Part shown: piece after piece, positions 1 to 32,284 of the stretch
Numbering within the stretch: position 1 is the first letter of the stretch
Layout of the letters: every line of letters begins with the position of its first letter
DNA from: a virus
Direction: 5' to 3' (one strand)
Virus record (IMG/VR): IMGVR_UViG_3300025098_000170
Location: 1-32,284 of that record
Length of the DNA: 32,284 nucleotides
Translations under genes and position numbers: made by a program
The notes under the pieces: generated by a model
Told to the model about the DNA's origin: nothing
Databases searched by the model: none
The model's input: the letters and a program-made list of their open reading frames with translations, nothing else

Positions 1-28
1 CAATACCTATTACAAACAACATATAGAT

Positions 29-254
29 ATCTACTAAAGCTGGTTGTAACAACTTATGTAGATGTAAGAAAGACTACAGTACCCTGAACCAAAAACACTT
101 AAATAAAAAAGGTACTGCAGTCTATAAGGAACTGTAACATTGCACAACATGAACGACCAAGAAAAGAATTAATGCAATGCTACAGTTATATTAAACTATG
201 ACACCCGAGTTAAACAATGTTACATTCACGTATACAAAGCCGGGTGCCATAGTT
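29..254 (-). ncRNA. Tandem array of four RNA hairpins downstream of the last leftward gene
   Basis: No gene is visible here; the stretch is filled by hairpins. Reading leftward they are: 194-207 with 241-254 (14 pairs, 33-nt loop), 130-144 with 173-187 (15 pairs, 28-nt loop), 71-83 with 111-123 (13 pairs, 27-nt loop), and a shorter bulged one at 29-37 with 54-63 that contains an inner GTTG/CAAC stem. Spacers are 6, 6 and 7 nt. Each of the three long stems has exactly one irregular pair, always A-C on the + strand and therefore U-G in a leftward RNA. The arm sequences differ while the architecture is kept, which suggests selection on RNA structure. The first hairpin starts 5 nt after the stop codon of the 260-475 gene, so it would be made as that transcript's 3' end. 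Function is unknown, and the array may continue beyond the left edge. Confidence 0.6.
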
Positions 255-259
255 ATTAG

Positions 260-475
260 TTAAGAAGATATAGGAAACTTCTCTCTAAGTTCTTTAAGGT
301 ATTTAAGAGTTAAATCCATCTCATCTAATTCACGCATTGCCTCTTTATTGATAAGCTCTATATGAGGGTAGCTATTAGACAAACGGGTTAACTCTTTATC
401 CAAATACTCTATAGCATGATAAAGAGCAGTGTTATATAGTAATGTCTCTGTAGGGTTAATATTAAGTGAAGGCAT
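260..475 (-). CDS. Small helical protein, paralogue A of a three-member family
   Basis: 71 aa, charged and predicted almost entirely helical, with no signal peptide or membrane segment. Residues about 17-66 form two amphipathic helices joined by a Ser/Asn/Tyr/Pro turn. The pattern (AL..AIE.LD.EL, linker with Y, acidic second helix, LKYLKEL) resembles the proteins at 786-1019 and 1039-1257 in length and layout. It is the last gene of the leftward block. Its leader carries TCCTTTAA 19 nt before the ATG, a motif shared with the other two family members. The hairpin array begins 5 nt beyond the stop. I do not recognise a function; a small early-expressed regulatory or host-takeover protein is only a guess from position. 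Confidence 0.7.
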   Translation of the reverse strand: MPSLNINPTETLLYNTALYHAIEYLDKELTRLSNSYPHIELINKEAMRELDEMDLTLKYLKELREKFPISS

Positions 476-523
476 AGTATAGAGAATTAAAGGATGAATA
501 ACAAGTTGTTTCCTAGCCTTAAT

Positions 524-567
524 GTACTACGGTTAATACTAGTATTATATACTGGTATTGTTAGTAC
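524..567. repeat. Intergenic hairpin containing a 14-bp perfect palindrome
   Basis: The 108-bp gap between the 584-781 and 260-475 genes contains GTACTA (524-529) paired with TAGTAC (562-567). Inside it, AATACTA (535-541) can pair with TGGTATT (553-559). Positions 534-547 are alternatively a perfect palindrome, TAATACTAGTATTA. It could be a processing hairpin between two leftward genes or a regulator-binding site. There is no T-run that would make it a normal intrinsic terminator. Confidence 0.4.
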
Positions 568-583
568 GACATATATGGCGGTT

Positions 584-781
584 TTACATATAGTAATCTT
601 TCCTTGTCCAAACAAGTATGCGATTAACTAATGCCACTACTGCTGCTAATGATAGCATGAGGATACTAAACCTAGTAGGAAATGTATTTCCACAGGTGTA
701 TGCCACAAGTAATGTTATGTTTAGAATAATTAAGAACAAGCCAAAGAAGGCTGCTGTTAAATCAATTAATAAGTTTCTCAT
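584..781 (-). CDS. Small membrane protein with two transmembrane helices
   Basis: 65 aa from the ATG at 781. That start is chosen because it lies 4 nt after the stop of the upstream gene (TAA at 786-788). A longer reading from 817 would overlap that gene and add a 12-residue polar extension. Two hydrophobic helices are clear: about residues 3-30 (LLIDLTAAFFGLFLIILN and onward) and 37-57 (ILMLSLAAVVALVNRIL). The tail is short and basic-aromatic (WTRKDYYM). The likely topology is a membrane hairpin. It could be a holin-like, superinfection-exclusion or host-modifying protein. Its place among small leftward genes, with no endolysin beside it, gives no decision between these. Confidence 0.65.
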   Translation of the reverse strand: MRNLLIDLTAAFFGLFLIILNITLLVAYTCGNTFPTRFSILMLSLAAVVALVNRILVWTRKDYYM

Positions 782-785
782 AGTT

Positions 786-1019
786 TTAAGATTTACGGGT
801 GAATACTTCAGACTCAATCTGCTTAATAAGTTTCTCTACAAGATAGACGCTCTTGTTTAGAGCTTCCATACGATGGATAGCACCATCAGTCATATAGGTT
901 GCATCCTCAGGTGCACGATCAGCATAGTTAGCATACTCAACCTCTAAGTGATGATGAGCCAGCTGTAATGCTTCAAGATATTGTAATGCTTCGTTTTTAT
1001 AAATAGTTATTACGGACAT
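786..1019 (-). CDS. Small helical protein, paralogue B of a three-member family
   Basis: 77 aa, soluble, helical, rich in Glu, Ala, His and Tyr. Residues about 8-40 form one helix (EALQYLEALQLAHHHLEVEY), then a Pro/Asp linker, then a second helix from about 48 that ends VYLVEKLIKQIESE. The same two-helix plan and length are seen in the 260-475 and 1039-1257 products. The leader has TCCTTAAA 18 nt before the ATG. It sits between the related gene upstream and the two-helix membrane gene downstream, with 4-20 nt gaps, so the set is probably one leftward transcript. No function recognised. Confidence 0.7.
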   Translation of the reverse strand: MSVITIYKNEALQYLEALQLAHHHLEVEYANYADRAPEDATYMTDGAIHRMEALNKSVYLVEKLIKQIESEVFTRKS

Positions 1020-1038
1020 GATAAAAGGGTTTAAGGAT

Positions 1039-1257
1039 TTAAGATACTTTTTCTATTTGTTGTACAAGAACACCTAGTGTTCCTTGTGATTGAATAAGTT
1101 GACTATACATGATTTCATCTGCGTCACTCCACTCACTGTAATCCGGGTTCTGCTCTTTGAACTCATCTATAAGATGCTCAATACTTATAAGAGCATTAAC
1201 AATGCCAGTATAGAACTCTAGCTTACAACTCTCAGGTATATGTACTATTGATTTCAT
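1039..1257 (-). CDS. Small helical protein, paralogue C of a three-member family
   Basis: 72 aa from the ATG at 1257, an acidic two-helix protein (helix about 8-32, linker QNPDYSEWSD, helix about 42-70 ending VLVQQIEKVS). An ATG at 1281 would add a hydrophobic leader (MLFLNLSL). I prefer 1257 because TCCTTAA then falls 17 nt upstream, matching the leaders of the 786-1019 and 260-475 genes. The 1281 codon lies in the left arm of a perfect 7-bp hairpin (1279-1285 with 1303-1309). It is the first gene after the structured gap 1258-1657. No function recognised. Confidence 0.65.
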   Translation of the reverse strand: MKSIVHIPESCKLEFYTGIVNALISIEHLIDEFKEQNPDYSEWSDADEIMYSQLIQSQGTLGVLVQQIEKVS

Positions 1258-1342
1258 AAGGGATAGATTAAGGAATAACATAAGTGGTATAGCTATGTAT
1301 ATACTTATGTTGATTAAGAAAATAAAGGATTAATAAAAGGGG

Positions 1343-1362
1343 TAATATGTGGAAATATGTGG
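1343..1362. repeat. Two adjacent 10-nt direct repeats, WAATATGTGG type
   Basis: TAATATGTGG (1343-1352) is followed immediately by AAATATGTGG (1353-1362). The second copy is also the left arm of ATATGT-GGTA-ACATAT (1355-1370). A 10-nt period puts the copies on one face of the helix, as in a regulator-binding site. They lie about 90 bp upstream of the 1257 start, a sensible place for an operator. Confidence 0.45.
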
Positions 1363-1451
1363 TAACATATAAACACTAACACACGTAAATAATTAGTTGT
1401 CAGGCACTTACACCCACCGTTTTGTAGCAGAGGAGCAGAATAAGCGGAACT

Positions 1452-1508
1452 ATCTGCTAACAGAGAACAGATTTGCTAATAGAGAAACAGTTTAGCATAA
1501 AAAGACAG
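1452..1508. repeat. Degenerate tandem repeat, about 20-nt unit, two to three copies
   Basis: ATCTGCTAACAGAGAACAG (1452-1470) is followed by ATTTGCTAATAGAGAAACAG (1471-1490). A more diverged third copy appears to end ATAAAAAGACAG near 1508. The first unit's TCTGCTA also pairs with TAGCAGA at 1425-1431. It sits in the non-coding gap upstream of the small leftward genes. Role unknown. Confidence 0.5.
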
Positions 1509-1660
1509 AGGGCTTGCGCCCCCTATCCCATGTAACAATGACAAGGTTTAAACACCGGGACAGCATCATTGTCATGCAAAGATTAGACCACTAATACAAC
1601 TATGAACAATTCTTGCGTTAGTCCTTTGCGCTTGTGTTGATCAATCACCACCAATGTCTT

Positions 1661-1692
1661 TTAAAAGGAGAGGCACCCGAAGGCACCTCCCC
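1661..1692 (-). terminator. Intrinsic terminator of the 1699-2034 gene, UUCG tetraloop
   Basis: In the leftward RNA, an 11-pair stem (arms 1682-1692 and 1667-1677, three G-U pairs) closes a UUCG tetraloop (1678-1681). It is followed by UUUU (1663-1666). It begins 6 nt after the TAA of the 1699-2034 gene. Tetraloop, GC-rich stem and U-run together make this a textbook terminator. Confidence 0.85.
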
Positions 1693-1698
1693 ATTGAG

Positions 1699-2034
1699 TT
1701 ATGCTGGCTCAACCCACACCATAGATGTGGCTTCTCCAGTCTTCTGGTCAATGACCTTGTTACTACCCATCTTGAGGTTATCAAGTTCAAGACCACGTGT
1801 CCAATTCTTGAGGGTCTCCATACCACTCCAAGTGCTGGCTTGCACAGGCTTACCAGTTTCGGTATCTCTAAAGGCAAGAACACCGTATTGAACACCACTC
1901 CCTGAACCCATAGCAAAGTTCAAGCCTCCTGCAGTAACACCAACACCTGCGTCAGTAACTGCTTTGTCAGTACAAATCACGGTAACCTTGTCCGTGTTCT
2001 TGTTGACGTGCAAAGAATAAAAGAATACACTCAT
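1699..2034 (-). CDS. Beta-rich 111-aa protein of unknown function, first leftward gene
   Basis: 111 aa with no membrane segment or signal peptide. The composition is beta-rich, with a glycine-rich middle (about 31-50, VGVTAGGLNFAMGSGSGVQY) and a short C-terminus ending MVWVEPA. It is the first gene leftward from the divergent region. It has its own strong terminator, and its codons are less AT-biased than those of its neighbours, which suggests strong, separate expression. The ATG at 2034 is preceded by CTTAAATG about 16 nt upstream, the usual leader type here. Shadow ORFs on the other strand are rejected because the stop plus terminator fit this strand. I do not recognise the family. Confidence 0.75.
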   Translation of the reverse strand: MSVFFYSLHVNKNTDKVTVICTDKAVTDAGVGVTAGGLNFAMGSGSGVQYGVLAFRDTETGKPVQASTWSGMETLKNWTRGLELDNLKMGSNKVIDQKTGEATSMVWVEPA

Positions 2035-2103
2035 AATAAAACATTTAAGTAATGAATGGGAAAATTCCCGGTGGTGTATAAGTGAACACCAATGATTAGC
2101 AAG

Positions 2104-2121
2104 GGAGCAGAATAAACTGCT
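2104..2121 (-). repeat. Second copy of the GGAGCAGAATAA element, in a hairpin
   Basis: GGAGCAGAATAA (2104-2115) is identical to 1432-1443. In both places AGCAG pairs with a nearby CTGCT (here 2106-2110 with 2117-2121). Each copy lies upstream of a leftward gene (about 70 bp before the 2034 start, about 175 bp before the 1257 start). A shared 5' leader structure or regulator site for leftward transcripts is likely. Confidence 0.5.
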
Positions 2122-2214
2122 TTATATAGATACATTCACACGCATATATATATACAAGGCTCGTGCCCTCCCTGCCTGCTCTGTCTTTCACACAGAGACT
2201 TCTCTTGGATGATA

Positions 2215-2230
2215 GTACATAACATAGTAC
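2215..2230. promoter_or_regulatory. Operator-like 16-mer GTACATAA-CATAGTAC
   Basis: GTAC at both ends with a 16-nt span. The first 8 nt and last 4 nt are the same as in the perfect palindrome at 15906-15921. ATAGTACA is also directly repeated (2212-2219, 2224-2231). The position, midway between divergent genes, suits a repressor or activator site. Confidence 0.4.
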
Positions 2231-2462
2231 ACACTCACATCACAATGGACACACACACCCTCCCCCCGTGCACATTTTTTTTTGTGCCTGCGCGCGTTGC
2301 ACAGTAGCACCTCACTTGACAGGGGGGTACCACGCGTCCTTGCAATAGTTGGGGAGCAAAATATTATAACCCCATTAAAACCTCACACACATAAGTTTCA
2401 TGATACCGGGGGTAACAATTTTATTTGTGGTGTAAGGGGGTGTTTAAAAAATGGTATATTAG

Positions 2463-2750
2463 ATGTATAGGGTAGTTATGGATAAGTTTGATTTTGATGA
2501 TTTCATGGAGATGGGGGAGGATATAATGTATTCTGCTTTTGATAATTCTTATCTTATGCTTACTGGTAAGATTACTATGTTGGAATTTATGAACGTTACT
2601 GTGGATACAGACTATACTGCTGTGTTGGCGCATGACCCGGATGACCCTACTCGTGATCAAGTATCTGAGATCATAAGACATTTCGAGGAGCAGGAGGAGT
2701 ATGAAAAGTGTGCGGAGTTGAAAAAAATATCTGACAGCCTGAAAGAATAA
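2463..2750 (+). CDS. Small acidic protein with a C-terminal UVR-like helix
   Basis: 95 aa from 2463; an ATG at 2478 (MDKFDF) is an equally possible start. The N-terminal part is acidic and aromatic (DKFDFDDFMEMGEDIMYSAF). Residues about 72-90 (RHFEEQEEYEKCAELKKIS) resemble the UVR helical-hairpin motif of UvrB/UvrC and ClpC/McsA-type proteins, which mediates protein-protein contact. It is the first gene of the rightward block, 50 bp before the 2801 gene. A role as an adaptor is only inferred. The motif is short and could be chance. Confidence 0.7.
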   Translation: MYRVVMDKFDFDDFMEMGEDIMYSAFDNSYLMLTGKITMLEFMNVTVDTDYTAVLAHDPDDPTRDQVSEIIRHFEEQEEYEKCAELKKISDSLKE

Positions 2751-2800
2751 ATATTTTTTATTTATATTTACTTCTATTGTTAATTTAAAAACCTAATACA

Positions 2801-3094
2801 ATGGCAGAAGTAAAAGAAAACGTGGAAACTCCTGAGACTATGTCCCCAGAGGAGATGAAGAAGAAGCGTGCTGAGATCACCAAGTTTTATAAAGAAAGCA
2901 TCAAGAATCTTGAGGTGCAATTGGAGTATGAGAAACTACTCACTGATATTGAGAAGCAACGTGCAGAGCGTGTGCAGGCTCAGATGTTTCTAGCTCAGGC
3001 TTATGGTGCTGGTGAGAAACCTCAGAGTGAAGCTGGTCAAGAGTGGGAAGAGGAATTTGAAGGTGCACCTAAGAGAACTCTAAAGAGAGACTAA
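2801..3094 (+). CDS. Small coiled-coil protein
   Basis: 97 aa, highly charged. Residues about 16-70 are a continuous helix likely to form a coiled coil (KKKRAEITKFYKESIKNLEV and onward to QRAERVQAQMF). They are followed by a Gly/Gln/Glu-rich acidic patch (DE-rich, about 74-89) and a basic tail (KRTLKRD). The leader TTTAAAAACCTAATACA lies directly before the ATG, a motif seen before other structural genes here. The stop overlaps the amidase start by one base (TAATG), so the two are translationally coupled. Possibly a small virion or assembly protein; not recognised. Confidence 0.75.
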   Translation: MAEVKENVETPETMSPEEMKKKRAEITKFYKESIKNLEVQLEYEKLLTDIEKQRAERVQAQMFLAQAYGAGEKPQSEAGQEWEEEFEGAPKRTLKRD

Positions 3095-4008
3095 TGAAGT
3101 TGCTTAGGAAAGGTTCGACAGGAGATGATGTAAAACAACTCCAGAAGCTACTCAGACTTAAGACTGATGGTATATTCGGTCCTAATACTGAGAAAGCTGT
3201 TGTTCGTTACCAAATGTCCAATGATCTAAAGGTTGATGGTGTAGTGGGTAATGAGACCTGGACTATGCTACTTAATAGTGCACACTCAGAGGATGCTATT
3301 GATGAGAGCAGCGATATTCAAGATCAATTCTTTGAGACAGGCTACGGTCAGAAGATCCATCGTTATTACTTGCCAAAGGGTGAGTACATTGATGGCCCTG
3401 TAAAGAATGACTACATCTGTTTACATCACACAGCCAGTGGACCAAACCCATATAAGGTAATTGACTACTGGGGCAGGGACACAAGAGGTCGTATAGCCAC
3501 AGAGTTTGTTCTAGGTGGTAGAGACTGTGCAACTGGTAATGATGAACATGATGGGGTGATGGTGCAATGCTTCCCCACCGGAGGTCAAGCGTGGCATCTA
3601 GGTCGTAGTGGTTCTGGGTATATGAACAAGCATACAGTCGGATTGGAGATATGTTCAATGGGATATCTCAAAGATCAAAAGGCTTATACAGGTAGAAGGG
3701 TGGCAGATAGTCAAGTTGCTTTGTTAGATCAACCTTTTAGAGGTTATAAGACATATCATCGTTACTCTGAAAAACAAATTCAAGAAACTAAGAAGTGGAT
3801 TTTGTTTGTTGCTGAACGTGATAATATAGATCCAAGAGTCGGATTAGTTCAATGGATTAAAAAGTTCGGAGCTTATAAAGCCTTTGAATGGAATGAGGAT
3901 GCTTATAATGGAAAAGTAAAAGGATTAATCACCCATACAAATGTTAGTCGTGGTAAATCTGATTGCTATCCAGATCCTAGATTAGTAGAAATGTTATTAA
4001 GCTTATAA
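3094..4008 (+). CDS. N-acetylmuramoyl-L-alanine amidase with peptidoglycan-binding domain
   Basis: 304 aa, two domains. Residues about 7-61 match a peptidoglycan-binding_1 domain (GDDVKQLQKLL, TDGIFGPNT, AV..YQ...L.VDGVVG..TW). Residues about 104-304 match the amidase_2/T7-lysozyme fold, a zinc amidase that cuts the MurNAc-L-Ala bond. Zinc-ligand candidates are His111/112 in LHHT and His281 in THTNV, with Cys291 or Asp290 after Lys288. Glu185 sits in VGLEI. No signal peptide is present, so export would need a holin or the protein rides in the virion. The order PG-binding first, then catalytic, is known among phage endolysins. It lies in the packaging block with no recognisable holin next to it. 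Function is fairly secure; lysis versus entry is not decided. Confidence 0.9.
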   Translation: MKLLRKGSTGDDVKQLQKLLRLKTDGIFGPNTEKAVVRYQMSNDLKVDGVVGNETWTMLLNSAHSEDAIDESSDIQDQFFETGYGQKIHRYYLPKGEYIDGPVKNDYICLHHTASGPNPYKVIDYWGRDTRGRIATEFVLGGRDCATGNDEHDGVMVQCFPTGGQAWHLGRSGSGYMNKHTVGLEICSMGYLKDQKAYTGRRVADSQVALLDQPFRGYKTYHRYSEKQIQETKKWILFVAERDNIDPRVGLVQWIKKFGAYKAFEWNEDAYNGKVKGLITHTNVSRGKSDCYPDPRLVEMLLSL

Positions 4009-4009
4009 G

Positions 4010-4390
4010 ATGGCAATAGTAAAAAAAGTAGAAGAGAAAAGAAAGGTTTCGTTATCTGATACAATCCGGTATCAGATAATTACCTATTGTTTCTTCAATC
4101 AAGTACAAATTAGTAATTCAGATCTAGAATGTTTAACTGCATTAGCAAAGTGTGGTGATATAAACCTTAGTAAGTTTTGCAAGCTTATGGAGACTGAAGA
4201 TGTGTTTAAGAGCGCGCAGTCTGCAAGGAATGCAGTTACAAAAGCATATAAGAAAAATTTAATAGTTAAGAATGTAGATGACAAGAAGACTATTTCTGTT
4301 AATGCTGATTTAAATATTCAAACTTCAGGGTTGGTACTTTTAGATTTTAAAATATTAGGAAGTGAACCCGAAAAGTTACAAGAAGTTTAA
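4010..4390 (+). CDS. Conserved small protein, possible winged-helix fold
   Basis: 126 aa, starting 1 nt after the amidase stop. The N-terminus is basic. Residues about 18-60 have short helices (SLSDTIRYQIITYCF, SNSDLECLTALAKCGDI). About 62-90 read LSKFCKLMETEDVFKSAQSA-RNAVTKAYKKNLI, followed by a beta-like end (KKTISVN). Helix-helix-basic helix-beta order is compatible with a winged helix. The last 29 bases overlap the HU-like gene in another frame. It probably belongs to the small proteins that precede TerL in crAss-like phages, but I do not recognise a named family. Confidence 0.75.
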   Translation: MAIVKKVEEKRKVSLSDTIRYQIITYCFFNQVQISNSDLECLTALAKCGDINLSKFCKLMETEDVFKSAQSARNAVTKAYKKNLIVKNVDDKKTISVNADLNIQTSGLVLLDFKILGSEPEKLQEV

Positions 4391-4724
4391 AGCTGATATT
4401 GCTGAAGAAGTGGGTGTACATCCAGATGTTGTAAATGATTTTATAAACTTTTATTATGGTAAAGTAAGAAAGAGCTTGTCTGCATTAGACTATCCTAAGA
4501 TACTGCTTGATGGTTTAGGTACGTTTTATATTAGAAAGAATAAACTAGAGAAAGCAATACAAAAGAATCAGGATATCCTAGATAATATTAAGAAGACTAC
4601 ATACAAGGGGTATGAGAAAAGTGTAAATGTTGGAGGGAAACTTAATAATATGCAGAATGCTTTAAAGACTTTAAACGAGAATATAGAAGAAAAGAAAAAT
4701 TTTAAAAATGAAAAATCTAAGTAA
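4362..4724 (+). CDS. HU/IHF-like DNA-binding protein
   Basis: 120 aa from a GTG start (GTG AAC CCG). No ATG is available before the conserved region, so GTG is preferred. Residues 8-62 follow the HU/IHF pattern: helix KFKADIAEEVGVHPDVVNDF, second helix INFYYGKVRKSLS, then the beta turn ILLDGLGTFYIRK matching the family's V.LpGfGtF signature. The usual Pro-tipped beta arm is not evident; instead a long charged helix follows (about 62-118). IHF-like proteins are recurrent in crAss-like phages. Expected role: DNA bending during replication, packaging or transcription. The start overlaps the upstream gene by 29 bp and the end overlaps the next by 17 bp. Confidence 0.8.
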   Translation: MNPKSYKKFKADIAEEVGVHPDVVNDFINFYYGKVRKSLSALDYPKILLDGLGTFYIRKNKLEKAIQKNQDILDNIKKTTYKGYEKSVNVGGKLNNMQNALKTLNENIEEKKNFKNEKSK

Positions 4725-5028
4725 ATATCTTGATGTCTTTAAAAGTTCTTCTCAAATACTTGAAGGAATTAAGAATAGAATATTTAAACAGGAGCATATT
4801 GAAGCAGAAGCAGCTTATAGATATGCTATTTGTAAAACATGTAAGCTAATTGATCATAAAGGTAAATCATGTTTAGCACCGGGCACACAGCCGTGTTGTT
4901 CTGATTGTGGATGCAGCTTAGCACTTAAAACAAGATCAATGTCAACATCTTGCCCAAAAGGTAAGTGGACAGCTGTTATGAATGAGGAGACGGAGGATAA
5001 ATTAATTGACTCTATAAACGAAGAATAA
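4708..5028 (+). CDS. Cys-rich zinc-ribbon-like small protein
   Basis: 106 aa. The N-terminal 35 residues are helical. The centre carries C-x2-C (AICKTCK, residues 42 and 45), then Cys54, then CCSDCGC (63-69 region), then Cys82 in STSCPKGKW. This is enough for one or two zinc knuckles. The C-terminus is acidic. The last base of its stop is the first base of the nuclease start (TAATG). Small zinc proteins of this type often bind nucleic acid or stabilise a complex, but the specific role is unknown. Confidence 0.75.
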   Translation: MKNLSKYLDVFKSSSQILEGIKNRIFKQEHIEAEAAYRYAICKTCKLIDHKGKSCLAPGTQPCCSDCGCSLALKTRSMSTSCPKGKWTAVMNEETEDKLIDSINEE

Positions 5029-5840
5029 TGGCTATTACATTCAAAGAAGATGGGCATATATATCAAAGCATAGAGGATGAGGGTATAAACTGGACTAGTG
5101 TAACATCATTTATTAGCAACTTTAAACCTAAGTTTGATAGGGAAGGTCAGGCTAAGAAGTCTGCTAAGAACAAAAGATCTAAGTGGTATGGCATGACTCC
5201 AGAAGAAATCATGCAAGCTTGGGATAATGAAACTCAAAGGGCTATTAAACTAGGAAACTGGTATCATAACCAACGTGAGTCAGATGTACTTGGTCTTGAA
5301 ACAATTCAACGTGAGGGTGTTGATATACCTATCATCAAACCAATTATTAATGATGATGGTATTAAGATAGCACCAAGTCAGAAACTTGATGAAGGTGTCT
5401 ACCCTGAGCACATGGTATATTTAAAGTCTGTGGGATTATGTGGTCAAGCAGATTTGGTTGAAGTGGTGAATGGGCATATAAACATTAATGACTATAAGAC
5501 TAACAAAGAAATACGCGAGAAAGGATTTACAAACTGGGAAGGTATAACATCTAAGATGTTTGCTCCTGTTAAACACCTTGACGATTGTAATTTAAAACAC
5601 TATAATTTACAACTCAGTATTTATGCGTATATTATTAAAAAGCACAACCCTAAACTAAAGGTAGGAAAGTTAACTATTCAACATGTAAAGTTTAAACAAT
5701 TAGGTACTGATACAAATGGATACCCAATTAATGAGCATGTAAATGGTGAACCTGTAGTAGAGGATGTAGTTATGTATGATTTACCGTATCTTAAAGATGA
5801 GGTAATGACTTTAATAAACTGGCTCAAAGAAAACAAATGA
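5028..5840 (+). CDS. PD-(D/E)XK superfamily nuclease, RecB/Cas4-like
   Basis: 270 aa. The core motifs are in order: GNWYHN (76-81, helix 1), Glu127 in YPEHMVY, GLCGQADLVE with Asp142, ININDYKT with Asp155 and Lys157 (the D/E-x-K), and QLSIYAY (Gln195, Tyr199; the Q-x3-Y motif of RecB-type nucleases). All catalytic residues are present, so it should be an active metal-dependent DNase. Nucleases of this type occur in crAss-like phages near the packaging genes. Likely jobs are processing replication intermediates or concatemer ends. The start is coupled to the upstream stop (TAATG) and the end to the next start (ATGA). Confidence 0.88.
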   Translation: MAITFKEDGHIYQSIEDEGINWTSVTSFISNFKPKFDREGQAKKSAKNKRSKWYGMTPEEIMQAWDNETQRAIKLGNWYHNQRESDVLGLETIQREGVDIPIIKPIINDDGIKIAPSQKLDEGVYPEHMVYLKSVGLCGQADLVEVVNGHININDYKTNKEIREKGFTNWEGITSKMFAPVKHLDDCNLKHYNLQLSIYAYIIKKHNPKLKVGKLTIQHVKFKQLGTDTNGYPINEHVNGEPVVEDVVMYDLPYLKDEVMTLINWLKENK

Positions 5841-6046
5841 GATATATAGAAGTAACTATACAATTACCACAAGAGGCTATGGATGGATCAGTTAATCATA
5901 TACCATCTATAGCTTCGTTTAAGTCAGATGCTATTGTATCTTATTTTAAAAACAATCAATATACAATGGTTAGTGTTGTAGGTGTAATGGAACCATTTAT
6001 TGTAAACATGGATTATAGTAAATTCAAAGAATTATTAAGAGGATGA
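5837..6046 (+). CDS. Small protein of unknown function
   Basis: 69 aa, mixed alpha/beta, no motif. It begins with a beta strand (RYIEVTIQLP), has a middle SIASFKSDAIVSYFKNNQ and a second strand (MVSVVGVMEPFIVNMD). The size and strand-helix-strand order suggest a small compact domain. It overlaps the nuclease stop (ATGA) and is itself overlapped by the next start (ATGATAG), so it is part of one translationally coupled series. Not recognised. Confidence 0.7.
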   Translation: MRYIEVTIQLPQEAMDGSVNHIPSIASFKSDAIVSYFKNNQYTMVSVVGVMEPFIVNMDYSKFKELLRG

Positions 6047-6561
6047 TAGTTAGATTATTTGATATACAGAATAGTAAAGTTGTACCAACAGAACACTGTT
6101 ATACATTAAAGTTTCTTAAGGCAGTTATGGATGAATATCCAGATACTTATTTATCAATATATCAGTATATATTTTATATGAGTTGTCCTAATCCAGACTT
6201 AAATCCTTTTTTTAATTTACCTGAACATGAGAAAGAGGATATAATTATTGAAGAAGTACAACTTGAAGAATCTACAGAAGATCCTATTATTGCAAGAGCA
6301 TTAGAGTTATGTCAGAAGATGTATGAAACACCCACATACAGGGCATATAAGGGCATTAAGTCCATGCTAGATAGATTGGCTAGGTACATGGAAACAACTT
6401 CAATAGAGCACGGGAGAGACGGTAATATCAACTCATTGGTTAATGCTGCTGCAAAGTTTGAGCAGATTAGAACATCATATAAAGGTGCATTTACAGATAT
6501 GAGACAAGAGCAAGAAAGTTCTGTAAGAGGTGGGCAGGGGTTAGCATATGATCAATTATAA
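6043..6561 (+). CDS. Conserved protein upstream of terminase, small-terminase candidate
   Basis: 172 aa. The N-terminal 60 residues are alpha/beta (RLFDIQNSKVVPTEHCYTLK, then FLKAVMDEYPDTY). An acidic linker follows (about 70-86, IIEEVQLEESTEDP). The C-terminal half is helical (ALELCQKMYETPTYRAYKGI, SMLDRLARYME, SLVNAAAKFEQIR). A helical body just upstream of TerL is the usual place and shape for a small terminase subunit, but no helix-turn-helix is obvious. I therefore call this by position only. Confidence 0.7.
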   Translation: MIVRLFDIQNSKVVPTEHCYTLKFLKAVMDEYPDTYLSIYQYIFYMSCPNPDLNPFFNLPEHEKEDIIIEEVQLEESTEDPIIARALELCQKMYETPTYRAYKGIKSMLDRLARYMETTSIEHGRDGNINSLVNAAAKFEQIRTSYKGAFTDMRQEQESSVRGGQGLAYDQL

Positions 6562-6563
6562 TT

Positions 6564-6737
6564 ATGAATAACGAATATATTTTCCCATATTGGGATGACA
6601 TTAAATTAATTAAAAATGAAAAATCAGAAAATCACACCGGTAGGAAGAAAGATTCTAGTAAAGAAGAAGGAAGCAGAGAAGTACTTTGCGGGAACATCAA
6701 TACTAATTCCAGAGGGAACGGGGAAGAAAGAGTGTAA
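6564..6737 (+). CDS. Possible short ORF overlapping the GroES-like gene
   Basis: 57 codons. The first 18 residues (MNNEYIFPYWDDIKLIKN) lie in the 54-bp gap before the GroES-like gene and look protein-like. The rest runs out of frame inside that gene and is low-complexity and polar (KSENHTGRKKDSSKEEGSRE). It may be a real leader peptide coupled to the co-chaperonin, a remnant of a gene whose end was overwritten, or chance. The start follows the previous stop by 2 nt, as for real genes in this operon. Confidence 0.25.
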   Translation: MNNEYIFPYWDDIKLIKNEKSENHTGRKKDSSKEEGSREVLCGNINTNSRGNGEERV

Positions 6738-6894
6738 AGCTATTGTGGTAGCTGTTGGTAATACTGTAGAGCTTATTGAACCAGGACAGGTTATTCAGTA
6801 TGCTGACTATGCTAAACCAACAGTTATGATACATGATGGTGAAGAACACTTTCTTCTAAATGCTGAAGATGTGTTTGCAATCATAAATGCATAA
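6616..6894 (+). CDS. GroES/Cpn10-type co-chaperonin
   Basis: 92 aa, close to the family's usual 95-97. It aligns along its length with E. coli GroES: ITPVGRKILVKKKEAE (RPLHDRVIVKRKEVE in GroES), a mobile-loop region about 19-35 with SILIP in place of GGIVL, AIVVAVGN (EVLAVGN), VELIEPGQVIQYADYA (the ...VGDIVIF strand), and EEHFLLNAEDVFAII (EEVLIMSESDILAIV). The roof hairpin segment of GroES looks shortened. The hydrophobic tripeptide that docks on GroEL is kept as I-L-I. It should cap host GroEL to fold phage proteins, most likely the capsid protein, as T4 gp31 does. It overlaps the TerL start by 8 nt. No GroEL gene is in the window. Confidence 0.88.
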   Translation: MKNQKITPVGRKILVKKKEAEKYFAGTSILIPEGTGKKECKAIVVAVGNTVELIEPGQVIQYADYAKPTVMIHDGEEHFLLNAEDVFAIINA

Positions 6895-9073
6895 GTCAAT
6901 ACACACATATGACAATGGTACCTGGCGTACCACAGAGTTTGAGACTCGTGAAGATTTTATAAACTTTTTACTCCCCTTGTTCAAAGAGCCTGGGGAGTAT
7001 GCTTTTGATGAAACTGCATCTATATTTAATAAAGAAGCTAGATTTTTTGAAGAGTATGGTTTTTATTGTGATAAACCTTTTAGATCTAAAGACTTTATAA
7101 CTTATTGGGAAACTGAAAAGAATAAATGTCGTGATGGTGTAATATATCATAACAGAGGAACTACATGGTATCTTACTAGAGACTATTACATGTGGTTAAA
7201 CTTTCTACCTATCTTTAACAAAGAGGAAAAGAAGTTTGGTTTTGCTAAAGTAAGAGATGCACAATACCATATGGCTTTGTATGAGCTGCTTGCAGAACTG
7301 CACTATAAGCATTCTGCAATACTTAAAAAACGTCAGATAGCTTCTTCTTACTTTCATATGGGTAAGATCATAAATACTTATTGGTTTGAGGAGGGTAGCA
7401 TCTGTAAGATTGGGGCTTCTCTTAAAGATTATATCAATGATAAAGGTTCATGGAAGTTTCTTGATGAGTATAAGACATTCTTAAATGAGCATACTGCATG
7501 GTATAGACCATGTAATCCTGAGAAGGTTCTTTTGTGGGAGCAGAAGATTGAAGTAAAGGTAAATAATCGTAAAACATCCAGAGGCCTTAAATCTAAGATA
7601 CAAGGTGCATCTTTTGAGAAGAGTGCAACAACTGGAGTTGGTGGTCCATGTTCTTACTTCTTTCATGAGGAGGCTGGTATTGCACCTAAGATGTCTGAGA
7701 CCTATGAGTACTTAAGACCTGCAATGATATCTGGTATGGTTACCACCGGTATGTTTATTGCCGCAGGATCAGTGGGGGATTTAGATCAATGTAATCCATT
7801 GAAAGATATGATATTAAACCCTGCAGCTAATGATATATATACTGTAGAAACTAACTTATTGGATAAGGATGGTACTATTGGTATGGCAGGATTATTTATT
7901 CCTGAGCAATGGTCCATGCCTCCGTATATTGATGAATATGGTAACTCTCTTGTAAAAGAAGCTCTTGAAGCTATTAGGAAAGAAAGAGCAGACTGGAAGA
8001 CATCTTTAAATCCAGAACAGTATCAGTTAAGGATATCTCAGAAACCAACAAATATATCTGAAGCATTTGCATATAGAAAAGAATCTATTTTTCCTCAAGG
8101 AATATTATCTAAGCAGTTAAAGGCAATAGAGGAAAAAGAATATGCATATGAGCATCTGAAACTTGAACGGGATGAGAAAGGTATTATTGCTAAGCGTACA
8201 GAAAAACTTCCAATATCTAAGTTTCCTGTAGACAGGAAAATGGTAGATAAAACAGGGTGTTTAGTAGTATGGGAGCGTCCCACTAAGAATCCAGAGTTTG
8301 GTACATACTATGCTTCCATTGACCCCGTATCAGAAGGTAAGACAACTACATCAGACTCATTATGTAGCATCTTTGTATACAAGAACCCGGTGGAGGTTAC
8401 TAGAGAAACAGAGAATGGGTTAGAGCATTTTATAGAAAAAGATAAAATAGTTGCCGCATGGTGTGGTAGGTATGATGATATTAATAAAACACATGAGCAA
8501 CTAGAGCTGATTATAGAATGGTATAATGCATGGACAATAGTGGAGAATAACATTTCATTATTTATTCAGTATATGATCAGTAAAAAGAAACAAAAGTATC
8601 TTGTACCAAAGCAACAGATATTATTCTTAAAGGACCTTGGTTCCAATAGATCTGTATTTCAAGAGTATGGTTGGAAGAATACTGGTACATTATTTAAGAG
8701 TCATTTAATATCTTATGCTATTGAGTTCCTTAGAGAGGATATAGATGAAGAATTAGATATAGAGGGTAACATTATATCTACTACTAAAGGGGTAACAAGA
8801 ATCCCTGATAAAATGCTCCTTACTGAAATGTTAGCATACTATCCAGGTTTAAATGTTGACCGTTTAGTTGCATTTTCAGCACTGGTTGCTTTTGCAAAAA
8901 TACAGCAATCTAATAGAGGATACGCCAAAAGAAAGGAATCTAATATAGATAATTCATTGCAAAAGTCAGAAAATTTGTATAAATTAAAGTATAGTCCGTT
9001 TAGTAATATGGGTAAACAAAAGTCCAGGAGAACTAAAGGAGTTAGAAGATCAGGGTTTAAAAATTTTAGATAA
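6887..9073 (+). CDS. terL: Terminase large subunit, crAss-like
   Basis: 728 aa, the DNA-packaging motor. The ATPase domain covers about 85-420. It has a degenerate Walker A at about 147-156 (KKRQIASSYF), Walker B at about 255-262 (CSYFFHEE) and a coupling-type motif at about 288-298 (GMFIAAGSVGD). The RNase H-like nuclease domain starts at about 471: FGTYYASIDPVSEG with Asp479, IVENN with Glu553, and NVDRLVAFSALVAFA near residue 670 for the third acidic site. The C-terminus is very basic (KSRRTKGVRRSGFKNFR). The missing canonical GKS in Walker A is normal for this terminase type. It binds the portal encoded next. The start overlaps the GroES-like gene, and the TAATGAG junction couples it to the portal gene. 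Confidence 0.93.
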   Translation: MHKSIHTYDNGTWRTTEFETREDFINFLLPLFKEPGEYAFDETASIFNKEARFFEEYGFYCDKPFRSKDFITYWETEKNKCRDGVIYHNRGTTWYLTRDYYMWLNFLPIFNKEEKKFGFAKVRDAQYHMALYELLAELHYKHSAILKKRQIASSYFHMGKIINTYWFEEGSICKIGASLKDYINDKGSWKFLDEYKTFLNEHTAWYRPCNPEKVLLWEQKIEVKVNNRKTSRGLKSKIQGASFEKSATTGVGGPCSYFFHEEAGIAPKMSETYEYLRPAMISGMVTTGMFIAAGSVGDLDQCNPLKDMILNPAANDIYTVETNLLDKDGTIGMAGLFIPEQWSMPPYIDEYGNSLVKEALEAIRKERADWKTSLNPEQYQLRISQKPTNISEAFAYRKESIFPQGILSKQLKAIEEKEYAYEHLKLERDEKGIIAKRTEKLPISKFPVDRKMVDKTGCLVVWERPTKNPEFGTYYASIDPVSEGKTTTSDSLCSIFVYKNPVEVTRETENGLEHFIEKDKIVAAWCGRYDDINKTHEQLELIIEWYNAWTIVENNISLFIQYMISKKKQKYLVPKQQILFLKDLGSNRSVFQEYGWKNTGTLFKSHLISYAIEFLREDIDEELDIEGNIISTTKGVTRIPDKMLLTEMLAYYPGLNVDRLVAFSALVAFAKIQQSNRGYAKRKESNIDNSLQKSENLYKLKYSPFSNMGKQKSRRTKGVRRSGFKNFR

Positions 9074-11844
9074 TGAGAGTAGTTAACGCTCTGCAGTTAA
9101 AGAAAGGTGCAAAATCAGAAGGTAAGTATCCAACTACCTCAAGTTTAACTCAACCTATTCAATTTCTATCTACCAAGAAAAAAGATGATGATTGGTCAGC
9201 ATGGAACTTGGATTGGTTAGAGCTACAAGGTCTAGAGTTTTTAAGACTGCATTCCAGAAGATTGCTTAAGAATTATAAGCTAGCAAAAGGTATTATTGAT
9301 AAAACCGATTATATTATTGAAGAGGATAATGAGTACAAAGATCTTATGGATGTACTCACTAAAGAAGATAACTCTGCATTAGAGTTAAAGTTTTATCCTA
9401 TTATTCCAAATGTAATCAATGTATTAAGTGGTGAGTTTTCTAAGAGAATATCTAAAGTTCAGTTTAGAGCTGTAGATGATACTTCTTATAATGAGATGCT
9501 TGAGCAGAAAAGAATACAAGTAGAACAAGCTCTTCTTGCTGATGCAGAAAGCAAGTTAATTCAGAAGATGATTGAGATGGGGGCAGATCCTGCATCTCCA
9601 GAAGTTAAAGAAAGCTTAGGTAAAGATTCTCTTAAATCACTACCTGAGATTGAAGATTTCTTTTCTAAAAGTTATAGAAGTCTTGTAGAGGAATGGGCTA
9701 CTCATCAAATGAATGTTGATGATGAGAAGTTTAAAATGCAAGAACTTGAAGAAAGAGCATTTAAAGATATGCTTATTACAGACCGAGAGTTCTGGCACTT
9801 TAGAATGTTAGATGATGATTATGATGTAGAGCTTTGGAATCCTGTGCTTACATTTTATCAGAAGTCTCCTGATACAAGATATATATCAGATTCAAACTTT
9901 GTAGGTAAGATTGATTTAATGACTGTTTCAGATATCATTGACAAGTATGGTTACTTGATGAATGAAGATCAACTTGAATCACTTGAGAAGATATATCCTG
10001 CACGTTCTGCATTATATCAAGTTAATGGATATCAAAATGATGGTGCGTATTATGATTCATCTAGATCACATGAGTGGAATACCCAGATGCCAGGACTTGC
10101 TTATAGAAAGTTTGTGAGTAATTGGTCAGATGATCCTGCAAAAGGTGGTGATATTGTTAGTGCTATCTTAAATGAAAGTGAAGATGTTCATCAATGGGGT
10201 GAAGGAACTCTAATGAGAGTTACTACTACTTACTGGAAAACACAAAGAAAAGTTGGACACCTTACTGCAATTAACAAGGATGGTGATATAACTCAAGAAA
10301 TTATTGATGAAAACTATAAGGTTACAATGAAACCTATATATGATACATCAGTATTTAAAAATAAAACTAAAGATAACTTACTTGAAGGTGAGCATATAGA
10401 TTGGATTTGGATTAATGAAGTATGGGGTGGTATTAAGATTGGTCCAAACTTACCTGCATTTTGGAGATCTAATATGGCTGATAATGTCAATCCTATTTAT
10501 TTAGGTATTGATAGAAACAAGCCGGGTAGAATTCCATTCCAATTTAAAGGTAATCACACAATCTATGGATGTAAACTTCCTGTAGAAGGAAGAGTATTCT
10601 CTGATAGAAATACTAAGTCTACTTCTTTAGTTGATCTAATGAAAGCATACCAGGTAGGTTATAATATGGTTAATAACCAAATAGCTGATATTTTAGTAGA
10701 TGAACTTGGTACTGTGATTATGTTTGATCAGAATGCATTACCACGTCACTCTATGGGTGAGGATTGGGGCAAGCATAACTATGCTAAGGCATATGTAGCA
10801 ATGAAGGATTTCCAGATGTTACCATTGGATACTTCTATTACTAATACAGAGAATGCTACAAACTTTAATCACTATCAGGTTCTTAATATGGAACAGACTG
10901 GTAGATTGATGTCTAGAATTCAACTTGCTAATTATTTTAAGCAACAGTGTTTTGATGCTATTGGAATTAATCCTCAAAGATTAGGGGGTGCTATTGGACA
11001 ACAAACAGCAACGGGGGTTACTCAAGCAATGAATGCATCATATGCACAGACAGAGATGTATTTTGTACAACATTCTGATCACTTAATGCCTAGAGTACAT
11101 CAGATGCGTACAGATTTAGCTCAATATTATCAAAGCACAAAACCTAGTCTAAGACTTAGCTATATAACAACAGAAGCTGAGAAAGTTAACTTTGTTATTA
11201 ACGGTACAGATCTTTTACTAAGAGACTTTAATATTTTTGCTACTACAAAAACTAATCATAGAGCAATCTTAGATCAGTTAAAGCAATTAGCACTTACAAA
11301 TAATACTTCTGGTGCGAGCATCTATGATCTTGGTAACATTGTAAAAGCCGACTCAGTTGCTGAAGTAACTGATATTCTCAAGGATGCTGAAGCAAAACAA
11401 CTTACAATGCGTCAGCAAGAAATGCAACAACAACAGCAAATGCAACAACAACAGTTGCAAGCTAAAGCTGAAGAAGAGAAAATGAAGCTTGAGTTTGAAG
11501 CTGATCAAAATGATAAAGAACGTCAAAAAGATCTTTTGGTTGCTGAGATTAAATCTGCAGGTTATGGTGCAATGCAAGATATTGATCAAAATCAGATGAG
11601 TGATTACAGAGATGCTGTAAGAGATCTTAAACAAACAGAACAGTATCAAGCACAAATGGATGTTAAGAAAGAAAAGATTTCTTCTGATAAAAACATAGCT
11701 AATCAAAGAATGCAAATAGAACGTGAGAAGTTAATTACACAAAGGGATGTAGCTAATAAGAATTTGCAGATTGCACGTACTAATAAGAATAAGTATGACA
11801 TGATGGATTCAAAAGATTCTGATGCTCAAGAACCTAAAGAATAA
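9073..11844 (+). CDS. Portal protein, crAss-like, with long Gln-rich C-terminus
   Basis: 923 aa, at the long end for portals. Recognised from position directly after TerL and from portal-like content. It has an N-terminal helical region with DNA-contacting charge. The body has a wing/stem (about 270-560: YGYLMNEDQLE, KFVSNWSDDP, TTTYWKTQRKVGHLTAINKD). Helical crown elements include MKAYQVGYNMVNNQIADILV and a Gly-rich GINPQRLGGAIGQQTATGVTQ. The C-terminal 150 residues are a Gln/Lys/Glu coiled coil with near poly-Gln (about 776-796) and an acidic end. The dodecameric portal forms the head vertex through which DNA passes. The Q-rich tail probably reaches into the capsid. Confidence 0.88.
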   Translation: MRVVNALQLKKGAKSEGKYPTTSSLTQPIQFLSTKKKDDDWSAWNLDWLELQGLEFLRLHSRRLLKNYKLAKGIIDKTDYIIEEDNEYKDLMDVLTKEDNSALELKFYPIIPNVINVLSGEFSKRISKVQFRAVDDTSYNEMLEQKRIQVEQALLADAESKLIQKMIEMGADPASPEVKESLGKDSLKSLPEIEDFFSKSYRSLVEEWATHQMNVDDEKFKMQELEERAFKDMLITDREFWHFRMLDDDYDVELWNPVLTFYQKSPDTRYISDSNFVGKIDLMTVSDIIDKYGYLMNEDQLESLEKIYPARSALYQVNGYQNDGAYYDSSRSHEWNTQMPGLAYRKFVSNWSDDPAKGGDIVSAILNESEDVHQWGEGTLMRVTTTYWKTQRKVGHLTAINKDGDITQEIIDENYKVTMKPIYDTSVFKNKTKDNLLEGEHIDWIWINEVWGGIKIGPNLPAFWRSNMADNVNPIYLGIDRNKPGRIPFQFKGNHTIYGCKLPVEGRVFSDRNTKSTSLVDLMKAYQVGYNMVNNQIADILVDELGTVIMFDQNALPRHSMGEDWGKHNYAKAYVAMKDFQMLPLDTSITNTENATNFNHYQVLNMEQTGRLMSRIQLANYFKQQCFDAIGINPQRLGGAIGQQTATGVTQAMNASYAQTEMYFVQHSDHLMPRVHQMRTDLAQYYQSTKPSLRLSYITTEAEKVNFVINGTDLLLRDFNIFATTKTNHRAILDQLKQLALTNNTSGASIYDLGNIVKADSVAEVTDILKDAEAKQLTMRQQEMQQQQQMQQQQLQAKAEEEKMKLEFEADQNDKERQKDLLVAEIKSAGYGAMQDIDQNQMSDYRDAVRDLKQTEQYQAQMDVKKEKISSDKNIANQRMQIEREKLITQRDVANKNLQIARTNKNKYDMMDSKDSDAQEPKE

Positions 11845-11917
11845 AAAGATTTTATCTATAGCTATATGCTGCAGAAATTAAAGTTTTCTGGTCAAATATT
11901 TTAAGTTTATTAGAATA

Positions 11918-11937
11918 TTTTGATTATATTATTAATG
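11918..11937 (+). promoter_or_regulatory. Putative late promoter element, copy 1
   Basis: TTTTGATTATATTATTAATG lies in the 111-bp gap before the scaffold-like gene. It is similar to elements at 18187, 19828, 21141, 25203 and 26457. The gap otherwise holds only AT-rich DNA and the TTAAAACCAAT leader motif at 11940-11950. Confidence 0.4.
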
Positions 11938-11955
11938 TATTAAAACCAATAAATT

Positions 11956-13218
11956 ATGAGTAATAACGAAAGCAACGTGAATACTAAGGTAGAAACAGTT
12001 GATGTAAACATTGATGAAATATTTGGAGCTGCTCCAACAGGTGCTGATATGGTAACTGATGATAAGCCATCTCGCCCAAATATTTTTGGTCCTGTTAAGC
12101 CTGAAGTAGATATGTCATTTACTGAGCCAGAAGAATCTGAGCCAGTTGTAGAAACTGATGAACCTGTAGTAGAAGAACCTACTGAAGAAGTTTCTGAGGA
12201 AACAAAAGAAGAAGTTACGACAACTACAACAGAAGCATCTGATCTTTTAGATAACATTGATGCAGAAGAAACTACAGAAACAAGAGGTAGAAAAAGGATT
12301 TCAGGTATTACTGATGTATTTCACAAGTTAATTAAGGATGATAAGATCATTCCTTTTGATGATGATAAAGCACTTGAAGATTATTCTGCTAAAGATTGGC
12401 AAGAACTTATTCAAGCTAACTTAGATGAAAAAGCAAATGCTGTACGTAGAGAAACTCCACGTCAATTTTTTGAAAGTCTTCCTAGAGAACTTCAAGTAGC
12501 TGCTAAGTATGTAGCTGATGGAGGTACTGATATGAGAGGTTTATTTAGTACACTAGCTGCAGTAGAAGAAACAAGATCATATGATCCATCATCTAAAGGT
12601 GGTCAAGAAGCTATCATTAGAGAATATCTTGGTGCTACTGGTTATGGTACACCTGAAGAGGTTCAAGAAGAGATTGAGACTTGGAAAGATCTTGGTAAGC
12701 TTGAACAACAAGCTAAGAAGTTTAAACCAAAGTTGGACAAGATGCAAGAAAAGATTGTTCAAGAAAAACTTAAGCAGCAAGAAGCTAAAAAAATTCAGAA
12801 GGAAAATGCTTCTAAGCAATACATGAATAATGTATACGCAGCATTAAAAGAAGGTTCTGTTGGAGATATTAAAATTGACAAGAGAACACAATCAATGTTA
12901 TTTAATGGATTAGTTCAACCTGCATATCCTTCAATTAATGGCAGCAATACAAATTTATTAGGACACTTACTTGAGAAGTATCAATTTGTAGAACCTAACT
13001 ATCAACTTATTTCTGAAGCATTATGGTTACTGCAAGATCCTGGTGGATACAAAGCTAAGCTTATGGAGAAGGGTTCTCAAGCAGCTGTTGAAAAAACAGT
13101 TAGAAAATTGAAGACTGAACAATCTGTAAAGACTTCTGGTGAGAGAGCAACTGAATCAAGTGAGACAAGTAGCAGAAGAAAGCTACCTAGAAAACAAAAT
13201 ATTTTTAAACGATTTTAA
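11956..13218 (+). CDS. Scaffold-like head assembly protein
   Basis: 420 aa between portal and MCP, the normal place of a scaffold. The N-terminal 110 residues are acidic and disordered (repeated PVVE, EEPTEEVSEE, then TTTTTE). The middle (about 115-225) is mixed. About 235-290 is a Lys/Gln/Glu coiled coil (EQQAKKFKPKLDKMQEKIV). The last 40 residues are basic and Ser-rich and end NIFKRF, like the basic coat-binding tail of P22-type scaffolds. The tripeptide IF with polar or acidic flanks recurs at 21-24 (EIFG), 42-45 (NIFG) and 415-420, possibly a docking motif. The role as scaffold is inferred from position and composition, not from a recognised family. Confidence 0.72.
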   Translation: MSNNESNVNTKVETVDVNIDEIFGAAPTGADMVTDDKPSRPNIFGPVKPEVDMSFTEPEESEPVVETDEPVVEEPTEEVSEETKEEVTTTTTEASDLLDNIDAEETTETRGRKRISGITDVFHKLIKDDKIIPFDDDKALEDYSAKDWQELIQANLDEKANAVRRETPRQFFESLPRELQVAAKYVADGGTDMRGLFSTLAAVEETRSYDPSSKGGQEAIIREYLGATGYGTPEEVQEEIETWKDLGKLEQQAKKFKPKLDKMQEKIVQEKLKQQEAKKIQKENASKQYMNNVYAALKEGSVGDIKIDKRTQSMLFNGLVQPAYPSINGSNTNLLGHLLEKYQFVEPNYQLISEALWLLQDPGGYKAKLMEKGSQAAVEKTVRKLKTEQSVKTSGERATESSETSSRRKLPRKQNIFKRF

Positions 13219-13260
13219 TTTTTTTTATTTTTTTATTTTTTTAATTTTTTTAATTTTTAT
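13214..13260 (+). promoter_or_regulatory. Phased poly-T leader of the capsid gene
   Basis: The whole gap between scaffold stop and MCP start is T-runs of 8, 7, 7, 7 and 5 separated by A or AA, giving a 8-9 nt period, ending ATCAATT before the ATG. The mRNA leader would be U-rich and without structure. In Bacteroidota, which rarely use Shine-Dalgarno pairing, such a leader would favour strong initiation, fitting the most abundant virion protein. It might also bind ribosomal protein S1-like factors. Confidence 0.6.
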
Positions 13261-13265
13261 CAATT

Positions 13266-14885
13266 ATGGCAACTCCGGTTTTAAATAATGGGATATTCTT
13301 GAGAGATACGCAATATAAAGCGAGCTCTCATGTTGATTCCTATCACCTAACTGCAATGTTAGGTAATGCAGAACCAATGGACATGGGTCCTGTGGATCTG
13401 TGGGCAATGACCCAAAAGGTTGAAATGCCCCTTTATCAAATGGCTTCCTTTGGTGGTCAGAACACAATTATGGTTGACAATGCTCGTGGTGAGTATAAGT
13501 GGCAAACTCCAATTGCTCAAGATCTTCCATTTGTTGTGGCAAACATTGCTGGCGCAGGTACAAAAGGTGTTGATGGTACTACTTTCCAAATTAAGCTCTC
13601 TAAGCGTGCTTTTGGACATGGTGACATCATTACTTATGACAAGTACAACGGTCTTGAACTTTACATTACTGCTGATGATATTCTTCCTGCAGGTGACGGG
13701 TTCATTTACACTGTACAATTAGTTAACAACAACAGCTCTGCAGGATTAGATGCTGATACTTACTTATGTCCTGGTACTAAGTATTTCAGAAAAGGTTCTG
13801 CAAGAGGTGAGTATGGTGAAAGATTCTCTGATATTGAGACAGGTTCTGGTTTCCGTGAATTCTACAACTTTGTAGGAGGAGCAGAAGCTCACGTACATTA
13901 TTCTATTTCTTCTCGTGCAGATCTTATGATCAAAGGGGGAATGAATGCTGATGGTACTGTACCTGTAACAGAGATCTGGAGAAACTTTAACCAAGATCCT
14001 AACAATCCTTCTGTATCTTCTATTGAAGAGTTGGTAGCTGGTATGGGTAAAGCAGGTGCTAGAGATGCGTTTGAAAACGGAACTCTTTCTAGAACTTTCA
14101 TTACTAACCTAGAAGCTGCTCACCTTTCTAAAATTGCCAATGACATTGAGACTTACTTAATGTGGGGTAAAGGAGGTAGAATTAGACAAGACGGACCAGA
14201 TGATATCAGACTTTCTGTAGGTCTTTGGTCTCAGTTGGATAACTCATTCAAGAGAGTATACAACAAGTCTTCATTCACATTAGATATGTTCAAGTCTGAG
14301 CTTTACAACTTCTACCAAGGTAAAGTTGAGTTTAAAGGTCCAGACCCACAAAGAAAGCTTATTGTTCAAACTGGTATCGGTGGTATGCAGTTGATCAACA
14401 AAGCTATTGCTAATGAGGTTTACGGTTCTGGTCTTGTACAGAATGCTTCTGATATTGGAGCAGTATCTGGACAAGGTATGGATCTTGACTTTGGATTTGC
14501 TTACACTAGCTTTACTATTCCATTCTTGGCTAACGTGAAGTTTGTATTGAATCCAGCGTTTGATAACTTACATACGAATGATATTGAGAATCCATTGATT
14601 GATGGCCGTCCACTTTCTTCATTCAGCTTTATCATCTTTGATGTTACTGACGAAGGAAATGACAACATCTATCTATTGAAACTCAATTGGGATAATCAAC
14701 TCAAGTGGTTCTACCAAAATGGTACTATGGACTACATGGGAAGAACTCAAGGATTTGCGTCTACTGGACAGTTTAATGGTTACAGAGTTTATATGACTCA
14801 AACCATGCCAGCTGTTTGGGTTAAAGACCCAACCAAGGTTCTTAAGATTGTAATGAGAAACCCAATTACAGGTGGATCATTCTAA
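13266..14885 (+). CDS. Major capsid protein, crAss-like HK97 fold
   Basis: 539 aa. N-terminus MATPVLNNGIFLRDTQYKAS, without a long cleaved delta domain. It has strand-rich blocks with Phe/Tyr (QMASFGGQNTIMVDN, YKWQTPIAQDLPFVV), a helical spine (about 275-295), and the C-terminal MRNPITGGSF. The sequence style and place after the scaffold match crAss-type capsid proteins. HK97-fold subunits build the icosahedral shell. Translation starts from the poly-T leader, and a strong terminator follows 11 nt after the stop. Its codon use is richer in C/G-ending codons than its neighbours (for example GAC, ATC, CTT), as expected for a highly expressed gene. Confidence 0.92.
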   Translation: MATPVLNNGIFLRDTQYKASSHVDSYHLTAMLGNAEPMDMGPVDLWAMTQKVEMPLYQMASFGGQNTIMVDNARGEYKWQTPIAQDLPFVVANIAGAGTKGVDGTTFQIKLSKRAFGHGDIITYDKYNGLELYITADDILPAGDGFIYTVQLVNNNSSAGLDADTYLCPGTKYFRKGSARGEYGERFSDIETGSGFREFYNFVGGAEAHVHYSISSRADLMIKGGMNADGTVPVTEIWRNFNQDPNNPSVSSIEELVAGMGKAGARDAFENGTLSRTFITNLEAAHLSKIANDIETYLMWGKGGRIRQDGPDDIRLSVGLWSQLDNSFKRVYNKSSFTLDMFKSELYNFYQGKVEFKGPDPQRKLIVQTGIGGMQLINKAIANEVYGSGLVQNASDIGAVSGQGMDLDFGFAYTSFTIPFLANVKFVLNPAFDNLHTNDIENPLIDGRPLSSFSFIIFDVTDEGNDNIYLLKLNWDNQLKWFYQNGTMDYMGRTQGFASTGQFNGYRVYMTQTMPAVWVKDPTKVLKIVMRNPITGGSF

Positions 14886-14895
14886 TTATTAACTT

Positions 14896-14929
14896 GAAAA
14901 AGGGGGGAGCAAGTCTCCCCCTTTTTTTC
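14896..14929 (+). terminator. Intrinsic terminator after the capsid gene
   Basis: GGGGGAG and CTCCCCC arms around CAAGT, flanked by a run of A on the left and TTTTTTT on the right, 11 nt after the MCP stop. Because the next gene starts 15 nt later, it probably limits read-through and sets a high MCP to downstream ratio. Flanking A and T runs also let it act on the other strand, where no gene needs it. Confidence 0.88.
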
Positions 14930-14943
14930 TTAAATCTTTAATT

Positions 14944-15144
14944 ATGGCAATATTTAATTTCAAGAAGTCAAATAAAGTTACAGAGTTTACAAATTCAGAT
15001 GCATCTGTTCTTCTTGCTTCAAAAGCTTCTGGTAAAGTAATTGTTGATAGAAATCATGCAGATGATACTGCTGCTAAAGCTGCAGGATTAATCAAAGGTG
15101 ATATTTATCACAATGCTGGAGCATTAAGAGTTGTTATTTCCTAA
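14944..15144 (+). CDS. Small structural protein with C-terminal virion motif
   Basis: 66 aa. The N-terminal strand is MAIFNFKKSNKVTEF. The C-terminal stretch AAKAAGLIKGDIYHNAGALR plus VVIS resembles the short motif (AA..G...GD.Y...G.L.VV) found at the ends of many phage minor capsid and fibre-attachment proteins. It sits between the MCP terminator and the next structural gene. A head decoration or fibre-anchor peptide is likely; the exact role is unknown. Confidence 0.7.
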   Translation: MAIFNFKKSNKVTEFTNSDASVLLASKASGKVIVDRNHADDTAAKAAGLIKGDIYHNAGALRVVIS

Positions 15145-15153
15145 TCATATATC

Positions 15154-15852
15154 ATGTCACATAAAAGTTATATAAATAAAATTAAACCTGCTAATACTAA
15201 TGCTGAGTTAAAAGCTCAAGCTATTAAAGGTAATCTTGATCAAGCTCAGTTAGCTAGATTAGCAGATGTTAATAATTTGGGAGAGCAAGCTGATGAAGTT
15301 TTCAAAGGTGTTGTTTCCTATTATGATTTAACTAGTGGTACAAGTACACCACCTACATTTCATTTTCATGAAACTGCTGATGGAACTTTATATACTGATC
15401 CTGTTACGCCAGAAACTGATATGAAAGGTTATTATATAACTTTTGGTTTTGGTACTGCACCAACAGGAATAGGTCCTACAGCATATACAGTAGAAGTTGC
15501 AAGAGTTAGTTGGACTGGTAGTTCTTTAGATAAACTTCTTACTGAAAAGATTGATGGTAGTTTAGGTTACACAACAAATGGATCGGGATATGATTTAAAT
15601 CAGGTAAGTACATTTGCTACTGGTGCTGAAGTATATGCGCTTGCTCCAACAAACGCATATATTCCAACAACAAGAGCTTCTTTATATTGGTCTAAAGATG
15701 ATCCTGATAATCCTGGAAGTGACTTAGATTTTCAGAGAAGGTTATATGTAACAATTACAGCTGGTGGATCAGCTAACATTGCTTTTGAAGGTTTAGTAAG
15801 AGTAGATTTCTTTTTACCTGCAGATGCTAAAGTAACAGTGGTTGACGCATGA
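15154..15852 (+). CDS. Probable auxiliary capsid or head-fibre protein
   Basis: 232 aa. Residues 1-45 are helical and polar (NAELKAQAIKGNLDQAQLAR). The rest is beta-rich with Thr, Gly, Pro and Tyr (YYITFGFGTAPTGIG, YTVEVARVSWTG) and ends VDFFLPADAKVTVVDA. No Cys. The layout, a helical anchor plus a beta-sandwich-like body, is typical of decoration or head-fibre proteins. The place directly after MCP supports that. Not assigned to a named family. Confidence 0.7.
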   Translation: MSHKSYINKIKPANTNAELKAQAIKGNLDQAQLARLADVNNLGEQADEVFKGVVSYYDLTSGTSTPPTFHFHETADGTLYTDPVTPETDMKGYYITFGFGTAPTGIGPTAYTVEVARVSWTGSSLDKLLTEKIDGSLGYTTNGSGYDLNQVSTFATGAEVYALAPTNAYIPTTRASLYWSKDDPDNPGSDLDFQRRLYVTITAGGSANIAFEGLVRVDFFLPADAKVTVVDA

Positions 15853-15865
15853 TAAACTCAAATAA

Positions 15866-15889
15866 CTATAGCCGGGCAACCGGCTTTAG
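15866..15889 (+). terminator. GCAA-tetraloop hairpin after the 15154-15852 gene
   Basis: CTATAGCCGG (15866-15875), loop GCAA, CCGGCTTTAG (15880-15889): ten pairs with one mismatch. It starts 14 nt after the stop codon. The following DNA is AT-rich but has no clean T-run, so it may be a weak terminator or a 3'-end protecting or processing hairpin. Confidence 0.5.
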
Positions 15890-15905
15890 AAATATTAATG
15901 ATAAT

Positions 15906-15921
15906 GTACATAATTATGTAC
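15906..15921. promoter_or_regulatory. Perfect 16-bp palindrome GTACATAATTATGTAC
   Basis: A perfect inverted repeat in the 109-bp gap before the 15962 gene, about 40 bp upstream of its ATG. It shares GTACATAA and the end GTAC with the 16-mer in the divergent region (2215-2230). It could bind a dimeric regulator. After it come TTTTGAG and an AT-rich stretch with the TTTAAAACCAATCAG leader. Confidence 0.5.
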
Positions 15922-15961
15922 TTTTGAGTTCACGTATTATTAATTTTTTAAAACCAATCAG

Positions 15962-16981
15962 ATGAGTGATTATACAATTGTAGAGAAGTATCAACTAACA
16001 AAAGTTGGTAGTCAAGTAGCAGTAAAACCATTTTTAAATCCTAATAAGGAAAATATGGGATTGCAGAATTATGGAATGGCATTGCACGATGGTGTATGGC
16101 ATGAAGAGTCTTTAGCATGTTTAGAATTAAACGGTGTTAAAAGATATGTTACAGGTCTTAATGAGTTTGCACCAGATGTAAAAAGATTACAAGGTGCAGA
16201 GAAGAAAGAAAAAATTAAAGAGATTAGAGCTGTTGTATCACAATTAGAAGCAGAACTAGCTGCTAATGTAGTTGATCCAGAAGATAAAGACTTTTGGAAT
16301 AAACTTACTTTAATGAGACCTGATAATGATGATTTTTGGTCTAAGATAAGTTTAAGATGTGGTAATGAGCCAGTATTCTTAGATCCTGCTGTTGATCCAT
16401 ATGACTTGATTAAATTATATGCAATTAAGGCTGGTGGTTTTTCTATTGTTGCTAAGTCATTGAAAGATGCTAAAGCTGACCCTAATTCACCTAAGTTTTA
16501 TTTAGATACTGCAGAAGAGTCTATTAGTACGAGAACAGAATATAGCAAGTTACGTAATAGAGCATTAGTAGAGCTGCAGAAGCTATATGATACTGATGTA
16601 ACTAAACTTATGTATGTTGCTAAGATTGTTGACATAGATAGTGCTCAGTATACTAAGACTACTCCTAATGATGTTTTATATGAAAATATGGATATGTACA
16701 TCAATGGAGATGGATCTGAAAGCAATAAGAAAAGATCAGCAACATCATTTATTGACGCAGCTGGTTCTTCAATGGAAGATCTTAAGATTAGAGCATTAAT
16801 TAAAGATGCATTATTCTATAGATTTATCATGACTAAATCTAGTGGATGGATTGAGCCTTTAAATACTGCTGAGAGAATGGGTAAGACTCCAAGTGAAGTT
16901 CTTGCATATTTAAAAAACCCAGAGAATGAAGAAACACTTTTAGCACTGTTAGAAGATGTAGAACCATATTGGAATAATTAA
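15962..16981 (+). CDS. Conserved virion-associated protein of unknown function
   Basis: 339 aa, mostly helical, no membrane segment. Residues about 74-98 are a charged helix (QGAEKKEKIKEIRAVVSQLE). Two similar neighbouring phrases, DFWNKLTLMRP (about 104) and DFWSKISLRCG (about 123), look like an internal duplication. The C-terminus is acidic (EDVEPYWNN). It lies between capsid and ring protein genes and has a TTTAAAACC leader. It probably belongs to the head-tail connection or is packaged inside the virion. No motif for an enzyme is visible. Confidence 0.72.
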   Translation: MSDYTIVEKYQLTKVGSQVAVKPFLNPNKENMGLQNYGMALHDGVWHEESLACLELNGVKRYVTGLNEFAPDVKRLQGAEKKEKIKEIRAVVSQLEAELAANVVDPEDKDFWNKLTLMRPDNDDFWSKISLRCGNEPVFLDPAVDPYDLIKLYAIKAGGFSIVAKSLKDAKADPNSPKFYLDTAEESISTRTEYSKLRNRALVELQKLYDTDVTKLMYVAKIVDIDSAQYTKTTPNDVLYENMDMYINGDGSESNKKRSATSFIDAAGSSMEDLKIRALIKDALFYRFIMTKSSGWIEPLNTAERMGKTPSEVLAYLKNPENEETLLALLEDVEPYWNN

Positions 16982-16991
16982 ATAGTTAGTT

Positions 16992-17699
16992 ATGTTAAAT
17001 TCAACCCTTCAGATAAAACTTAAAGAAAGACTTAATAAACTAGATAGCCAAGACTTTGATAATATAGAGTGTTGGCAGTTTATTGAAGCTTTTAATAAGG
17101 CACAGACTGAGTGGGTTAGAAGACAACTACACGGTAACAATTTATATAAGGAAGCAGATGAGTATTCTAAAAGAAGAATAGATGATCTACAAGTCCTTCT
17201 TACAGAGACTCCTCTTACTGGTGCATCTAATGATGAATTTTTTGAATCTAGTAATTTTCCGGTAGATGATTACATGGAGTATAAAAGAATTAGTGTAGAT
17301 GCTACCAGTAGTTGCTGTCCTGATAAAAGATCAATGACTGTTTATCTTGTAAGAGAAGAGAATATTGATCTATACCAGAGGGATCCATTAAAAAGACCTG
17401 ACTTTGATTGGAGTGAAACACTAGCAACAATGCTTAATAATACAGTTAGAATCTACAAGAATGCAGATTTTAATTTAGTGGATCCAGTTCTAACATATTA
17501 TAGAAGGCCTACATATATTCAAATATTAGATTGCACTAATCCATATACAGGTGAAACATCTGTAGAGGAAGTAGAATGTGAATTCAAAGATGATATAGTA
17601 GAAGTAATTCTTGATGAAGCTGCATCAATACTTGCCGGTGATATAGAAAACTTTAGTCAATATACTAGAGAGCAACAATCAGCAGAAAGGAATAACTAA
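16992..17699 (+). CDS. Head-tail ring/adaptor protein
   Basis: 235 aa. It starts with a helix-loop-helix (LKERLNKLDSQDFDNIECWQ, then FNKAQTEWVRRQL). A beta core follows (DDYMEYKRISVDATSSCC, SMTVYLVREENIDLY). Then comes the typical phrase NTVRIYKNADFNLVDPVLTY with RRPTYIQ, and an acidic helical end (DDIVEVILDEAASILAGD). This order is characteristic of the ring proteins that stack under the portal in crAss-like phages. Last base of stop and first of next start overlap (TAATGG). Ring assignment is good; which ring is unknown. Confidence 0.78.
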   Translation: MLNSTLQIKLKERLNKLDSQDFDNIECWQFIEAFNKAQTEWVRRQLHGNNLYKEADEYSKRRIDDLQVLLTETPLTGASNDEFFESSNFPVDDYMEYKRISVDATSSCCPDKRSMTVYLVREENIDLYQRDPLKRPDFDWSETLATMLNNTVRIYKNADFNLVDPVLTYYRRPTYIQILDCTNPYTGETSVEEVECEFKDDIVEVILDEAASILAGDIENFSQYTREQQSAERNN

Positions 17700-18181
17700 T
17701 GGAACGACAACTTAAAAGACAGCCTGCTAAACCAATGTTAAAGAGACCTGATGGTAAACCTGCTATTGAGTCTACTATGGAGAGATCTGCTGATATGCAG
17801 AAAGTGGATATGATGACTGGTTCTTATGTTCAGTGTTTAATGAATGCTTCAACAAGTTTTCATAAGTTACATTTGCAAGTAACAGGGGTTGGATCATATG
17901 CTCAGCATAAAGCTTTGAATAATATATATGATGCATTGCCGGATTTAGCAGATAGCATTGCTGAGGGATATCAAGGAGCATGTGAAGTTATATTAGACTA
18001 TCCTGAAGAAGCTCCTGTAATTTTAACATCTGTTGATGGAGCTGTTGAGTATTTAAGATATATGGCAATGAAAACAGATGAGCTTCAAGCAGTTATGCCT
18101 CATACAGAGATTGTTAACCAATTAGATATGGTTAAGGATGCTGTAAACTCTGCAAAGTACAAATTATTGTTTCTTAGTTAG
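17699..18181 (+). CDS. Dps/ferritin-like four-helix protein with ferroxidase residues
   Basis: 160 aa. Residues 1-37 are a basic, Pro-rich tail (RQLKRQPAKPMLKRPDGKP). About 38-155 form four helices. His58, His70, Asp85 and Glu89 have exactly the spacing of E. coli Dps ferroxidase ligands His51, His63, Asp78 and Glu82. Only the Asp67 position is changed (Asn74). The context FHKLHLQVTG and LADSIAEGYQG also matches the Dps pattern. Dps proteins oxidise and store iron and bind DNA; a basic N-terminal tail is their usual DNA-binding element. The place among tail/ring genes is unusual for a Dps. A catalytically inert structural helper with the same fold is the alternative. It ends in TAG. Confidence 0.72.
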   Translation: MERQLKRQPAKPMLKRPDGKPAIESTMERSADMQKVDMMTGSYVQCLMNASTSFHKLHLQVTGVGSYAQHKALNNIYDALPDLADSIAEGYQGACEVILDYPEEAPVILTSVDGAVEYLRYMAMKTDELQAVMPHTEIVNQLDMVKDAVNSAKYKLLFLS

Positions 18182-18186
18182 AAAAG

Positions 18187-18206
18187 TTTTATTATATTAT
18201 ATATGT
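18187..18206 (+). promoter_or_regulatory. Putative late promoter element, copy 2
   Basis: TTTTATTATATTATATATGT starts 6 nt after the Dps-like gene and lies about 50 bp before the 18253 start. It matches the element group described at 26457. Confidence 0.45.
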
Positions 18207-18252
18207 GTAGTGATACACAGGTATTTATTTTTTTTATTTTAAATTTTTAGAA

Positions 18253-19752
18253 ATGGCTTATTTTAATCATGCATTTAGAAAATGCTTTTTGGTAGACAGT
18301 GTTACTACTGCTGCTGGAGCCACTACAACTTTAGGTCCTGGTGATCTAGGTGTTGTTGATGGTTCAACTTGGCAGATTGTGGCTAACCCCGCTGCTGTTA
18401 GTGCTGGTGCACAAACGTTTTTGGTAGTTGGTTCACAACATACTGTTGACACTATTGGTAATAATCCTGGACACGGTGGATATTCTGAATCCGTTAAGTC
18501 TAAAGGAATTATGGGCAAATACATTAGTAAACTTTGGAAGTCTTTAGATTGTGCTCCTGCTGCAGCTACTGCTTCTGTTCAATTAGCTTCTGACTGTGTT
18601 CCATGTGGATCTAGCATCTTTTTAAGAATGGACGTTAAAGGTTCTCCTGCACTTCGTTTCTTGAATCACAATGCTTATGCTATTGGAGATTCTGCAAATG
18701 TTTGTTGTGTAGACGGACAAGACTATATTGATCCAGCTGCTGCTCTTGCAGAAGCAGGTTCTCAATTATTAGCTGATCCAATTCTTTCTCCATTTGTTAG
18801 AGAAGATTCTGTTGGAGGTGTTCCTGCTGCGGTTGGAGCTGGTGCATCTGCATCTGGTAATTTCTTTGGTGCTCCTACAACATATGCTAATGTTGCTGTA
18901 AAATCTACATCAGGATCTGGTGTAATTACTGGTGCAACAGTTACTGTAACTGCACAAGCTGGTGTTGGTGCTACAGCTGTTATTGATGCTGGTACATTTG
19001 CACAAGGTGGTTATGCAGTAGGAGATACTGTTGTTGTTGATGGTGCTGGTGTTGGTGGTACTACTAGTACTGATGATATTACTTTTACTATTACATCATT
19101 AGCTCAAGGTGGTATTACTATCGTAAGAGGTGGTGTTACATACTATTACACTATTGCTGAAGTAAAAGCAGGTACTTATGCAGCATCTACTGATCCAGTA
19201 ACTGATGGTGTATCTGCTACTCTTACAGTAGAAGGTGCTTATGTTGATACTCAGTTTGGTAACTGCTCATTTGATACAAGAGATCACTATGAGAAGGAGC
19301 CTGTACAAATCATCTTATCTAATCTTGATGAGACTGGTGAACCATGTAATGATTGTGGTGTAGCTTCCAGAACTACTGGAGTTATGGCTCAGATTTCTGG
19401 TGAAACTGTTCTTAGAGATTTGTTAATGAGTGAACGTTACATGCAAATGCCTTATAATCAAGGTAATGCTGATTCTTCAAGAATTCGTGAGATTGAGCAT
19501 TCTGATGATATTGTCAGTGCTGTTGATAGAAGTGCGAGATATGTTTCTCTAAATCTTCTTCACAGTGTTCCACGATTTAATAATCCTAGTGGAGTATTTG
19601 ATAATGATCAGTACTTATATACTTTCTATGCAGTAGCTGGATCTGCCGGTGAAACTGCACTAGATACATTATTTGGTCAGATTGCTGCACTAGCTAGTGT
19701 AGATGCAGTTCTTGACACAACTGATGCTTGCGGAAGTCCTTGTACTATTTAA
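18253..19752 (+). CDS. Major Cys-rich structural protein, probably tail or fibre
   Basis: 499 aa. The N-terminal 180 residues are compact (YFNHAFRKCFLVDS, GKYISKLWKS). Residues about 195-325 are an Ala/Gly/Thr/Val-rich beta insertion (for example ATVTVTAQAGVGATAVIDAG) that looks Ig-like. The C-terminal third resumes a conserved body (EPVQIILSNLDETGEPC, VLRDLLMSERYMQMPYNQGN) with helix ENDs near 470. Cys pairs occur as CVPC, CC, CNDC and CGSPC, suited to disulfide or metal bridges. It has its own promoter-like element in front and a terminator behind, so it is likely made in large amount. Not recognised as a named family. Confidence 0.72.
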   Translation: MAYFNHAFRKCFLVDSVTTAAGATTTLGPGDLGVVDGSTWQIVANPAAVSAGAQTFLVVGSQHTVDTIGNNPGHGGYSESVKSKGIMGKYISKLWKSLDCAPAAATASVQLASDCVPCGSSIFLRMDVKGSPALRFLNHNAYAIGDSANVCCVDGQDYIDPAAALAEAGSQLLADPILSPFVREDSVGGVPAAVGAGASASGNFFGAPTTYANVAVKSTSGSGVITGATVTVTAQAGVGATAVIDAGTFAQGGYAVGDTVVVDGAGVGGTTSTDDITFTITSLAQGGITIVRGGVTYYYTIAEVKAGTYAASTDPVTDGVSATLTVEGAYVDTQFGNCSFDTRDHYEKEPVQIILSNLDETGEPCNDCGVASRTTGVMAQISGETVLRDLLMSERYMQMPYNQGNADSSRIREIEHSDDIVSAVDRSARYVSLNLLHSVPRFNNPSGVFDNDQYLYTFYAVAGSAGETALDTLFGQIAALASVDAVLDTTDACGSPCTI

Positions 19753-19777
19753 TAATTAGTACATTACTTACTTAATA

Positions 19778-19809
19778 AAAGGGCTAGGGTAACTCCTAGC
19801 CTTTTTTTT
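19778..19809 (+). terminator. Intrinsic terminator after the 18253-19752 gene
   Basis: GGCTAGG (19782-19788) and CCTAGCC (19795-19801) around GTAACT, preceded by AAAA and followed by a run of T. It ends the high-expression transcript of the Cys-rich structural gene. Confidence 0.9.
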
Positions 19810-19827
19810 ATGTATTAAATGCAGTTT

Positions 19828-19847
19828 TTTTAGTATATTATATATAT
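19828..19847 (+). promoter_or_regulatory. Putative late promoter element, copy 3
   Basis: TTTTAGTATATTATATATAT lies directly between the terminator and the 19859 start, where transcription must restart. It ends only 11 nt before the ATG, so the mRNA leader would be very short. Confidence 0.5.
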
Positions 19848-19858
19848 AAGATAGATAT

Positions 19859-20434
19859 ATGCCTAGTAGTCATATATTAAGTTTAGAGGTACCTGAGGTT
19901 TCAAATTGTGAGATATTTACAGTTAGGGATACTAGTCAGTATGCAGAAAATTTAGCAGTTGATTGTGCAGAGTTATTAATCACTGTGCCAGGATTTAATG
20001 CACCGGTATTAAAAGAAGTAACAAAAGGATTTGATTTAAATCTTAACGGTTGTGCTTTAGGTACACAGACCACACAGTGTGGTACAAAGAGAACAGGTAT
20101 ACCCGATGGTGTATATGTAATTAAATATCAAGTATCCCCATCATCTGAAGCATTTATAGAATATAATCATTTGAGAGTATGTGAGCTTATGACTAAGTAT
20201 TACAATACTCTTTGTGCTATGGATGTTACAGCATGTCAACCTGTAGGAGATAAAGAAGCAGCAATAAGAGAAATGAGTTTTATTCGTACACTTATTGATG
20301 CCGCAATTGCAAAAGTTGAATATTGCCATAGACCAGATGATGGTATGGAGATATATAACTATGCAAAAAAGAGATTGAATAAGATTGCGTGTGTATATGA
20401 TGAGTGTGCGGATGGGCAGTCTACGAAATATTAA
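19859..20434 (+). CDS. Cys-rich virion-type protein of unknown function
   Basis: 191 aa. The N-terminal 110 residues are beta-rich (HILSLEVPEV, CEIFTVRDTSQY, ELLITVPGF, GVYVIKYQVSPSSEAFIEYN). The C-terminal 80 are helical (KEAAIREMSFIRTLIDAAIA, YNYAKKRLNKI). About ten Cys are spread through it, unusual for a cytoplasmic phage protein. It is the first gene after a terminator/promoter pair and leads a block of Cys-rich genes. It could be a tail or fibre adaptor; no named family recognised. Confidence 0.7.
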   Translation: MPSSHILSLEVPEVSNCEIFTVRDTSQYAENLAVDCAELLITVPGFNAPVLKEVTKGFDLNLNGCALGTQTTQCGTKRTGIPDGVYVIKYQVSPSSEAFIEYNHLRVCELMTKYYNTLCAMDVTACQPVGDKEAAIREMSFIRTLIDAAIAKVEYCHRPDDGMEIYNYAKKRLNKIACVYDECADGQSTKY

Positions 20435-20445
20435 AACCAAATGAT

Positions 20446-20610
20446 ATGAATTGTAAACATTGTAATGGAAAATTTTCATGCGGATGTCAAAAGTCAACAG
20501 CAAAGGATGGCAGCACTGTACACAAAACATGTTTAAAAGCTTACAATAATAAATTTACACCATCATCAGATTCATTTACCAGAACCTTAGAAAAGGCAAA
20601 GGGAAATTAA
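20446..20610 (+). CDS. 54-aa protein with CxxC-x5-CxC zinc-type motif
   Basis: Start at 20446, because the ATG at 20441 meets a stop after two codons; a longer upstream reading from 20404 would overlap the preceding gene. TTAAAACC lies 15 nt before. Cys3, Cys6, Cys12 and Cys14 (NCKHCNGKFSCGCQKS) are followed by His26 and Cys29. The same motif with almost the same spacing opens the 24559 protein (Cys3, 6, 13, 15), so the two ends may be related. The tail is polar. Probably a small zinc-bound or disulfide knot that goes with the virion proteins; function unknown. Confidence 0.6.
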   Translation: MNCKHCNGKFSCGCQKSTAKDGSTVHKTCLKAYNNKFTPSSDSFTRTLEKAKGN

Positions 20611-20611
20611 A

Positions 20612-21127
20612 ATGGGAAGAACAGTACAAGATATAACCCGATCAACTAAGAAGTTTGCAGATACTGTATTTAGAAGATTCAGAGCTGTGAGATTTGGTAT
20701 GACACCGTGCTGTATAGATGATTATAATAAAGTTGTAACAGAATATAATATCTGTAAGTGGATAGACTCTCAAATACTTGTTAGAGATGTCAGCCAGGTA
20801 GTATCTAGTATAGTATCTAATCCTAATAATCCAAGTTCTAGTGATGAGTACTTACAGATAGTTGTTATTGACGCAGATGGAGATGCCGTGAAAGATTTTG
20901 AGATTTATATTAATAATGAGAAGATTGGTAAGACAGATGCTAATGGGCATTTGAATTACACTATTGAAAATGCAAATTTAATTACTTCATATACTATTAA
21001 CTTTTGCTATTGTTTTAGCACAATGGGTTTTGATAGAACTCAGAAGTTAACAGTTACAGTTACAAATGATCCAGATAAACCGGATTGTACGTTACCTGAA
21101 GTTACTTGCACAAATGTTAGTAGTTGA
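20612..21127 (+). CDS. Virion protein with N-terminal anchor and Ig-like domain
   Basis: 171 aa, starting 1 nt after the previous stop. Residues 1-75 are basic and helical (TKKFADTVFRRFRAVRFGM) with Cys33/34, an anchor-like region. Residues about 80-150 are a small beta-sandwich of the kind seen in carboxypeptidase-regulatory or bacterial Ig-like domains: YLQIVVIDADGDAVKDFEIY, NNEKIGKTDANGHLNYTI, then SYTINFCYCFS. Such domains on phage particles bind polysaccharide surfaces weakly. It ends with two more Cys and a TGA stop. Confidence 0.65.
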   Translation: MGRTVQDITRSTKKFADTVFRRFRAVRFGMTPCCIDDYNKVVTEYNICKWIDSQILVRDVSQVVSSIVSNPNNPSSSDEYLQIVVIDADGDAVKDFEIYINNEKIGKTDANGHLNYTIENANLITSYTINFCYCFSTMGFDRTQKLTVTVTNDPDKPDCTLPEVTCTNVSS

Positions 21128-21140
21128 TTTGTAGAGAAAA

Positions 21141-21160
21141 AATTGTATATTATTATATAG
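21141..21160 (+). promoter_or_regulatory. Putative late promoter element, copy 4
   Basis: AATTGTATATTATTATATAG lies 26 nt before the ATG of the 1120-aa gene. Unusually for this window, the same gap also carries a Shine-Dalgarno-like AAGGAAG (21174-21180), 5 nt before the start. Confidence 0.45.
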
Positions 21161-21185
21161 CGTTTGCTATTAAAAGGAAGAATAA

Positions 21186-24100
21186 ATGATACCTAGCAAT
21201 AACGGAAAAGTAGAACCTTGTTCACACATATCTTCTAATTGTGTTGTATGGCAAGGACCAGACATTGAGTGTATTAACCTATGTAATGGTGATACAGTTA
21301 GTGATGTAGTAGCTAAACTTGCAACAGAGGTATGCGACCTTATAGATGGAACATGTACTTGTAATCCTACTTTAGATATTACTGTAGGTTGTTTAACAGG
21401 TATTTCAGATCCAACTGATTTAGATGAAGTTATTAATGCTATTATAACTGAGTTATGTACAACAAGTAATGCTAGACAAAGTATAGCTGTTGCTAATATA
21501 ACAGGATCATTAGCTCTTCCAGTTTGTTTACAATATACTGATCCATCTACTGGTCAGCTTGTAACACAGCTTCCTATAGAAACATATGCTACAAGATTAG
21601 CTGCAAAGATTTGTGATTTAAATAATGCAATTAACATTATTAATACATCACTAACAAACTTTGAATCTAGATTATCTATCATTGAGTCTTGTGTATTACC
21701 ATGTACAAATGAAACAAATGAGGTAGAGGTTGTATCATCTTGTTTATTTTCTTCTGAGCTGGTAAAAAGTTCAACATTACTACTTGCATTAGAAACAGCG
21801 TATTGTCAGACAAGAGATGCAATTGGTCAGGTTCCTGCTATAAATAATGCAATAAACGCACAATGTATATTTGGAACTGATGATCAATTATCATCTAATG
21901 GTACATATAGCGGAAACACATTATGGACTAATACTCCAAGTAACTTAGCCGATTCACATAAGAATCAATGGGTTGTTATATGTGACTTATATAATGCTGT
22001 ACAAAGCATTCAAGAGAACTGCTGTGATAGTGGATGTGCTGCAACTACCTTTAACTTTGCTACAACAACAATTGAAACATTAGGTGTAGCAACAGCAATT
22101 AACTTTAACTTTACAACATCTACTGTTCCTAGAGGATTTTCAGATTGTGGTAGTATGATTACTATTACAGATCAGAATGGTGCATCAGTAACTCAAGCAT
22201 TTGATGTTTATGTATTACAATCAAATCCTACTGGTACATCAGTAACAGTTACAGCATTAGATGTAACAGCAGCATTAAGCATTAAAGTAGATTTCTGTGC
22301 ATCAGATAATGATAGCACTTGTGAAGAGACTATTAACCGCACTATTCCTTTAGGCATTGCTTGTCCTTCTGACTTTGCTGTAAGTAATGAAACAAATACT
22401 ACTGTAGATATAAGCTTTACAAATGGCTTAGGTACTACAGTAACATACGAAGTAGAAGTAACAGATAATACTACCGGTAACGTAGCTAGTACAGTTACTA
22501 TATCAAGTCCTGGAGTAAGCGTTAGTGAAACTATTTCTGGCTTAAGTAAAGGCACATCGTATAACTTTACGTTAAAGATTATTACATCAGCTGGTTTAGA
22601 ACAAGTTTGTCCTGCAGTTATAGCCACAACTACTGGTACAGCATGTACAGTATTTGATGTAACTACAGCAGGTACTCCTGTATCAAATCCTGAAACAGAT
22701 TGGATTTACTTAGGTTATGATGATACAGCACCTACAGATTATTACTATGATGCAGATGCTCAAGAAATTATTGCAGTAGCAAGAACAGTTACACCTGTAG
22801 ATATTAGAACTGCATTTGACGGTGGTGGTGCTACTGATCCAACTGTATCTGGTGCAGGTGTAGTTGATTTTGATATTAGTACAGCTGGTATGACAGCATC
22901 AGATACTATTACAGCGTCTTATAGTGCAGATGGAATAACATTTGTAGCTGGAGGAACTGTAAATGGTTCTGGTATTTCTAATCCATATAACTTTAACTTT
23001 GCAACAGGGGCTACTTCAGGTAAGCTTTATATTAGAGTTAGAGTAGAGAATGCTGGTTCATTATCAGCATATGCAGAATTTGTTTGGGATTTTGAATCTA
23101 ATTTCTTTATTAGAACTGCAGGTCCCCTTACAAATATATTAGCAGATGGTGCAGGTAATGCGCATCCTAATGGGTTATCTATAGAGAGTCAGTCATTAAC
23201 TTGTGGCACAAATACTTACAATATTACAGGTAGCAAAATTGATTTTTACTATGTAAGACCTATTACTCTTAACAGCATTCAATATTATATGTATGTTGCA
23301 TTTACAAATAGTGCTGGTCCAAATCGAGTAGTATTTTGTTGTGATGCTCCATCTATTCTTGGTGCAGATAATGTTGCAGACAATGCTCAAGAATATGTAG
23401 AGTATGGTGGCACGGGTGTATATAATATTAACTTTATATTAGGCGAGGGAGATCTTGTAGTAAGTGTTACTACTCCACCTGTTGCAGGTACACTTGTAGA
23501 TAACGGTACTGTAAATTCATTTGGTGAGAACAGAAATCCACTTAATAGAAGATTTACATATACTCATGATGGTGCAACAGATCACTCAGATATATTCTCA
23601 TTACAATTAACAAATAGTGCGGGTACTGTAACTGAAACAAGATCATACCAAATTCAAGTTATACCAGATGCGTTTATTGGATTACCAGGTACAGCTAAAA
23701 ACATATTTGCATTTATTGATACAACTTCTTATACAGTAACTAGAGGTACTGCATTAATTAATGGTTTGAATGCATGGGCTACTCAATATGCTACAGATTG
23801 CTCATGGACTGGTTCATTATATATTGTTCCTGTTCAAGATAATAATCACATAGGATATATTAAAGCAGTGGTTGATACTGGAACAAGTGCTAGCTTAGAT
23901 CCTGCAGCTGGATGGGTTGCTTTACGCAGTCTACCAACAGATTGGACTGGTGGGGCAGCAGTTCCTAATCCAGGAGTCATGGTATTATCATTTTCTAATG
24001 AGTCTGATCCTGATTATCATAATTCAACATTAGCGGCAGGATGGGCTCTTAGTTCTGGTTTCCAACCTTCTACAGCATATCAAAATAATTATGATGAACT

Positions 24101-24548
24101 TCATGATATTATTAATGGTACTGGTGTAAGTACATGGGGTGCTACTCAAGCATTTGGTGGTACACCTCCATTTTCAGCTGGATTTTCTATACTATATTAT
24201 CCAACCACTGGTGGACCAGCAGCAGCAGAAGCAGCAGCAGTTCTTCAAGGACTTGGTTCATATTATGCAAGAATGATTGATACATATGAGTATGGTGTTA
24301 AAACAGCAGCAGATGTAACATCTTATTTATTACAAGGTGTTACTCCATCTGCAGTTAATCCTTACGAGGGTTCTAAGACTACAACTGGCATTGCTATTGA
24401 AGGTCTATTAAAGAAGAATTTTATGATGATGTTAAATCAAGGCTATACAGCTCCTGCAGATTGGGATTTTGCATCTGATAGATTTAAAGATGATATGACA
24501 GCAGCTGCTAATGCAGGTAGTAATGCAGCTTGTCCATCAGTTCCATAA
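21186..24548 (+). CDS. 1120-aa multidomain adhesin or fibre
   Basis: N-terminal about 250 residues are Cys-rich, with recurring helical phrases (NGDTVSDVVAKLATEVCDLI; YATRLAAKICDLNNAI; NQWVVICDLYNAVQSI) that look like a multi-copy anchor. About 285-395 is beta-rich. About 396-482 is a fibronectin type III domain (DFAVSNETNTTVDISFT, SETISGLSKGTSYNFTLKI). About 490-740 is Thr/Ala-rich beta. About 748-832 resembles a CSPG/cadherin-like repeat (FTYTHDGATDHSDIFSLQL). About 838-1115 is a C-terminal globular domain opening KNIFAFIDTTS, possibly vWA-like. It is the largest complete gene here after a promoter-like element and has an SD-like AAGGAAG. A receptor-contacting or polysaccharide-binding surface protein is likely. 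Confidence 0.72.
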   Translation: MIPSNNGKVEPCSHISSNCVVWQGPDIECINLCNGDTVSDVVAKLATEVCDLIDGTCTCNPTLDITVGCLTGISDPTDLDEVINAIITELCTTSNARQSIAVANITGSLALPVCLQYTDPSTGQLVTQLPIETYATRLAAKICDLNNAINIINTSLTNFESRLSIIESCVLPCTNETNEVEVVSSCLFSSELVKSSTLLLALETAYCQTRDAIGQVPAINNAINAQCIFGTDDQLSSNGTYSGNTLWTNTPSNLADSHKNQWVVICDLYNAVQSIQENCCDSGCAATTFNFATTTIETLGVATAINFNFTTSTVPRGFSDCGSMITITDQNGASVTQAFDVYVLQSNPTGTSVTVTALDVTAALSIKVDFCASDNDSTCEETINRTIPLGIACPSDFAVSNETNTTVDISFTNGLGTTVTYEVEVTDNTTGNVASTVTISSPGVSVSETISGLSKGTSYNFTLKIITSAGLEQVCPAVIATTTGTACTVFDVTTAGTPVSNPETDWIYLGYDDTAPTDYYYDADAQEIIAVARTVTPVDIRTAFDGGGATDPTVSGAGVVDFDISTAGMTASDTITASYSADGITFVAGGTVNGSGISNPYNFNFATGATSGKLYIRVRVENAGSLSAYAEFVWDFESNFFIRTAGPLTNILADGAGNAHPNGLSIESQSLTCGTNTYNITGSKIDFYYVRPITLNSIQYYMYVAFTNSAGPNRVVFCCDAPSILGADNVADNAQEYVEYGGTGVYNINFILGEGDLVVSVTTPPVAGTLVDNGTVNSFGENRNPLNRRFTYTHDGATDHSDIFSLQLTNSAGTVTETRSYQIQVIPDAFIGLPGTAKNIFAFIDTTSYTVTRGTALINGLNAWATQYATDCSWTGSLYIVPVQDNNHIGYIKAVVDTGTSASLDPAAGWVALRSLPTDWTGGAAVPNPGVMVLSFSNESDPDYHNSTLAAGWALSSGFQPSTAYQNNYDELHDIINGTGVSTWGATQAFGGTPPFSAGFSILYYPTTGGPAAAEAAAVLQGLGSYYARMIDTYEYGVKTAADVTSYLLQGVTPSAVNPYEGSKTTTGIAIEGLLKKNFMMMLNQGYTAPADWDFASDRFKDDMTAAANAGSNAACPSVP

Positions 24549-24558
24549 ACAATAAAAA

Positions 24559-25122
24559 ATGGCTTGTAATACTTGTAATAAAATTAGTTCTAAATGTAGC
24601 TGTCCTAATAACAGTTTAACTACACCATGTAGTTATACTAACTGTTCAACAGGATCTGAAAGATGTGCTGATATAACTTGTGCAGAATGTGTAAGTTATT
24701 GCGGTACTACCTTTGAGATTACTACTGGAGGTCAGACAATTAGAGTAGATACAGGTGAGCGTTTAGATGCTATTGTTCAAAAATTAGCTCTCATGATTAG
24801 TGCAGGTGTAGGTGCGTGTACAGCAAATAATGTTCATCATGCACCATATAATGTTTATGTAGAGAATATAACAGCCACAACTGCAGATATTGTATGGGGT
24901 GGTACATCATCATTAACAGATCATTTTGATGTATTTTTATCTGCATTGACACCGGTATCATATGTACAACAGAATACAGCAGATATTCCAAGTACAACAT
25001 TAAAATTTGGAGTTACAGGTTTAGCAGCAGCAACATCATATAGATTGAAAGTTCAATCTACAGATGCTGGAGCAGCAACTTGTGATAGCGTTGAAGTAAT
25101 TATTACTACAGCAGCGGCATAA
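24559..25122 (+). CDS. Cys-knot plus FN3 virion protein
   Basis: 187 aa in three parts. Residues 1-50 hold ten Cys within 48 residues, opening ACNTCNKISSKCSC. Residues about 52-85 read TFEITTGGQTIRVDTGERLD then AIVQKLALMISAG, resembling the anchor phrase of the 1120-aa protein. Residues about 95-187 are a fibronectin type III domain (APYNVYVENITATTADIVWG, LKFGVTGLAAATSYRLKVQS). It follows the 1120-aa gene by 10 nt and is probably assembled with it. A terminator follows. FN3 on phage particles is known to help attach to cell-surface glycans. Confidence 0.72.
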   Translation: MACNTCNKISSKCSCPNNSLTTPCSYTNCSTGSERCADITCAECVSYCGTTFEITTGGQTIRVDTGERLDAIVQKLALMISAGVGACTANNVHHAPYNVYVENITATTADIVWGGTSSLTDHFDVFLSALTPVSYVQQNTADIPSTTLKFGVTGLAAATSYRLKVQSTDAGAATCDSVEVIITTAAA

Positions 25123-25166
25123 CAACAGTAGTAGTGTTTTGTTGGTTTTTCACTGCGTAAGTTGGG

Positions 25167-25191
25167 AGGGGGTTGTAAAGACCCCCTTTTT
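25167..25191 (+). terminator. Intrinsic terminator closing the adhesin block
   Basis: AGGGGGT (25167-25173) and ACCCCCT (25181-25187) around TGTAAAG, followed by TTTT. It is 45 nt after the stop of the FN3 gene. Confidence 0.85.
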
Positions 25192-25202
25192 ATTAAATAA
25201 TC

Positions 25203-25222
25203 TTTTGTAGTTTTATACAAAG
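25203..25222 (+). promoter_or_regulatory. Putative late promoter element, copy 5
   Basis: TTTTGTAGTTTTATACAAAG lies right after the terminator and 6 nt before the phosphoesterase ATG. Spacing as in copies 3 and 6. Confidence 0.4.
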
Positions 25223-25228
25223 TTTTTT

Positions 25229-26431
25229 ATGAGTAACCTAAGAGATAGAGTAATAAAATCATTTGCCTGGAAAAAGTCTAATAAGCATTGTGCTAAAAGA
25301 TTGGGTATTACAATTGAAAAGTATCAATATATAAAAGATCAAGTTAGAGCAGAAAAGTTAAAAGGTAAAGTTGAGCAATTAAAAGATAAAATTGAACAGC
25401 AAGTTAACTTAGATAAGGGCGAAGCAAAGCTTTCAGGTATATTTGATCATGAGCCTAAGAGTCCTGAAGAAATAATAGACTTATTAAATATAGATACTGC
25501 AGAGTGGAAGCTATCATCTTATTGGAATAAACAGATGGGAGATCACTGGAGAGTATCTGCTCTAGTTACAAGAATAAAAGACCAATCAGAAAAATACTTT
25601 AAAGAACTTTTAGATAATTGGGAACCAAAAACTTATACTATTCCTGCTGTAGATATAGATAAGTTATCTACAAATAAACTAGAAGTATGCGGTGTGATGT
25701 CATTACAGGACATACACTTTGGTAAAGAAGGTAATGAAACTGTAGATAAAGAATTTGAGGATACTATAATAAACTTAGTAGAGAGAGCTACTATGTCTCA
25801 TTATATATCTCACATGTACTTTGTAGTAGGAGGCGATCTAATTAACATGGATACATTTGATGGAACAACTACAAAAGGTACACCATTGAATAATTGTGCG
25901 TCTGCTACAGAAGCTTATATACAAGCTTTTGATGCAATGCATTGGGCCATTAACTTTATAAAAGCACACTGTGATATACTTACTGTTGTTTATATTCCTG
26001 GTAATCATGACCGCTTATCATCATTCCACTTAGCACATGCATTATCCAAGTCTATTGATTGTGAAGATATTATGTGGGATATAGAATATAGTGAGCGTAA
26101 GGTTCATGTATGGCATGACAACTTTAATGCATTTGAGCATGGTGATGCTAATTCTAAAAATACACCTATTGTATATGCTACTGAGTTTGCAGAAGAGTGG
26201 GGTATGACTAAGAATAGAACTTTATTTACAGGTCACTACCATAGTAATAGAAAGGTAGAGTATGTGACAACTAGTGAGAACACTGGATTTATTCATAAGA
26301 CTTTACCAAGTTTATCTAATACAGATTATTATCATTATCATAATAAATATGTAGGTAATAGAAGATCAGGTAAACTAGAATTACAACATCCGCATATAGG
26401 AAACATATGTGAACTGACGTATTCAGTATAA
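25229..26431 (+). CDS. Calcineurin-like metallophosphoesterase with N-terminal HTH-like region
   Basis: 400 aa. The N-terminal 140 residues are helical and charged. About 16-38 (NKHCAKRLGITIEKYQYIKD) is HTH-like and is followed by a Lys/Glu coiled helix. From about 152 all metallophosphoesterase motifs are intact: Asp161-Ile-His163, GGD (Asp203), GNHD (258-261), His304-Gly-Asp and GHYH (335-338). This family includes SbcD/Mre11 nucleases and nucleotide or protein phosphatases. It should be an active two-metal enzyme; the substrate is not evident. The HTH-like part hints at DNA. It sits between virion genes with its own promoter-like element, so delivery in the particle or use in late infection are both possible. 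Confidence 0.85.
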   Translation: MSNLRDRVIKSFAWKKSNKHCAKRLGITIEKYQYIKDQVRAEKLKGKVEQLKDKIEQQVNLDKGEAKLSGIFDHEPKSPEEIIDLLNIDTAEWKLSSYWNKQMGDHWRVSALVTRIKDQSEKYFKELLDNWEPKTYTIPAVDIDKLSTNKLEVCGVMSLQDIHFGKEGNETVDKEFEDTIINLVERATMSHYISHMYFVVGGDLINMDTFDGTTTKGTPLNNCASATEAYIQAFDAMHWAINFIKAHCDILTVVYIPGNHDRLSSFHLAHALSKSIDCEDIMWDIEYSERKVHVWHDNFNAFEHGDANSKNTPIVYATEFAEEWGMTKNRTLFTGHYHSNRKVEYVTTSENTGFIHKTLPSLSNTDYYHYHNKYVGNRRSGKLELQHPHIGNICELTYSV

Positions 26432-26456
26432 TAAATTGTACCATATGTCCTGTTTT

Positions 26457-26476
26457 TTTTGTAAATTATACATATA
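26457..26476 (+). promoter_or_regulatory. Putative late promoter element, copy 6
   Basis: TTTTGTAAATTATACATATA, the best fit to a consensus TTTTGTANATTATAYATATA shared by six gaps. It ends 3 nt before the ATG at 26480, so transcripts would be nearly leaderless if it is a -10-type element. A translational role is the alternative. Confidence 0.45.
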
Positions 26477-26479
26477 GTG

Positions 26480-27019
26480 ATGGGTAATAGTTTTAAGAAA
26501 CCAGATTTAAATGCTCCTAGATTTAGAGAAAAACGTCTAGGGTTTTTAAATAAGAAAACTATAAATGAGTTTAAGGAGTTGAAACCTCTTTACTCTGATA
26601 TAGATGACGACAAACTTAAAGCTATTATAAGGATATATAACCGAAGGCTATGGGAGGGGGTTATTGAGCACAGGGATGGCGTAGAGCTACCTAACTCATT
26701 AGGTTATTTATTTATTGGGACTTGTCCCCCATCTAAAGGTGGTAATGTAGATTTTGCTTTATCTAGTAAATATGGCAAAAGTCTAAGAAACAAAAATTGG
26801 GATACAGACGGTAACATTGGAAAAATATTTTATACAAACTGGTCAACAAAGTATAGATTTCAAAATAGAGATCTATGGGGATTTACAGCAACAAGAGAGT
26901 TTAAGAGAACCGTTGCAAAGCAATATCCTAAACGTTGGACTAGATATATAAAAATGAAAAGTAGATTCCGTGTTGCTAGCCTGTATAAAAACAGGAAGAG
27001 CAATGGCAAAGATCAATGA
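26480..27019 (+). CDS. Conserved tail-module protein, possibly IHF-like
   Basis: 179 aa from ATG 26480; a GTG directly before it at 26477 could also serve. Residues about 30-82 (KAIIRIYNRRLWEGVIEHRD then GVELPNSLGYLFIGT) have the helix-then-LP.LG.L pattern of HU/IHF proteins. An IHF-like protein is expected in this position upstream of the gp4-like gene in crAss-like phages. The second half is aromatic and basic (NWDTDGNIGKIFYTNWSTKY, RFRVASLYKNRKSNGKDQ). It is clearly coding and overlaps the next start by 17 nt. The IHF-like reading is tentative. Confidence 0.7.
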   Translation: MGNSFKKPDLNAPRFREKRLGFLNKKTINEFKELKPLYSDIDDDKLKAIIRIYNRRLWEGVIEHRDGVELPNSLGYLFIGTCPPSKGGNVDFALSSKYGKSLRNKNWDTDGNIGKIFYTNWSTKYRFQNRDLWGFTATREFKRTVAKQYPKRWTRYIKMKSRFRVASLYKNRKSNGKDQ

Positions 27020-27677
27020 GGTCATATCTAGAATAAGAGGTCAAGTAAAAGGGAGCACGGAAGATGCATTCCTTACTGACAGATATATTTATAGTTTAGT
27101 TATTAAGTTTGCTCAAATATTAATGCGCAGACAGGATTTTGCAAATAAACTAATGAAGTTTAATCCTGTTTGGAAAACGCTTCCTTTTATAGAGCTTATT
27201 GATGTAGATAAAGTAGAGGCAAAGTGTACTGGAATATCTAGCGGTTGTACAATCAAAAGAAGCAAAGACAAGCTTCCTGAAATGATTGAGGGGTATTGGG
27301 GTCCATTGATTAGGACTGTAAGCTCCATAGACGGCTCTGTAGAGCTTCAACCTACTCAACCTGGTACTTATGTATCAATGAGTAAGACAACGTCCTTTAA
27401 ATACAATAAGAGAAAATACTTCTGGTATTTAGATGGATACTTGTATATGCCTAATATAGAATGGGATGCTATAAAGCTTGAAGGTGTATTTAATGATGAT
27501 ATATCAGATTGGCTATGTGATTCACCAGATGAGTGTGTTCCACGTTATGAGCAAGAGCTATATGTACCTGAAGCGTTGTTAGCTGAAATAGAAAATCAAG
27601 TTGTTTCCGGAATGTTTAACACAATGAAAGTTCCTCAAGAAGATGGGGACAATCAGATTAATGTACATAGATCATGA
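27003..27677 (+). CDS. Conserved tail/ring-type protein
   Basis: 224 aa from ATG 27003 (MAKINEVISRIRGQVK). An earlier ATG at 26970 is rejected because it adds 11 residues wholly inside the preceding gene. The N-terminal helices are LTDRYIYSLVIKFAQILMRR. The middle is beta-rich with Cys (KVEAKCTGISSGCTIKRSKD), then YFWYLDGYLYMPNIEWD, a phrase typical of structural proteins that precede the gp4-like ring in crAss-like phages. The C-terminus is acidic. It overlaps the next start by 4 nt (ATGA). Specific role not known. Confidence 0.72.
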   Translation: MAKINEVISRIRGQVKGSTEDAFLTDRYIYSLVIKFAQILMRRQDFANKLMKFNPVWKTLPFIELIDVDKVEAKCTGISSGCTIKRSKDKLPEMIEGYWGPLIRTVSSIDGSVELQPTQPGTYVSMSKTTSFKYNKRKYFWYLDGYLYMPNIEWDAIKLEGVFNDDISDWLCDSPDECVPRYEQELYVPEALLAEIENQVVSGMFNTMKVPQEDGDNQINVHRS

Positions 27678-28558
27678 GTGTATCACATAAATATAGAACG
27701 TTTGATCAACTATTGGAAGATGTTATGGTTGACTTTTCAACCTATGCATTAGAAGGTATGATAGAACCGCAACAACTTATTAAGGTTGCCACAAGAGTAA
27801 ACTATGATTTAGGTTTAAGAATACATAGAACTAAAGAAGTTGTTCTTGATATTGAACACGGTAAAGCTCAGTTGCCTTCTGACTTTGCATATCTAAACTA
27901 TGCATTTAGATGTGGTGATTACACTGTTGTACAACAAATGCCATCAGGTACACATATTGAAACTACTAATGATGTACCATATAAACCAGCTCCTGGTGAA
28001 GCAGGCCCTTGCGAAGATCCTGAGTGTAGAGATGTGTGTGTTATTAAAACTTGTAATGACAAGAACAGCTATCAATTAGTACAGCGTATTGGTGGTGGTC
28101 AGTACAGAACATACACAGCATTTAGATCATTAAAGATTCAAAACGTAAATGATCAAGTATGTGATTGCCCAAACATTAGTGAGCAAGCGCACGATATAGC
28201 AGAAATTAAAGATGGGTTTATGGTGACTAGTTTTACAACAGGTTGTGTATACATAAGCTATCAAGGTGCAATGGAAGATAATAGCGGTAATCTTTTAGTG
28301 CTAGATCATCCATATTGTAATGAATACTATGAGTATGCTCTTAAACAACGTATACTAGAGAACATGGTATTTGCAGGTGAGAATGTAGCAAATCAATTAA
28401 ACTTGATTGAATCAAGATTAAGAGCTGCAAGGAATAATGCATTAGGATTTGTTAATACACCTAACTTCCAAGAAATGCAAAAGATATGGTGGACTAATAG
28501 AAGAGCCCAGTATCATAATTATTATAACATGTTCAAGAGTTATCCTGTAACCGGTTAA
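27674..28558 (+). CDS. Tail tubular/ring protein, P22 gp4-like
   Basis: 294 aa. N-terminus FDQLLEDVMVDFSTYALEGM followed by LIKVATRVNYDLGLRIHRTK, then a beta core beginning VVLDIEHGKAQLPSDFAYLN. A Cys-rich insertion covers about 112-170 (PCEDPECRDVCVIKTC, VCDCPN). The C-terminal helices are NEYYEYALKQRILENMVFAG and LIESRLRAARNNALGFV, ending with a WW/Tyr-rich tail. This matches the P22 gp4-like tail protein conserved next to the stabilization protein in crAss-like phages. It should form a dodecameric ring that joins portal to tail. The Cys-rich insertion may add metal or disulfide bracing. It ends 1 nt before the stabilization gene. Confidence 0.82.
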   Translation: MSVSHKYRTFDQLLEDVMVDFSTYALEGMIEPQQLIKVATRVNYDLGLRIHRTKEVVLDIEHGKAQLPSDFAYLNYAFRCGDYTVVQQMPSGTHIETTNDVPYKPAPGEAGPCEDPECRDVCVIKTCNDKNSYQLVQRIGGGQYRTYTAFRSLKIQNVNDQVCDCPNISEQAHDIAEIKDGFMVTSFTTGCVYISYQGAMEDNSGNLLVLDHPYCNEYYEYALKQRILENMVFAGENVANQLNLIESRLRAARNNALGFVNTPNFQEMQKIWWTNRRAQYHNYYNMFKSYPVTG

Positions 28559-28559
28559 T

Positions 28560-31500
28560 ATGGCGAAGCAAAGAAGAACATCTACAAGAAAAACAAGTAC
28601 TGGACGGTCATCACAGTTAAGTAATGCAACATCTAGTATTGAGACTAATTCCTTTATAAAGGGTATGGTAAAAGATACCAATGCCAGTTTTCAAGGGAAG
28701 GATACTTGGGCTCATGCAAGAAATGCTGCTAACAACTCTACTGATGGAGATGTTGGTACTTTAGGTAATGAGCCTGCTAATTTGCAATGTGCAACTGTGC
28801 CTTATACTATTATAGGTGCAATACACTTATACGCAGATCAGTGGGTTGTATATTCTACAGATGATACAAACTCAGAGATAGGTACATTTGATGATAGCGA
28901 ATGTAAGTATGAGACATTAGTAAATGATCCTTGTTTAGGATTTAACAGAGAGCATCTTATTACAGGAGCCTCAAAAGAAAACTTTGATTGTACATGGCAG
29001 GTATATTGGGATGATGCATTGAATCCATCCCGTACAATGAATGTAGATGATGTTCCATTTATTCAAATAGAAGTACAACCTCCTGGTGCAGACTGTGTTA
29101 TATATGAGGACACAGATAGATTAGATTGTGAAAAACTTAGACTAGCTCCATTATTAAAAACACCTTGTGTAGAATTATTTAATGGAAATAATGCAGGTCA
29201 GCTCAAGAATGGTTCATATCAAGCATATGTTGCATACTTAGTTAATGGCCAAAGAGTTAGTGATTATATAGGTATATCAAATCTTCAGTCTTTATTTGAT
29301 CATCAAGGAACATCAGGATCACTTGATATTAGAATTACAAATCTTGAAGAAAATAGTGTTCAAGAATATGAGTTAGTAATTCTTATAAATAATCAAAATC
29401 AAATATTTGCAAAAAGAATTGGTACATATAGTGTACATCAAACAGATATTAATTTAACATTTATAGATCCAGAGCTTGAGGATATTAAGTTGGGTGATCT
29501 AGTATTAAATAGACCTACATATGAAAGGTCTGAAGAGATGTATGTGGTCAATGATTATTTAATTAGATCAGGACCAGTAGGTCAATTTGATTTTAACTAT
29601 CAGCCATTAGCTAATCAAATTCAAGCAGAGTATGTTGTAGCAGAAGTTCCTTCAGATTATTATTATAAGGGTGGGAACGCTGTAGGATTTATGCGTGATG
29701 AGGTGTATTCATTTTTCATAAGATGGATATATAATACAGGTGAAAGATCTGCTTCATATCATATTCCTGGTAGACCAGTTAATACAACCTTTTCTTATAG
29801 AAATGGAATACCTAATTTCCTAAAAGGTGAAGATGCTAATGCTCCCGGTCCTAATGCAATTAATACAGGAATTACTGAACAAGCGTGGCAAGTATTTAAT
29901 ACTGCACTTCCACCTAGTTTTCCAACAACACCTGTTTTTGGTGGAGCACCTGCTCAGAATGATACATTTAGAATAATTGGTGACGGTATTATGGGATATT
30001 GGGAATCTACAGAAAGATATCCTAATAAGCCTGAAGTATTTAATTCTAATATATCTGGTAGACCTGAGCTTGATTTATGCAATCAACCTATTAGACACCA
30101 TAGAATACCATCTGAAGAAGTTGCGCAGCAATTACATCTTAATACACCAGATGGTGAAACAATAAGGATTGTTGGTGTTCAGTTTAATAATATTCTTAGA
30201 CCGGTTGACAATGATGGTGATGTTATACCAAACATTGTTGGGTATGAAATACTAAGAGGATCAAGAGAAAACAATAAATCTATTCTTGCTAAAGGTATAT
30301 TCCGTAATATGCGTGAATATAAACTTAGAAAAGAAGATGATATAACAGGATTAGATTTACAAGCTGTATATCCTAATTATCCTTATAATGAATTAGATAA
30401 TGGCCCAGGTGATGTATTTTTTCATACAGGACAATTAGATCAATCTTTTTTAAGTAATGTAAATAAAACATTTGGTGCTGATAGTTATGATCAGTCAATA
30501 AATAAGTTTGATCCATTAACTGGATATAAAAAAGATATATTTACATTTCATTCACCAGACTTAATGTTTACCAGACCTTTTCTTAATGCATATGAGACAA
30601 GGATGTATGGTGAGAAGTTTGGATTTTCAACAGGTGCGTTTATACCAACTGAAAAACATCCAAAGCAAAAGTTATTAAGAAATCCAGCTGCAATAATATC
30701 TGCAATATTAGGAACAGCATTTGCAGTATCTCAAGTAGCAGGTTTACAGGATAAGCAGAGGCTACCTATTCAAGGTTTAAATATTGGATTTGCAGGATTA
30801 TTTCCAAGATTTACTAATGGTACTTCGCAAATTCCATTTCTAGATGTCAATAGGGCAATGGCTGCACCTGCAGCAAAAGCTAGTAACCTTCGTTTACAGT
30901 TAGGTTCAAATGCAGCTAAAAGTAAATTAGCGGTTCGACAAGGAATAAATGCAGCAGTAACAGCTGGAGAAATTGCAATAGGAGATTTTTTTGATCAAAT
31001 GGTTGCCGGTGGTATAGTTGGTGATATTGGAGATATTGCACTTTCACAAGCTGATGCTAGATTTGCAGCAGGTCAACCTGGTACTATGGGAGGTGGTACA
31101 ATAGAAGTTGATAATGGTACTAAATTTAAAAGTTTGCCAGCTCCTGTGCGTGTAGCTACTAGTATTCCAGTATTCTTAATGAATGCTACTACTGGTGGTC
31201 AAGAGATAGTAGAGTTAATATATAATTTTATGTCTCCCAAAGCTTTTGCTTATAAGTATAACTCACATGGTTTTTATGGTAATTATAGAAGGTTACCTGT
31301 TGGAGATAGATTTAGATCTAGAAATACTGCATCAAATTATATAGGAGAGTCATTTCAGATATTTGGTGATTTAAATAATCAGGTTAAAATAAATAATTTA
31401 AAAAGACCTGACACAGTTGCTATACAAACATTAGATGAGTTTAATGATCCTCAAAATATTGATGATTCAAGAATAAGCATTGGTAGATATTCACGTGAAA

Positions 31501-32284
31501 CTATTGTGGATGATCCTAATGCTTTTGATATTTACTTTAATCCATCTAATTCAATTAGAAGAAATATATCAGCATTATACGGTGCATTAAAATTTAATTT
31601 AGCAAATCAGTATGGTCAGCTAGAGAATATTAAGCAAGTTCCAATGAGAGATTGCTTGCATTTAATTGACTCAACAAAACCTGATCAATTTTTATATTCT
31701 ACTAAACCAATATTTTCTGGTGATACTTATGTAGGCAGATATACTGAGAAAGTTATAATGCCTATATTTTCATTCTTCACAAAAGATTTACCGGATGAGT
31801 TTCCTTACGACTATTTAAAAGGTATTAATATTCCTTATCCAAGATATTGGATGGATAGTAAGAAATATGATTTAAGTGAGATTGTAGATTCTATAGGTAG
31901 TTCTATTCAAGCATTGTTAGATAATGGTAATGGGTTTGATAGCGGTATGCCAAATAATTTATATTATTTAGATAGGCATCCATTTACAGTTAATGGTCAA
32001 GCATTAATTAATAGTAATTCACCTTCAGATATAGATTCTGGTGAAGGACCAATTAATGTCAACACAGGTGTTAGTAAAAGAGTAATGCCTAGATATGCTA
32101 TGGATAATTCTTATATGTATACACATATAAATGGTGTTCAAGATTTCTTTGTAGAATCAGAAATTAATTTAGCTCAAAGAGATCACCAGGAACCACCTGC
32201 TAGAAGATTCTATGATATATATAAATATAATGATCTTAAAACATTGTTTCATTCTGATATAGTTGAAGAAGGAAATTTTTATTT
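28560..32284 (+). CDS. Tail stabilization (muzzle-type) protein, 3' end cut by window
   Basis: At least 1241 aa, open to the right edge with no in-frame stop. The N-terminus is basic (MAKQRRTSTRKTSTGRSSQL), followed by SFIKGMVKDTNASFQGKDTW and AHARNAANN, the opening phrase of crAss-like stabilization proteins. Long beta-rich stretches follow (propeller-like, with DNAPF.QI and similar repeats), an Ala-rich, weakly hydrophobic region near 705-850 (PAAIISAILGTAFAVSQVAG), and another beta block. It forms the far end of the short tail and holds the DNA in until infection. The start is chosen because it sits 1 nt behind the gp4-like gene stop. Confidence 0.85.
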   Translation, partial: MAKQRRTSTRKTSTGRSSQLSNATSSIETNSFIKGMVKDTNASFQGKDTWAHARNAANNSTDGDVGTLGNEPANLQCATVPYTIIGAIHLYADQWVVYSTDDTNSEIGTFDDSECKYETLVNDPCLGFNREHLITGASKENFDCTWQVYWDDALNPSRTMNVDDVPFIQIEVQPPGADCVIYEDTDRLDCEKLRLAPLLKTPCVELFNGNNAGQLKNGSYQAYVAYLVNGQRVSDYIGISNLQSLFDHQGTSGSLDIRITNLEENSVQEYELVILINNQNQIFAKRIGTYSVHQTDINLTFIDPELEDIKLGDLVLNRPTYERSEEMYVVNDYLIRSGPVGQFDFNYQPLANQIQAEYVVAEVPSDYYYKGGNAVGFMRDEVYSFFIRWIYNTGERSASYHIPGRPVNTTFSYRNGIPNFLKGEDANAPGPNAINTGITEQAWQVFNTALPPSFPTTPVFGGAPAQNDTFRIIGDGIMGYWESTERYPNKPEVFNSNISGRPELDLCNQPIRHHRIPSEEVAQQLHLNTPDGETIRIVGVQFNNILRPVDNDGDVIPNIVGYEILRGSRENNKSILAKGIFRNMREYKLRKEDDITGLDLQAVYPNYPYNELDNGPGDVFFHTGQLDQSFLSNVNKTFGADSYDQSINKFDPLTGYKKDIFTFHSPDLMFTRPFLNAYETRMYGEKFGFSTGAFIPTEKHPKQKLLRNPAAIISAILGTAFAVSQVAGLQDKQRLPIQGLNIGFAGLFPRFTNGTSQIPFLDVNRAMAAPAAKASNLRLQLGSNAAKSKLAVRQGINAAVTAGEIAIGDFFDQMVAGGIVGDIGDIALSQADARFAAGQPGTMGGGTIEVDNGTKFKSLPAPVRVATSIPVFLMNATTGGQEIVELIYNFMSPKAFAYKYNSHGFYGNYRRLPVGDRFRSRNTASNYIGESFQIFGDLNNQVKINNLKRPDTVAIQTLDEFNDPQNIDDSRISIGRYSRETIVDDPNAFDIYFNPSNSIRRNISALYGALKFNLANQYGQLENIKQVPMRDCLHLIDSTKPDQFLYSTKPIFSGDTYVGRYTEKVIMPIFSFFTKDLPDEFPYDYLKGINIPYPRYWMDSKKYDLSEIVDSIGSSIQALLDNGNGFDSGMPNNLYYLDRHPFTVNGQALINSNSPSDIDSGEGPINVNTGVSKRVMPRYAMDNSYMYTHINGVQDFFVESEINLAQRDHQEPPARRFYDIYKYNDLKTLFHSDIVEEGNFY

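Follow-up and report, generated by a model that had tools for sequence, protein, structure and literature searches.

The analyzed stretch of DNA (here, the window) is a 32,284-nt virus contig from IMG/VR. Its large terminase exhibited 25 to 27% identity to those of gut crAss-like and Flavobacterium phages. Judged by sequence, the window derives from a crAss-like phage, of which it represents a fragment; given this terminase kinship, the host probably belongs to the Bacteroidota. Phages of the crAss-like group are abundant, and few members have been cultured. Two overlapping contigs (G001 and G002) both extend beyond base 1 of the window, which corresponds to position 18,211 of G001; the latter contig (41 kb) is 99.9% identical to the window over 18.2 kb. 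These overlaps place an array of hairpins in the leftward early operon, where it reads in the same direction as the early genes on both sides; the structural genes are oriented opposite to this operon. In leftward order, the locus consists of small ORFs, a 71-amino-acid (aa) ORF, four hairpins (H4, H3, H2, and H1), ~190 nt of further noncoding sequence, a 40-aa lipoprotein-like ORF, a 28-aa ORF, a 68-aa ORF, and an HTH_36 gene, past which lie other early and DNA replication genes (i.e., helicase, Toprim primase, DnaB-like, and uracil glycosylase genes). The features within the window are as follows.

1..192, minus strand: in-window part of a conserved noncoding module (from the overlapping contigs and a comparison with contig L180)
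27..65, minus strand: hairpin H1, weaker, 8 pairs, 23-nt loop
71..123, minus strand: hairpin H2, 13 bp, 27-nt loop, G-U 8 pairs from the loop (independent stem scan)
130..187, minus strand: hairpin H3, 15 bp, 28-nt loop, G-U 8 pairs from the loop (independent stem scan)
194..254, minus strand: hairpin H4, 14 bp, 33-nt loop, G-U 7 pairs from the loop (independent stem scan)
260..475, minus strand: 71-aa ORF directly upstream of H4, no recognized family (L180 has an M23 peptidase gene instead)
524..567, no strand assigned: element A, CTAACAnyACCAGTA ... ACTAGT, symmetric and AT-rich, in the same spacer in most relatives

The array (positions 27 to 254) comprises three hairpins with stems of 13 to 15 bp and loops of 27 to 33 nt, together with a weaker fourth. 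This arrangement had been proposed in a preliminary description of the sequence, and the independent stem scan recovered its three longer hairpins; the H2 stem reaches up to 15 bp if two inner pairs are counted. As that description had stated, H2, H3, and H4 each contain one irregular pair, 7 or 8 pairs from the loop, which is A-C on the plus strand and G-U on the minus strand. The sequence 5'-GCA/UGU-3' surrounds the G-U pair in all three alike. The smaller fourth hairpin is also present, but it has a stem of only 8 pairs and its irregular pair is reversed relative to those of H2 to H4 (i.e., U-G on the plus strand and C-A on the minus strand). The H2-H3 and H3-H4 spacers are 6 nt each, the bases 3' of the stems read UUAAUAU, CCUUAU, and UUCUUAC, and H4 starts 5 nt past the stop codon of the 71-aa ORF.

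Folded as RNA, positions 1 to 260 reached -80.5 kcal/mol (z = -7.1) on the minus strand and -60.4 kcal/mol (z = -5.0) on the plus strand; none of 200 shuffles was as stable on either strand. The proposal of a structured leftward RNA is supported by the higher stability of the minus strand, the G-U pairs on that strand, the shared direction with the early genes, and the position 5 nt past a stop codon. Within 55 kb of the window phage, H2 to H4 are the sole stems of their class (i.e., 13 bp or longer, 15- to 40-nt loops, and no more than one irregular pair). In 40 Markov shuffles of the 55 kb, single hairpins of this class occurred at a mean of 1.6, and two within 10 nt of each other occurred in none, while the phage has three consecutive ones. 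Chance does not account for the array. A 220-nt segment over the array ranked first of 500 for excess stability on the early strand, at 28.5 kcal/mol below its own shuffled mean (runner-up, 22.3 kcal/mol); an earlier scan with 130-nt segments had missed the array, because segments of that size cut the hairpins, and was rerun at 220 nt.

No Rfam covariance model (GOLLD, ROOL, OLE, and all others) matched the array at the gathering score, and neither ARAGORN nor Rfam detected a tRNA cloverleaf in it. A series of intrinsic terminators was rejected on the grounds of the 27- to 33-nt loops and the lack of a GC-rich stem with a U run, and no direct repeat family of the CRISPR or ToxI type was found in positions 1 to 254; the earlier exclusion of tRNA, CRISPR, and terminator series is therefore retained. 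The similarity among the hairpins did not exceed that in shuffles, so the claim of "covariation within one molecule," based on different arms sharing one plan, is not upheld. The loops showed no long complementarity to the phage's own transcripts beyond that of shuffles, and nothing convincing was found among the genes neighboring the array with respect to defense. Nine records (four array-holding records and five larger relatives; the window phage genome is partial) contained neither an RVT_1 reverse transcriptase (retron/DGR) nor a TROVE protein (Ro60, Y RNA).

Type III antitoxin RNAs (ToxI) are tandem, structured, near-identical repeats located in an operon next to a toxin gene. The array likewise consists of tandem units in an operon, but its units differ from one another and the adjacent ORF has no recognized family. 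Phage T4 encodes two stable hairpin RNAs of unknown role (RNAs C and D) inside its tRNA cluster, and the array can be likened to these phage hairpin RNAs by description only. Our literature search turned up no account of a noncoding RNA from a crAss-like phage. A review of the Crassvirales reports that early genes are transcribed by a virion RNA polymerase and that the early genes of crAss001 include one for a TROVE protein (PMC10136315). GOLLD and ROOL are large structured phage noncoding RNAs of unknown function that often lie near tRNA genes (PMC12286853). The window phage similarly carries a tRNA-Arg(TCT) gene ~2.5 kb downstream of the array (G001 20679-20753, equivalent to L093 5907-5981, downstream of the HTH gene); unlike GOLLD and ROOL, the array has no Rfam match, and its simple hairpins in tandem contrast with their ornate long-range fold. 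The cabRNA of staphylococcal phages is a structured RNA that originates from terminase genes and encounters an immune protein of the host (PMC10686824). It offers a precedent for the roles that such RNAs may play, the array being early and intergenic instead.

Only G001 and G002 carry close copies of the array. One diverged relative with the module, the 23-kb contig L180, was identified by means of a degenerate stem pattern; between the H3 base and the point where the 40-aa ORF begins, it is near-identical to the window phage (BLAST, 94% over 426 nt). In G001, the module extends to about position 18,360, where the next ORF starts. The first ~300 nt of the module in L180 contain a single altered loop. 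From H3 (its loop included) up to the H2 loop there are zero changes, the H2 stem is identical while its loop is changed by substitutions and a 2-nt deletion, and the following ~200 nt, H1 included, are unchanged, after which a few changes appear. In the gene beside the module, 90% of residues but only 50% of fourfold sites are kept in L180; most other genes of this pair keep 35 to 60% of their fourfold sites, and a few patches keep 87 to 93%. The 2-nt deletion and a further 1-nt deletion between the two phages break any ORF reading through the module, which excludes a conserved ORF across it. Compensatory changes in relatives, suggested as a check on the hairpins, speak neither way, the stems of H3 and H2 being identical in L180.

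L180 contains neither H4 nor the 71-aa ORF, so H3 is the 5' end of the conserved module, and hairpins start 5 nt past a stop codon in both lineages. This upstream difference indicates that H3 to H1 and the following stretch form one unit, to which H4 was added or from which it was lost. By sequence comparison, the locus thus appears to be a discrete noncoding RNA module, present in two lineages only, that is either strongly constrained or recently exchanged. As to whether the array continues to the left of base 1, conserved noncoding sequence does, but its extra hairpins are short, and the stability of this 3' half of the module is unexceptional (ranks 323 and 454 of 500). Stem-pattern and 17-mer scans for more members returned, beyond L180 and the phage's own contigs, only coding or unrelated sequence; one exact 20-mer of the array had no match in bacterial and archaeal genomes; and terminase-based relatives, most fragments of which stop short of the array, showed no like hairpin cluster. 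An M23 peptidase gene directly precedes the module in L180 (7928-8629) and lies 4 kb downstream of it in G001 (22188-22874).

The module ends, just ahead of the next ORF, in a small hairpin termed element B (CCTRAGYATG-n-AAACTGCTY), whose stem (RAGYA/UGCUY) shows pair changes between phages. Element B was located in G001 (about 18309-18335; L093 around 3538), L008, L010, L013 (twice), L099, L112, L129, and L180; it lies on the early strand at each site seen, including other early sites in relatives.

Relatives gathered via the HTH gene (80 loci) mostly carry, in place of the array, element A, a hairpin, and a gene of 150 to 190 aa. Element A, a motif with a dyad-symmetric AT-rich partner, is conserved across the clade (possibly as an operator, promoter, or replication site) and precedes in these relatives a different, covarying leader hairpin. 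This hairpin has a strongly covarying stem and a conserved loop (YTTTYTTTTTTMATACTTGTTT), lies ~800 nt upstream of the HTH gene, and precedes the 150- to 190-aa gene, which has no known family. In nine relatives, 11 of its 15 pairs are changed on both sides (25 both-side-changed cells versus 8.5 in shuffles; covariation score, 0.589 versus 0.224 in shuffles). The leader hairpin (model R1) is a good candidate for a new RNA family; it is carried by L118, L131, L132, L135, L151, L153, L154, L155, L156, L158, L160-L163, L166, L167, L169, L170, and L172. Membership of the array in this family was rejected. The best of the window hairpins against covariance model R1 was H2 (8.4 bits; E = 2.2), which is no match; the best alignment to the leader hairpins (H2-L158) was equaled in 5 of 1,000 shuffles, uncorrected over 24 comparisons; and a loop-motif test was suggestive only (loop P values, 0.045 to 0.25).

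Across the operon stretch of the relatives, irregular stem pairs on the early strand were G-U rather than A-C at 91 to 39 in noncoding sequence versus 113 to 89 in coding sequence (chi-square, about 6.6), which, because the loci are related, amounts to a lean, in the same direction as in the array. Other hairpins, some terminator-like, lie between the same operon segments in related phages. The idea that large ORF-free gaps of the relatives' early operon generally encode ornate RNA was rejected (mean z, -1.0 versus -1.45 for coding controls).

Collectively, the array is probably a functional noncoding RNA and is likely to act as RNA. We favor a structured early RNA, for which a trans-acting role is more likely than that of a cis processing element. 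Our leading proposal, held tentatively and with a little less than even confidence, is that the hairpins form the structured 5' portion of a noncoding module of ~330 to 390 nt in the leftward early transcript, giving a stable RNA that acts in trans. The module would be transcribed with the early operon, host nucleases might trim the 6- to 7-nt spacers, and the resulting stable RNA would, early in infection, present its successive stem-loops to a protein or RNA of the host, as a decoy or regulator. Extra hairpins (e.g., H4) may be gained or lost at the 5' edge of the module. A noncoding module better kept than the adjoining genes would point to an RNA-dependent step early in infection. We lean to trans over cis action only because the loops and flanking sequence are kept, and not the stems alone. 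The cis alternative, to which we assign a lesser and rather doubtful standing, is an intercistronic element that stabilizes the upstream message at its 3' end or supplies RNase III-type processing sites, leading to unequal expression of the genes on either side of the array. The start just past a stop codon in both lineages, the relatives' hairpins between the same operon segments, and the position of element B, which closes the module before the next ORF and recurs at other early sites, are consistent with such an element. However, a role confined to the stems predicts drift of loop and stem sequence, whereas H3, H1, and ~200 nt are unchanged in L180 beside a gene near saturation at fourfold sites, and three strong consecutive hairpins exceed the needs of a processing site.

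Since the module is found in two lineages only, its conservation may reflect recent exchange, and the lean to trans action weakens if this is the case. Patch exchange as the whole explanation of the near-identity to L180, with hairpins that have no particular function or a function in this lineage only, accords with the mosaic character of the genome pair (i.e., the other patches of high fourfold identity) and with the sharp 5' edge of the module, outside which the genes differ. It is nevertheless unlikely: it leaves unexplained both the exact start at a hairpin base and the coincidence with the part of the genome ranked highest for excess stability, and functionless stems of 13 to 15 bp would decay. 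The inverted repeats could instead work at the DNA level and serve replication or recombination as cruciform or single-strand sites, a suggestion that the proximity of the array to the switch between the oppositely read genome halves might encourage. We regard this as quite improbable, because loops of 27 to 33 nt disfavor cruciforms, the differing stems provide no common duplex site, and both the G-U form of the irregular pairs and the bias in stability fall on the strand co-directional with the genes. The closest architecture in the literature is that of stem-loop TIGR arrays, which are associated with Tas proteins, are known from phages, and consist of tandem stem-loop units with variable palindromic stems and short linkers (PMC12045711). 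The array shares these features strikingly closely, and the likeness to guide arrays gives reason for a direct test. A TIGR-like array, with two guide spacers per loop serving a Nop-domain protein, is very improbable, however. The H2, H3, and H4 loops have no recurrent box C/D motifs (TTT alone among trinucleotides occurs twice in them, at no constant place), the four array-holding records, which cover about half of the genome, contained no match to Nop (PF01798), although a distant Nop may escape the model, and none of the nine records contained Transposase_20 (IS110-like). A further reading, distinctly unlikely at present, is that crAss-like phages possess a system of guide or decoy RNAs whose nonidentical hairpin cassettes would be gained, lost, and exchanged, possibly TIGR-like with an unrecognized protein encoded in the other half of the genome.

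The tRNA-Arg(TCT) gene found downstream of the HTH gene in the window phage precedes the HTH gene in L097, L101, L102, L104, and L111, and upstream of this tRNA gene these five loci carry a hairpin-rich noncoding stretch. This stretch consists of short near-identical segments in varying order and includes a dispersed repeat (ATCTAACAGAGTAAACTGTTTAAAT). In one of its hairpins, the lower stem is retained, whereas the upper stem and the loop have been exchanged without loss of pairing (CTATAACTAGAGT versus CTATAACTACTAC). Elsewhere among the early genes, G001 32273-34698 (L089 12273-14698) contains adjoining genes whose products are a DUF2201 VWA-like/metallopeptidase protein and, by a weak match, an AAA ATPase, neighbors that resemble a MoxR-VWA pair.

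Follow-up and report, generated by a model that had tools for sequence, protein, structure and literature searches.

The open reading frame at positions 17699–18181 (+ strand) of the viral sequence analysed here (32,284 nucleotides, in the following called the window) encodes a 160-aa protein of family DUF5856 with a predicted Dps-like four-helix fold. With about even confidence we regard it as a late, optional Dps-like metal-binding protein that is docked by its N-terminal tail and most likely resides in or on the phage particle.

Family assignment and predicted fold

The frame is present exactly where the first-pass annotation had placed it, and the Dps/ferritin-like protein proposed there is borne out by Pfam, PHROG, profile searches and structure prediction. 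In the Pfam scan the protein was assigned to DUF5856 (PF19174) with 54.4 bits and an E-value of 2.8e-14, which passes the gathering cut-off of 34.6 bits, and it also matched PHROG 858 (E 1.7e-19). The T4 protein RI.-1 (MobD.6) belongs to DUF5856 too. Using the family profile, solved Dps/NAP chains including HP-NAP were retrieved with an E-value of about 1e-4 and aligned via the same residues that are described below as ferroxidase-type; hmmscan gave no match of the window protein to PF00210 (Ferritin) up to E 1. DUF5856 is widespread, with tblastn matches in 782 phage records, and was not found by name in the literature searched. A cellular source was considered and rejected, the single match in genome_contigs being a 7.9-kb Sphingomonadaceae MAG contig that is possibly a mis-binned phage.

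The AlphaFold2 model, calculated from 25 sequences (window and loci), shows four long helices and a short B–C helix (residues 31–60, 66–90, 92–98, 112–132 and 136–159) with a mean pLDDT of 83.9, and thus predicts the topology of Dps. The best VIA match was MsDps2 (Z 16.1, rmsd 2.1, 126 residues), and Dps and other ferritin-like proteins recur down the VIA list, with about 14% identity in the structural alignments. Since unrelated helical bundles can score about Z 13–14, this match supports the Dps fold without proving it. The four-helix bundle with short B–C helix that characterizes Dps mini-ferritins is accordingly found in the model as well as in its VIA matches, as a prediction. Foldseek matches against the PDB were weak (best E 8e-3), the top ones nearly all being Dps; matches against viral models were better, with six below 1e-3, one of them a crAss-like 'DNA-binding protein'. 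Family and fold evidence rule out a chance spacing of residues and, judged by sequence and model, homology is what explains the Dps likeness of the window protein.

Conservation of ferroxidase-type residues

The ferroxidase-type residues are encoded within 17870–17965 (+) and comprise His58 (17870–17872), His70 (17906–17908), Asp85 (17951–17953) and Glu89 (17963–17965). Positions and spacings previously given for these residues and for Asn74 were correct, and the quartet aligns with His51, His63, Asp78 and Glu82 of the Dps ferroxidase site (E. coli numbering). It is kept in all 83 distinct relatives, 82 of which stem from the loci of the clade and one from Methylophilaceae phage P19250A. The quartet was recognized by pattern in 65 of them (spacing 12/27/31 in 63, 9/24/28 in two) and read by eye in the other 18, which are off pattern at Tyr91 only. 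The acidic ligand of Dps at the Asp67 position is missing: the window protein has Asn74 there (17918–17920, +), and the 83 relatives have Asn, Gly or Gln, never Asp or Glu. T4 RI.-1 has Asp at the equivalent position, and the homolog of Klebsiella phage VMC03 has Glu. Lack of this ligand could weaken or abolish iron oxidation. Strong conservation extends beyond the metal residues to a C-terminal KYKL.FL motif and to EGYQGACE (residues 89–96; 17963–17986, +), which begins the predicted B–C helix and is invariant in the first 35 relatives. The gene is under purifying selection, with a median dN/dS of 0.135 vs 0.062 for the ring gene in 41 close, non-independent pairs.

With bacterial Dps and HP-NAP the window protein has in common the predicted fold and topology, the His-His-Asp-Glu spacing and a basic tail, whereas it differs in the exchanged Asp67 ligand, in the low identity noted above and in a tail that keeps a peptide rather than a charge. 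T4 RI.-1 has the aligned H-x2-H, second His, Asp and Glu and the same C-terminal half, but its A–B loop is three residues shorter, it retains an acid at the Asp67 position and it has no R-x-L-K tail. The RI.-1 gene is located beside the rI lysis-inhibition genes without structural neighbours, while the window gene lies in a structural block.

Genomic context and host

The window originates from a crAss-like phage. Besides a portal protein it encodes a capsid protein (Crass_capsid, E 9e-32) and ring proteins (CrAss_Ring_2, E 8e-21; CrAss_Ring_1, E 1.5e-11), the Crassvirales-type combination of crAss capsid and rings. The gene in front of DUF5856 (16992–17699, +) had been taken for a ring protein gene; a match to CrAss_Ring_3_4 (E 4.8e-5) agrees with this, but it is weak and below the Pfam cut-off, and we refer to the product as ring protein 3/4-like. 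Its stop codon and the ATG of the DUF5856 gene share one base (TAATG, 17697–17701). A 499-aa gene (18253–19752, +), which the first-pass annotation proposed to encode a high-expression virion protein, follows; in loci that lack DUF5856 it directly succeeds the ring gene. The order ring, DUF5856, 499-aa gene is kept in DUF5856-anchored loci wherever the sequence reaches far enough; in one contig (L075/L110) more than 1 kb separates ring and DUF5856 genes.

Between the DUF5856 gene and the next gene of the virion block an A+T-rich promoter-like motif, TATATTATATATG, was found (18193–18205, +). A motif scan for TATATTATWWAWG-like sequences yielded 10 matches with at most one mismatch in the window vs a shuffled mean of 3.1, including sites at 11925, 18193, 19834, 20906 and 24105 (+). 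At 11925 and 18193 the match is exact; both sites sit just ahead of structural genes and may represent candidate late promoters. The window also encodes a GroES-like co-chaperonin (6616–6894; Cpn10, E 7.6e-13) directly upstream of the terminase gene, an arrangement seen in relatives as well.

T9SS is a secretion system of Bacteroidota. A T9SS type A sorting domain (E 3.6e-12) occurs in a 1054-aa protein of one relative phage (G013; L300:9369–12530, − strand), which points to a Bacteroidota host for that phage. The Bacteroidota host assumed in the first-pass annotation hence receives indirect support from one relative, but the nearest annotated capsid relative, Leptolyngbya phage Lbo-JY46 (L052; 28% capsid identity over 99%), infects a cyanobacterium. 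Lbo-JY46 carries many tRNA genes, and its annotation does not mention a crAss-like likeness.

The DUF5856 gene is optional and appears to be exchanged between phages

Loci anchored on the ring or capsid gene give a less biased view of gene presence than loci anchored on DUF5856 itself. DUF5856 is located beside the ring gene in 44 of the 78 loci anchored on the ring and in 21 of the 62 anchored on the capsid, and it is not found there in the remaining 34 (one of them with DUF5856 1.3 kb downstream) and 41, respectively. No DUF5856 copy above the cut-off was detected elsewhere in 12 gene-absent records, some of which are fragments, and no PF00210 substitute was matched in the genomes of relatives lacking DUF5856 at the ring gene, some of these records again being fragments. 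DUF5856 is also missing from Lbo-JY46. A ring-protein tree of 94 rows requires at least 11 changes between presence and absence, seven of which are forced by strong branches. In L117/L118 about the last 17 DUF5856 codons are left after the ring stop codon and relatives beside them have the whole gene; this remnant reads as the scar of an in-place deletion. Among L249–L259 the ring proteins are 94–97% identical and the DUF5856 proteins as little as 54–57%, and L190 has a short-loop type of DUF5856; alleles hence appear to have been exchanged between phages. In four loci without DUF5856 (L139, L150, L160, L167) another small ORF starts right after the ring stop codon, and the slot may take other passengers too.

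By this distribution of sequences the DUF5856 gene is accessory and tied to the ring gene when present. The lack of DUF5856 beside the ring gene in so many loci disfavours an essential ring or capsid component; frequent absence and the deletion in L117/L118 speak against the structural role suggested earlier, if meant as an essential one.

A tail peptide common to DUF5856 and a 97-aa core protein

The N-terminal tail contains the peptide RQLKR (residues 3–7; 17705–17719, +), conserved in relatives as R-x-L-K. This motif occurs among the first 15 residues in 64 of 80 relatives, against a mean of 1.0 and a maximum of 5 in shuffled sequences, a comparison that overstates independence because the relatives share ancestry. 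Tail lengths vary, and so does the net charge, which is +4 in the window protein and ranges from −2 to +7 across relatives. A basic tail, as described in the first-pass annotation, is thus a feature of the window protein but no family-wide property. Its suggested likeness to a Dps-type DNA-binding tail was not supported, as R-x-L-K persists while charge does not, and a charge-based DNA-binding arm is disfavoured.

The same peptide recurs as RTLKR (3074–3088) at the C-terminus of a 97-aa protein (2801–3094, +), for which no family match was found. This is a core protein, with an ortholog in 19 of 19 genomes whether DUF5856 is present or absent. Its end conforms to R-x-L-[KR]-[KR] in 17 of the 19 sequences (shuffled mean 0.015) and follows an acidic stretch that varies. 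Of the 27 window ORFs tested, only DUF5856 and the 97-aa protein have R-x-L-K-R near an end. A general terminal tag was rejected, R-x-L-K[KR] being found at an end of only 5 of 419 ORFs from three near-complete records, namely three 97-aa orthologs, one amidase and one 1784-aa protein (single genome). We infer that the R-x-L-K tail looks like a docking peptide common to the two proteins. It is a tentative and rather unlikely extension of this that R-x-L-K[KR] is a particle-targeting peptide which would recruit an exchangeable Dps-like cargo by its N-terminus and the core 97-aa protein by its C-terminus to one particle site, DUF5856 then being a widespread class of packaged mini-ferritins.

A 420-aa protein encoded between the portal and capsid genes, the position of a scaffold (11956–13218), has a basic, conserved C-terminus ([KR]K[IL]xR..NIFKR[IF]). 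It is similar in flavour to R-x-L-K, a likeness that need not mean relationship.

Detection of homologs in particle preparations

Among published particle proteomes, LIMEstone1 ORF078 is listed with three unique peptides and 28% coverage (PMC3296691), Sajous1 gp217, modelled as ferritin by its authors, was detected in CsCl particles with 10 spectra (PMC10892097), and gp108/gp100 of Klebsiella phages VMC03/04, annotated as 'starvation-inducible transcriptional regulator', gave 26/27 spectrum matches (PMC13119998). Our family check, which covered ORF078, gp217 and VMC03 gp108, assigned all three to DUF5856. The three proteomes are linked through DUF5856 here; the passages of the papers that were consulted make no such connection. 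The earlier view that packaging is plausible has become likelier now that homologs are listed in particle proteomes from three further groups of phages.

Particle preparations of this kind hold carry-over; in that of VMC03, 153 proteins had two or more matches (PMC13119998). The Ackermannviridae late structural protein (LIMEstone1 ORF078, Sajous1 gp217) resembles the window protein in family and late-gene surroundings, but has 117 aa, no N-terminal tail, a shorter A–B loop and other neighbours; it was reported from purified particles. As the homologs detected in particles are distant from the window protein and have no R-x-L-K tail, packaging in the window phage, which is uncultured, is something we can but infer. 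Infection by Sajous1 and its kin was unaffected by loss of tonB or feoB (PMC10892097), which leaves an iron-uptake entry role unsupported for these phages.

Possible function

We favour a scheme in which a Dps-like four-helix protein would be made late, its translation coupled to that of the tail ring protein, and would most likely end up in or on the particle. The R-x-L-K tail would dock it to a phage partner, perhaps the same one as that of the 97-aa C-terminus. Metal chemistry and an oligomeric state may be envisaged, and the likely benefit would be iron bound or oxidised next to DNA, be it while particles assemble, once they are free or when they enter. An optional gene that is swapped between phages would fit a protective passenger and no essential part of the particle.

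A role in the infected cell, somewhat unlikely in our assessment, would make the protein a late intracellular scavenger of iron and peroxide, to the benefit of the host cell or of replicating DNA, which it would protect; its homologs in particles would be carry-over. Such a role has been put forward for Dps- and catalase-like genes in gut phages (PMC8008677), the T4 RI.-1 gene lies in a non-structural region, and optional status suits an auxiliary gene; yet the gene's constant place within the structural block, its stop/start overlap, the homologs in three particle preparations and a conserved tail peptide, which suggests a phage binding partner, speak against it. It is improbable that the protein is a repurposed four-helix accessory structural or assembly factor near ring or capsid, whose His, Asp and Glu residues would hold a structural metal or a dimer interface without iron oxidation. 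Absence from many close relatives and deletion in L117/L118 imply assembly without need of DUF5856, and the full His-His-Asp-Glu set is kept even in distant family members. Clade-wide replacement of the Asp67 ligand, the strong conservation of EGYQGACE and KYKL.FL and the tight link to the ring gene nevertheless fit such a factor.

For the passenger scheme that we favour, the three proteomes together with the Dps fold would point to a packaged mini-ferritin, and this role is specific enough to be put to the test in laboratory phages, T4 for example. The pattern of presence and absence provides natural pairs with and without the gene. If the conserved tail peptide is a targeting signal, it would help to study the way in which passenger proteins are loaded by crAss-like phages.
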